Shown piece after piece: positions 1-64,000 of a stretch of DNA of 64,000 nt (the first letter of the stretch is position 1; each line of letters opens with the position of its first letter). A program made the translations under genes and the position numbers. Location of the stretch: contig JBBHKE010003464.1 of NCBI GenBank assembly GCA_037447655.1, positions 124,001 through 188,000 on the forward strand, given 5' to 3'. This DNA comes from Zygnema cylindricum. Taxonomy: Eukaryota > Streptophyta > Zygnematophyceae > Zygnematales > Zygnemataceae. The notes under the pieces were generated by a model that was not told where the DNA came from, did no database searches, and worked only from the letters and a program-made list of their open reading frames with translations.

Positions 1-1806
1 AATATATCACTCAAAGTGCATGACCTAATTGACAACCCTAAAATACTACATCTTTGGTCCCTACTTTTCAAACAAGCATTAATGATTCATTTCTAACAAA
101 GCTCATTCCTATATATGAATTTGTGAGCTGTCAACAAATCACTAACTATCAAAATATCCAACGTAAACCACGTAACTGTCATTAAGTCCTATTTAACCAT
201 AATAACCTACTACTAAGGGTGGATTTCCATAAGCGAAAAAGTGGGGTTGTTTACTGAGGGCCGTACCGTTTCGTAAATGTCCGTACCTTTTTTTTTTCTA
301 AGAAAAACATCATTACGGAAAAATGTCTAAGGTTGTAAGCATAAATTCTAACCGTCGGATGACATTACGTTTTTTATCTAAATCGCCACGTCACCTTTTG
401 ACGACTGTGCACAAGGAGGACACTTCTCAGAGATTGAAAGTGAAAAAATGGGCCGCATGGAAAAGGGAAAAAAAAATCACGATGAGCGCGCGCGTATGTG
501 AGTTCACGTCGTAATGGCTATGTGCCTTTCGCCAGGGTGGCTGCGAATCCGCCGAAGTTATCCCGTCACGCTCCCACCATAAAAGTTTGTCGCCGCCTTT
601 TTGTCGTTGCGTTTTGAAATTTTAGGTAGTACATTTAATGCCCTCTGTACGGGTCATTAATTACCTTCACTGGTACATATATTACCCCCGCTTGTACATT
701 TATTGCCTCTGCTCGTACTGATATTGCGTTCAGACTTTACATTCTAAGATTTTTTCAAGATTTTAAGCATCTTATATTAACCTACGTGTTAACAACCAGA
801 ATGAGCCACGCAAATAAAAAGTGGTTTACTGAGAAGACCTAATGGAAGGCACGCCCTTCAGTAAAACCTTCCGTACAATTACAGAAGCGCATAATGGAAA
901 GCCACCCTAAAAATAAACTAATCGTAAGTGTACACCTGAGAGTCAACCAATCGTAAGCATACACTTGTCTGCAAGTACGACACAAAACACACACAAATTC
1001 AATTGTCTTAACCCTCAATGACCACGTATATAGAAAATGAATTAATAATCACTAATTTAGTAATCAACATATGACAAAACATTGTTGTTCCAAATATTTA
1101 AATAAGACACAAAATCGTATGAGGAGTAAGTTGACGTGAGTCCTAAATTTTATTCAAAGCATCTAGGACGTCTAGAAATATACATCGTGTGATTGACACG
1201 TCTGCAAAATCCGGCCGCTAAATGACTGGTTGCTTAATCACTTGAAGATAAATCCCCATGGTGAACCAACATTGTATAAGTATGGTAAACTTAATAATAT
1301 GTCATCAAAGAGTGCGATCCCTGAAATATATCGCCGGACACCTAGCGTCCTCCAAATGTACCACAAACCATTTGTCCAAATGAAATCGTATATTCCAAAT
1401 CCTTTCCGTACCCAAACCGTGTCTTTTGCAAAAAATGCAGTTTATCACATATAAAGTACACGTCATTTGCGATAAATGTCGCCGGTCGGAAATAAAGTAC
1501 ACATGTCCAAGTAAGACGCTTCGTACCTGTGACGTACATATTCAAACAATTTGTACATTTCACATCGGATCACTTCGCGATAAGCCGTCCATTTCCCAAC
1601 ACATTCCGCGCCACTCACTTAGTCTCTCACGTCCCTTTAATTTAACCTGTACATTTAAAACCCCATTCCGCAAATCGATTTGAACCACCATTCGAGTCAC
1701 CACATTACTTTCGGAATAAATTACGCACCTGAACAGGCGCACGCACGAAACATCGCGTACGCACGAAACGTTGTGTACGCACGAAACTAACATTTCAAAA
1801 AAAACA
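1..1806 (-). repeat. Old LTR of the E7 family, interrupted by a MITE
   Basis: The sequence outside 217-907 aligns by eye with the 3' three quarters of the 1375-bp LTR at 11555-12929, including the 'aaagtgcatgacctaat' start region and the terminal tandem 'cgcacgaaac' units. It ends at 1806 in ...AAAACA, matching the LTR boundary of the young copy. The first roughly 310 bp lie outside the window. The divergence is large, so this is an older insertion. ORFs inside it are not conserved proteins. The 49 bp up to 1855 are AT-rich spacer. Confidence 0.75.
217..907. mobile_element. MITE-1, 691-bp non-autonomous DNA transposon
   Basis: The ends are GGGTGGATTTCCAT and ATGGAAAGCCACCC, which are inverted repeats with one mismatch. 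Similarity continues imperfectly for roughly 60 bp (a 'ttactga.gggc' block is shared by both ends). TAA flanks both sides (214-216, 908-910), as expected for the 3-bp TWA duplications of the PIF/Harbinger (Tourist) group. There is no transposase. It interrupts an LTR whose sequence resumes on the other side at about 911. Around 625-740 there are degenerate short direct repeats built on GTAC plus ATT. Confidence 0.8.
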
Positions 1807-1855
1807 CTTTAGGTACGAGTCCTTTATGTACGTATAATTCTTTAGTTACGAGTCC

Positions 1856-2768
1856 TGTAATTCTGTGACCTCCATTGGCCCACAGAATGTCCAGCTTATA
1901 TGAAGCCTCTATGATAATATTTTCCCCTATGGATTTCAGATCAAATAGAAGCCACACGGTCAGACAAGAGTTCTAACAAACTTCACCCATGTGAAGGCCC
2001 GACTCCGCTGAGTCACACGCAAAAAGAATTTATGAATTTGCTCCCTTAGTTATGGCTGGCCAAAGATGGCCTATAAATATAAAAGGTCTCTCACAGAGAG
2101 GCGCCTCAAAAATGACTAAGTCTTAAATCCCTCTCCGAACCCCCTACTACTATTGTACCCAACCAATCATAAGATTGTAAAGTACAAGAAAGTACAGATG
2201 CCGTTGTACTTTTTGTACGGCCATGGTACGGCATGGCCGTCCCGTTGACGTCTATTAGTTCTTGAGCAATGGTCGCTCATCCTATAATGTCTACTCTCCA
2301 CTTATGGCTTGCCACGTGTCATCCGCCGACGTTAGCTCATAAACCGCCAAAAAGACCAGTCTGATGCATTGGCTCTAGTGTGCGCTGTCTGATCCTTGAT
2401 CGACATTTAATTACGTTTGTTGAAATTCAATGTTGTTTCATGTATGTCGTTTCGTTTCGTAATCCGCTAAATGGAGTTTGTACTATTGTACGTCTTTAAT
2501 TACAAACCAAACCTGTACGTACATAACTTTTCACCAAGACCCAATGGATAAGACGAACGGCTACGTCGTACGACGCCTACCTAAAGGACCTAGGATCAAA
2601 TCGAACATGGGTCAAATCATTTTGTTAATACTCCTTTCTCTCTCTCTCTCTCCTTAGTTTGCACCTTCTCTGCTAAAGAGGCAACCATGGTGGCTCTCCG
2701 CCTAACTGTCTCTCTCATATTTAGAATCTAGGAAATATACTAGTGACTTGCGAATAACTTTTTCAACA
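1856..2768 (-). repeat. E1 3' LTR
   Basis: On the minus strand it starts TGTTGAAAAAG directly after a GGGGAG tract and ends ...GAATTACA. The 'tgtaattctgtgacctcc' end also begins the LTRs at 52223 and 58259. It contains a TATA-like ATAAATATA near 2068, a GTAC cluster near 2175-2240 and a tRNA-Arg-like segment at 2538-2613. Confidence 0.8.
2538..2613 (+). other. tRNA-Arg-like domain in E1 LTR (antisense to the element)
   Basis: 2538-2555 reads GACCCAATGGATAAGACG, close to the D-arm of plant tRNA-Arg(ACG). An anticodon-like GGCTACG follows at 2559-2565 and a T-arm-like AGGATCAAATCGAAC at 2592-2606. The first six bases GACCCA are complementary to TGGGTC at 2608-2613. The T stem is broken, so this is not a functional tRNA gene. 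Confidence 0.6.
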
Positions 2769-4138
2769 CTCCCCTTAATTCTTAGTTACTTTTAAGTTTC
2801 AATCCATATTTTTATTTTCTGCAAAATAGCAATTTTGGAGAAAGCACAAATTTCGTCATCATATCCGCCACCATTTCCCCATAGCTGGCGTCACTCCAAG
2901 TGGTGATGTTAGTATTTCCCCCGCCCAAATGCAACTATAGATCTCTAGTTCCTACCAAGTATATTATTAATCTCTTTGCTGCCTTTTAGTCTCTCTTCCT
3001 TGGATCATTTAGACTCCTACTTAAAACTCCTATTGATGCCGCTATGTTTGGATGGGTACAATTCATTAAGTAAATTAAACTCTCTACGATCTTTATATAG
3101 AGAATGCGTTTAATGAACTCTCTAGCTTTTTCATCCATCTGATCTAGAATTATCATTCCTCTCTCTTGGCTCCCCTTAGATGCCTTTTTTAAGTCCATTG
3201 GAGTACACCGCCAATTGCTATTAGCGTAGAAGTTTCTTTAACGTATACGAATAATAACAGTGGTGTACGCTAATTAACAATTTGAAAATTCTGAAAGAAA
3301 TCGTCTACTCTTATTAGAAATTAGGGTTATTTTTAAATAGTATAAATAATTATATTTGAGAATTAAAAAAAAAAAAACGGGACAGAATTAGCGTACACTA
3401 CGGTAATAACGATTGGCGGTGTAGAGCAACTGTTGGTTTTCTCCATATGGAACTCTTTTTACATGTTTCCTATTTTCTTCTTTCTGAGTCAGTTTTATTA
3501 TTCTCCTTTCTCTATCTGTTTCCATCTGAATTCTTAAAATATATCTAGCTACTCCTACATCCTTCATCTCAAACTGACTCCTCCAATCCTTCTTCAACTT
3601 ATTGATCTTTTCAATTAACTTACTCAAGACTAATCGATCATCAACATAGATAGCAACAAAAATTACACCATTCTCATCTTCAAACAAATAGATAGAATGG
3701 TTTTAACTGATTTTGATGTATCCAAGGTTAGTCTCAAACTCATCCAACTTGACGTTCCAATGTTGTGGCGCTTGCTTAAGTCCATACAAAGACTTGATCA
3801 ATGTGCACACCTTCTCTCTTGTCCATTCTTCACAAAATCTGTTGGTTGCTTCATGAAGATTCCTTCTTGTTGAACCTCTATGTTTTCCGCTGCTGCTAGA
3901 CTGCCGAAAATTCTGACTACCGGAGCAAAGTTCTCCCCATAGTCTTTCCCCTCTTTCTGTGTGTAACCCTTTGCTACTAACCGAGTTTTATATCTTTTAA
4001 TTGAATTATGTGGGTACTATTTTAGCTTACAAACCCATTTAGATCCGATCGATTTTGTATCCCGAGGGCAATCCATTAATTCCCATGTGTTAGCTTACCT
4101 TATAGATGCCATTTTCTCATGAATAGCAATCATCCATC
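2769..4138 (-). pseudogene. E1 copia pol fragment (RT, remnant RNase H)
   Basis: Reading down the minus strand, reverse transcriptase pieces appear at about 4130-3690 (frame-broken). A YVDD-type active site follows (IYVDDRLVLS, encoded near 3650-3610), and then the RT C-terminal 'thumb/connection' region (2986-3198, MNCTHPNIAA). The RNase H is internally deleted: SDASYG is joined directly to EMVADMMTK near 2878-2890, removing the AQSTMEAEY and DNQAA blocks. A MITE splits the coding sequence at 3206-3421. Multiple stops and frame changes show that it is dead. Confidence 0.85.
3206..3421. mobile_element. MITE-2, 216-bp element in E1 pol
   Basis: The ends CACCGCCAATTGCTATTAGC and their inverted counterpart (GGCGGTG at 3415-3421) form imperfect inverted repeats of about 24 bp. 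TA is present on both sides (3204-3205, 3422-3423), and pol coding resumes after it. A second inner inverted pair (GTGTACGCTAATT / AATTAGCGTACAC) lies inside. TA duplications suggest a Tc1/mariner-type MITE. It has no coding capacity. Confidence 0.8.
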
Positions 4139-5090
4139 TGTTGGTTTTGAAGCTTTTTCCTCAGTAGATAGAGCTGCGAGGGGAGTTTTAGGACTTAGAA
4201 TATTTTTGGTCCAATGTCAGTTGTAATACTTACCTTAAATAGTGTGACAGTGAAATAGTAACCCTAGAGTGTATCGTACACTCACATAGACACGCGTCGG
4301 CATTTGCAGATAGCGCAGAAATTGCGAAATGGTCTTAAGCACATGTCACACATCGATCAAGGGAATTTTGTAAATCAGACGAAAAGAAATTGAACCACAC
4401 ATTTGGGAAACAAATAAATACCAGACGTTGATGTTACTCAAACTAACGGCTGCGATATGAGTGGGGACCACAAGTGACGAGGAGCTTCGTAAGTACTCCA
4501 GATATTCGTACAAGTTGACCAAAGCCGGTTGGATTTATTTGGCTGATGATAACTAAGCAGCAACATTTTTCGTACGACGCCAAATTGTGAATACTTGAAG
4601 AAACACGATTTTGTAATGTAATGCATTAGGAAATAGTGTTCACTATTTAGTTTTTAGGCAAGTTGCAAATAGGTTTAGGAAGTACATTAGGTACTTTGTC
4701 GTACTACAGTACAGTGCTACTATTTCAGGTGCACACACCTGATTGGTTAGTGCGTAATACATACTCACTTATTGTATAAAGATTAAGACTTAGAAACATT
4801 TTTGGTATCTAGTTTTGGGAATATGGAAATCTAAGGGCAGTTTTTGGGAAACTTGCAGACTCTATAAGTTATGGTTTACTGGTTGAATTATGCTCTAATG
4901 TTGGGAATTGAGTGCATGTATGGTGATATACTTGTACGCTGAATTTCATGTAAATTGGATCTGTGGGTTAGATTTTGTAGTAAATAAAAAAATGGTATTT
5001 GATGGGATTCTTTTAAGCTTCTCATTTAGTCATGTCTACTTCTACAACTAATACTGCATCTCCACCTATGCCAAAGGTCATAGAACAACA
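4139..5090 (+). repeat. E2 5' LTR
   Basis: It starts TGTTGGTTTTGAAG and ends ATAGAACAACA. The early 'cctcagtagatagagctg' block is shared with the E6 LTR at 17902. The primer-site relic TGTTATGGGA follows at 5091. It was inserted into E1 pol (flank CCATC at 4134-4138). The partner LTR is not visible. Confidence 0.75.
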
Positions 5091-5333
5091 TGTTATGGGA
5101 CTGTCTTCAAGAATCCATATCTTCAATGGACAAAAATATGCTTAATGGGCGGATATGGTTGAATCATTCTTTGAGACTACAGGTTTGTTAGATATTGTGG
5201 ATGGATTGCTTGATGAAATTGATCAAACATGGGCGAAGAAAAATTCACATGCTAGGAACACTCTGAAGCTATCTCTCGGAAAACGTGGTTATGTCACGAA
5301 TCAAAATGAAGAAAGCGATTGATATCTGGAAAT
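5032..5333 (+). pseudogene. E2 gag fragment starting inside the LTR
   Basis: The ATG at 5032 lies 59 bp before the LTR end. The frame crosses the LTR boundary and primer site (peptide IEQHVMG), then gives a Gag N-terminus (IFNGQKYA, stop, WADMVESFFETTG...). It parallels the N-terminus of E6 Gag (VMGPRPWLPIFDG). Stops and a truncation by the LTR starting at 5334 make it non-functional. Confidence 0.75.
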
Positions 5334-7069
5334 TGTTGAAATGTATGTATTTTCTAGGTCTGAATAAAGGAAACTTAATAAGAGGAAGCCAGCAAAGGCA
5401 GCCTGCCTCTCGCTCTACTCTCCAAACCCCCACACTTGTCGCTGTCACTAAAGGTTGGAGAGGAAGCTAAAGCCATGGCTGCCCATGTTGTCGAGATAGA
5501 AAGACAGGTTGTACTTTACGGTAGGTGTACTAAAAATATCTTGACAGACACAGGATTTGATCTTCGTACCTACTGTCCGTCAAGCATCCGGTAGCTGTTG
5601 TTTTGAAAAGTCAGTTTCTTGGATACGAGACAGTTCGCGCGTAACTGCTAATTAGATTTAATATGGAGGTGTGAATAGATTCACGGATTGGGGGAGCGAA
5701 CGGATTGATATAATTAAAGTGACGTAAAAGACTCATTGAGTGGTGTGAACAAGTTGTGACAAATGGACGGCAGATCGTGAAGGGATCCGATGTAAAATAA
5801 ATTGAATGTTGAAATAGGCGCCGCCGGTACGGCGGAGCTGCGACGCAATTAAGTCAACGCTGCTGCGGCTATTTTTATGATCCATACGGACAAGCACAGC
5901 CAGCGCAGCTAGCGCAGCTGCGGATAATATGAATTGGATAGATTTCGAGTAATGATGATTGTACGGTAGTGGTAGCTTAGTAGTTGCTTAGCGGTAGCTT
6001 GGTTTTTGACATACGAAGAGTGCGGTGTAAATATTATGTAAAACAGAGGTTTGTCTTTTTGACTAATTAGTTTATTAGAGTAGATACACTACGGCTGGTA
6101 TGCCTCCGTACATTCAGTAGTCTGCGTATAACTTGCAGGACTTAGATTATTTTATGCATCCCAGTCAAGTTAATCAAAGTAATGGCAAACTGTTATTTGC
6201 ATCTTTGACCTGTTGGTGTGATCACCCTGTTTGGTGTTTTCATGTGAAACTTTGTGGAGTTATTCTATGATATAGAATCTATATGTGTGTGAAGTTTCAT
6301 TGTATTCCAGTATCTTTGTAAGATTATGTTAACAGTCTAAGTGGTTAGTTTGTGAAACTGTCAACTATTTTTAGGAAACTCTGGAGCTTATATCTTCTAG
6401 ATGCCTTGGTGGATTTGGTTCTAACTTTGGGAGTTTTCAATATATATAATATAATGCACATTGGTGCAGTTTGAGATGATTTTGTTTTTTTTGGAGTAAA
6501 CTGTGTTGTCTGAAACACAACTGTTTTTGAGGTAGTCTGTGGGTGTTTTCGTGAGTAATCCATGGCTGAAATAGGCTATGGACAACAGTAGCCAGTAGCT
6601 TTATTCAATATTCAAGGTTAGGTGCTAAAGTATATAGGGTACGAAAATTATATAAATATGAACGATGCAATATGTTTCATTTAACTGCTTACAGGACGGT
6701 TTGTACACGGAAGTGGATTAGACCTCACAAATTCTGTAGCGCACGGAATTAATGAAACGACACTTTATTTAGACAACCAATTTTAAATGACGGTCTTCAT
6801 CGAACGGCCGTGGTGCGAGCCAAGATTCCGGAGTGGACGACTTGACGTTTTCGGGCACCGGCACTCAGGATGACACGTGGAAGGATCCGAGAGGATTGAG
6901 GGATTTTTCGGAACGCGAAATGATAATTCCGGATGTGACAAATGTCACATTATGCTGATGTTGTACATGGACTATATAGAAAGTACGACGATACGTGTAC
7001 TTTCTTGTAAGGTACAGTCTTACAATTGGTCTGTACCTCACTACTAAGGAGCTTAAAGAGGGGCTTTAG
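5334..7069 (+). repeat. E3 LTR, split by solo LTR E4
   Basis: It begins TGTTGAAATGTATGTATTTTCTAGG, like the LTR starts at 58360 and 60449. It contains the conserved loop CTTGTCGCTGTCACT near 5428, the antisense tRNA-like T-arm near 5551-5565 and a GTAC cluster near 6960-7020. It is interrupted at 5596-6587 by E4, and its 3' end is cut at 7069 by E5. No internal region of E3 is seen. Confidence 0.75.
5596..6587 (+). mobile_element. E4, solo LTR with target duplication GTAGC
   Basis: It runs from TGTTGTTTTG to GGACAACA and is flanked by GTAGC at 5591-5595 and 6588-6592. Its last part, including 'ccatggctgaaataggctatgg', matches the end of the E6 LTRs (15783, 19230), so it is a solo LTR of that family. 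The gag start codon (ATG near 6562) carried by this LTR type is present but leads nowhere. Confidence 0.88.
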
Positions 7070-8080
7070 TGCAATTTTGTGTCCTCCATTGGACCTTATA
7101 ATACAGGAAGCCTCTAGATAGTATTTAACCAACCCACTTCAAGCCACAACCACTGCTGTCCAAGAAGGCAAAATGACAATTTGACTGCACCCTTATAGAG
7201 GTGGGACTCCCCTGAGTCCGTAGCAAAAATAATCACTAAAAACGGCCAATCAGCCAATAAGTTATGAGGCAGTAAAAATGGCAATTTGTACAAACTCTCA
7301 AAGGGAGAGGTGACTTCTTTCCAAAATTTTCTAAGTCCTGATTCCCTTTAATAACTTCTATCTACTGAAGTATGGACCAATCAGATTACTGTACCGTACC
7401 AAAAAGTATTACTGCCGGTGTACCTTTTGTACAGCCTATGTACGACAAGGCACTCTTCGTACATTCCTCGGAATTCCCATGACCGAATGTCATCTCTCCA
7501 CGTGGCTCAAGGTCATGCCACGTCACAAAACGCCAAAGGGACCACTCCGGGATTTCGGCGTTGATGTATGCCGTTGGATTCGCAGCGAGACGCAATCTTA
7601 GCCGTTATAAATACTTGCGCGATATTTGTTTCGCTGTCAAAACAAAATGCGTGGTATTCGTTTTGAAAAAGTGTCGTACTTCGTACATTCATAAATCTGT
7701 ATCTATGCAAGCCGTATACAGTTTTAGTTAAATGAGTGTGTTCCTCCTTATAGATATATATATCTATCACATACTATAGCATTTAGCATTGGTCCTAGTC
7801 TAATAGGATAAAGTTGATGGCTATCGGCAAACTTGACGAACCGAAGGTACCGGGATCAAATCCCGGGTCCGTCAGGCATAATTTTTAGTAACCTACTAAA
7901 AATAACTTCCTGTTTGAACTAAGGCAGCCATGGATCAACCTCCCTCTCTATCCTTCAGTGACTACAACAAGTATGGGGGCTAAAGAGAGGAGTTGGAGGC
8001 AGGCTATCCGTCCTTTTTCTTTTCTTTTATACTAACGTATTAAACCTAGAAAATACTCTAGAAATCTATTATTTTCAACA
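7070..8080 (-). repeat. E5 3' LTR
   Basis: On the minus strand it starts TGTTGAAAATAATAG after tract AAAGGGAAG (8081-8089) and ends ...AAATTGCA. The sequence 'tgcaattttgtgtcctcc' is also the outer end of E12. It contains the GTAC cluster (about 7388-7442), GACTCCCCTGAGTC (7206-7219), a U3 hairpin (about 7925-8005) and the tRNA-like domain. The 5-bp flank at 7065-7069 is TTTAG; the other flank is lost. Confidence 0.85.
7792..7876 (+). other. tRNA-like domain in E5 LTR with perfect T-arm
   Basis: A D-arm-like GTCTAATAGGATAAAG is followed by GGCTATC and then CCGGG-ATCAAAT-CCCGG at 7850-7866. That is a perfect 5-bp stem with a 7-nt loop, exactly tRNA T-arm geometry. It is antisense to E5. Homologous domains occur in the other LTRs of this group. 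The middle is too degraded for a working tRNA. Confidence 0.65.
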
Positions 8081-8094
8081 CTTCCCTTTTCTAG
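8046..8094 (-). promoter_or_regulatory. E5 PPT-spanning inverted repeat
   Basis: In element sense CTAGAAAA (8094-8087) pairs with TTTTCTAG (8053-8046). The loop holds the polypurine tract and the first bases of U3. The pol stop codon TAG is inside the first arm. Confidence 0.7.
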
Positions 8095-10919
8095 TCTAAT
8101 TTTATTTTTTCTTTCAACCCGCATTTTTCCCGACAATATTTTAATTTAGGAGAGGGCACACGTTTGGTCATCATGTCAGCCACCATTTCTTCATCAGGTC
8201 TATACACAAGATTTAGAATTTCATTTTCAACTTTTTCTCTTACGAAGCTTAACCTTATGTCTATATGTTTTGCTTTAAAATGGTGTTTTGGATTGGCTGC
8301 AATTGCGATTGCAGCTTGATTATCGCAAAAGATTTCATGCACTCCCTCCTTCATATATCCTAGTTCTTCCAACAATGACTTCACCCACATTAGTTCTTTT
8401 ACAGCACAATAAGACGCCATTTCCTTAGCCTCCATAGTAGACTAAGCAACCACCTTTTGTTGCTTACTTTTCCAACAGCAAGCACCTTCCCCCACATACA
8501 AAACATATCCAAAAGTGCATCTTCTCATAGGTGCATCCCCCTAACTGGCATCACTTCAAGTGGTGATATCAGTGTGTTCCCCTCCCAAATGCAAAAATAA
8601 TTCTCTGGTTCCAACTACATATCTCATGAATCTCTTGGCTGCCTCCCAATCTTTCTTTGTAGGATCGTTAAGACTCCTACTAAGGACTCTTACTGCTGCG
8701 GCTATGTCTGGCCTTGTATAGTTCATAAAGTAGATTATACTTCCTACGACCTGTCTGTAAGGAATAGACTTCATAAACTCTCCCTCTTCTGGACTCATAT
8801 GATCATCTAAGATTATCACTCCTTCTTCTACACTCCCATCACTTACTTTCTTTAAGTCTATGGGAGTGGTACAGCTGTTAGCATTTTCCATCTGGAATTT
8901 CTCAAGCATGTTACCTATTGCTTCTTTTTGATTAAGTCTGATAATCTTCTTCCCCCTATCTCTCTCCATTTGGATCCCCAAAATATATTTTGCCTCCCCT
9001 AAATCCTTCATATCAAATCTGCCTCTAAGATCTTTCTTCAGCCAATTGATCTTCTCCAAAGACTTACTCAACACAAGCAGATCATCCACATAAATTGCAA
9101 TAAAAATGACACCATTCTCATATTCAAACATATAGATAGAATGGTCAGAGCTGATCCGGATATATCCCTGATCGGTGAGAAACTCATCTAATTTCTTATT
9201 CCACTGTCGGGGAGCCTGCTTCAGTCCATATAAGGATTTAATGAGCTTGAAGACTTTGCTCTCCTCTCCTTCTTCCACGAACCCCTCGGGTTGCCTCATG
9301 AAAATTTCTTCCTCTAATTTACCATTAAGAAAAGCTGTCTTAATGTCTATCTGGTGGATTTCCATGTCTTCCGCTGCTGGCAGACCGAGGAGAATCCTTA
9401 CTGAAAGGAACCGAACAACTGGAGCAAGGTCTTCTCTTAGTCAATCCCCTCTTTTTGAGTAAACCCCTTTGCTACCAATCGAGCCTTATATCTCTCAATG
9501 GTATTATCTGGGTTCAGTTTTAGTTTAAATACCCATTAACACCCAATAGGTTTTCTGTGTAGAGGACAAACGCCTAATTCCCAAGTATTTGCTTCCATGA
9601 TAGAAGCCATCTCATCATTTATGGCTCTAATCCATCTTTCTTTCTCTAGACTATTCACAACCTCTGAGTAAGACTCAGGCTCATCTGGGTGAGATAGCTT
9701 AGTTACTTTATGAGTCGTTTGTTTTTCTTGTATCCTTTTGTTGCTCCTCTTTCCTCCCTCAAACTCTGAAGCTGGAATGGATGGAAGTCTTGGATTTCTT
9801 CTCAATGTCTCATCGGCTCCCTTGTCCATGGAAGCCGGTTCTTGTCCCATTCTTCTATCTCCGCGAAGTCCATAGGAGTATGTGAGGTTTCCGGGGAGTC
9901 TTCAGTATCTGGGATCTCCCATGAATCTGCAATCACGGTTTCACTCATGTCCCTTTCGAGAACGACTGAGTTCTCCTCACTGTCAGACTCAAATCTGATT
10001 CTTATCTTCTTTGTATATTTGAAGGGGTTAAATGACTTCCCTTCATCCATGACAACTAAGTGTTTGACCAGAATTATATCTTTCTTTGCTAAGTCATAGA
10101 CTCTATATCCCTTAACATCCTCATCATATCCCACAAAGTATCCAGGTTTTCCCTTAGCATCTAGTTTCCAGTTTTTCCTATCCGTGTCAAGACTGTAAAC
10201 TTGGCTACCAAATACTTTAAGGTGTGAGATATCTGGTTTCCTTCCAACCCATCTCTCATAGGGGGTCACTCCCTTTATAGCAAAGGTAAGGACTCTAGTC
10301 TTAATGTAGTTGGCACAATTGATTGCTTCTGCCCAAATCTCTTTCCTATTTTCTTGTCTGTCAACATACTACATGCACTATATCCTAGTGTTCGATTCAA
10401 CTTCTCAGCTACCCCATTTTGTTTTGGGTTATATGGTAAAGTTTTTTGGTGTTGCACTCCCTCATCTCTTAAATATTCCTCAAACTGGTTAGAGGTATAT
10501 TCCCCCCCATTATCACTTTTTATACTCTTAATTGGGGTTTTATGCAACTTCTCACTCCACGCTTTATATTATTTGAATTAAGTTGATGCCTCAGACTTTG
10601 TTTTTAGAAAGTAGACTCTAGAGTATCTAGACCTGTCTTCAGTTTTTGTCATCATAAACCTCTTTCCTCCAACCGAAGGTATTTTTGCTGGTCCCCAAAT
10701 ATCTATGTGGACCAAGTGTAACACTTTCTCACCTCTATATGTGGCGGCTTTGGGAAAGGGAAGTGTATGAGCCTTACCTTGAGCACAACCACTACAATCA
10801 TCCATCATTTCATTATCCCCAAACTGAATGTGTTCTACTACCCCAAACTTTTTCATTTCCCTCAACCTATCAAAACGCACATGCCACAACCGCTTATGCC
10901 ATATCATCAACTTATACAC
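8091..10919 (-). pseudogene. E5 copia pol (integrase to RNase H), broken
   Basis: In minus-strand order: GAG-pre-integrase (WHKRLWHVRFDRL, then CSGCAQGKAH zinc cysteines) at 10919-10578; the integrase core with SDNGGEYTS and PKQNGVAEKLNRT at 10547-10275; the integrase C-terminal region (TPYERWVGRKPDISHLKVFGS) at 10269-9802; a linker to 9536; reverse transcriptase with KTAFLNGKLEEEIFM and IYVDDLLVLS at 9365-8556; and the RNase H end (FCDNQAAIAI, MVADMMTK) at 8435-8091. Frames change several times, with stops between blocks. Gag and protease are missing because LTR sequence of E6 starts at about 10912. Confidence 0.92.
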
Positions 10920-11554
10920 GTTTTACGGAAAAGTCCCGAAGACCATTTACACGCGTCGTACATCAGACAAATGGATTTGCATAATCGGACGGACATAATC
11001 TTAATCACATTTAAAGGAAATATATGGTACGGTCTGCCGTAATGACCGTTGATTCGAATCGTGTCGACGGACACGATTCACGCGGGACCACAAGTGACGA
11101 AGCACGACGTATGCGCTCAGGTGCTTCGTACCACATGACCACACTCGGTTGGACTTATGTGACCTATGCTGACACACGTGACAAAAACGGATACGAATCG
11201 AGTCGACGGACTTGATTCGAAGTGGGACCACATTCGGCCAAAGCTACTGGACGCGTGTCAATCATTGCTAAGATTTACTTTACATCTAACGGCGATCCGC
11301 AAATTCGAAGTTGAGTTGTACGGACGCTTACAGCCGTTTGGACGGACTCACTAATTTTTGACTAAGCAAGTTGCACAATTCATGTACGGCTCGTATTTGT
11401 AAATATCTGAAACAACTCTAATTTGTATGTAGTTAATGAGTTTTTAGTGTTGCAACAGGGAAATTAGATAAAAGTCATAATTAGGGTTTGGACGCACCTC
11501 CAGTACAGTAGACATACCGTTGACGTACATTGTCTGTATTTGTACAGTACTTAT
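10912..11554 (+). repeat. E6 5' LTR, left part (first ~174 bp missing)
   Basis: It aligns closely with 18076-18716 of the intact 3' LTR (for example 'ttttacggaaaagtcccga'). The junction with E5 pol at 10912 shares the short string TTATACA with the LTR, suggesting microhomology-mediated joining. The LTR continues at 15266 after the E7 insertion. Confidence 0.88.
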
Positions 11555-12929
11555 TGTTGTTCTTTGGTCTAAAATAGACCGCAGAAGCGACCCAAACTAT
11601 CATGCAAAAAGCTAAGCCAAAAATAGGTCGACGAACAATCATTTGAAATGCATCCTCCATTTAACATACAACAACATTTAGGGTTTCATGGAATAATCAA
11701 CATAAATAAACCCTATGACAACATCTAAGGTTTGATGGAATAATCGACATAAACAAACCCTAGGACAAATGCATAAACAATGCATATCAAACATATATAA
11801 AAACATAAATAAATAATAACACACAAATGCATCACACATAAACAAGAGTATTATCAAAGTATAATCATTATATCATTCAAAGTGCATGACCTAATCGGCA
11901 ACCCTAAAATACTACATCTTCGGTCCCCACTTTACTAACCAGCATTGATGATTAAATTCCTAACAAAGCTCATTCCTATATATACACTTGTGAGCTGTCA
12001 ATGAATGACTAAGTGTCAAAATTACCAAAGTAAATTACATAACTGTCACTAAATCAAACTAATCGTAAGCGTACACCTGAGAGTCAAGCAATCGTAAGCG
12101 TACACTTGTCTACAAGTATGATATTGTACACACACAAATTAAACTATCAAAACCCTAATTGATCACTTAAATATAAACATCATAATCAACACTAATTTAT
12201 AATAACGCAAAAGACAAAACAATGTTACTCCAAATATTTACACCGACGCATCCACATATCCGCGTCATAAGTGACAACTTGCTTAGTCACTCGTAGATAA
12301 ATCCACATAGTGAACCGACATCGTATATGTACGGTCCACCTAATTAACACGTCATCAAACAATATGATCCTTTGGAAATATCGGCGGACGCCATCCGCCT
12401 TCCACGTGTACCACGAATCACTTGTCAAACAATCCGGAACGTCCAAAAATAAATATCGTGTGATTGACGCGATTTCGCGTCACCACTACATAAAAATCTC
12501 GGCGGCCTATATCCGCCGTCCGTCGCTCTTAATCGGCACCTTTGATGTCGCGCCGCGTGGTCATAAAAATCCACTTGTCGAAACCTCGTACAATCAAAAT
12601 CATTTTCGTACCGCAAGCGCGTCCCTTGTAATAAATGCGCTTGTCGCATTTTGTTTCGTACGCCATGCGTACATTTTCACACTTCGAAAATTTCAAATCG
12701 GATCGCTTCGCGATCCGCCGTCCATTTACATTGCGCATTCCGCGCCACTCAATTAGTCCTTCACGTACATTTAATTTTCTTCGTACATTTACTCCCCCAA
12801 TCCGCAAATCAATTCGAACCTCCACACTACATCGCGTAAATGCGCACGCACGCGAACACGCACACGCACGAAACGCTCCGTACGCACGAAACGCTCCATA
12901 TGCACGAAACTAAGTTTTCAAAAACAACA
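11555..12929 (-). repeat. E7 3' LTR (1375 bp)
   Basis: The termini are TGTTGTT...AACAACA. The right end has 18-bp tandem units 'cgcacgaaacgctccgta'. It is identical to the partner LTR except for one base I could detect. Short ORFs within it are duplicated exactly in the partner and look non-coding. Confidence 0.95.
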
Positions 12930-12955
12930 CTCCCCCGAAAAATTAGTCTCGTGCA
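12901..12955 (-). promoter_or_regulatory. E7 PPT-spanning inverted repeat (13 bp)
   Basis: TGCACGAAACTAA (12901-12913) and TTAGTCTCGTGCA (12943-12955) are inverted repeats with one G-U type mismatch. The 29-nt loop contains the CGGGGGAG tract and the LTR terminus. Confidence 0.75.
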
Positions 12956-13876
12956 TCCATGGCGCCACGTCATAAGCTGTCACCAATGTTACCTGCTGTC
13001 ACACCTGCTTTCAACTGCCTTCTCCATCTTAATCCTCCAAATGCCTCCGCCATAATTTTCTCACTTGTTCCACCATCGCTTCCGCTAACTCCACATACCA
13101 TCCAAATTTCATAATACATAATATATATATTTTCATTTTCTTTTCTCTTTTCTCAACAATATCTAAATCCGAAAATTTCCCATAAAAATACATAAATAAT
13201 AAACTATTTTCCGAAAATCAATTCTACCAATAATAAATAAAATTCCAACAAAAATTACCACATTTTCCTCTAACTACCATAACAATTTCCAAAAAATAAA
13301 ACTTTCCAAATTTTCTAAATTTCGCGACCCGCGTACTTAATCCCACAAAATAAAACATTAAAAATAAAAGTAAATAAAATCTACATTCTCTATCCCAATT
13401 TTAAGCTCCAATAATGTTACATTTCCCAAAACTACCAACAATCCGAAAAATAAAATCTCATAACATCCCATAATTATAGATCCACAAATTCGGATCTTTC
13501 ACCAAATGCCACAACTCCACCTTTCGGATCTCTCCCCCAAACGTCGAAACTCCTCCTTCCACATCTCTCCACTAAATGTCAAATCTCCACATTTCGAAAT
13601 GCTTCATTAAAAATAAACATTTATTTTCCAAAACTAAAATATTGATTCTCAAAATAAATCATTTTCATTGAGGGTAGACATTTCGACACTGTCACTAAGT
13701 TAACCCTTGGGGCGATGCAAGATTAAACTCGGCACATACCAACACTATGATAAGGCCGATCTCATGGGTACACAGACACCATTACTGCAATACAACCAGC
13801 AAGGACAATATTAACCCGCTACAATGCATGTGACACAAACCTATCTCGACTTAACGTAACATATGATAGATGGGGT
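12930..13876 (-). other. E7 internal region, non-coding
   Basis: This is about 950 bp of AT-rich sequence with long runs of A and T and many 'aataaa' strings. No ORF above 60 codons and no retrotransposon domain are visible. It lies between the primer site and the polypurine tract. Confidence 0.85.
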
Positions 13877-13890
13877 GTGGGCCCATAACC
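13877..13890 (-). promoter_or_regulatory. E7 primer-binding site
   Basis: The minus strand reads GGTTATGGGCCCAC immediately after the LTR end AACAACA. This is complementary to the anticodon arm of initiator tRNA-Met, the same site used by the coding elements here. Confidence 0.85.
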
Positions 13891-15265
13891 TGTTGTTCTT
13901 TGGTCTAAAATAGACCGCAGAAGCGACCCAAACTATCATGCAAAAAGCTAAGCCAAAAATAGGTCGACGAACAATCATTTGAAATGCATCCTCCATTTAA
14001 CATACAACAACATTTAGGGTTTCATGGAATAATCAACATAAATAAACCCTATGACAACATCTAAGGTTTGATGGAATAATCGACATAAACAAACCCTAGG
14101 ACAAATGCATAAACAATGCATATCAAACATATATAAAAACATAAATAAATAATAACACACAAATGCATCACACATAAACAAGAGTATTATCAAAGTATAA
14201 TCATTATATCATTCAAAGTGCATGACCTAATCGGCAACCCTAAAATACTACATCTTCGGTCCCCACTTTACTAACCAGCATTGATGATTAAATTCCTAAC
14301 AAAGCTCATTCCTATATATACACTTGTGAGCTGTCAATGAATGACTAAGTGTCAAAATTACCAAAGTAAATTACATAACTGTCACTAAATCAAACTAATC
14401 GTAAGCGTACACCTGAGAGTCAAGCAATCGTAAGCGTACACTTGTCTACAAGTATGATATTGTACACACACAAATTAAACTATCAAAACCCTAATTGATC
14501 ACTTAAATATAAACATCATAATCAACACTAATTTATAATAACGCAAAAGACAAAACAATGTTACTCCAAATATTTACACCGACGCATCCACATATCCGCG
14601 TCATAAGTGACAACTTGCTTAGTCACTCGTAGATAAATCCACATAGTGAACCGACATCGTATATGTACGGTCCACCTAATTAACACGTCATCAAACAATA
14701 TGATCCTTTGGAAATATCGGCGGACGCCATCCGCCTTCCACGTGTACCACGAATCACTTGTCAAACAATCCGGAACGTCCAAAAATAAATATCGTGTGAT
14801 TGACGCGATTTCGCGTCACCACTACATAAAAATCTCGGCGGCCTATATCCGCCGTCCGTCGCTCTTAATCGGCACCTTTGATGTCGCGCCGCGTGGTCAT
14901 AAAAATCCACTTGTCGAAACCTCGTACAATCAAAATCATTTTCGTACCGCAAGCGCGTCCCTTGTAATAAATGCGCTTGTCGCATTTTGTTTCGTACGCC
15001 ATGCGTACATTTTCACACTTCGAAAATTTCAAATCGGATCGCTTCGCGATCCGCCGTCCATTTACATTGCGCATTCCGCGCCACTCAATTAGTCCTTCAC
15101 GTACATTTAATTTTCTTCGTACATTTACTCCCCCAATCCGCAAATCAATTCGAACCTCCACACTACATCGCGTAAATGCGCACGCACGCGAACACGCGCA
15201 CGCACGAAACGCTCCGTACGCACGAAACGCTCCATATGCACGAAACTAAGTTTTCAAAAACAACA
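13891..15265 (-). repeat. E7 5' LTR (1375 bp)
   Basis: This is the partner of 11555-12929, of the same length and near-identical. In element orientation it precedes the primer site. Confidence 0.95.
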
Positions 15266-15783
15266 CTTATTTACACTTGTAGCTATTTTATTGGTTAGGT
15301 CTCAGTAGATAACTTTGTGAGTATAAACTTGTAGGACTTAGTTTTTTTTTGATTATCAGCAGAGTTTATCAAAGTAACGGCAAAATGCTTTTTTGCATCT
15401 TTGACCTGTCAGTGTGATCACTGTGAATGATATCTTGATATGAAACTTTGTGTGGATGTTTTATGATATAGAAACTATATTGTTGTGTAGTTTCATTCTG
15501 TTTTGCTGTTTCTGTAGAATTGTGTGAGAGATTTACTTGGTTAGTTTGATAAGCGGTCAGCTGTTTTTGGGAAACTCTGGAGCTCATATCTCTAGGATTA
15601 AATTGTGGATCAGGCTATAACTTTGGGAAGTTATAGTGTCGAGTACATACTGCATACTGTTGCAGTTTGAGGTGCTTTTGTATATTGTGGAGTAATCTGT
15701 GTTGTCTGAAACACAGCTGGTTTGGGGTAGTCTGTGGGTGTTTTCCGTGAGTAATCCATGGCTGAAATAGGCTATGGACAACA
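15266..15783 (+). repeat. E6 5' LTR, right part
   Basis: It continues the LTR interrupted by E7 (begins CTTATTTACAC) and ends GGACAACA, matching 18717-19230. It includes the gag ATG at 15758. Confidence 0.9.
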
Positions 15784-17674
15784 GGTTATGGGCCCACGCC
15801 CATGGCTACCCATATTTGATGGATCTAACTATCGCTATTGGAAGTGCATGCTAGAGAGCTACTTCGAGACGATGGAGCTAATGGATGTGGTGGATGGGAC
15901 TTTGGGCGAAACATCACATGGATGGAAAAGGAAGAACCATCAGTGTCTAAGAGTTACCAAGACCTCCTTGACTGAGAAACAGGTAATGCCATACTTAAGT
16001 TTTAAGAGTGGAACTGAATTATGGAGGATCTTAGAATGTATGTATCAAAAGACTTTTATATATCATTGGTGCAGTAGTGTGACTAAAATAGTTGAATATA
16101 AGTATATGGGAGGTAGTATGGAGAAACACTGTATTGAGTTAGAAGTATTATTTGTAGAAAATGAGTTAGCAGGAGGAAACTTTACAGATGCTCAACAAGC
16201 TCTCTTGTTAATGAGAAGCGTACCTAAAGAATATAAGAGTGCATTAGATAGATTGACGTCAATTGATAAAAAGGATTGGAACTTAACTCTAGCAAGAAGA
16301 ATTTTTTTAGATGAAGAGGCCAATAAAGAGGTTTTATCAAATGAGAGGAACATGAAGGTATCTAATTCTCAGTTTCAGAAAATTATAATTAACAGTGTGT
16401 CCGGAAATGGATCTAAGAATTGTTTTAACTGTAATGATTTAGGACATACCTTCAGGGTATGTCTGTTATATAAAAGTGCATGTATTACAGGAGTTTTTAG
16501 AGATGGATGGGACAACAACAAAGTTCTACCCTCAACAAGGAGGGAACCAAGTGCTTTCATGAGCGAGGGACAAGCCTCAACCAATGAAAAAAAGCCTACA
16601 CTTTTGGTCGACAAATTTGTTTACCAGCCAAGTGTTCATGATTTGCAGAATATGGTGAAAGAGGAAGGAAAGGGAAGATTTGATGCAACAGAAAATGGAG
16701 TGGAGGAAGAAGTAACAGAAAAGGTTTTGTCTACTATCAATGTTTCCGATGACAAATTGGTGAGTGACATAAACCTACGAAAAAAAAGGGTTACAAAAAT
16801 AAGAGGAGTTGAAGGGAGTGAAGGGAACCCAAAAGTTGAAGTGGAAGGAAATGAAAATAGTGTGGTCATCGAAGATAGTGTGGAAGAAAAAGAGAGTGAA
16901 AAAGGTTCGGTTTTTGTGACTCTTTCTTGTGATAAACTGATGTGTGAGAATGACTTACAAAGGGGAGGGATTCTTGAAGAAACGGGAGTTAGAGAAGCAA
17001 ACTTAAATTTGGTTGAAAAACATTCTTTAGAGATAGAGAATACTAAACTGAAAACAAAACTTAGAGAACAACAAAGAAAAGATGACAAGAAAAGAAGAGA
17101 AAATGAGGAAGATGATGAGGGAAGAAATGGTGATATCACAAAAGATGGGGAATTAACATCAAAAGTGGAAAAGAATGTCGATATAAATATTAATGAACTC
17201 AACGAAAGACCGCTAGAAACTGATAAGAAAGTGAGGCTTAGAAAGGAAGTTTATGGGTGCGGAAAAGGTCATAATATTGGAAGAATATGGAAAATAAGAA
17301 ACCTTATTAAAAGGAGGAAAGAGCAGCTAAATGAAAAAGGGATAAGAATGAAAATCTTCAGGATGCATACACTTAAGGAGAGTGGGAGATCTACAAAAAA
17401 ATACAAAAAATCAGTGAGGAAATCCACACGTTATAGAGGTAGTGGGGAGAAAAACCATGGGAGAAGTATAAATTATTTGAGGAGACCAAAATGTAGTAAG
17501 AAAACAAGAAGAAGATACAGATTAACAAAGACCAGTTGGAGAAGAAACCAACTCCAAAGGCGGCCACACAAAAGACCGGAAAAGACATTTTTGAGGTGGA
17601 ATTACCGACACCTTCAATGGGAAAAATCATTGTTTAAACGGGAGAAATATTGGAGTGATTGGTATGGTGACTAA
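15758..17674 (+). CDS. E6 Gag with long charged C-terminal extension (Gag-only element)
   Basis: This is an intact 638-codon ORF. The ATG lies 26 bp inside the 5' LTR, and the frame runs through the LTR end and primer site (MAEIGYGQQVMGPRPWLPIF). Residues about 15-190 resemble the copia Gag (UBN2-type) domain. C222-X2-C225-X4-H230-X4-C235 is a perfect CCHC zinc knuckle. From about 290 to 480 the protein is acidic and charged; from about 490 to the end it is very rich in K and R. No protease, integrase, RT or RNase H is present before the LTR. Structural Gag presumably packages the RNA and enzymes come from relatives. The extension is unrecognised. The DNA there is purine-rich, which lowers stop frequency, so part of it could be open by composition alone. 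Confidence 0.85.
   Translation: MAEIGYGQQVMGPRPWLPIFDGSNYRYWKCMLESYFETMELMDVVDGTLGETSHGWKRKNHQCLRVTKTSLTEKQVMPYLSFKSGTELWRILECMYQKTFIYHWCSSVTKIVEYKYMGGSMEKHCIELEVLFVENELAGGNFTDAQQALLLMRSVPKEYKSALDRLTSIDKKDWNLTLARRIFLDEEANKEVLSNERNMKVSNSQFQKIIINSVSGNGSKNCFNCNDLGHTFRVCLLYKSACITGVFRDGWDNNKVLPSTRREPSAFMSEGQASTNEKKPTLLVDKFVYQPSVHDLQNMVKEEGKGRFDATENGVEEEVTEKVLSTINVSDDKLVSDINLRKKRVTKIRGVEGSEGNPKVEVEGNENSVVIEDSVEEKESEKGSVFVTLSCDKLMCENDLQRGGILEETGVREANLNLVEKHSLEIENTKLKTKLREQQRKDDKKRRENEEDDEGRNGDITKDGELTSKVEKNVDININELNERPLETDKKVRLRKEVYGCGKGHNIGRIWKIRNLIKRRKEQLNEKGIRMKIFRMHTLKESGRSTKKYKKSVRKSTRYRGSGEKNHGRSINYLRRPKCSKKTRRRYRLTKTSWRRNQLQRRPHKRPEKTFLRWNYRHLQWEKSLFKREKYWSDWYGD
15784..15797 (+). promoter_or_regulatory. 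E6 primer-binding site, within the gag ORF
   Basis: GGTTATGGGCCCAC directly follows the LTR end and is complementary to the initiator tRNA-Met anticodon arm. It is translated in frame as VMGP. Confidence 0.85.
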
Positions 17675-17901
17675 AGGTTTGATAAAATCTTAGATTTATC
17701 AGTATATGATTGCTTAAAACTAAAACATCCAAAACTTAGGAGGAGTGTTGTTTTTGTAAAGTTTTGGATGTTTAGTAGTAGAGGTTGTGAGAGGGAATTT
17801 TGTTTTAATTCTGAATATTTTCTAAGTTCTTGCTTTTGTATATATTTTCATTACAGTAGAAAGATGCGGAGTGAAGTACTGAGTCTAAAGCTTTAGGGGA
17901 G
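17675..17901 (+). other. E6 3' untranslated region with duplicated PPT/LTR start
   Basis: After the stop there are two successive tract-plus-LTR-start units. The first is AGGAGGAG-TGTTG at 17738-17750, followed by a diverged LTR start to about 17840. The second is TTAGGGGAG-TGTTG at 17893-17906, which starts the real LTR. Each is enclosed by its own inverted repeat. Confidence 0.75.
17723..17773 (+). promoter_or_regulatory. E6 upstream PPT-type inverted repeat (15 bp perfect)
   Basis: AAACATCCAAAACTT (17723-17737) and AAGTTTTGGATGTTT (17759-17773) are perfect inverted repeats around a 21-nt loop holding AGGAGGAGTGTTG. Confidence 0.8.
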
Positions 17902-17923
17902 TGTTGTAATTTGAAAGCTTTAG
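17885..17923 (+). promoter_or_regulatory. E6 PPT-spanning inverted repeat (10 bp perfect)
   Basis: CTAAAGCTTT (17885-17894) and AAAGCTTTAG (17914-17923) enclose a 19-nt loop with AGGGGAG and the LTR start TGTTG. Confidence 0.85.
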
Positions 17924-19230
17924 TCCTCAGTAGATGAGGCTGTGAGGGGAGACTTTTAGGACTTCGAATATTTTTGGGAAGCATGATGTAATACTTACCA
18001 TATATAGTATAACAGTAGCAGAAGTAGTATTGAGTATGTTGTACTTCTGCAGGGACACGTGTCGGCAGTCAAAGATTATACAAGTTTTACGGAAAAGTCC
18101 CGACGACCATTTACACGCGTCGTACATCGGACAAATGGATTTGCATACTCGGACGGACATAATCTAAATCACATTTAAAGGAAATATATGGTACGGTCTG
18201 CCGTAATGACCGTTGATTCGAATCATGTCGACGGACACGATTCACGCAGGACCACAAGTGACGAAGCACGACGTATGCGCTCAGGTGCTTCGTACCACAT
18301 GACCACACTCGGTTGGACTTATCTGACCTATGCTGACACACGCGAAAAAATTGGATACGAATCGAGTCGACGGACTCGATTCGAAGTGGGACCACATTCG
18401 GACAAAGCTACTGGACGCGTGTCAATCACTGCTAAGTTTTACTCTACATCTAACGACGATCCGCAAATTCGAAGTTGAGTTGTACGGACGCTTACAGCCG
18501 TTTGGACGGACTCACTAATTTCTGACTAAGCAAGTTGCACAATTCATGTATGGCTCGTATTTGTAAATATCTGAAACAACTCTAATTTGTATGTAGTTAA
18601 TTAGTTTTTAGTGTTGCAACAGTGAAATAAGATAAAAGTCATAATTAGGGTTTGGACGCACCTCCGATACAGTAAACGTACCGTTGACGTACATTGTCTG
18701 TATTTGTACAGTACTTATTTACACGTATAGCTATTTTATTGGTTAGGTCTCAGTAGATAACTTTGTGAGTATAAACTTGTAGGACTTAGTTTTATTTTGA
18801 TTATCAGCAGAGTTTATCAAAGTAAGGCAAACTGCTTTTTTGCATCTTTGACCTGTCACTGTGATCACTGTCAATGATATCTTGATATAAAACTTTGTGT
18901 GGATGTTTTATGATATAAAAACTATATTGTTGTGTAGTTTCATTCTGTTTTGATGTTTTTGTAGAATTGTGTGAGAGATTTACTTGGTTAGTTTGATAAG
19001 CGGTCAGCTGTTTTTGGGAAACTCTGGAGCTCATATCTCTAGGATTGAATTGTGGATCAGGCTATAACTTTGGGAAGTTATAGTGTCGAGTATATAATGC
19101 ATAGTAGTGCAGTTTGAGGTGATTTTGTATATTGTGAAGTAATCTGTGTTGTCTGAAACATAGCTGGTTTGGGGTAGTCAGTGGGTGTTTTCCGTGAGTA
19201 ATCCATGGCTGAAATAGGCTATGGACAACA
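17902..19230 (+). repeat. E6 3' LTR (1329 bp)
   Basis: It runs from TGTTGTAATTTG to GGACAACA. It matches the split 5' LTR with scattered substitutions. Solo LTR E4 and the LTRs at 4139, 46350, 47415 and 52506 share its start or end blocks. Confidence 0.92.
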
Positions 19231-19244
19231 GGTTATGGGCCCAC
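19231..19244 (+). promoter_or_regulatory. Orphan primer-binding site after the E6 3' LTR
   Basis: GGTTATGGGCCCAC follows this LTR too, as if it were also a 5' LTR of a following element. The sequence then switches at once to the minus-strand E8 LTR. Confidence 0.75.
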
Positions 19245-19910
19245 TGAAGGTTATGGGCATTAAGACTCTGCTGTGATCCACTCCCAGTAGGAGTCACACT
19301 TGCACTAGCAGGTGCAGGTGGAGTACTAGGGCTAATAAGAGCACTTGTAATAGGAGCTGAGCCATTATCAGACATGTTAGCGGAAGCAAAACCAAAGAGA
19401 AATGCCTAAAAGACTAGAACTATAGTGTAAGATATGTACCTCCAAACGAAAGAGGTCTTTCAACCAAACAAACATGTACTACAAGCAAATTAGAGACAAT
19501 AGTGCATAAAACACCTTAAACTGCACTGAGTGCTCTCATTTCTTTAACTTTTTTGTAGAATGAACATTCTGTATCGATTTGATCAATCCTAATTGAACTA
19601 AATACTTAAAAGATCTAGAAAACATCTAAAACGTATGTACAAGGTTCACCAGACAACCAACTAACAAAAATCTAATTGTTTGGACCAGAATTGTCCACTA
19701 ACAATATCTGTACCCTAAAAATCCGGGTGATTCTTATCACGTCTACATTCATTGGCGGCCATACACACTAATTTACTTAAAGATAACTATTCGTGTAGAT
19801 ACTACAAAAAATCCACACTAAATTTGGTCAATATTGAAGAGTTGGTATTCCAAAAATATTGTAAGTTCTATACTCAAATTTCTAAGGCTAACTAAAGCTT
19901 ACTTTTCAAT
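19245..19910 (-). repeat. E8 3' LTR
   Basis: It matches 24046-24739 on the same strand, including the serine/alanine-rich Gag leader segment (MSDNGSAPITSA...) that this LTR encodes. The boundary at 19910/19911 is where the two copies stop matching. Confidence 0.8.
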
Positions 19911-19928
19911 TCTCCCCTTAAGCTTTAG
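19892..19928 (-). promoter_or_regulatory. E8 PPT-spanning inverted repeat (10 bp perfect)
   Basis: In element sense CTAAAGCTTA (19928-19919) pairs with TAAGCTTTAG (19901-19892). The 17-nt loop contains AGGGGAGA. The first arm overlaps the pol stop codon. Confidence 0.8.
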
Positions 19929-22900
19929 AAGACTTTCTCACTTAGACCACATGCTTTTCTGCAGTCCTCCAACTTAGGAGATAGAATGGCTTTTGTCAAC
20001 ATGTCCGCAACCATTTTCTCATCAGGCAAATAACAAAGTTTGACAACTTTTGTAAATACCTTCTCTCGTACCAAATGTAGCCGAATGTCTATATGCTTAC
20101 TCTTAAAATGGTGACTTGGGTTTGTAGCCACAGAAATGGCTGCCTGATTGTTGCACCATATTATTTGTGTCATGTGTTGTGTAAAACCCAATTCTTAAAG
20201 AAATGCCTTAATCCATAGCAGCACTTTCAAGGCTGCACTCGCAGCCGTGTATTCGGCTTCCATAGTCGATTGTGCCGTGACCTTTTGAAGTTTACTACTC
20301 CAACTACAAGTTCCACTTCCAATCTGAATGACATACCTAGTTGTAGACTTCCTACTAGGCACATCACCATAGCTAGCATCACTCCAAGTATTAATACTAA
20401 CCTTGTCCCCTCCCAAAGTATGCCAGAGATTCCTAGTCCCAACAAGATATCTTAAGATCCTTTTTGCAGCCTCCCAATCTCTCTTTCGTGGATTTTGTAG
20501 ACTTATGCTCAACACACCAACAGCTACAGCTATATCGGGTCTAGTGCAATTCATGAAGTAAATCAGACTTCTTACAACTTGTCTGTAAGGTACTTGGGAC
20601 ATAATTTTTTGCTCTTCTGCACTGAGTTCCTCATATATTATGACTCCAAACTCATGCTCCGTTTCTTCAATTTTTTGCTTATACTCCATAGGAGTTGCAC
20701 AACCTTTGGCATCAGCGAAGCCAAATTTTTCCAACATGTTTCCTATCGCTTCTTTTTGAGTTAGCCTAATGATTTTCTTTTCTCTGTCTCTTTCAACTTG
20801 TATTCCAAAAATGTATTTAGCCTCACCCAAATCCTTCATTTCAAATTTTTAATTAAGAGCGTGTTTTACTCTAGAAATTCTTTCTTTGTTCCTACTAATT
20901 AGCAGCAAATCATCAACATACACAGCAATGAATATCACCACATCAGGATTATCACCACACATCACATATACTGAATGATCTGAGCTAATTCTAGTAAACC
21001 CTAATCCTATCAAGAACTCATGTAACTTTCGGTTCCACTGCCTAGCGGCCTGTTTTAGGCCATACAGTGATTTTAAAAGTCTGCACACAAGATTTTTTTT
21101 TCCTACTTCCTCATAACCCTCGGGCTGCTTCATATAAATGACCTCATCTAAATCACTATGCAAAAAGGCAATTTTGACATCCATTTGGTGGATGTCAAAA
21201 TCCTCTATGGCAGCTAATGTAAGTAAGATGCGGACAGATGGAACCTTACAACCGGTGAAAAAGTTTCTCCATAATCTATCCCCTCCTTTTGATTATACCC
21301 CTTAGCAACCAAGCGAGCCTTATACCTGTCTATAGTATTATCTGGGTTCAATTTTAGTTTAAACACCCATTTACTTCTAATAGCCTTTCTTTCGAAGGAA
21401 GTTCCACTAGATCCCAAGTTTGGGCCTCCATGATGGATTTCATTTCCTCATTGACGGCTTCTACCCAATGTTCCCTTTCATTACTCGAAAAAGCTTCTTT
21501 CAATGTTAAAGGCTCTTCTATGTGTGCTGAATGAGCAAAGGCTACATTTTCTCTCTTGAGTCGTGCACTTCGCCTAACTCCACCTGGAAATTATGTCCCT
21601 AGTATAGATGGTTGGGTCCTCCTCCTCGATACATGTGATTCCTCTTGTAATTCAGTTTCGGCTTGAGATAGAGGAGAGTCTACAACTCTTTCAGACATAA
21701 CACTTCCTGTTTCTGGTGGAGAAGATGATTCCAAGTCATTTAGAGTTAAATTAGATGGATTTTCTACATTTTTCTTGAAAAACATAGGATTTTCCTCTAA
21801 AAAGATATAATCAACACTTCTATCTTTCTTTTCATCTGTACGCTGATTAATTACATCTACTCATTTTCCCTCATCCTTCACTATGATGTTTTTGGCTACC
21901 ACAACTCTATTTCTTTTAATGTCATATACTTTATAACCCTTGGAATGATCATCATACCCTAGAAATATCCCTGGTATGCCTTTTGGCTCTAATTTCCATT
22001 TTTGTGGATCATTATCTAGCATGAATACCTTACTCCCAAAAACTTTGAAGTGACTTACATCTGGTTTGTGTCCAATCCACATTTCATAGGGAGTTTTATC
22101 TTTTACTACCCTTGTCTCTAGCTTGTTTCTCACATAAGTTGCACAATTCATAGCCTCTGCCCAAAATTTGAAATCTATGTCCATATCAGTCATTTTCGTC
22201 CAAGCACACTCTGATATGGTCCTATTCATTCTCTCTGAAACACCATTTTGTTTCGGACAATAAGGAACAGTTAGCTGACGTGAGATTCTATGTAATTTGA
22301 GGAATTCTGCAAACTCATTCGAAGTGTACTCCCCTCCATTATCAGATCTGAATCCCGCTATCTTTCTTTCATGTAGATTTTCAACCCAAGCCTTATATTC
22401 TTTAAATTTTGAAGAAACTTCTTCCTTACTTTTCAAAAATAAACTGTAGTAAATCTACTATAGTCATCAGTAAAAGTAAAGCATAAACTTAGCACCCCCC
22501 ACAGATGGATACCTAGATGGCCCCCATACATCTAAATAAATTAGTTCTAGCACCCTATTACTTCTATGATCAGATTGCGAAGGGAAAGGCATCTTATGAA
22601 TTTTTCCCATTGGACAACCATCACATACATTTGATGCTGGTTTTTGACTAATTTTTACACCTTCCACCATTTTTTGATTTACCATCTTTTCTAATCTATC
22701 ATAATTCACATGTCTTAAACGTTTATGCCATAAATTACAATCACTGATTACACTTGAGTACATTATATCATTGTCATTATCATTTGCAAGACTCAACCGA
22801 TACAAATTGTTACCTCCAGCAAATCTTTCTGTAACTATTTTCCCATTCTTACTGACTGTTTTCTTTCCATTCTCAGATATAGTCTTAAAACCTTTCTTTT

Positions 22901-24175
22901 CTACCACTGACGTAGAGAAAAAGTTTCTTTTAAAAGCTGGAACATGCAACACATCTTCCAAGACCCTTTTCACAGGTTTTCCATCTACATTCAACATAAG
23001 TGACACCCTCCCCTTTGCTTTCGACTCAACAAATGTATCATCACTTCAATAAATAAAGATGGGTGAAATAGATTGAATACTCTCAGAAAGATAGCGATTG
23101 CGGCACATGTGTGCAGATGCACCGGAGTCCATTATCCATTCCTCTTCCTCCACGCCTTCCGTTGCTTGTGCCATCGCAAAGTATTTCTTCGCGTTGTTGA
23201 TGGGAAAGCTACACACTTTCTCCTCTTTAAGTGCATTGGAAAATAATGTTGGGCGTCCATTTGAGGTAGATGGAACTCGGCTTTCGTCCCAACCTGAGCG
23301 AAAATTTCCCGTAGCTTTGGCTCTTTTGTAGGCATTACACAACTTCAAAACATGTCCCTTTTCATCACAGTAGTAGCAAGTCAAAGGTGACCTTCTAGGT
23401 CCACTACCTCTACCAGTGCCACTACCACTACCACTGCCAATCTTAGAGTCTGAAAACTGGTTAGCTAAAGCCTGAACAGACTTACTACTACCTCTTTGTG
23501 ACATCTGGTTAGCTTCTTCACTCAAAATACGTTGAATCCTTAAGGCTATGTTCCATTGACGCTGTGGAATAGCCCTAAGCTTATCCATAGCTCCCTTGTA
23601 CTCATCAGGTAAAGTTCTCATCAATAACATAGCTTGCTGAGGGGGCGAAAAGTCCCCACCAGCACTAGTACTCTGAAGGAACAACCTTTTCATAGCATGA
23701 CAATGATCTGACATACTACCTCCTGAATACTTAAATTCAAAGTGGCTATGTTAGTTTGCACTGTAACATCTAGCTGAACATACATAGCACGTACACTAAA
23801 CCAAACTTCACAAGCTTTCTTCATCGCAAGATACGACATTACCAATTCTTTTGTCATAGACTGCTCCAAGACGTTGAGGCAATGGAGATTCTTCTTTCTC
23901 CAATCCGGCGCAGTCACATCCGCTGTTCCTTCCACAATGGGTGACAAGTCCCTCTCCTCGAAATATGAGCTCCACATATCTTCCCAATATAAGAAGTCAG
24001 TTCCATCAAAAATAGGCAATTCAGGCGGTGGGCCCATAACATGTTGAAGGTCATGGGCATTAAGACTTGGTTGTGATCCACTCCCACTAGGAGTCACACT
24101 TGCACAAGAAGGAGCAAGTGGAGCACTAGGGCTAATAGGAGCACTAGCAATAGGAGCTGAGCCATTATCAGACAT
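19925..24175 (-). pseudogene. E8 gag-pol polyprotein, broken by a few lesions
   Basis: Gag starts at ATG 24175, inside the LTR, with leader MSDNGSAPIAS; it crosses the primer site as HVMGPPPELPIF. A frameshift near 23700 leads into Gag with knuckle CYYCDEKGHVLKLC (near 23340-23382). Protease WIMDSGASAHMC follows near 23100-23140, with a TGA near 23043. GAG-pre-integrase (LWHKRLRHVNYDRL, CDGCPMGK) and the first catalytic D (LIYLDVWGP) lie in 23006-22467. Integrase SDNGGEY and PKQNGVSERMNRT lie in 22436-21861. RT with YVDD at 20918-20907 lies in 21417-20849. RNase H (WSDASYGD, AQSTMEAEYT, WCNNQAAISV) runs to 19925. Few lesions suggest moderate age. Confidence 0.93.
24027..24040 (-). promoter_or_regulatory. 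E8 primer-binding site
   Basis: The minus strand reads GTTATGGGCCCACC after ...CAACAT, complementary to the initiator tRNA-Met anticodon arm. It is translated as VMGPP. Confidence 0.8.
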
Positions 24176-24739
24176 TTTAGCGGAAGCAAACCCAAAGAGA
24201 AATGCCTAGAAGACTAGATCTATAGTGTAAGATATGTATCACCAAACGAAAGAGGTATTTCAACCAAAAAATCATGTACTACAAGCAAATAAGAGACAAT
24301 AGAGCATAAAACACCTTAAACTGCACTCAATGCTCTCATTCCTAAATTCTTGTGTAGAATGTACATTCTGTGTTGAATTGATCAATCCTAATTGAACTAA
24401 ATACTCAAAAGATCTCCAAAACATCTAAAATATCTGGAAAACATCAAAAACGTATGTACATGGTTCACTAGACACCCTACTGACAAAAATCTAAGTGTTT
24501 GGACCAGAATTATCCACTAACAATATCTATACCCAAAAAATCCGGGTGATTCTTATCACGTCTACATTCATTGGCGGCCCTACACACTAATTTACCAAAA
24601 GATATCAATTCGTGTAGATACTACAAAAAAATCTACACTAAATTTGGTCAATATTGAACAGTTGTTATTCTAAAAATATTATAAGTCCTAGACTCAAATT
24701 TCTAAGACTTACTAAAGCTTACTTTTCAATAGGTTGTTG
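24041..24739 (-). repeat. E8 5' LTR
   Basis: This is the partner of 19245-19910. It encodes the first roughly 45 residues of Gag from ATG 24175. Its outer boundary at 24739 abuts gypsy-type sequence. Confidence 0.8.
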
Positions 24740-25394
24740 TCGGGTAGCAGACGACATCTCCGGTTGCTTTCTGGCTGAGATGGGAGAGCCATTCTTGGAC
24801 GAGATACTCAGGGTCTCCACTACTCCTCCCACTTGCGTATAATCCGGACTGGGTCGCTTTTGGCAACCCGCTGTACTAGCTCCTTCTTTACCTTCAACTC
24901 ATGGATATAATTAAGTGCTAGAATCTCCTTACAACCGGGTCTGTTAGGATCCGACAATAGTTCCGGGTCCATGTATGTTTTCACTACCGAAGCCTTGGAT
25001 CTGATGTGACGTACCACCTCGGGAGGGTGGCGTGGGACCGATTCCTTATGAGCCAAACCCTTCCTACGAGATTGGGGAGCAGATGTCTGTCTTTCTACCT
25101 TCTTCGTAGCCGTAGCCCTAGCGGCCTCTGACAACGTCGGAAAGTTTTCAGGGGGAAAAGAGCGGAGGAGGTGGAGGTGAAGGTTGCCTCTGTGTTTGCC
25201 TCGGATGAGTCTCAACTACAACCAGCTCGATCATCATTCCCTTAAGAAACTTTTCAATGCTCAAAGCTGAGGCGAGAGGGAGTGCTTCGTTAGGCACATG
25301 TGACTCTTCCTCTCATGCTACCGCTTCTTGTCTCTCCTGTTCTTCCGAACTGACAGCGGAAGGATCCCTATCCTGAGCTTCTCCTCCGCCCATG
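24740..25394 (-). pseudogene. E9 gypsy-like leader/gag fragment
   Basis: A minus-strand reading starts at ATG 25394 (MGGGEAQDRDPSAVSS), hits a stop, and continues in shifted frame as a proline-, arginine- and lysine-rich segment to 24820 (131 open codons from 25215). No recognised domain is present. The gag assignment is by position only: it follows, in minus orientation, an LTR-like region homologous to the E10 3' region. Confidence 0.4.
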
Positions 25395-26700
25395 ACTTAG
25401 AGGAGCAGATGAGCTAGATCTCTTTGATAAAGTCCACCACCTTAAGCAGCTCTCCATTTAAACAAAAGGGGACACTTGCTTTTCCAGTACTGTGCTTTTC
25501 TGCCGGAACCTCACTAGGTCCAACACTCCCGACCACTCTCCAAAGAATAGGGAGGAACGGAGGGTCCTCTAATCAGGCCCTCATGAATTCCGGACAAAAA
25601 CCAAGGATGACCACAAAAGTGTGTAAAGAACTCCCACGCAAAAATATAGAAATAACAAATATCGGCTCTCTCAGATTAAACAATATCACCTTGCCCCAGA
25701 GAATGGAAATAAATATATAAATAAATGATAATGGTGAAGCAAATTCACATACCCTGGAGTGCAACGATGACCAAACTCATCAAAAGAAAACTCTCCCAAT
25801 GGCCCAGAAGACAGGTAAGAATCTCCCTCACCCCTTCCGATTCCACCATACGCATCCGACAAGACTTTTCTTAGTTTCAAACAGCGAAAGTCCAAACAAC
25901 CCAAAGCAAAGATAGTGCCAACTACCCACCCGTGCTACGGTCTCCACAAAAGAAAATCTAAAACAAAGATAGCAATACAGTCCACAACAAAATGTAAACG
26001 TTCTCCAACATAAAGATTGATTTAATTCTCTGGGGATTTTCTCAAGAGACAATACTGAAAAAGCAACCTGTCTCCTTCGGCCCCAAGTGCCTTATACAAC
26101 CAAAGTTTGTCCTACTGCAAGTGCCCAAATCAAAGAAATTCCAAAAGCCAATCAGCGGCCACCAATTGTTATCGCACGAACATAAGACAAAACAGACTTT
26201 ATTACACTCAGGGAAAAAAGTTAGGCGACTGGTTCCGGTTGGAATCACAGCCACAGGTCCTATTGTACACTAGTGGGCAACAAAGTCCTGAATTGACGTG
26301 AAACGCCAAACTTTGACCCGGTGTCATAAATGCTCTGCCAGTCGGTTAGACCCAAACTAACATCCTACTGACAGCTAACAGCAAGATCTACGGGACAATC
26401 TTAAAGGCTGCGTGTTGTTCCACAATGTACCCCTCTGCTTGAGCTACACAGAACGGATGCCATGCAATGAAGCCGTTACCTTTGCACCGTACTAACTCCG
26501 CAGTCCGACCTCCGTTTAAGGTGAACTAAAGTGCATTGTGCTCCATGGTAAAAATGCAGAGTTCTTATCCGACGGGTTATCCCCCCCCCTTTCTCCGTAC
26601 GCTGGAGTCTGTACAAGGTGGAACAAGGAACCAGGAACTTCTGGGAGTGCAAATGTGCCAAAGATGCACACAAGGTTGACAGCGATCTAGGACATTAACC
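25395..26700 (-). repeat. E9 Ty3/gypsy LTR/leader, inverted copy of 43000-43800
   Basis: Read on the minus strand, 26430-25680 matches plus 43000-43765 in scattered blocks: 'ggggtacattgtgga', 'gttttgtctt', 'gacaaactttg.tgtataaggc', 'gaaggaracaggttgcttt', 'ggtgggttgttggca' and 'ggtgatactgttaaatctg'. I read this as the same gypsy LTR family in opposite orientation. Exact LTR ends were not found. Confidence 0.6.
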
Positions 26701-26723
26701 CATCCGCCAAGGACATTTCGCTG

Positions 26724-28197
26724 GTGGCCATGAAATTGTACGTTCACTTTGTCCACAGTGAAGCAAGGGAGAAGGTCGTGACCGGCAAGGGCCGCGCAAA
26801 TTTTGCAGGATTTGCCGGGGAGACTTCTTTGAGTGAGGCAGAACACGCGGAACTTCAAGCTTGGCGGAAGCTTAAGGGAAAGCAAGTAGCGGATAGCGGG
26901 TCAAACCAGCAATAGGAGCAAATGAGAGAGTGTTGCTTTACAATTGCATGTATTCTCAGCAACCAGGCCATGGGTGGAAGTACTGCACCCGAAAAGTGAA
27001 ACCAGAGCTAGCACTAAAGCTGAAGGAATGGGAAAAGGAACGTGCTGAGAGAACCCGAAAGCAGCAAGAACGGCTTAAGGGAGAAAGGGGGGGGGAGAAA
27101 ACAACGGTAACCAAGGATACTTACAGTCCAACGCCCCGGAGCGAATCCTCAAAGATGTCCGAATCCGAGTTGCGGCAAATCAAACTTCCAAAGTTTGATG
27201 ACGCTCAAACCTCCAACGAGATCCGGAGCAAATATACCACCGAGGGCGCCAAGTGTGAATCTTGTGGTTTCTTAGGCCACAAGGAAGGGCAATGTTTCCG
27301 AAAAAACGCAGTTCGTAAGGAAATGATGCAATTTGCTTTGTTTACGGAGAGGGGGAAACGGTCGTTAACCTCCTCCCACTTCAACTTTTTAACCCTTAGG
27401 GGCGCCAAGTTCCGTCCCCGTCGGAGAGACCTGAGCGGGCATCGGTTGGTCCGACAAAGCTTATGCCGGAAATCATCATACAACAGCAGAGTTAACAACT
27501 GGCCACAAAAGCTGCAGAGTTAGTTGCCCTCGGTTTGGGGTCTTCTTCCCGGCATGCTCCTCTTACGGCAAAACAACGACTCCAACAGTAGAAACAGGAG
27601 TTGTTACAAAAGCTCGCTGAGCATGAGCTTCAAGGCACAACAGGTGCCAACGATGACGACTTGTTCGGCTGGGATTTAGAACCCCCGAATACACACCATG
27701 CCCAAACCTTCCTGTCCGGAGCTTAGAATTTTGGGTTGGGAGACAGCCGCCGCCAACTCTGCAATTCCACCTCGATCCAAAGTCGGGACATGCACAAAAT
27801 GGGTCAGAGGGATCACAACCGGAAAGCTACAAGGACTTTGTCAATTACTCCCAGGGCTGTAATACTGAATAACAACTTCGGCCTAGGAATCAAACCCACT
27901 AACCCATCATCTCTTCCTTCCAAACCTAAATGGCCTCCCGGTTTTGAAAATTACCAGAACGAGAAATACCAATGAGAGGAGTCCTTGGAACGAGAAAAGA
28001 AAGACAATCACGACTTGTTTGAGAAAAATATGGCAGAACACCCAGAGAATGAAACTCCCCAAACACCGCCAGCCGCAAAATCTGGCTCCGAGAGTGAGAA
28101 AGAAAATCAAGATCAGGATCTCCAGCAACCTAACTCATCCCAATCTTCACCGAAAGTAACCCTTCCTTCCTCCAAACTGGCAGTCATGCTAGTCCGG
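26724..28197 (+). pseudogene. E10 Ty3/gypsy gag, degraded
   Basis: Open stretches at 26724-26915 and 26930-27523 encode a charged protein with a decayed knuckle (CMYSQQPGHGWKYC, one Cys replaced by Ser) and an intact CCHC (CESCGFLGHKEGQC, near 27257-27298). An acidic Gln/Pro/Ser-rich tail (27535-28197) is cut by E11 and resumes at 34648. Stops and frame changes occur throughout. Two knuckles followed by a protease-like region fit gypsy Gag. The N-terminal capsid part and 5' LTR are missing at the E9 junction. Confidence 0.6.
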
Positions 28198-28266
28198 TGT
28201 AGAAACTAATGTTTTTATTAGTATTTTCTAGGTCTGAGAAGAAATATAGAAGTCGAGGCAGTCTAT

Positions 28267-28332
28267 CTCTAACTTCTCTCTCCAACTCTCAAACTTGTCG
28301 CAGTCACTGAGAAATCGGAGAGGAAGCTAGAG
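28267..28332 (+). promoter_or_regulatory. U3 hairpin with conserved loop in E11 LTR
   Basis: CTCTAACTTCTCTCTCC (28267-28283) pairs with GGAGAGGAAGCTAGAG (28317-28332). The loop carries CTTGTCGCAGTCACTGA, which is nearly invariant across the LTRs of this group while the stems differ. Confidence 0.7.
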
Positions 28333-28415
28333 CCATGGCTACCTTGGCTATCGTGAGGTTTACGGGAATTTTATATTAGGGTTTATTTATTTATTTAAAA
28401 GGTATGTGCCGGCGG

Positions 28416-28482
28416 CAGGATTTGATCCTTGTACCTACCGGCCGGCAGGCAGGAAATAGCCGGTAGCCTTAGCCGTTTAGTC
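28416..28482 (-). other. tRNA-Arg-like domain in E11 5' LTR
   Basis: On the minus strand a D-arm-like GACTAAACGGCTAAGGC (28482-28466) is followed by a T-arm-like AAGGATCAAATCCTG (28430-28416). It is antisense to the element. Confidence 0.6.
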
Positions 28483-29227
28483 TAGCGGTAGTGTTACGTA
28501 TCATATAGTTTGATATTTATTTAAATATGTATACGTGCGATAAACCATTTAACTGAAATGAATTACGGGATACATAGATCCAGTAATATATAATGTACGA
28601 CTTACGGTACGGACAAAAATCAGTACCGCGCATTTGTTTCGTAAATGAAACAAATACCGCGCATGTATTTATTACGGCTACGATTAAAGCCGAATTTAAT
28701 CGGACGGCCGGGATTAGCGCCGAGATCGCGGAGGAAGATTTCGGCGGTTTGTGGCCATCGCCACATCGGATGACGCGTGGCGAAATTCCGTTGGATTGTG
28801 GAATCTCCGGAGATTATGGCACCGAATCCGGATTTGACATGTGTCGACATTTTGGCCATGTCGTACAATGTCCGTACATAAAGTACACCGGCAGCTGTAC
28901 TTTTGCGTACGGAACTCAATTCTGATTGGTTCCGTACATCAGTAGATAGAGTCTGTGAGAGAGATAGGACTTAGAAAAATTAGAAGATAGGACCCCTTCT
29001 CCCAGAGAGCTTCAGTACAAAAGGTCAACTTTGACCCTCCATAACTTCATGCTCAGGGGAGCAAATTCAGAGATTCTTTTTGCAACCGACTTAAGGGATT
29101 CTTGTCTTCACAAGGGTGGAGGTGGTCAGGGTTTTTTGTCTGCCAGGGTGGCAGTTATTTTTGTTGGAACACAAAGGGGTCAGGATTATCCTAGAGGCTT
29201 CTTGGAAGCTGTCTACTCTGAGGACTT

Positions 29228-30250
29228 ATGGAGGTCTCAGAGTTTCAGGTTATGGGCCCACCCTCTAGGGTACCAATCTTTAATGGAACTGGCTTCATAT
29301 ACTAGGAAAGTATGATGATAGGAGCTCTATGCGAAAAAAGGTTTTGGGGGATAGTGAGTGGACGGTTGGGGGGTCCTTCAAGTCTTGGAATTCCTCTAGG
29401 GTTTGGAGGAACCAGATTCACCAGGAAAGAGGACCCACCTTCAACGGAGGAAACAAAAGAAGGAGAGGTGGTGGACAAAGGAAAGGAGAAGGAGACGACC
29501 ACACCAATAGCAACTGGTTCGACATTCATGTCACCTATTCCGAAGAATGAGGAGAATGATACTGAAACCTGGGACTTCAACAATATGGCAGCAAAGTACT
29601 TCATCCTACGCCATCTCACTGAAGGACTTGCATGTCCTCATTTGCAGGTAGAAAGAGCATCGATCTTTGGATGGCTCTCATAGAGATGTACCGAAGTGGT
29701 AGGATTCAGCAACAACAGTTGGCTGATCAGAAAGTTAAGGAGTATGTATACAACGGGGGAAATATGTTGGATTTTTGCAATGAGCTTGCTACACTCTTCA
29801 TGGAGCTACAGAGTGCGGGAAAAGATTTGAGTGAAAAAGAAAAGGTTAACTGTTTACTGATGAAGTTACCTGATGAGTTCGTGAACATAGTTTACCGTGT
29901 GCAGGACTTGCCTGACTCAAGGTGGATATGGAACTCAGTGGTAGGAATGATTCTCGTTCAAGAGAATACAATTGAGATCCGAAGGGGAGGAAAGAGTGGC
30001 CAAGCCTTGGCAACAGCGACTGATTGGAGGAACAGGGATTCCCGAAAACCGGTCGGAAACTATGGGGGTAGGGAGCAGAAAAAACCGGCCGATGAGTTCG
30101 AACCAAGGGCTCCCAAAGGACTATGTCATTTTTGTAAGAAACCGGGGCACTATATGGCAGAGTGCACTAAGCTAACCGAGCTTCGGTTAAAGGAGGGGCA
30201 GACCGGTGGTACCCCGAGAGGAAAGAAAAAGGCCCTTGTCACACAGGTAC
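29228..30250 (+). pseudogene. E11 gag
   Basis: The ATG at 29228 lies inside the LTR, and the reading MEVSEFQVMGPPSRVPIF crosses the primer site. A TAG replaces the Trp codon of the conserved IYWE motif near 29301. A frame change near 29640 leads into the Gag core (LMKLPDEFVNIVYRVQDL) and the CCHC knuckle CHFCKKPGHYMAEC at 30124-30165. Compared with the intact E12 Gag, only the stop and one frameshift prevent a full-length product. Confidence 0.9.
29248..29262 (+). promoter_or_regulatory. E11 primer-binding site
   Basis: GGTTATGGGCCCACC is a 15-base complement of the plant initiator tRNA-Met anticodon stem-loop (GGUGGGCCCAUAACC) and immediately follows the LTR. It is in frame with gag (VMGPP). 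Confidence 0.9.
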
Positions 30251-31478
30251 TTGAGGCTGAATCCGAGGACGAGGACGATGAGCTCCTTTTGGATGAGGAG
30301 TTGGAGGCGAAAAATGAGGTCGAAATTCCACGGAGGCAGAAATGTGCTTACGGTGGATTGAAAGGTGAAGCAGGCTGGGTCGTAGATTCAGGTGCCTCCA
30401 TGCACATGTGTAAGGATAGACACCTGTTCACTAAGATAAGAAAGATTCCCACCGTAGAGATAGAGTACGGGGATGGGAGGATAGTCACCACTACTCTTGT
30501 AGGATCGGTAGATCTAAAAATGTTACTAGAAGGAAAGACATCCATATTAACATTCTCCGATGTATTGTTTATTCCAGAGCTGAACAAAAATCTTATCTCT
30601 ACATCAGTATTAGATGATAAGGGTATTTTTACTAACACTAGGGAATGAGTCTTTACTGCTAGTTTTGAGGATGATGTCTATTTCATTGCTGAGAAAGGTA
30701 GCCATGGGATGTTTAGGCTGATCTTAAGTAATGAAAAGAAGAAACTTTATTATGCTGGTGTTCATGATATTATGATGTGGCATAAGAGGCTTGGGCATGT
30801 GAATCTAGATAAGTTAAGAGAGATGAAAAAGATGGGAGTGGTGGAAGGGATTCAGTTCAGTGAGAGCGATGATATAAGTGATCGTAGTGGATGTGCTCAA
30901 AGTAAAGCACACAGATTACCCTTTCCTAAATCAGCCACCTATAAGGGAGAAAAAATTCTAGATCTAGTACACACAGATATTTGGGGACAGGCTAAAGTGC
31001 CCTCACCGGGGGGAAGAGATTTATGATGACTATAACTAATGATTGGTCTCGGTATTCCCGGGTATATTTTTTGAAAAACAAGTCTGAAGCTGAGGATTGT
31101 TTTAGACAATATAAAGCATGGAGCGAAAAACTCCATGAAACTCCAATCAAGAGAGTAAGGAGTGACAATGGTGGAGAGTATACTTCTAACCAGTTTGAGG
31201 ATTTTCTGAGGGAAGATGGGGTTCAACACCAAAAGACAGTTCCAGAAAATCCGGAACAGAATGGGGTAGCTGAAAGGTTAAATAGAACACTAAGTGATAG
31301 TGCTAGAAGTATGTTGTCAGATAAAAAGATAGGGAAAAGGTTTTGGGCAGAAGCAATGAACTGTGCTAATTACCTCCTGAATTGAGTTCTTACTTCAGCT
31401 ATAAGAGATCAAACACCTTATGAGAGATGGACAGGCCGGAAACCAGACATATCTCACTTAAAGGTTTTCGGCAGTCAA
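30251..31478 (+). pseudogene. E11 protease and integrase
   Basis: Aspartic protease motif VDSGASMHMC is at 30382-30411. An in-frame TGA at 30646-30648 interrupts the region before GAG-pre-integrase (WHKRLGHVNLDKL). One zinc cysteine is replaced by Arg (DRSGCAQSK). Integrase catalytic residues follow: D in VHTDIWG (near 30973), D in RSDNGGEY (near 31160) and E in PEQNGVAERLNRT (near 31255). A frameshift near 31023 and a TGA at 31383 break the frame. The same TGA as at 30646 is found at the equivalent place in E17. Confidence 0.9.
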
Positions 31479-33585
31479 GTGTTCAGTCTAGATACCGATC
31501 GGTCCAATTGGAAGCTAGATCCTAAAGGAAAACCGGGATACTTATTAGGATATGATGAAGATGTAAAAGGATATAGAGTTTATGATCTAAAAAGGGAAGA
31601 TATAATCTTAGTAAAGCATCTAGTAGTTATGGATGAAGGAAAGTCTGTGGATCCCTTCAAATATACGAAGTCAGTAAAAATCAGATTTGAGTTAGAAAAT
31701 TCCGATGACTTTGAGCTTCCTAACTATCCAGGTTTTAGAGAAGATGACATTCTTGTAGGAAAAAATCAGACCGAAAAGGACTCGGCTGTGGAAACTCCAG
31801 TGACAACTCTACTCGAAGCGGAAGACGTGGTGGAAATTGATTCGGAATCAAGGGATAGGGGAGAAGCCGAGTTTGTTCGAAAGAATCCACGAGAACCATC
31901 TATTCTGGCCTCAGATTTTGAGGGGGGGAGGAGAAGTAGCAAAAGACTGCAAGAAAAACAGGTTAATAACAAGGTAACTAAACTATCTCATCAAGATGAA
32001 CCTCAAACTTATGGAGAGGCGATGACTTGTCCAGAAAGAAACCGGTGGAAGACAGCCATCAATGAGGAGATGGCTTCAATCATGGCACCCGATACTTGGG
32101 AGCTGGTGGACTGTCCACCTAACCGAAAACCAATCGGTTGTAAGTGGGTTTTCAAATTAAAACTGAACCCAGATAACACAATCGAACGCTACAAGGCCAG
32201 ATTAGTGGCAAAGGGATTTACACAAAAGGAAGGAATTGACTACAAGGAAACCTTTGCCCCGGTGGTCAGATTTCCCTCCGTCCGCATACTTCTCAGTTTA
32301 GCAGCGGCGGAAGACATGGAAGTGCATCAGATGGACATCAAGACAGCATTTTTGCATGGAGAATTGGAAGAGGAGATCTTCATGCGACAACCCGAAGGTT
32401 TTGTGGAGGAAGGAGAGGAGAGTAAGGTATGCCGGCTGATTAAATTTCTTTATGGTTTGAATCAGGCACCTCAACAATGGAATAAGAAGCTTCATGAGTT
32501 TCTTACCGGTCTGGGATATATTCGGATCAGCTCAGATCACTCAATCTATGTTTTTGAAGATGAGGAAGGTTTGATATTTATTGCAATTTATGTTGATGAT
32601 TTGCTTGTATTAAGTAAATCAATGGAAAAAATTAACAAACTGAAAAACCGATCTTAAGGGGAGATTTGAAATGAAAGATATGGGAGAAGCAAGATATATT
32701 TTGGGAATTCAAGTAGAGAGAGACCGAAAAAGAAAAATTATAAGATTGACTCAAAAGGAAGCAATAGGGAACATGCTTGAAAAATTTCAAATGGATAAAG
32801 CTAATAGTTGTACAACTCCAATGGAGTTGAAGAAGGGAAGTGAGGGGAGTGAGGAAGAAGGAGTCATAGTCTTAGACGAGGAATTATCTCCTGATGAACA
32901 GAAGTTCATGCAGACTATTCCTTACAGGCAAGTAGTGGGAAGTCTAATCTATTTTATGAATTGTACCCGGCCGGATTTAGCTGCAGCTGTAGGAGTGCTG
33001 AGTAGAAGTCTAAATGCTCCCACTAAGAAGGATTGGGAGGCAGCTAAGAGAGTCCTTAGATATTTGGTAGGAACTAGAGATCTATGGTTGCATTTGGGTG
33101 GGGAGAATACTAACATCACTACTTGGAGTGATGCCAGTTATGGTGATGCTCCGATGAGGAGATGTACTTCTGGATATGTATTATATGTGGGTGATGGGGC
33201 TTGCTGTTGGAGTAGTAAACAGCAAAAGGTTATTGCTCAGTCCACCATGGAGGCTGAGTATATGGCCTCTTGCTCTGCTGTAAAAGAATTGATGTGGGTC
33301 AAGTCTTTGCTTGGTGAGCTTGGTCACCTTAAGAGTGGTGTGCAGAAAATATTTTGTGATAATCAGGCAGCAATCGCTATTTCTGCCAATCCTAAACACC
33401 ATTTTAAAGCCAAACACATGGACATCAGACTCAGCTTTGTTAGAGAGAAAGTAGAAAACAAAATAATCAGTTTAGAGTACAGACCAGATAGTGAAATGGT
33501 AGCAGATATGATGACCAAACCTGTGCCTTCCCCTAAGCTAATTTTTTGCAGGGAGAAGTGTGGTCTGAAATTAAAGATTGACTAG
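31479..33585 (+). pseudogene. E11 reverse transcriptase-RNase H
   Basis: A 392-codon ORF (31479-32657) carries the integrase tail and RT ([42 protein letters not shown] at 32589-32600). After a short indel near 32645 a 304-codon ORF (32671-33585) carries the RT connection region and RNase H (TWSDASYGDAP, AQSTMEAEYMA, FCDNQAAIAI, MVADMMTK). The second ORF differs from that of E21 by only a couple of residues. One indel is the only lesion in this half, so the enzyme was functional until recently. Confidence 0.93.
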
Positions 33586-33632
33586 AAAATAAGGGGAGTG
33601 TAGAAACTAATGTTTTTATTAGTATTTTCTAG
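33582..33632 (+). promoter_or_regulatory. E11 PPT-spanning inverted repeat (10 bp perfect)
   Basis: CTAGAAAATA (33582-33591) pairs with TATTTTCTAG (33623-33632). The 31-nt loop holds AGGGGAG, the LTR start and a nested small pair ACTAA/TTAGT. The pol stop TAG is in the first arm. Confidence 0.85.
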
Positions 33633-34647
33633 GTCTGAGAAGAAATATAGAAGTCGAGGCAGTCTATCTCTAACTTCTCTCTCCAACTCTCAAACTTGTC
33701 GCAGTCACTGAGAAATAGGAGAGGAAGCTAGAGCCATGGCTACCTTGGCTATCCTGAGGTTTACGGGAATTTTATATTAGGGTTTATTTATTTATTTAAA
33801 AGGTATGTGCCGGCGGCAGGATTTGATCCATGTACCTACCGGCCGGCACATAGGAAATAGCCGGTAGCCTTAGCCGTTAAGTCTAGCGGTAGTGTTACGT
33901 ACTATATAGTTTGATATTTATTTAAAAATGTATACGTGCGATAAACCATTTAACTGAAATGAATTACGGGATACATAGATCCAGTAATATATAATGTACG
34001 ACTTACGGTACGGACATAAATCAGTACCGCGCATTTGTTTCGTAAATGAAACAAATACCGCGCATGTATTTATTACGGCTACGATTAAATCCGAATTTGA
34101 TCAGACGGCCGGGATTAGCGCCGAGATCGCGGAGGAAGATTTCGGCGGTTTGTGGCCATCGCCACATCGGATGACGCGTGGCGAAATTCCGTTGGATTGT
34201 GGAATCTCCGGAGATTATGGCACCGAATCCGGATTTGACATGTGTCGACATTTTGGCCATGTCGTACAATGTCCGTACATAAAGTACACCGGCAGCTGTA
34301 CTTTTGCGTACGGAACTCAATTCTGATTGGTTCCGTACATCAGTAGATAGAGTCTGTGAGAGAGATAGGACTTAGAAAAATTAGGAGATAGGACCCTCTC
34401 TCCCAGAGAGCCTCTGTACAAAAGGTCAACTTTGACCCTCCATAACTTACTACTCAGGGGAGCAAATTCAGAGATTCTTTTTGCTACCGACTCAGGGGAG
34501 TCTTGCCTTCACAGGGGTGCAGGTGGTCAGGGTTTTTGTTTGCCAGGGTGGCAGTTACTTTTTCTGGAACACAAAGGCGTCAGGATTATCCTAGAGGCTT
34601 CTTGGAAGCTGTCTACTCTGAGGACTTATGGAGGTCTCAGAGTTTCA
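33599..34647 (+). repeat. E11 3' LTR (1049 bp)
   Basis: This is the partner of the 5' LTR, with the same termini and tens of substitutions. It retains GACTCAGGGGAGTC and TGCCAGGGTGGCA in the leader part. Confidence 0.95.
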
Positions 34648-34652
34648 TCCGG

Positions 34653-35340
34653 CACTTCATGCCATATGCCCTCACACACGTGAAGACTCTAGCACCCTCC
34701 CACAACCTACCCGAAAAAATCCTCATCTAGGCATTGGGAGAAGAAATCCACTTAGGAATGAAAGGGTCGATAGGGCCACCTCTCGAACCGCAGTCTTTTT
34801 GTCCACAGATCCAAAAACACCTATAGTGGATAGGGACTACAAAGCCTTATCAGTGGCTCTTATATTGAACCAAACGAGAAACTTCAAGCTCAACGGGTAT
34901 GGGGGATACCAGGACGTTGTGGTCGACACTAAAGCTCTCCCCAACCTCATTACCACCTCCGCTTTGCAGAAAATGCCGTAAGAACTCCAGCTCGAAATAT
35001 GCTCAAGCAATATCCGCTTAAGAACAGTAATTAGCGGTAGTCAACGAGTCCTTGGAACAATCAAGGCCATGGAAATCGAGTTTGTTGATGACGGAGGCTA
35101 ACGGGTGAAAAATGAGCTTCCCTTCTTGGTGATGGAAGGGACTCAATTCGAAATTTTGTTGGGAATGGCCACTTCGACCCGACTCAATATGAGTTTGAGA
35201 TTGTGGAAAGAACAATGTACCGTCCAAGACCCCAAAAATCCGGAAGGAACCAAAGTGGTGGTTCCTTTGGATTTATGGAATCGAGGGAAGACAAATGTCC
35301 CAGTGTCGGGTTGCTACCCGGTGTACACTACCTGATCTCC
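34653..35340 (+). pseudogene. E10 protease-like region
   Basis: This follows the E11 target duplication and continues the gypsy reading: DYKALSVALILNQTRNF, then VVVDTKALPNLITTSAL (a decayed DTG/DTS-type active site) and FLVMEGTQFEILLGMATSTRLN (flap/ILG-type block). Stops occur near 34980 and 35099. The resemblance to gypsy retropepsin is by motif order only. Confidence 0.6.
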
Positions 35341-36840
35341 GATGGAACTGTTTGGCAGTTCTACCGATATCGCCAGAGAAATTTAGTAATTCCCAATTTC
35401 CAAGAGGTGGGAAAAAGAATATAAAAATAGAGTATTGCAGGTTGCCAAACTCTAGCGGGGAGTGGATAAGGCATTTTCAGCCTTATCATTAAAGGAAGGT
35501 GTTTATGCGCGAATGTCTAATGCTTCCAAACCTAAGTCTGGGAACGAGGAGTTCAATCGACAAGTAGTGCAATTGGCAGTCCTCGATTCCAAACTGCGCA
35601 TTTTATCACTATTTTTAGGAATTAGTTCCTATTTGGAAGCGGTTTTGAAAACAAGATACTTGGTGGAGTCATACGCAGCCGTGGAAATATCACCCGAGGC
35701 GTGAGCTGTCAGTAAACACCTCCTCCATCAACTTCATCACCAATATCTTCAACAGCTTCCGGTGACCGCCTTTTCCAAAGCTCACCTGAGCTTTCCCCAA
35801 AATGTAGAAAACAACATGGTGACCCATCTATCCAGTTTGAGAAGAGTGGTTTTGGTGTTGGCACGCTTGCCTTGTCAAGGATACTCCTTAGCAAGACAAG
35901 GAAAAGGGCATCAAGACTGCAGAAGTGGAACATTATACTGGATGATCGAATTACTCACGTGGCTTCAACAGCTCCATGACACACCGGTGGTACGTTATGG
36001 GAAATGTCCACCCACGAGATGATAAAAGGAAACACGTTGCAGATAGCTGGAATCACATAACCCGGATTTTAGGAGCTCCCTTGGTTTTCGACGCCGCACA
36101 GATGAAATCCCGTGCACACATAATAAGGGCATATTTCACCAATATGATCGCGCTACTAGTACTCCGACGATTATTAGACACACAAATTCCCGACTCGCAG
36201 AATTTGGTGCAGAACATACTTAGGGAAGGCATAATAGCCACCCCTATGACGCGACAAGAACGCTCACCTTTCTTTCGGTGCAACAAACCGGGATTACCAC
36301 GACGAGCACTCCCGACTTTGTTTTCTTTCCCTAACAGTCACGCTTATCAAAAAAGTGCAGCGGGAATGATTTTTGACATTATGGCGGGGATCTAAACAGC
36401 ATAAACGATTGCTGAAGAAGAAGCAATGGGATTTTATAAAGGCACCATGTCAGCACCAAATATTTCAGACCTTCAAGGGTGCAGCCTATTTGGGCAGAGT
36501 ATAGATCTGAATTCGATAACATGGGTGCTCAAGCATGCACTCCCCTTTTTTTGTCTCAAATCCTTGGAATCGAGGGTTTTTTACCTTCAAGCGCCTTAGT
36601 TGTTAGCAAAGCAGGCAACTTTGCAGCTTGATGGGGGGAGAGAAAGGAGAAGAAAATTTCACATTTCACCACTGCAAGTTTTCCCACTGGGTGGGGGGCG
36701 GCGGCTCAGATGGAGATAGCTTAGAGGAAGTTGTCAGCAATTGAGTCCTAGCCAAAGGAGTAGAGGCAGATCCATAGGTAGGATTGGAATTTGACATTAA
36801 CCTCTAGTGTAGATCGCCGGAGGCTTGGGTTGTTGTAGAG
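35341..36840 (+). pseudogene. E10 region between protease and RT, unrecognised
   Basis: This stretch of about 1.5 kb has short open pieces on the plus strand (35462-35704, 35762-36022, 35976-36395) with no motif I recognise. Its position between protease-like and RT sequence makes it part of E10. It is longer than the usual PR-RT linker, so it may contain further inserted or lineage-specific sequence. Confidence 0.4.
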
Positions 36841-37119
36841 CCTGGGAAAATGGATTGGACACTAGGAGAGCAGTTGGATCCTCAGCAGAAGAAGCAGTTC
36901 TCCGAGCTATTAGCCGAAAACAAACAGGTGTTCTCATGGTCAGAAAAAAATGTCGGTATTTACCAACGAACACCTTTCCGAATCGATTTGATCGACGAGA
37001 TGGCTACTCTTTGGCAGAAGGAGTATCCTCTCAGTTTCAACGAAAAGAAATTCATCACGGCTAAAGTCTAATCTTTTTTGGAAGCCTGATTGGTTCAGGA
37101 AAGTACAAGACTTCATGGG
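36841..37119 (+). pseudogene. E10 reverse transcriptase N-terminus
   Basis: The reading from 36850 gives ENKQVFSWSEKNVGIYQRTP, then RIDLIDEMATLWQKEYPLS and, past stops, FLEA.LVQES. This is the typical start of plant gypsy RT. It is cut at 37119 by E12, and the frame resumes after the duplicated ATGGG at 39659. Confidence 0.8.
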
Positions 37120-37348
37120 TGCAATTCTGTGACCTCCATTGGATCACAAAATTTAAGAAGCCTCTAGATAGTTGTTAACTAACCCACTTTCAATAACAAC
37201 CAATGTTGCCCAAGCAAACAAGTTGACAATCTAAATGCATCCTTTTGAAGCCTAGACTCTTTTGAGTCTATAGGAAAAAGAATCTCTGAAAACGCCCAAC
37301 TAGACGATAAGATATGAGGCAATAAAAATAAAAATTTGTACAAAACTT
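37120..37348 (-). repeat. E12 3' LTR, truncated
   Basis: This is about 228 bp matching the terminal part of the 5' LTR (38667-38895), ending in ...AATTGCA on the minus strand. It includes GACTCTTTTGAGTC at 37256-37269. Confidence 0.85.
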
Positions 37349-37735
37349 ACAAAGCACATCTAAGAAAGTGAGAATAGACGTCTTACCCTCCACTAAAACT
37401 ATCACGTCTACTGATCCCACTTGATCTGTAGTAACAACTCTCCCATCCCCATACTTTATTTCTACAGTAGGGATTTTCCTTAGCTTAGTGAAGAGGTCCT
37501 TGTCACGACACATATGCATGGATGCACCTGAGTCGATGATCCATCCTTCCTGTGGAGCTTCCCGAATTGCTCCAAGGGCACACTTTTGTCTCCGAGGGAT
37601 CTCCTTCTCCTCTAGACTCTTGTCTAGAACAAGCTCCCCATCCTCCTCAGAGGACTCGTCCTCGATGTCTCATGTCACTTTTGTGACCAAAAGTGCCTTT
37701 TTCTTCCCTCCGGAAGAACCCCCTCCCTGGTTCTC
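37349..37735 (-). pseudogene. E12 protease fragment
   Basis: After the gag stop, with a frame change, the minus strand encodes WIIDSGASMHMCRDKDLFTK and then IKYGDGRVVTT. This is the retropepsin active site and following strand. It ends at the deletion junction near 37348. Confidence 0.8.
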
Positions 37736-38686
37736 TTAGAGCCTCAGCTTCGACAGCTTGACACAGTCTGTAATGAAGTGCCCCGGCTTTTTGCAAAAAT
37801 GACATAGGCCGTTTGGGGGCCTCGGTCTTCCACGTTGAACTCTTTCTCCTTTGTTTGGCTTTTTCGGGTCTAGTCTCCACTTGTCTCCTCCGGCGGCTAG
37901 AGCTTGAACTCTCTTTCCGCCTCTCCTGATCTCAATCGTGTTATCTTGTACAAGAATCATGCGTACCAGTGTATTCCACTTCCATGAACTATAAGTCATT
38001 TCTTGTACACGGTACACTATATTCTCATATTCGTCGGGTAACTTCATGATTAGAGTGTTAACTTTCATCTTCATTGTACCTGTCCATCCGATACTTTCCA
38101 TCTTTATATACAAACAAGAAAGATCATTACAATAGTCTAACATCTTTCCCCTTTTGTAAGTATAATTTCCCAACTTTTGCTCTGCCAACTGGAACTCCTG
38201 AATTGTAGCAGCTCTATAGATCTTTATCAAACTCACCCACAACTCCTCGGCCTTGTAAACGTGAAAATGAGGATTTGCCAAAGCTTGTGTGAGGTGTCTC
38301 AGAATGAAGTTCTTCGCAGCCATGTTGACGTCTTCCCACATATGAGTGTCGGTTTCCACGGTCTTCACGATCGCCGCTCTTGGTGTGGTGGGAATAGGAG
38401 CAATAGGAGTACGAGGTATCTCCTTTTCTTTCCCCTTTTTGGACACACTACTGTCCCTATCATTTGCCTCCTCTGCTACAGCAGATGTTGCTCCAAAAAA
38501 CCTTATTCCACCAAATCCAGGTGGTGTTCCCTGAGGTGGACGTTTCACCTGTCCACTAACAATACCCGAGTATCGTTTTTCACACAAAGCTCCTGTCATC
38601 TTGACTTCCCAATAGATAAACCCTGATCCATTGAAGATGGGCACCCTAGAGGGTGGGCCCATAACTTGCAATTTTGTGTCCTCCAT
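37736..38686 (-). CDS. E12 Gag, intact (316 aa)
   Basis: This is an uninterrupted copia Gag. The ATG at 38686 lies 20 bp inside the 5' LTR, and the frame crosses the primer site (MEDTKLQVMGPPSRVPIF). The core shows FILRHLTQALANPHF and VNTLIMKLPDEYENIVYRVQ, typical of UBN2-type Gag. The CCHC knuckle CHFCKKPGHFITDC is at residues about 295-308, followed by eight residues to the stop. It would form particles and bind RNA. This copy lacks enzymes, so any role would be in trans. Confidence 0.88.
   Translation of the reverse strand: MEDTKLQVMGPPSRVPIFNGSGFIYWEVKMTGALCEKRYSGIVSGQVKRPPQGTPPGFGGIRFFGATSAVAEEANDRDSSVSKKGKEKEIPRTPIAPIPTTPRAAIVKTVETDTHMWEDVNMAAKNFILRHLTQALANPHFHVYKAEELWVSLIKIYRAATIQEFQLAEQKLGNYTYKRGKMLDYCNDLSCLYIKMESIGWTGTMKMKVNTLIMKLPDEYENIVYRVQEMTYSSWKWNTLVRMILVQDNTIEIRRGGKRVQALAAGGDKWRLDPKKPNKGERVQRGRPRPPNGLCHFCKKPGHFITDCVKLSKLRL
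38652..38666 (-). promoter_or_regulatory. E12 primer-binding site
   Basis: The minus strand reads AGTTATGGGCCCACC, 14 of 15 matching the half-tRNA-iMet site, directly after LTR end ...TTGCA. Confidence 0.82.
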
Positions 38687-39658
38687 TGGATCACAGAATT
38701 CAGGAAGCCTCTAGATAGTTGTTAACTAACCCACTTTCAATGACAACCAATGATGCCTAAGCAAACAAGCTGACAATGTGAGTTCACTCTTGTGCAGCCT
38801 AGACTCCCTTGAGTCCGTATGAAAAAGAATCGCTGAAAACGCCCAACCAGGAGATAAGTTATGAGGCAATAAAAATGCCAATTTGTACAAAACTCTCAAA
38901 GAGAGAGGTGACTGCCTACCAAAATATTCTAAGTCCTGATTCCCTCTAATAACTTCTATCTACTGAAGTACGAACCAATCAGATTACTGTACCGTACCCA
39001 AAAGTACTACTGCCGGTGTACCTTTTGTACGGCCTATGTACGACAAGGCTTTTAAACGGACGCGTGTCCACTTCTTACACGTCCGTACGTTCCGCGAAAT
39101 TCCCGCGACCGATTGTCATCTTTCCACATGGCTCCAGGTCATGCCACGTCACAAAACGCCAAAGTGACCTTTTCGGAATCTCGGCAAAGACGTATGCCGT
39201 TGGATACAAACCGACATTAAATATCATCCGTCGAAACAAATGTCATATATTTTTGTTTCGTGCGGGATCCAGTCCGCACTAAATTTAACATGTTCTATGA
39301 TGTAACATTTTACATTTTCGTTAATCGAATTATAGGACTTAACTTTATTTAAATATGAATCATACCCTATATACTTTAACGAACTTCTACGACAGACTGG
39401 AAAGAGCGAACGGCTACGCCACGCTCTACCTGTCGGGGGTTCGAGTCTTACTAGACTCAACCTTTTGGTAGAGAGTGACTTAAGGTCACTCTCTAACCCC
39501 GTATATAGAGTTGTGGCAACCATGGCTCCATAACTCTCTCTCTCCTTCAGTGACTACAACAAGTATCGGGGTGAGAGAGAAGAGATGAAGGCAAGTTGCT
39601 TGCTGTTTCCGCTAATTTATTAAGACCAAGAAAATACCCAAAACTATTTATTTCAACA
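38667..39658 (-). repeat. E12 5' LTR (992 bp)
   Basis: It starts TGTTGAAATAAATAG on the minus strand. It carries the U3 hairpin (about 39520-39595), the tRNA-like domain (39395-39447), the GTAC cluster (about 38970-39045) and GACTCCCTTGAGTC (38801-38814). Confidence 0.9.
39395..39460 (+). other. tRNA-Arg-like domain in E12 LTR with canonical B box
   Basis: GACTGGAAAGAGCG (D-arm-like) is followed by GGCTACG (39412-39418, anticodon-like) and GGTTCGAGTC (39438-39447). The last is a textbook RNA polymerase III B-box core. It is antisense to E12. Confidence 0.65.
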
Positions 39659-39663
39659 ATGGG

Positions 39664-41000
39664 TTCGATTCCCCAACAGTTCTCCCCCCCAAGAATGATT
39701 CTTCTAGGAAGACTCTAGATTTTGGGATGTGTGGAGATTATCGCATGCTAAACACAGCCACCATCTATAATCGATATCTGATGCCGAACCCGGAAGAGAT
39801 ATTTGACTCCCTTGTTGGCGCCACTAACTATTCCACCCTAGACATGAAGAATGGTTTTCACCAGATTGCCATGGAACCGAAACACAAGGAGAGAACTGCA
39901 TTTTGGGCTGGTTCCATACTTTATGAATGGATTTACATGCCCTTCAGGCTTAAAATGCACCGGCCAAATTCCAACGGGCATTAGACGAAGCGCTACGAGG
40001 AATCGATTGTGCCAGATGTTATATTGATGATGTTATCATCTTCTCAAAGACTTTTGAGGAACACCTGGAGCATGTCCAGATCGTTCTCCGGGCACTCCAA
40101 GCAGCGGGCTTGAAATGTCACCCGGGCAAAGGTATTTTTTGGGTATAGAAAATCATTTACCTCCGACATGAGGTGACCTCCGGGATTTTGGGTCCCCACA
40201 TGGTTAAGGTGGCAGCCCTCGACGCTCTTCCCCCACCATAGGACAACTCGACCCTTTGCATTTTTTTGTGCCTAGCCAATTACTATCGACAGTTTATCCC
40301 CGAGTTCACTAGTCACGCCCAACCCCTTAACCACCTATAGCAAAAGGACCAACAGTGGCAGTGGGCCGAAAAAAAACAGATCTCTTTCCAGTTCTTGAAG
40401 GTTGCTCTGAAGCAGCACCCCTTGCTGCGGATGCCTGATCACCAAAGACTTTTCCTCCTTTATACTGATTAGAGCAAGTTTGGATTGGGAGCTGTTTTGG
40501 CTCAAGTCGATGATGCCAGAGCTGAATATGTGGTGGCCTACGCTAACCAGAGCAACAACAGAGCAGAGGGGAATTATAGCAATTACCACGGAGAGTTACT
40601 CGCTGCATTTTGGGCCATCCAGCATTTCCGGCCTTATTTGTACAAAGTCCATTTCACCTTGATTACGGATCACCAACCCTTGAAATGGATCATGGAAAAT
40701 AGTAATTAAACCGGCAAACTCTCCAGATGGGTTCTTCTCCAGCATGAATATGATTTCGACATTGTTCATATGGCAGGGGAAATCCATGGGAATGCTGACA
40801 AACTTAGCGGTAATCCTAATCCCTCCACCACGAATTCTACCGAGGCTCGGCATGATGAGGACCCTGCAATCAGTCTGGGAATCATTCGAGCATCCTCCGC
40901 TTTCATCTGGCTTCCCCAATCTGGGAGGAAACTATCAACCTTCTCGGCCGACGTGGAGGGGCAAGCGCCCATAGAGGCCGGATCGAAGGACATCTAGAAC
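39664..41000 (+). pseudogene. E10 reverse transcriptase and RNase H
   Basis: CGDYRMLN and YSTLDMKNGFHQI are followed by the gypsy catalytic box YIDDVIIFS (near 40018-40046), YRQFIPEFTSHAQPL, then RNase H (FGLGAVLAQ, HGELLAAFWAIQHF, ITDHQPLKW). Several stops (for example near 40147, 40240 and 40468) and frame changes break it. YIDD and LDMKNGFHQI set this clearly apart from the copia elements. Confidence 0.9.
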
Positions 41001-42275
41001 GACCCCGATGCTCTCCAATCTATCCAGAAGGGGTCACCCTTTCCTCACTTGACTGAAATTCAGTTATCCTAAGTACAGACCCGGATGGCTGCGTATGATT
41101 GGGACCGAGGCGTTCTCCTCCGGAAATAGTCAGACGGTACTGGGAAAGTAGTTCCTCCCCCCTCTAACCGATAAACTCTAATTTACAATCTCTATCAGCA
41201 ATACGGACACTTCGGGCAAAAGCGGACTACTTCCCTTTCTTATAGGTGGCATGGGTTGCGGACCCAAGTCAACCGAATTGTGCAGACTTGTCAAGTTTAG
41301 GCAGCTTTTGACAAAAAGGGTGGGACTGAACTTCATTCACTTCCTATCCGGAGGATGTTTTATCGGTGGTCGTTGGATCTTTTGGGACCTCTTCCGACCA
41401 GCAAGCGTGGGAACGGCTTTGTACTGGTCATGATAAAACATTTTTCCAAGTGGATCGAGTTGGTGGTTCTGCCTCGAAAGGAGTCCAAGGCAATTGCAAA
41501 TGCCTTTTTGTAGAGGGTTTTAGCCCATTTCGAGCGCCTGCCGAAGTTCTAACCAACCAAGGCTCCGAATTCACCGGAGAATTTTCCAACCTCTTCGAAA
41601 AATGCTTGGTTGACCATCGGTTCACCAACCGTGACCACTGTCAAGCCGATGGTTTGGCCGAAAGGTGCGTATAGACAATGAAGCGGTCACTACGAAAATA
41701 TGCAGTTGAAAAAGATTTAGGGAGTGGGACAGAAAAGTGCCTTGGATTGCTATGGGTTATAGGTTTAACATGTAGGCTTCTCTCCATTCCTATAGCCCTT
41801 ATTTCATTCTATTTGGATGGCATCCCATCTTTCTCGGGGCTGCATCGGCCCAAGCGGTGGTCCTCGCGGAGATGGATGACAAGGGGACAATCGAAAAACT
41901 AATCGCCAACAGCGCCAAGATATTTCACCGAGAGATGCCTCTCGCCATGGGTAATTTACAGGCGGCTCAACACCGAGATCAGTTTTTGTATTCTCAACGT
42001 TGGAGAATGAATTATGTGCCCGGCAGTGACGATTTATGTCGGGGGACTTTGTATATCGCATGCAATAGAAGAAGGACATGCTAGATATTTCTGCTGGGAG
42101 AGTAATTTTGAAATTGGTTGAAGTTTCCAACAAAGGGGTTTTTAAATTGGAGGGAAAGTACGGTCGACCAATTAAAGAAAATCATATCAATGTGCCCCCC
42201 TGCCATCTTAGGGGATTGGAAGACGAACCCACTTTCCACTTAACTTACTTTGCCGATCCTCCTTTCGTTCATTAG
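41001..42275 (+). pseudogene. E10 integrase
   Basis: A zinc-domain remnant (YGHFGQKRT, then TCQV) near 41200-41300 is followed by the core LDLLGPLPTSKRGNGFVLV with KHFSKWIELV (near 41370-41465), a decayed second D region and, after frame changes, the C-terminal KLEGKYGRPIKENHINVPP block near 42145-42200. The tail ends at 42275. Order RT-RH-IN confirms Ty3/gypsy. Confidence 0.85.
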
Positions 42276-43900
42276 CTTGCAATCAGTCCTCCTAGCTGCA
42301 CGACATATTAGTTTGCAATCACTGAGAACAGTTTTGGCATTTAGCCTGTCTCCCCTCCTGTTGAGAGCCACACCCTTTACCCTCCAACACCTGGTTCTGT
42401 GAGAACTGCGAATGGAGAGGGTAATAGTTTTTATATCTTGGTCACGGTGACTAGGAGGGGGGGAAATTGGGATATCAGCCCGATTACCGCGACCCAAATC
42501 CTTTTCCCCGGCCAAGGGAAGGAAAAGAAGGGGGAGGGGATAACTTTCGCCTTCCCCCTTTCGCTCATCCCTATTCCTTGTCCCATCATCTCTCCTATTT
42601 GACAGGCATATCTATGGGAGTGATGTGGGCAGCGGTGGGCATGATCCTCCTTTTGGGAAGCATTTGCATTCGTGGTTTATTTGTAGGACTCCAATGCCGA
42701 CGACTCTGGGCTGTGGGCCCTTCCCTCACGTTAATCAGGCACGCTCGACAACTGTCAAGCTCATGTGCTCTAAAGGCACACCTTTAAATCACCAAGGATT
42801 TCCGAGACCTTTTCCACCTATACGGTCATCACTATGCGGAGGAAGGAGTGCACCCAACTAGACCAAATTATTGGATTTTCCCAACTCAGCGGAACGCATT
42901 TTGTTTCGCGCCTAACGGAGGCCGAACGACCAAGTTATACCGTCTCAAAGATTACCATCCAGTTACATGGAACCATTTGCCACCAGGCCCCGTGGGGGGT
43001 ACATTGTGGATTGCCACGTAACTTTCTGGATTTTTATATAAATTAGGCTGGTAGCCATCAATATGAATTTAGTTCAGCCTCAGCTGACTTTTTGTCCATT
43101 AATTACGTTAGGTCAAAGTCTGGCAAGTTAGTGTCCCTTTCAAGACTTTGTCTTGTAATAATGGACCAAATAATTACTTCCAACCGCGGATCTAGCCGCA
43201 GTCCGGAGCAGAACTTTTTGACCTGAGTGTAGTACGGATTATTTTGTCTTGTGTCAGTTCAATTACACTTTTTTGCTACTCATTGGTTAATAGCGTAGCT
43301 TTGACTTTTGGACTTGCAATTTGACAAACTTTGATGTATAAGGCGTTTGGGGTCGAAGGAAACAGGTTGCTTTCTCTCCTGTGAAAACTCTCAAAAATTC
43401 CCACAAACCTTCTTTTAGAGAATCTTTGTTTTGTTTAACTCGATTGCCATCTTGGTTTTGGATCTGCCTTTTTTAGGAATCACAGTCCGGGTGGGTTGTT
43501 GGCATTATCTGTTTTTTTGGTGATTTTTGGACTTTTTGCTGTTTGAAACCGAGAAGAGTTAGCCGGTTCCGAGGTGCAGACACTGGAGGTTGAAGGAGCA
43601 CCGTACCTATTTACGATACTATCGGGAGAAGGATCCCCTTTCTCTCGTTGTCATTGTTTAATGATGGGGTAGGTTAAGCTTGCTTTGCTATATTTCACAT
43701 TCTCTTTCTTTTATTCTCTCTTCTGGTACAAGGTGATACTGTTAAATCTGGAAAGCCAATCCTATTTCCTATGTATTTTTACGTGGTAGTGCATTTATGT
43801 CTTCATCTGGAGTTCTCTTTGCTTTGGAGTGATCCTCCCTAAGTAAACTGAAACCCTTTTGATCAAGACAGTGGGTTTTGAGGGAACAAGTACGATCGAC
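42276..43900 (+). repeat. E10 3' region / probable gypsy LTR
   Basis: Non-coding sequence follows the integrase end. A purine run AGGAGGGGGGGAAA at 42451-42464 is a candidate polypurine tract. 43000-43765 matches the inverted E9 region. Exact LTR ends are not certain. ORFs here show no domain. Confidence 0.5.
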
Positions 43901-44417
43901 ATCTCTAGAGGAAGAACAGAAATTGGGATATCAGCCCGTCTACTGAGACCCAAACCCCTTTCCCTGGCGAGGCGAGTGAAAGGAAGGGGGAGGGGATAAC
44001 TTTCACCTTCCCCCTTTTGCTCATCCCTCTTCCCTGTCCCAGCATCTCTCCTATTTGACATGCATATCTATGGGAGGGATGTGGGCAGCGGTGGGCTTGT
44101 GCTTTTTATTACTTTTCAATAGAACCATTAGCAAAAATATTTTGTATGGAAATCGAGGGAGCATCCAGAAGTGAAATTGCGACACCGATGCACATACATT
44201 CATTTCCTCTCTCCCAGAGGGATACAATACTATTGTGGGAGAGAGAGGAATACAATTAGCTGGAGCTCAAAACTAATGCGCCCCAATGGCTTGAGCGATC
44301 GCCAAAAATCCTCAAAGCATCCGCATTCGAGGTTTATTTGCAGAACTCCAATGCCGACGACTCCGGGCTCTGGGCCCTTCCCTCGCGTTAATCAGGCACG
44401 CTGGACATCCTGTTTGA
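43901..44417 (+). repeat. Partial second copy of 42461-42780
   Basis: Direct repeat: 'gaaattgggatatcagcccg' at 42461 and 43918, and the following 180 bp and the 'ccaatgccgacgactc' block (42690, 44349) recur in the same order. About 200 bp of extra sequence (44100-44310), with its own inverted repeat CCTCTCTCCCA/TGGGAGAGAGAGG, is present only in the second copy. Confidence 0.65.
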
Positions 44418-44521
44418 CCGGGTGGCTTTTATTTGGTCTAAAAGTCAAATGGGCAAATATTATCCTAGAGGCTTCATATAAGTTGGACATTCTGTGGGCC
44501 AATAGAGGTCACAGAATTACA

Positions 44522-45620
44522 AAAATAAACGAGTTTCTTACCGGTTTGCAATATATCCGAATCAACTCCCATCACACCATTTACCTCTTCGAGGACAAAA
44601 ATGTGGTTATTTTTATTGCAATCAATGTAGATGATATACTAGTTCTGGGCAAGTCTAGTGATAAAATAAATCATCTAAAGAAGAGCTTAAGCAGTAGGTT
44701 TGACATAAAGGATTTAAAGTAATCTAAATATATTTTTAGAGTAAAAATAAAAAAAGATAAAGATACGCAAAAAATAAGACGAACTCAGAAGGAAGCAATA
44801 TGTAATATGCTCCAAGAATTTCAAATGGACAAACAAAATAGTTGTACCGCACCCATAGATCTAAAGAAGGTCACTGAAAAGAAATGCTAAGGGAGGATTC
44901 ATAGTTTAAGGTGACCACAATAGTCTAAAAGAACAAGAATTTATGCAGAACATTCCATTTAGGCATATTGTAGGAAGTCTAGTCTGTTTTCTGCACTGCA
45001 TCCGACCAAATATAGTAGTTGCAATAGGTGTCCTCATTAGGGTTTTAAACAATCCCAAGATAAATGATTGAGACTCAGCCAAGAGAGTGATGGTATATAT
45101 TATAGGAACAACAAAATTATGGTTGAATCTGGGTTAGGATCATAGAGACATCACCACTTGGAGAGTTGCCAGTTATGGGGATGTGCCGTTGAGAGGGTGT
45201 ACGTCTCGACATATCTTGCAAATTGGTTTGGGTGCTTGTTGTTGGAGATGTATGTAGCTGAAGGTTGTCACTCAGTCCACAATGGAGCCTAAACATATGG
45301 CCTCATGTGCAACTCTGAAAGAGTTAATGAGGGTGAAGACTTTATTTTAAAAATTAAGAGTTATGAAAGATTATGCCCAAGATATCTTATATGATAGTCG
45401 CGCAACAATAGTAATCGTTGCAATCTTATACACCATTTTAAGGCAAAACACATGGATATCAAACTTTGCTTTGTAAGGGAAAAGGTGGACAACAAAATTA
45501 TCAAAGTTGTTTATACACCAAATGGGGAAATGGTTGCTAACATGATGACCAAGTCTGTCCCATTTCCCAAATTGATTTATTGCATATAATGTTGTGGTCT
45601 AAAGGAGAAACAAAGCTAAA
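44522..45620 (+). pseudogene. E13 RT-RNase H, heavily mutated
   Basis: FLTGLQYIRINSHHTIYLFED is followed by IAINVDDILVL (YVDD changed to NVDD) and FDIKDLK. After stops there are recognisable RT connection and RNase H blocks (SCTAPIDLKK, PRPNIVVAIGVL, QSTMEPKHMAS, GEMVANMMTKSVP). Many stops show that it is old. Confidence 0.82.
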
Positions 45621-45632
45621 AATTAACGGGAG

Positions 45633-46349
45633 TGTTAAAAAGAGTAATTTGTATCGTGCCTCTCATTTAGATTTTTAAGGTTCTCTGACTTACCAGGTTC
45701 TAAGAGTGTAGGAGTTAGAGAGAGCCATGGCTACCTCTCTCGTAGCGAGGCTGATAGGCTAAGGCAAAGATTGAGAAACAGAAAGAGTAAACTCTAACAA
45801 AAAAGGGTGGATTGACCAGGATTCGATCTTGGTCATACAAAGTCCCTACTAGCCGCCTTAGCCGTCGTCCGTATCCATTTGTATACACACATGGAGTGTT
45901 TTACTGCAATAAAGATATTATGCACAAAAATGTAATTTAACAGAGGTGGACAAAAATTGTCACACATATATATAAGGAATGTTACGAGCGTGCCGAACAT
46001 TCGGCGCGCCGTGTAATTGAACGAACAAAATTAAATAAACATTCTGATCGGACGGCACGCAAAGAGCCGACAGCCCGAAATGGTCCTTTTGGCGGCTTAA
46101 CCAAAAAGATAGCAGGATAAATTAAAAAGCATGATGGTAACCCATCTGAGTTAAGGGGTACAAAAGGGGTGGCATGGCCAAAACTGAAAAACTACAATAA
46201 AAAAGCAAATAGAGCGATGGGAACACAACAAAAAAAGAGAAAAGAAAAGAAACAATCAATAAAAAAAACATAAACACCCAAACTCAAAATGAAAAGTACG
46301 TCAACCCACAAAACCAAGGCTACAACCCCCACCCCAAACTGAACGCAGA
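45633..46349 (+). repeat. E13 3' LTR, truncated
   Basis: It starts TGTTAAAAAGAG after AACGGGAG. It contains the antisense T-arm-like hairpin GACCAGGATTCGATCTTGGTC at 45814-45834 (B-box-like GATCGAATCC on the minus strand). The last roughly 150 bp before 46350 are A-rich and may already belong to something else. Confidence 0.7.
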
Positions 46350-47353
46350 TGTTGTTTTGCGACCACCGGTGCAGGTGAAGTAGCAATATTAGTAGTGGAA
46401 GTAGACATGATTTTCTCACAAAAGTTATCAAGAAACCTACCAAAAAACTCAAGATTCTCCCAATTAGTTGTTTTCAACAGCTTTTCAAAACTGACACAAG
46501 ATTCCAAACTTCACCAAATTATACCACATTATACAATATCATAAACACTGACAACTTCCAAAGTTTCAACTCAATTGATCTAACACACTCTAAGATAACT
46601 CAATTGATCTAACACACTCTAAGATATGATGCTTAGAAGTTTCCCAAAAACAGTCTGCAGATTTCACAGTATGGAAGTCACGATACAAAAAATAATCTAA
46701 GTCTTGAGTCTTATACTCACAATGAGTATCTACTGCTAATTTTCCTATTACATAGCAACACCTTGAACAGTAGTGCTATACTTGTGACACAAGTGTACCT
46801 GAGAGGTATGTCCCAAAACCAACATACCACTAGAACGTAAATACTCCTAATCACACTAAAATAAGATTTACTACCCTATAGCAAACATTGCTCAGATATT
46901 CACAAATAGTGGCGGCACAAATACTTGCCACTAGCCTAGTCATCAATGCCTGGATGCGTTCATCCGACTGTGGCAAAAACATATGCCAGGTGAGTCACTT
47001 GTGGTCTTTTTATGAATCTTGTCTGTCGACTTGATTCATATCAACCGTGGTTGTGCTGCTCCGTATAGGACCATTTCCAAAATAGTCGTTTTATGGTTTT
47101 TTCGTCAGATCGTCAGATGCCATTTGTGAGGCATGTGAGATGTGTAAATACTCGTCTTTGATTTTTCCAAAATACTTGCGAGTTACGTGGTGATGATGCG
47201 TGTTTCAATAAAGTACATTGCACTCTATTATAATTTTGATGGTGTCACACTATTTCAAGAAATTATAGGACGCTGAACAAAATATATTCTAAGTCCAAAA
47301 AACCTCCCCTCATACACCTATTTACCGAGACTCAAAGCTTTGTAAATTCAACA
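46350..47353 (-). repeat. E14 LTR of the E2/E6 group
   Basis: On the minus strand it starts TGTTGAATTTACAAAGC and ends AAAACAACA. It includes a gag start in the LTR (ATG near 46407: MSTSTTNIATSPAPVV, similar to E2). The flanks GCAGA and ATTAT differ and no primer site follows, so this is a solo or truncated copy with rearranged ends. Confidence 0.72.
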
Positions 47354-47414
47354 ATTATTACGCTAATAAAAGCAAGAAAAACAAACCCTCAACTATGTTT
47401 GCAACAAAAATTTG
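47354..47414 (+). repeat. Satellite remnant
   Basis: The short stretch 'acgctaataaaagc...ccctcaactatgtttgcaac' matches the monomers at 51145-52222. It indicates that the array originally extended to here. Confidence 0.65.
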
Positions 47415-48308
47415 TGTTGTTCTAAAAAAGACTATTGGAACTGAAGACGATGAGGATGCGGGTGAGAAAGAAAACAAGCGTGAAACTTTCACAAAAACTG
47501 GTCTGATAAATAGCAACTTCAAAAGTTGATGAGTCACAAACCAAAAACACAATAGCTCTAAATATCTAACACAACGTAGATTTTATCAAGATGAACAGAC
47601 ACAAAAAATTACAAGTTATTTTGAAGCGAGATTTGAGAGATATTCACAAATTAAAATGCCAAAAAAAACATGTACAGTTTTTGACTACAAAGTGTCCATT
47701 TCTATAAAATTGTCCAAGTCCTACTCATATACACTAAAGCCTATGCTGCTGAACGTACGGAGACATACTAGCCTTACAATAATTACCTAGCACATTTAAA
47801 ACGGCGAGTATAATAAAACCGAACAAGGCACATCATACAAAAAGAATCCTACACTAATCAACTAACCACAGAAAGACAAAAATATGTTGAACAACATATT
47901 TACAAAGGAGTAGGATTTTGTATGCCACGTGATTTGTCATCTATGTTGTCCACACCGACCAACATTTTTTGTCGGTCTCCGTCCGCCGCCTAGATATCAC
48001 ATTAGGCACCGTAGACAAATCTCCATGTGCCAATTCGTCCTCAAGTGTATCTATACACCAACAAACGGATATTCTGGAGTGTCTTTTTTCTTTTAGTGAC
48101 GTGTGTCTCGGGAGTGTATACTATGTGTACTCCCTACCGAGCTACTATAACATCAATTGTGGTTTGTACTGAACCAAACTTACAACCAATCATATACTAA
48201 GTTGTGAAACTCTCTCTCCCTCACACGAGAGGCATACAGAGGGCTAAAGCTTTCATAAACAGCACTCCCCTAAAGCTTCAAAACTTGCTAGCCACTTAAA
48301 CCACATGC
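47415..48308 (-). mobile_element. E15, 3' end of a minus element (LTR plus pol tail)
   Basis: The LTR 47415-48264 starts TGCTGTTTATG and ends TTAGAACAACA on the minus strand. Then comes tract AGGGGAG and 44 bp of pol tail (ACGLSG..., like the E8 C-terminus) before E16 cuts in. It inserted into satellite DNA at ATTTG (47410-47414). Confidence 0.78.
48244..48281 (-). promoter_or_regulatory. E15 PPT-spanning inverted repeat
   Basis: In element sense TTGAAGCTTT (48281-48272) pairs with AAAGCTTTAG (48253-48244), ten pairs of which two are G-U type. The loop holds AGGGGAG and the LTR start. Confidence 0.75.
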
Positions 48309-49148
48309 TGTAGAAACTAATGGTTTTCTTTTAGTATTTTCTAGGTTTCAAGATTGTAAAATAAAAGGCAGAAAGGAAACACAGACAACCTGTCTCTAAC
48401 TCCTCTCTTTAGTCCTCACACTTGTCGCATTCACTGAAGACTGGAGAGGGAGTTAGAGCCATGGCTGCCTAGGTTGTCCTAAGAGACAAGAAGGCAAATT
48501 TTGGTAGAGTTACCAAAAAGGTTTGAATGACCCAGGATTTGATTCTGGTACCTGCCTTCTGTCAAAGTAGTCGTTAGCTTTGTCCTATAGTCTAGGGATG
48601 ACCATGGTGCGAGCCGACATCGAAGAATGGTTGCTTTGGCGGTTTGCGGTCACCGTCACACAGAATGATACGTGGCACCATCTTATTACCTTGCGGAAAC
48701 TCTAAGAAGCATCACAACAAGTCTAGATGTGATAGGCGTCACCTTTATGGCCATGTCGTATAGTGGCCGAACAAAAAGTACTTTGGCACCTGTACTTTTC
48801 TTTTGTACTACACAATCGAGTGATTAGTGCCATACTTTATTAGAAGGGTGTTCAGAGAGGGGTTAAGGACTTAGACATTTTGAAAGTAGCTGCCTCTCTC
48901 TCTCTAAGGGCATCTACATTTATAGGCCATTTATGGCCATTCATAACTTACTGCTCAGGGGAGCAAATTAACCCATTATTTTTCCAATCCACTCAATGGA
49001 GTCTTAATTTTATAAAGGTTGAGTTGGTCAGAGTTATTGTTTGCCAAGGTGGCAGTTATTAACGTTGGAACGCAAAGGGGTCTGGGTTATCCTATGAGCT
49101 TCGTGTGAGCGGCCCACTCTGTGGACATATGGAGGTCTCACAGTTGGA
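48309..49148 (+). repeat. E16 5' LTR
   Basis: It starts TGTAGAAACTAATGG like E11. The U3 hairpin is at 48394-48458 (stem CTCTAACTCC/GGAGTTAGAG type, about 20 bp) with loop CTTGTCGCATTCACTG. The antisense T-arm-like hairpin is near 48531-48547. A TATTTATAGG-like TATA region lies near 48918. Confidence 0.85.
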
Positions 49149-51105
49149 GGTTATGGGCCACCCTCTAGGGTGCCCATCTTTAATGGAACTGGCTTCATAT
49201 AGTGGGAGAGTATGATGACATGAGATCTATGTGAGAAAAGGTTTTGGGGAATAGTGAGTGCACGAGTGAAGCGACCATCCGTTCTGGGCATCCCTTTATG
49301 GTTTGGAGGAAGCAGATTAACCCAGAGATGCAGATCCATCTTCAACGGATGATAGAAAAGAAGGGGAGGTGATGAAAAATGGAAAAAAGAAGGAGACGAT
49401 CATACCCATAGCAACCGATTCAGCATGCATGTCCCATATTCCAAGTAAAGGGAAGATTGATATTAATACTTGGGACTATAACAATATGGCGGCAAAGCAC
49501 TTCATCCTTCGCTATCATACTCAAGGACTTGCATTTCCTCATTTTCAAATAGAAAGGGCATTCTATCTATGGTTGGCTCTCATAGAGATTTAGCGAAGTG
49601 GTACAATTCAGCAACAGTTGTTGGCTGATCATAAAATAGATGCATATCTATACAAACGGGAGAAGGTGTTAGATTTTTGTAATAAGCTCGCAACACTTTT
49701 CATGGAGCTAGAGAGTGCCCGACAGGTTGAAACTGAAAAGATGTAGGTCAATTGCTTCTTTATGAATTACCTTATGATTTCGAAGATATAGTCAACCGTG
49801 TGCAGGACTTGTCGAACTCCAGGTGGATATGGAATTTAATGGTAGGGATGATTCTTGTTTGAGAGAATACAACAGAGATCCAAAGGGGTGGAAAGGATTG
49901 ACAAGCCTTGACAACCGGGATCGATTGGTGGAATAAAGATCCTAGAAAACTAGTTTGAAACTACGGAGGGGGGTGGGTGAGAAAAGAGTGCGATGAGTCT
50001 GGACTAAGGGCTCCCGAGGGGCTGTACCATTTCTGTAAGAAACCAGGGCACTATATGGCGGAGTGCTCTAAGCTAACCAATATTTGGTTAAAGGAGGGGC
50101 AAATCAGTGGACCTCCAAGAGGAAAGAAAAAGGCTTTTATGACGCAGGTACATGAGGAGGAATCGGAGGACGAGGACGATGACCTCTTGTTGGATGGGTT
50201 TGTGGAGCATGGGGAGGAGAGCAAGGTATGATGATAATCAAATCTTTATACGGGCTAAAACATGCGCCCCAACAATGGAATAAGAAGCTTGATGAATTTC
50301 TTACAGGTTTGGGATATATTAAAATTAGCTAAAATCACTCAATTTATTTGTTTGAAGATGAGGAAGGAATTATTTTTATTGCAGTTTAATTTTTATTGAT
50401 GATTTGCTTGTTTTAAGCATATCTTTGGATAAAATCAATAATTAAAAACGGATCTAAAAGGTAAATTTGAGATGAAATATATGGGGGAGGCAAGATATAT
50501 TTTGGGAATTCAGGTAGAGAGAGACAGGGATCAAAGAATAATTCACTTAACTCAAAAAAAAACCATTGGGAACATGTTTGAAAAGTTTCAAATAAACAAG
50601 GATTATAGTTGTACAACCCCAATAGGATTAAACAAAGGAAATGAGGGGAGTTTTGAAGGGGAAGTTATGATTTTTGATGATGAACTAGGACCTGAAGAGC
50701 AAAAATTCATGGAGAGTATCCTTTACAGGGAAGTATTAGGAAACTTAATCTAATTTATTAACTCTACCAGACCTAATTTTACTGCATCTGTAAGAGTGTT
50801 GAGTCAAAGTCTAAATGCTCCCACTAAAAGGGATTAGGAGGCAGCAAAGAGAGGTCTTAGATATTTGATAGGGACTAGAGGTCTATGGTTTTATTTGGGT
50901 GAGGATAACACTAACATCACCACTTGAGGTGATGCCATTTATAGAGATGCTCCTATGAGGAGGTGTACGTCCAAATATGTGTTGTATGTGGGAGATGGTG
51001 CATGTTGCTAGAGCAGTAAGCAGCAAAAGGTTATTGCTCAATCCACTATGGAGGCAGAGTATATGGCTTCTTGCTCTGCTGTAAAAGAGTTGATCCTTGT
51101 AAAAG
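49149..51105 (+). pseudogene. E16 gag and RT-RNase H remnants
   Basis: Gag is frame-broken, but the knuckle CKKPGHYMAEC (near 50027-50060) survives. The frame passes DDDLLLD then GFVEHGEESKV, which in E11 is RT sequence far downstream, so protease, integrase and early RT are deleted. RT (GLGYIKIS, IIFIAV...), MGEARYILGIQVERDR (50472-) and RNase H (ACC..SKQQKVIAQSTMEAEYMA) follow with many stops. Confidence 0.83.
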
Positions 51106-52222
51106 GTAATTTTATCTTCTATCTCTTTAGTCTATGGTCTTTATACAACCTTCATAACGCATGCAAAGAGAGTTAAAAAAACTCAATCTCCAAATCATGT
51201 TTGTATTTGCGGTAATTACAATATTGGTAATTAACACTATAAATTGTTAACGCTCACAAAAATAGTTCAAATAAACTCTCAACCATATTTATACCTCAAA
51301 TTTGTGCTTCCGCTAACTAAGATAATTGTAACAAACAACGTTTAATGTTCGCCCTCATAATAAAAGGTAAAACAAACTCCAAACCGTGTTTGTAACACAC
51401 TTTTTGTTTGTGCTAACAAAAATATTGGTAACAAGCACTTTATATTGATATCCCTCACAAAAACAGTTCAAATATACGCTCAACAATGCTTATAACTCAA
51501 ATTTGTGTATACGCTAACAACAATTTTTTTTTAATGAACAACGTTTATTAGTACTCTCACAAAAACGGTAATAATTAACCCTTAACTATGTTTGCAACAC
51601 ATATTTTTGTTTGCATTAACAAAAAAAAGAAAACGAACAAAGTTCATAGTTAACGCACACAAAGAGAGTAAAAAATAACCCTAAACCATGTTTCTATCAC
51701 AAATTTGAGTTTGCGCTAACAAAGATATTTGTCTCAAACAATGTTTATTGTTCGCGCTCACAAAAAGAGGTAAAATAAACTCCCAACTATGTTTGTTACA
51801 CAACAGTGCGTTTGCGGTAACAACAATATTGGTAACAAACACTAAATATTGTTCACGCTCACAAAAATAGGCTCTCAAACATGTTTATAACTCAAAATTG
51901 TGTTTGCGCTTACAATAATTTCTTCTAACGGACAACGTTTAATAATACGCACACAAAAAAAGTAAAAGAAAACCCTCAACTATGTTTGGAACACGAATTT
52001 GTATTTGCGTTAACAACTAAATATTAACAAACAAAGTTTAATGTTAACGCACATAAACAAAGTTAACAAAAACCTTAAACCATTTTTCTAACAAAAATTT
52101 ATTTTTCCGCTAACAAAGATATTTGTAACAAACAACGTTTATTGTTTCCGCTCACAAAAAGAGGTAAAATAAAATCCAAACCGTGTTTATAACACAATCG
52201 TGTGTTTGCGGTAAAGACAATA
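51106..52222 (+). repeat. Satellite array, ~100-bp monomers with higher-order structure
   Basis: About 11 tandem AT-rich monomers, each containing 'tttgcgctaaca', 'caacgttta', 'gctcacaaaaa' and 'aaccatgtttgtaac' blocks. The first 40 bp are transitional. By eye the variants fall into four classes that repeat in fixed order, giving a unit of about 400 bp. The array borders E16 on the left and the E17 LTR on the right. Confidence 0.85.
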
Positions 52223-52505
52223 TGTAATTCTATGACCTCCATTGGTCCACAGAATGTCCAGCTTATATGAAGCCTGTAGGATAATATTTGCACTTTTGAA
52301 TTTAGCAATGAATAGGTTCCACCCTGGCACAAAAAAAATCTAATCGATTACACCCTTGTGTTGCGTGGACTCTGCTGAGTCTGCAACAAAAAGAATCACC
52401 GAAATTGCTAACCTAAATATTTAGTTATGGCTGGCCAAAGATGGCTTGTAACTGTAGATGCACTCTGAGAGAGAGGCGGCTACCTAAATATTTTCAGGTC
52501 CTAAG

Positions 52506-53244
52506 TGTTGTTTTTAGAAAGCTTTAGTCCTCTTTATGCCTCAGCTGTGAGAGAGAGCTGTTCAGGACTTAAGCTATTTTTGGTTGAGTTCGGTTCAGTA
52601 CTTACCGAAATTAGTGTGACAGTGAAGTTGGGAGTTCACGGTTCATTCACACTTGGGACACGTGTCGTCACTTGGGAGAATGCGTGAGTATGTCCTCCGT
52701 GGACGTACGGAAATTCGGTAGGACCACTGGACTTCGTAAAGTCAATTCTACGGTGCCAAATCCTCTAATCGGACCGCTGACAGCCGCCGCCAACAAATAG
52801 TGACGAGGCGTGACTAGATCATTATCACTTTACGTTGTCTTAACTTCGGTGTAAATATTTGTGATAGAATGTTAGATGTACGGCTGGAATGCCTCCGTAC
52901 AGCTTAGTGTAGTTTCGGTGTATAAAAGTAGGACTTAGTGAATTTGATTTTTAGGAACAAATGATATGAAAACTGTACACTCAGTTTTATGTAATTTCAG
53001 TTCTACATATCTCACAGATTTGTGGGCTGAATTGATTGAAATTTTGTGTGTGTGTTCCTTTGTATGTTAGCTACATTGTGGCAAATTTTTAGGATGTTTA
53101 GAGGATATTTCTGAAAGTTATAGTCTGTCAAAGTTTCTGTTCAGCCATCGGTATTTGTGGAAGCTTCCTCTCTTGATTTGATTCTACGATGACTACTGCT
53201 GCATCTTCTTCATCTTCAGTGCCAGTAGTTGTGTCAGAACAACA
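52506..53244 (+). mobile_element. E18, solo LTR with target duplication CTAAG
   Basis: It runs from TGTTGTTTTTAGAAAGC to GAACAACA (739 bp), with CTAAG at 52501-52505 and 53245-53249. The start resembles the E6 LTR ('gaaagctttagtcctc'). It ends with an LTR-encoded gag start (ATG near 53190: MTTAASSSSS) that leads back into E17 LTR. Confidence 0.9.
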
Positions 53245-53642
53245 CTAAGATCCCTCTTTGAACCTACTACTAGTGTACCTAGCTAATAAAATGAGTGTAA
53301 GGTACGAGATGGTACAAGTACGGTTGTACTTATTGTACAACCATATTACTGCATGGCCGCTCCACTAACGCGTGTGAGTTCTTGAGCCGTAGTTGCTCCC
53401 CCCGTAATATCCGATGTCCAACTATAGCTTGCCACGTGTCATCCACCGCTTTTAGCTTGCAAAATGCGAAATGACCACTCAAGTGCATCGGCTCCACTGT
53501 GAGCCTTCCGATAGGAAGTCATAACTTAATGGCGTCCGTTTAAATTTGACGTTGTTTCGTTTCGTAATTCGAAAAATGGAGTATGTAGATTGTTACAGTG
53601 TTTAAATACAAAACACACCCAGTACATCTAACGTTTTATTAA

Positions 53643-53710
53643 GACTAATGGATAAGGCGTATGTCTACGCCGTATGTTTTCATTTCGCAGGTCATAGGAT
53701 CAAGTCCTGT
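53643..53710 (+). other. tRNA-Arg-like domain in E17 LTR
   Basis: GACTAATGGATAAGGCG (53643-53659) is close to a tRNA-Arg D-arm. GTCTACG (53663-53669) matches the Arg-ACG anticodon loop core, and AGGATCAAGTCCT (53696-53708) is T-arm-like. It is antisense to E17. Confidence 0.65.
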
Positions 53711-53847
53711 TTTTGGCCCTTCAATTTTGCAAAGACTTATGCCTTCGTTCCTATAGTCTGTCTCCCTTCTTGACTGCTTAAGGCAGCCATGGCTCTCTTT
53801 GATTTGTCAGTTAACCTTCATAGACACACTAACAAAAGACAGCAAAC

Positions 53848-53882
53848 AGAAAATACCTTTTTAAACTCTCCCCTTATTTTCT
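53848..53882 (-). promoter_or_regulatory. E17 PPT-spanning inverted repeat (8 bp)
   Basis: In element sense AGAAAATA (53882-53875) pairs with TATTTTCT (53855-53848), with AGGGGAG in the 19-nt loop. Confidence 0.7.
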
Positions 53883-53899
53883 AATATATCTTTTGCTCA

Positions 53900-56800
53900 G
53901 TCCACACTTCTCCCTACAAAATACAAACTAGTGAGAAGGAACCAGTTTAGTCATCATGTCTGCTACCATCTCCCCATCTGGTCTATACTTCAAACTAATT
54001 ATTTTGTTCTCAACCTTCTCTCTAACAATTCCCAGTCGGATATCCATATGGTTTGCTTTAATGTGATGTTGTGGGTTTGTTGCAATTGCAATTGCAGCTT
54101 GATTATCACAAAATATTTTTTGCACTCCATTCTTCAGATACCGAAGTTCTTGAAGCAATGATTCAACCCACATCAATTTTTTCATAGCCAAACAAGAGGC
54201 CATATACTCAGCCTCCATGGTGGATTGAGGAATCACCTTTTGTTGCTTGCTGCTCCAACAACATGCCCCATTCGCAACATACAACAAATAAAAGTACACC
54301 TTCTCATCACAACATCCCCATAACTAGTATCACTCCAGGTGGTGATATCAGTATTATCCCCTCCCAAATGCAACCACAGATCTCTCGTTCCTATGAAGTA
54401 TCGCATGACCCTTTTGGTCGCTTCCCAATCTCTCTTCCTATGATCATTCAGACTCCTATTTAATATCCACACAACTGCTGCTTTATCGGGACGAGTACGG
54501 TTGATAAAGTAGATCAAACTACCAAAAACCTGTATGTACGGAATAGTTTGCATAAACTTGCTCTCCTCATGGCCTAACTCATTATCTTAGATCAAGACTC
54601 CCTCTTCTAAGCTCCCCTCATTTCCCTTCTTTAAATGCATTGGAGTCGTACAACTATTTGTATCATACAATTGAAAATTTTCAAGCATACTTCCTATTGC
54701 TTCTTTTTGATTTTCTTCTCTCAATCCCTCTCCATTTGAATTCCCAAAATGTACTGCCTCTCCCAAGTCTTTCATTTCAAATCCACTCTTTAGATCCTTT
54801 TTCAATCGATTAATTTTCTCCATTTATTAACTCAAAACAAGCAAATCATCAACATAGATGGCAATGAAAATTATACCTTCCTCATCCTCAAATAGATAGA
54901 ATGATCCGAACTTTTTCGGATATATCCCAAACTTGTCAAAAACCCGTCCAACTTCTTGTTCCATTGGAGTGGAGCTTGCTTTAGTCCATAAAGAGAGTTT
55001 ATCAATCTGCACACCTTACTTTCTTCTCCTTTCTCCACAAATCTTTCTGGTTGTCGCATCTAGGTCACTTCTTGTAATTTTCCGTGTAAAAAAGTAGTTT
55101 TGATGTCCATTTGGTGCACTTCCATGTCTTCCACTGCCGCTAGACTAAGTAGAATTCGGACAGAGCGAAGGTCTCCTCATAATCGATTCCCTCCTTCTGT
55201 GTGAATCCCTTTGCCTCTAATCTGGCCTTGTATCGCTTATTAGTGGTTTCCGGAATAAGTTTCAACTTAAATACTCACTTGCATTCTATCGGCTTTTTGT
55301 ACGGGGGACAATCCACCAGCTCCCAAGTGCTTGCTTCCATAATTGAAGCCATCTCATTATTAATGGTTGTCATCTACCTACTACGTTCTGAACAATTAAT
55401 TGCTTGCGAGTTAGCGAGGGGTTTGCTTAAATGTGAGAGCTTAGTTACCTAGTTGTTCACTTGTCTCTCTTGAAGTCTCGTACTGCTTCTCCTTTTTCCT
55501 TCAAAATCTGATGCTGGAATGGAGGGTAATCTCTGATTTTTTCGGATGACTTCATCTTCTCCCCTATCCGTGGAGTCCATCTCCGGACGTTCATCATCCA
55601 TTTTTGGTCTTTCCTGGTTTTCTTCCTTGGTTTGAACCGGAAGCTGTGACTACAAGAGAGGGTCACTCTCGGTCAGATATTTCTCTTCCTCTGCAAGGTC
55701 AGGCTGAACTGCAAGGTCAGGCTGAACTACGGTTCGGTTAGAAGAATCTAAATCTAACTCATTTCCGGATTCAGTTCTAATCTTAACCAGTTTAGTATAT
55801 TTAAAGGGATCTATGGACTTTTTTCATCCATGACTACCAAGTGTTTTACTAGAACAATGTCTTCTCTTTCGAGATAATAAACTGAATATCACTTTACATT
55901 TTCATTATACCCAAGTAGGTATCCCGACTTTCCCCTTGCATCTAACTTCCAATCAGATTTTTTGTGTTTAGACTAAACACTTGACTTCTGAACACCTTTA
56001 AGTGTGAAATATTAGTTTTTCTCTCGGTCTATCTTTCATAAGGTGTTTGTCCTTTTACTGCCAAGGCAAGGACTTTAATTTTTAAAATAGTTATCATAAT
56101 TCATAGCTTCTGCCCAAAAAAAAATTCTTATCATTTTATCCATCAACATGCTACAAGCACTATCAGTTAATGTGCGATTTAGTCTCTCGGCTACACTGTT
56201 TTATTCTGGGTTCGTTGGAACATTTTTTTGGTGTTGATCCCCTTCATCTTTCAAAAAATCCTCAAACTCATTAGAAGTATATTCCCCCCTATTATCACTC
56301 CTCACTCTCTTTATAGGTGTCTCATGAAGTTTCTCACTCCATGCTTTATACTCTTTAAAATAAACTGACACCTCAGATTTGTTTTTCAAAAAATATACTC
56401 TAAATTATCTAGACCGATCATCAGTGATAGTAAGCATAAATCTTTTCCCTCCAACTGATGGCACTTTTGTCGGTCCCCATATATCAGTATTAACAAGATC
56501 TAAGACCTTCTCACCCTTATATGTTGCGCTTTTTTGGAAAGGCAATCTATGGGCCTTAGCTTGAGCACATCCACTACAATCATCCAAGATCTCATTATCT
56601 CCAAAATGTATTCCCTCAACTACACCTAATTTTTTCATTTCTTTCAATTTATCTCGGTGCACATGTCCTAACCTTTTATGCGACATCATCAAATCACTTA
56701 CACCGGCATAGTAAACTCCCATCTTTCCATTACTCAAATTCAGCCTAAACATTCCTTTGCTACCCTTTTTCAGGTGTGAGGTACACTTCATTCTCATAGC

Positions 56801-58257
56801 TAGCAACAAAGACTCATTTCTTAGTATTAGTCTCAAAACCCTTTTCATCTAAGACCAACGTAGAGATATGATTCTTGTTCAACTCTGGAATAAAAAAAAC
56901 ATCAGAAAAAGTGACTATGGATGTCTTACCATCAACTAAGACTTTCAGATCCACAAATCTCACTAAATTTATGGTTACTATTCTCCCATCCCCGTACTCT
57001 ATCTTTGCAGTAGGGATCTTTCTCATTTTAGTAAACAATGGTTTTTTAAAACACATATGCATAGAGGCTCTTGAATAAATAATCCATCCTTATTCAAGAG
57101 CTTCTTTTACTCCACCAAAAGCACACTTTTGCCTCCTTGGAATCTCCGACTCACCTTTCACCTCCAGTTCTCGTTGAGGAGAAGTTCTCCATCATCTTCA
57201 TCGACATCCTCTCCTATAAAGTGTGTTGCCACTAATGCCTTTTTCTTTCCTGCGACTGATTTTCCGATTTGCCCCTCCATCAATCTCAACTTTGTCAGTT
57301 TAGTACACGCCGCCATGTAATGTCCCGACTTCTTACAAGAGTGACAGAGCCTTTTTGGAGGCCTTGATCCAAAGTGGTCTGATTAGTTTCCTCTTCCTCC
57401 TCCACGAAAGTTTCCATAAGGTTTCTTAAAATCCTTATCTCCCCAGCTAGCTCTTGTAGTTAATGCTTGAACGCTCTTTCCTCGTCTCCAAATATCAATT
57501 GTGATCTCCCAAACTAAAATTATCCTCACAAGAGAGTTCCAGATCCATCGATGATCTGGCAAATCGTGAACCTTGTTAACAATGTTTTCATAATCATATG
57601 AGAGTTTCATCAACAAAGTATTCACCTTATCTTTCACGGTCTCCATTTTTCTTGCACTCTCCAACTCCATACATAACCCGGCCAAGTCATTACAAAAGTA
57701 TAACATCGTTCCCATTTTGTACACATGTTTGTACCTTATGATGTACCTGCTTCTGCTGCTGAATCGTACCACTCTTGTAAATGTTGAAAACAGCCTCCCA
57801 CAACTTGTCCGTCCAGTCCACATAAAGATGAGATGTAGCAACTCTTTCAGTGAGACGCCCGAGAGTTAAAATGAGTCGCCATAGTGTTGTTGAAATCCCA
57901 GATTTCAGTATCATTTGCCTTGGTTCTTTGGAAATCTACTACCGAAACCGATCTAATAGCCATGGGTGTGAGTTTATCCTTCCCCTTCTCATTCCCTTTG
58001 TCCGACACGAAGCTTTACCCAGCGTCCTCTACCACCTCTGCCTCCATATACCTTCTTGTGAATCGAGATCCTACGAACCCTAGAGAAACTCAAAATTTTG
58101 CAGTTGGAGAAACTCAAAATTTTGCAGTTGGCCGATGCACAGGACCACTCACAATGCCCCATAGCTGGTTTTCAAACAATGCACCCCACATCATGCTTTC
58201 CCAAAATATGAACTATATTCAATTGAAAATGGGCACCCTAAAGGGTGGGGCCATAAC
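53900..58257 (-). pseudogene. E17 gag-pol, broken
   Basis: Reading down the minus strand: decayed Gag from about 58250, with LMKLSYDYENIVNKVHDL near 57600 and a knuckle-like CHSCKKSGHYMAAC near 57310-57350. Protease is near 57060-57080 (YSRASMHMC, active site lost). MHMCFKKPLFTKMRKIPTAKI leads into GAG-pre-integrase (HKRLGHVHRDKL, CSGCAQAKAH, VNTDIWGP) at 56848-56405. Integrase SDNRGEYTS lies at 56389-56201. RT has MRQPERFVEKGEE and IYVDDLLVLS (55059-54827), and RNase H CDNQAAIAIATNPQHH lies at 54299-53928. Many frame changes are present. A TGA before VFVAS is shared with E11. Confidence 0.9.
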
Positions 58258-58258
58258 C
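58244..58258 (-). promoter_or_regulatory. E17 primer-binding site
   Basis: The minus strand reads GGTTATGGCCCCACC, 14 of 15 matching the half-tRNA-iMet site, next to LTR end ...GAATTACA. Confidence 0.8.
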
Positions 58259-58359
58259 TGTAATTCTGTGACCTCCGTTTGTCAACAGAATGTCCAGCTT
58301 ATATGAAGCCTCTAGTATAATATTTGCACTTTTGACTTTAGCAATGAATAAGTGCCACC

Positions 58360-59496
58360 TGTTGAAATTTAAGTATTTTCTAGGTCTACATTACGATAGA
58401 AATGAGCAGAGGCAATCTGCCTCTAACTCCTGTCTCCAAGCCCTCAAATTTGACGTAGTCACAAAAGGCTAGATAGGGAGCAAACTCCATGGCTAACAAA
58501 GCTTTCTTTAGAGACAGGAGTAGTTATTGGTAGATTTACTAAAAAAGAGATTGACGGACCCATGATTTGATCATGGTACCTACCGTTTGTCGATCAAGGC
58601 GATAGCCGGTAGCGTTATCCTATAGTCTATGAACTATGCTAGAGTATGAAGGGTTAGATGTGTATTTAAACAATTATACGTAGGACATTCATTCAACTAG
58701 CGAAACTTACATTGGAACATAGAACTTGTTGAATGTTATAGCACCGCACGAAATAAATGGTGCGAACATTTATGTCAACGACGTATTTTAAAAGGCGATC
58801 TAATCGGACGGTCGTGGTAATCGCCGTTGTTGCGAAAAGTACTTTTTGGCAGTTTTTGCACGCCGCCACTCTGAACGACACGTGGCAACATCTTAATGGT
58901 TTAGAGAATCTCTTGAGCGCACGATTAAGAATCAGGATGTGACAAAAGTCACTGTTTTGGCCATGCCGTACAAAGACCATACAGAAAGTACTTCCGCACT
59001 TGTATTTTATGTACGGTACAATGTTGTGATTGGTGTGTACCTCAGTAGTAAGGGGTTTAGAGAGGGTTTTAGGACTTAGATTATTTTGGTAGGTAGCCGC
59101 CTCTCTCGTAGAGAGCATCTATAAATATAGACAAACTTTGCTATTTAATATCAATTCACCCAGTTGACCATTTTTAGTGATTCTTTTTGCTACAGACTCA
59201 AGGGAGTCCAAATAACACATTGGTGTAGTCGGTCAGTGTTTTTTCTTGCCAGGGTGGCTACATTTCTAAGGGAAAGTCAAAGTAGGTGATTGTGTCCAAA
59301 ACTCATATTCTAACTTTGCATTATGTGGTGGAACTGAGCACACAGAAAGTCTTATTTCACTGAGGTGAAGTTGTAGAAGGGTTTTGATTGTCAAAGGGTC
59401 AATCATTTGGGTTTGTATCTACTTGGAGTCGGCACTAACTAGATAAGCTTCTTGAGAGATGCCTACTCCGAGGACCAATGGAGGTCTAAGAGTTCA
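58360..59496 (+). repeat. E19 5' LTR (1137 bp)
   Basis: It starts TGTTGAAATTTAAG and ends AGAGTTCA. It has a TATA box TATAAATATA at 59120-59129, GACTCAAGGGAGTC at 59196-59209 and the antisense T-arm hairpin at 58560-58576 (CCATG-ATCAAAT-CATGG on the minus strand, perfect stem). Confidence 0.88.
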
Positions 59497-60448
59497 GGTT
59501 ATAGGCCCACCATCTAGGGTGCCTATGTTTGATGGAACAGGCTTAATTTATTGGGAGTTTACAATAGAGGGATTGCTTTTCGAAAAGAACTCATAGGGAA
59601 TTGTTTCGCTACAAGTGAGGTGTCCGCCACCGGGGTTAGGTGGAACTCACTATAAGGATTCATCTGGGGCTTCCCAAAAAACCAATCGGAATTCAAAAGC
59701 AACGGAAGGTGAAGGGAAAATTATTGCCATAGAAGAGGGAAAAGGAGAAAAGGGGAAAGGAACACTTATGGTGAGGGGAGCTAGAATCTCGGCTACGTTT
59801 CCACTTGTAAGGGTTATAACTAAAACTGAAGAAATTGACAGTAAAATCTGGGAGTATAAATACACTATAGCAAAACATCTCATATTTACATACGTGTATA
59901 AGTCCATAGCTATCACTCTTTTATACCTAACGAAGTCTTCAGAAATATGGGAAACACTGATTCAGATTTATAAGAGTGAAACTATACAGAGGCAGCAATT
60001 AGTAAAACATGAAATAAAGTCCTATGTTTATGAAGGCGGTGGCATGATAAAGTTTTGCAATGATATTGCTGCATTATATGTCGAGTTTGCTAGTGCAGGT
60101 TATGTAGAATTTTAGGTGAGAAAGATTAACACACTAATCATGAACTACAGTTAGTACCAAGACATAATTCATGATGGGTCAATGGACGCTCCCATGGACT
60201 CGGGGCAGCCTGGGGATGCTTTCAGGAAGGAAAGCACTTTGGAGCTTGATAGGGGAAGTGACAGGGTGAATGCACTGACAGCTGGTGGTGACTCACGGAA
60301 TTATGATGAGAGGAAAAAAGACAAAGGTAAACCTTATCAATCTTTGGTGGAAAGAAAGGGAGAGGAAATGAAAGGGGAGCTTTAGAAAAACTGGTTTGCT
60401 TCTTTTGTGGGGAACCGGGTCATTATATGGAGGAATGCCCTAGTTTGT
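59479..60448 (+). pseudogene. E19 gag, interrupted
   Basis: The LTR-borne ATG is followed after two codons by TAA (GTC TAA GAG where relatives have TCA). The core is open at 59615-60115 (TAEG...YTIAKHLIF, KSSEIWETLIQIYKS, CNDIAALYVEF). A frame change then leads to a knuckle CFFCGEPGHYMEEC near 60390-60440. E20 inserts right after it. Confidence 0.87.
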
Positions 60449-61642
60449 TGTTGGAATTCAAGTATTTTCTAGGTCTAGAGATTGCAAAATAAAAAGCAAA
60501 ATAGTAGATATTGACAGCCTGCCTCTAACTCCTCCCCAAGTCCCCACACTTGTCGCAGTCACTGGAGACTGGAGAAGGAGTTAGCCATGGCTGCCTGTGC
60601 TGTCTAGAAGGAGACAGACAGTTGTTTTATAGGGGGTTTTTCTCTAAAAGGAAGTTTTGACAGGGCCAGGATTTGATCCTGGTACCTGCCAATTGTCTTA
60701 ACCGCAACAGCCGGTAGTCTTAACCAGATATTCTAAATTACATTAGATATTACGGGGTATGATGTTTATTTAAACAGTTACAATAATACTAATTCATTTA
60801 ACTAGAACTATATGCATAGAGCATAGAAACAGTTATGTCAAGTACGACGTACGGTACTACTACGAAATAAATACCGCGCAGTTTGTTTGACGCCGGAAAG
60901 AATACCGCGCAGGTATTTATGACGGCCACGATTGAAACCCAAAATTGATCGGACCGCCGCGAAGGATGCCGAGATCGCGGCGTACGATTTTGGCGGTTTG
61001 CGATCACCGCCACATTGCGTGACACGTGGTAACACTACGTTGGATTGCGGCAACTCCGGAGATTACGGGAACAAATCCGGATATGACACGTGTCGACATT
61101 TTGGCCATGTCGTACAATGGCCGTACAGAAAGTACACCGGCACCTGTACTTTTCTGTACGACACAGTAATTTGATTGGTGCCGTACTTCAGTAGATAGAG
61201 TTTTAGAGAGGGAATAGGACTTAGATAAATTTTGGATAGGCACTGCCTCTCCCAGAGAGCACCCTGTATAAATGGCAAACTTTGGGCAGCCATAACTATC
61301 AATTTACTTGACCATTTTCAGTGATTCTTTTTGCTGCGGACTCAGGGGAGTCCAGGCTAAACAACGGTGTAGTCGGTCAGAGTTTTTGTCTGCCAGGGTG
61401 GCTTTATTTCTAAGGGAAAGTCAAAGTGGGTGAATGTGTCCAAATCTCATATTCTAACTTTGCATTCTGTGGTGGAACTGAGCACACAGAAAGTGTTATT
61501 TCACAAGGGTGAATCTATATTGGGTTTCTGACTGTCAAGGGGTCAGTCACTTGGGTTTATATTAACTTGGAGTCGGCACTATCTACATTAGCTTCTTTTG
61601 GATCTGCATACTCTGAGGGCCAATGGAGGTCTCAGAGTTTCA
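60449..61642 (+). repeat. E20 5' LTR (1194 bp)
   Basis: It starts TGTTGGAATTCAAG and ends GAGTTTCA. The U3 hairpin is at 60525-60584 and the GTAC cluster at about 61110-61195. The TATA box TATAAATGG is at 61267-61275, about 375 bp before the LTR end. GACTCAGGGGAGTC is at 61338-61351. Confidence 0.9.
60666..60740 (-). other. tRNA-like domain in E20 LTR with perfect T-arm
   Basis: The minus strand of 60666-60682 is CCAGG-ATCAAAT-CCTGG, a perfect 5-bp stem and 7-nt loop. The D-arm side lies toward 60740 and is more diverged. Confidence 0.62.
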
Positions 61643-62017
61643 GGTTATGGGCCCACCATCTAGGGTGCCTATGTTCGATGGAACAGACTTTACTTATTGG
61701 GAGTTTACAATGGCGGGATTGCTTTTCGAGAAGCACTTATGGGGAATTGTTTCGGGACAAGTGAGATGTCCGCCACCTGGCTTTGGAGGAGCTTACTATG
61801 GAGATTCATCTGAGACTGCCCAGAATATCATCCGGAGCTCAGATGCATCAGAAGGTGAAGGGAAGAATCTTTCCGTGGATGGGGAAATAGGGGAGAAGGA
61901 AAAAGGGACACCTATGGTGAGGGGAGCTAGGCTCTCAGCTATGGTACCACATGTAGGGATTAAAACTGAAGAAAATGACAGAAAAATATGGGAATACAAA
62001 AACACTATAGCAAAACA
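61623..62017 (+). CDS. E20 Gag N-terminal part, open up to the E21 insertion
   Basis: The ATG at 61623 lies 20 bp inside the LTR. The open reading MEVSEFQVMGPPSRVPMF, then DGTDFTYWEFTMAGLL and KIWEYKNTIAKH, is uninterrupted for about 131 codons. It then runs seven codons into E21 LTR before a stop at 62039. No lesion is visible, so E20 gag was probably functional when E21 inserted. The rest of Gag and pol are beyond the window. Confidence 0.85.
61643..61657 (+). promoter_or_regulatory. E20 primer-binding site
   Basis: GGTTATGGGCCCACC is an exact 15-base match to the complement of the initiator tRNA-Met anticodon arm and is in frame in gag. Confidence 0.9.
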
Positions 62018-63059
62018 TGTAACTCTGAGACCTCCATAAGTCCTCAGAGTGGACAGCTTCCAAGAAGCCTCTAGGATAATCCTGACCCCTTTGTGTTTAA
62101 GCAAAAATAACTGCCACCCTGGCAGACAAAAACGCTGACCAACTTCACCCCTGTGAAGACAAGACTCCCCTGAGTCGATAGCAAAAAGAATCTCTGAATT
62201 TGCTCCCCTGAGCAGTAAGTTATGGGGGGTCAAAGTTGACCTTTTGTACAGAAGCTCTCTGGGAGAGGGGGTCCTATCTTCTAATTTTTCTAAGTCCTAT
62301 CTCTCTCACAGACTCTATCTACTGATGTACGGAACCAATCAGAATTGAGTTCCGTACGTAAAAGTACAGCCGCCGGTGTACTTTATGTACGGAAATTGTA
62401 CGACATGCCCTAAATGTCGACACATGTCAAATCCGGATTCGGTGCCATAATCTCCGGAGATTCTACGATCCAACGGAATTTCGCCACGCGTCATCCGATG
62501 TGGCGATGGCCACAAACCGCCGAAATCTTCCTCCGCGATCTCGGCGCTAATCCCGGCCGTCCGATTAAATTCAGATTTAATCGTGGCCGTAATAAATACA
62601 TGCGCGGTATTTATTTCACTTCCGAAACAAATGCGCGGTATTGATTCGTAATCCGTACTGTCATTCGTACCGGATCTATGTATCCCGTAAATCGTAACAG
62701 TTAAATGAATTATCGTACGTATTCCAATTTATATAATTATCAAACTACATATCACGTAATACTACTGCTAGATCTAACGGCTAAGGCTACCAGCTATTTC
62801 CTGTCTGCCGGCCGGTAGGTTCAAGGATCAAATCCTGCAGCCGGCACAATCCTTTTAAATAAATAAATAAACCCTAGTATAAAATTCCCCTAAACCTCAG
62901 GATAGCCAAGGTAGCCATGGCTCTAGCTTCCTCTCCAATTTCTCAGTGACTGCGACAAGTTTGAGATTTGGAGAGAGAAGTTAGAGGTAGACTGCCTCGG
63001 CTTCTTTCTATATTTCTATTTAGACCTAGAAAATACTAATAAATCCATTAGTTTCTACA
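62018..63059 (-). repeat. E21 3' LTR (1042 bp)
   Basis: On the minus strand it starts TGTAGAAACTAATGG and ends CAGAGTTACA. It matches the E11 LTRs closely and carries GACTCCCCTGAGTC (62164-62177), the GTAC cluster, the tRNA-like domain (62771-62837) and the U3 hairpin (about 62925-62995). Confidence 0.92.
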
Positions 63060-63076
63060 CTCCCCTTATTTTCTAG
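63026..63076 (-). promoter_or_regulatory. E21 PPT-spanning inverted repeat (10 bp perfect)
   Basis: In element sense CTAGAAAATA (63076-63067) pairs with TATTTTCTAG (63035-63026). The loop holds AGGGGAG and the LTR start. Confidence 0.85.
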
Positions 63077-64000
63077 TCAATCTTTAATTTCAGACCACAC
63101 TTCTCCCTGCAAAAAATTAGCTTAGGGGAAGGCACAGGTTTGGTCATCATATCTGCTACCATCTCACTATCTGGTCTGTACTCTAAACTGATTATTTTGT
63201 TTTCTACTTTCTCTCTAACAAAGCTGAGTCTGATGTCCATGTGTTTGGCTTTAAAATGGTGTTTAGGATTGGCAGAGATAGCGATTGCTGCCTGATTATC
63301 ACAAAATATTTTCTGCACACCACTCTTAAGGTGACCAAGCTCACCAAGCAAAGACTTGACCCACATCAATTCTTTTACAGCAGAGCAAGAGGCCATATAC
63401 TCAGCCTCCATGGTGGACTGAGCAATAACCTTTTGCTGTTTGCTACTCCAACAGCAAGCCCCATCACCCACATATAATACATATCCAGAAGTACATCTCC
63501 TCATCGGAGCATCACCATAACTGGCATCACTCCAAGTAGTGATGTCAGTATTCTCCCCACCCAAATGCAACCATAGATCTCTAGTTCCTACCAAGTATCT
63601 CAGGACTCTCTTAGCTGCCTCCCAATCCTTCTTAGTGGGAGCATTTAGACTTCTACTCAGCATTCCTACAGCTGCAGCTAAATCCGGCCGGGTACAATTC
63701 ATAAAATAGATTAGACTTCCCACTACTTGCCTGTAAGGAATAGTCTGCATGAACTTCTGTTCATCAGGAGATAATTCCTCGTCTAAGACTATGACTCCTT
63801 CTTCCTCACTCCCCTCACTTCCCTTCTTCAACTCCATTGGAGTTGTACAACTATTAGCTTTATCCATTTGAAATTTTTCAAGCATGTTCCCTATTGCTTC
63901 TTTTTGAGTCAATCTTATAATTTTCCTTTTTCGGTCTCTCTCTACTTGAATTCCCAAAATATATCTTGCTTCTCCCATATCCTTCATTTCAAATCTCCCC
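63073..64000 (-). CDS. E21 pol, RT connection region and RNase H (partial, intact here)
   Basis: The open frame runs from the window edge (GRFEMKDMGEARYILGIQVE) to the stop at 63073 without a lesion. RNase H blocks WSDASYGDAP, AQSTMEAEYMA, FCDNQAAIAI and MVADMMTK are all present. The protein differs from E11 at only a couple of positions (for example Met for Val before LSRSLN, and Asp for Asn before ITTWSD). The catalytic YVDD lies outside the window. Confidence 0.94.
   Translation of the reverse strand, partial: GRFEMKDMGEARYILGIQVERDRKRKIIRLTQKEAIGNMLEKFQMDKANSCTTPMELKKGSEGSEEEGVIVLDEELSPDEQKFMQTIPYRQVVGSLIYFMNCTRPDLAAAVGMLSRSLNAPTKKDWEAAKRVLRYLVGTRDLWLHLGGENTDITTWSDASYGDAPMRRCTSGYVLYVGDGACCWSSKQQKVIAQSTMEAEYMASCSAVKELMWVKSLLGELGHLKSGVQKIFCDNQAAIAISANPKHHFKAKHMDIRLSFVREKVENKIISLEYRPDSEMVADMMTKPVPSPKLIFCREKCGLKLKID

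Follow-up and report, generated by a model that had tools for sequence, protein, structure and literature searches.

Inverted repeats at the polypurine tract/3' LTR junction of copia elements in Zygnema cylindricum: new instances of a described feature

A 64,000-nucleotide stretch of the Zygnema cylindricum genome (contig JBBHKE010003464.1; hereafter, the window) holds many nested copia elements, as judged by self-comparison, and in several of them an inverted repeat encloses the polypurine tract (PPT) together with the first bases of the 3' LTR. A preliminary description of the window listed such repeats in eight elements, with stems that differ in sequence, and took them for an undescribed signal. 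The locus raises the question of whether these repeats are a structural signal at the site of plus-strand priming or an accident of sequence, and whether they are of a new kind.

Six window proteins were compared with Pfam; three matched RVT_2 (one below the cut-off) and three matched Retrotran_gag_2, one of the latter also containing Pol_BBD. Copia-type gag and reverse transcriptase domains are therefore both present, as expected of Ty1/copia elements (Pseudoviridae). The Sirevirus signature, AGGGGGAG and then AT before the TG of the LTR, was not found: the E11 junction reads AGGGGAG and then TG, and the E7 junction reads CGGGGGAG and then TG, so that by this signature alone the elements would not be classed as Sireviruses. 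Rfam gave no match within the window. For E11 and E7, the LTR ends were set by comparing the two LTRs and by the target duplication; for the others they were inferred from the PPT-TG junction. The E11 LTRs (5', 28198-29247; 3', 33599-34647) are 96.7% identical with TCCGG on both sides, and these bounds place the left arm of the repeat in the internal region and the right arm in U3, as the preliminary description held. E7 is a short element (11555-15265, minus strand) inserted in another copia LTR, with CTTAT on both sides and less than 1 kb between 1377-bp LTR-like repeats that are 99.93% alike (one mismatch).

All of the arms first listed were located on the expected strands (Table 1). Most are perfectly complementary; reading the sequences, we noted one G.T pair in E7 and two G.T/T.G pairs in E15. 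The left arm abuts the PPT, with an offset of 0 in 12 of 13 positive junctions and of 1 base in the L028a junction, while the right arm lies inside the 3' LTR, 10-27 bases into U3 (positives, E17 aside), leaving the PPT and LTR start in the loop. Hence the geometry described as fixed is so for the left arm only. Nor is GGGGAG common to all loops, E5 having GGGAAG and E6a AGGAGGAG. The cases are real, but the eight elements do not count as independent: E11 and E21 belong to a single family (94.7% identical over 1996 bp), E5 and E17 fall in one RNase H lineage, and the stems of E6b, E8 and E15 are of one type. The E11 loop also holds a second, small inverted repeat, CTAAT/ATTAG (33607-33622, plus strand), that adjoins the right arm and is kept in E21 and L007 with different loop bases.

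Table 1. Positions of junction hairpins, their parts and two stemless junctions in the window (p, against random anchors)
Feature	Position	Strand	Left arm	Right arm	p	Remarks
E11 left arm	33582..33591	+				overlaps pol stop codon 33583-33585
E11 polypurine tract (PPT)	33592..33598	+				3' LTR starts at 33599
E11 right arm	33623..33632	+				starts 24 bases inside U3
E5 hairpin	8046..8094	-	8087-8094	8046-8053	0.0108	PPT between arms
E7 hairpin	12901..12955	-	12943-12955	12901-12913	0.0008	folding z -7.15
E6a, internal PPT hairpin module	17723..17773	+			0.0008	15-bp stem
E6b, terminal PPT/3' LTR junction hairpin of E6 element	17885..17923	+			0.0032	
E8 hairpin	19892..19928	-	19919-19928	19892-19901	0.0108	
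E15 hairpin	48244..48281	-	48272-48281	48244-48253	0.0208	two wobble pairs
E17 arms	53848..53882	-	53875-53882	53848-53855		
E21 hairpin	63026..63076	-	63067-63076	63026-63035	0.0136	E11 family
E1 PPT/U3 junction (at 2775)	2715..2800	-			0.32	negative; no anchored stem
PPT/U3 junction at 45626	45600..45670	+			0.12	negative; no significant anchored stem

The supposition that nothing of this kind had been reported in copia elements proved wrong. Bousios et al. 2010 (PMC2829016) report an inverted repeat at a precise position around the PPT/3' LTR junction, present in all but three of the Sireviruses that they studied and in almost half of the classic Ty1/copia elements, Mosqcopia being named among the latter; in their proposal the repeat exposes the PPT for correct primer formation by RNase H, the same plus-strand priming role that the preliminary description inferred. 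The likeness is close: in both, the left arm ends at the PPT and the right arm lies just inside the LTR (here by a mean of 15.6 bases over 12 junctions, without E17; 18 is reported for classic elements), only part of the elements have a repeat, its sequence varies by element, and the left arm is partly coding where the linker is short (PMC2829016). Stems differ in length, at 10-18 bp here and 19 bp on average in the classic elements. The hairpin is a described kind of feature, and those of the window are new instances. Mosqcopia is, going by its name, presumably a mosquito element. We regard it as very probable that the repeats in the window are the junction repeats of Bousios et al. Benachenhou et al. 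2013 (PMC3601003) restate that hairpin, cite the HIV-1 genome structure (Watts et al. 2009) in the same connection and ask for a systematic search elsewhere; their hairpins likewise expose the PPT in a loop whose stem is made of LTR and LTR-adjacent sequence, and the text examined adds no new copia hairpin data, whereas the present work covers one genome. In yeast Ty3 RNA, probed by SHAPE-MaP (PMC11381356), the PPT also lies in a structured retrotransposon RNA context, but there the PPT itself is base-paired, in a lower-probability prediction, and Ty3 is not a copia element. A literature search that reached few subscription papers recognised no systematic PPT-hairpin search or functional test. 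What we add is a partial test on many copies in one genome, and with it a one-genome, partial answer to the published call for such a search.

Applied to these elements, the published proposal would run as follows. In the RNA of the element, the internal arm, which directly abuts the PPT on its 5' side, would pair with the arm in U3 and leave the PPT and first LTR bases in the loop; the stem may thereby mark or expose the terminal PPT, RNase H would spare precisely that primer, and plus-strand synthesis would start from it at the LTR. A flush left edge fits a stem that marks or presents the terminal PPT to RNase H. That the RNA folds in this way is our inference from the arms, and we judge a role of the stem in plus-strand primer formation to be about evenly poised between true and false. 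Alternatively, the stem might serve another RNA step (packaging, stability or 3'-end formation) and lie at the PPT incidentally. In favour of this, the E11 left arm holds the pol stop codon, so that the stem lies where the 3' untranslated region begins. The stem nevertheless tracks the PPT edge across all 13 positive junctions, and the left arm falls within the coding region in some of the published elements (PMC2829016), so that it is not the stop codon that sets the position of the stem; we consider this alternative very unlikely.

The repeats could also be chance ones in A+T-rich sequence, singled out by a reader looking for them, and the preliminary description had not listed junctions that lack an anchored stem (E1 at 2775, minus strand, and 45626, plus strand). 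We scored, at each junction, the best stem whose left arm ends no more than 1 base from the PPT, with the E11 copies collapsed, against a null of 5000 random window anchors. Thirteen of 18 junctions had a stem at p<0.03: E5, E6a, E6b, E7, E8, E11, E15, E17 and E21 in the window, and L008b, L021a, L028a and L028b elsewhere in the genome. Values of p<=0.0032 were reached by E7, E6a, E6b, L028a and L028b; E11, like E21, had p=0.0136. The remaining five junctions (E1, 45626, L016, L019a and L019b) had no significant stem, L016 being borderline (p=0.058), so that an excess over random positions holds for most junctions but not for all. E17 reached p=0.0278 with a stem other than the one first named for it, and was not significant against shuffled left arms (p=0.087). 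As many of the 18 junctions had been noticed for showing a stem, those picked by RNase H homology alone are the fairer sample. Eight of these 13 were positive (E11 and E21, which are one family, E17, E8, E5, L008b, L021a and L100), the negatives being the same five as above. For L100, offsets as large as two were allowed; it scored 27, where the null has its 99th percentile at 23. A second RNase H match in L021 (end 287) had no clear PPT and truncated matches in L019 and at window 51003 had no junction; these were left out.

Folding, in comparison with shuffled sequences, is a weaker witness for the hairpin. In 6 of 16 stretches of 48-86 bases, z was -2 or lower (E7 -7.15, E6a -6.65, L028b -4.03, L028a -3.22, E6b -2.91, E11 -2.43), the other 10 remaining above this, and for L028a the minimum-energy fold differs from the hairpin of the repeat. 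E8, E15 and L100 fold into the repeat, yet no better than many shuffles; the repeats of E5 and E17 do not form in shorter stretches (51 bases for E17) and form in longer ones (121 bases for E17), and other folds were chosen in longer stretches of E21 and E8. The failure of E15, E8, E17 and E5 to surpass shuffled sequences in folding speaks for chance repeats. The five lowest p values, the eight positives among homology-picked junctions and the exchange of arms described next, together with the random-anchor null, make chance a highly improbable explanation overall.

Arms pair better with their own U3 than with that of other families. For 21 junctions, we computed how many left-arm bases are expected to pair with U3, which was 11.55 for own pairs, 10.15 for within-family swaps (112) and 7.14 for between-family swaps (308). 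With one representative for each of seven groups, which we set from sequence likeness, a fraction of 0.0135 of 2000 permutations reached the own value. Own pairing was the best of all 21 combinations in only three junctions (E7, E6a and E17), and it fell below the median swap in L005, E15, L016 and L019a. In this genome, the two arms correspond by family and the left one abuts the PPT; a stem is absent from some elements. The flush geometry, the own-versus-swapped contrast and the differing but matching stems across families support a structural signal at the PPT/U3 junction, in line with the preliminary description, even though covariation within families is weak.

Covariation had been claimed from stems that differ between elements. 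That matching stems differ between families stands, and we looked within families by searching the genome (352.8 Mb, 2689 contigs). The E11 family yielded 27 further copies, each differing from that in the window at 2 or fewer of 201 bases; they come from the best-scoring 40 of 1569 candidates, so older copies lie outside the sample. Two of them (L005 and L008) carry a one-sided change in the left arm. Being nearly identical, these copies are uninformative for covariation. For E6, we took 29 of 41 terminal-junction matches (leaving out nine that begin at the LTR, the window copy, one fragment and one other) and 20 of 40 internal-module matches; with the window copy and L028a, the 51 rows gave 47 distinct ones after identical rows were collapsed. 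One row, L088, runs at its end into sequence of another family, and its alignment is probably wrong. In the true register 91.0% of cells of the terminal hairpin pair, against 24.6-58.5% when the arms are slid by 1-3 bases. Two-sided changes affect 4 pairs and 12 cells; slid registers give 1-6 pairs and 1-8 cells, so that the true register is ahead in cells only, not in pairs. A single C-G to T-A switch accounts for 7 of the 12 cells (L078, L079, L080, L082, L083, L084 and L087), with L056 holding the T.G state at that pair; it probably reflects one or few events. Within-family covariation in the R-scape sense is weakly supported: there is this one convincing switch, in 7 of 47 distinct rows, and otherwise mostly one-sided change, far short of what the wording of the preliminary description implies.

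The E6 element carries two modules in tandem with different stems (17723-17923, plus strand). The first, E6a, had been listed as a PPT and LTR start; it is instead a copy within the element, about 160 bp upstream of E6b, which is the terminal junction, with 157 bp from PPT to PPT in the window. Matches of the two types lie side by side on eleven contigs. E6a was rejected as an LTR start, since none of 40 scored matches begins at its U3-like base, whereas nine terminal-junction (E6b) matches have their start at U3 or adjoining it, the pattern expected of 5' or solo LTRs. By eye, the U3-like part of E6a resembles the terminal U3, and from sequence we read E6a as a putative captured piece of an older PPT/U3 junction. 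Its 15-bp inverted repeat sets it apart from the upstream PPTs of Sireviruses, which reportedly have none (PMC2829016). Among 20 distinct E6a rows (21 before identical ones were collapsed), 94.0% of cells pair; changes number 21 in the left arm and 6 in the right, and none is two-sided. At L089, the terminal junction is locally duplicated. Separately, L109:2018 (plus strand) has an E6b-type U3 start after AGGGGAG with the left arm absent, possibly an LTR at another site.

The E6 double module and the duplication at L089 speak for the possibility that the repeats are a mutational by-product, in which reverse transcription at the PPT, through template switching or quasi-palindrome correction, repeatedly copies one arm onto the other with no selection for structure. 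The C-G to T-A switch could stem from one such event. We hold this to be unlikely, however, as it accounts neither for flush PPT geometry across different families nor for the different stems that they maintain.

The main rival to a hairpin in element RNA is one that acts in minus-strand DNA after RNase H has cleared the template around the PPT, where the paired arms would stack on the 5' edge of the PPT RNA and fix the 5' end of the primer. The exact abutment of left arm and PPT in 12 of 13 positives suits this account, as does the absence of a plus-strand wobble excess at the E6 terminal hairpin (12 G.U, 25 A.C and 47 other non-Watson-Crick pairs). It would have the arms compete with the RNA:DNA hybrid, and the internal module leans the other way in its departures from Watson-Crick pairing (9 G.U, 1 A.C and 17 other; small numbers). 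Since most copies look dead and in neutral decay, neither wobble count is a clean test, and we think the minus-strand account improbable, if less so than the other alternatives. A more specific form of it, in which selection acts on the hairpin in minus-strand DNA, where it would dock the 5' end of PPT RNA, with two docks in E6, strikes us as a long shot; if true, tandem E6 docks with different stems may start plus strands at two places. The best explanation overall, which we hold with somewhat more confidence than doubt, is that of the known junction repeat marking or exposing the PPT for plus-strand priming. The junction hairpin is in this respect a testable candidate for what directs RNase H to the terminal PPT of copia elements.

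A scan of viral contigs found 81 stretches that fit a pattern, none of which was confirmed as a relative by RNase H alignment. The borderline L016 junction belongs with a second copia RNase H lineage (L016:9482-9844, plus strand), 37% identical to that of E11. Self-matches in the window also revealed a direct-repeat run at 51155-52227 with a period near 100 bases. Lastly, L018:6158 (minus strand, in reverse-strand count) encodes a calmodulin-like peptide, which we take to be plant- or green-alga-like from its appearance.
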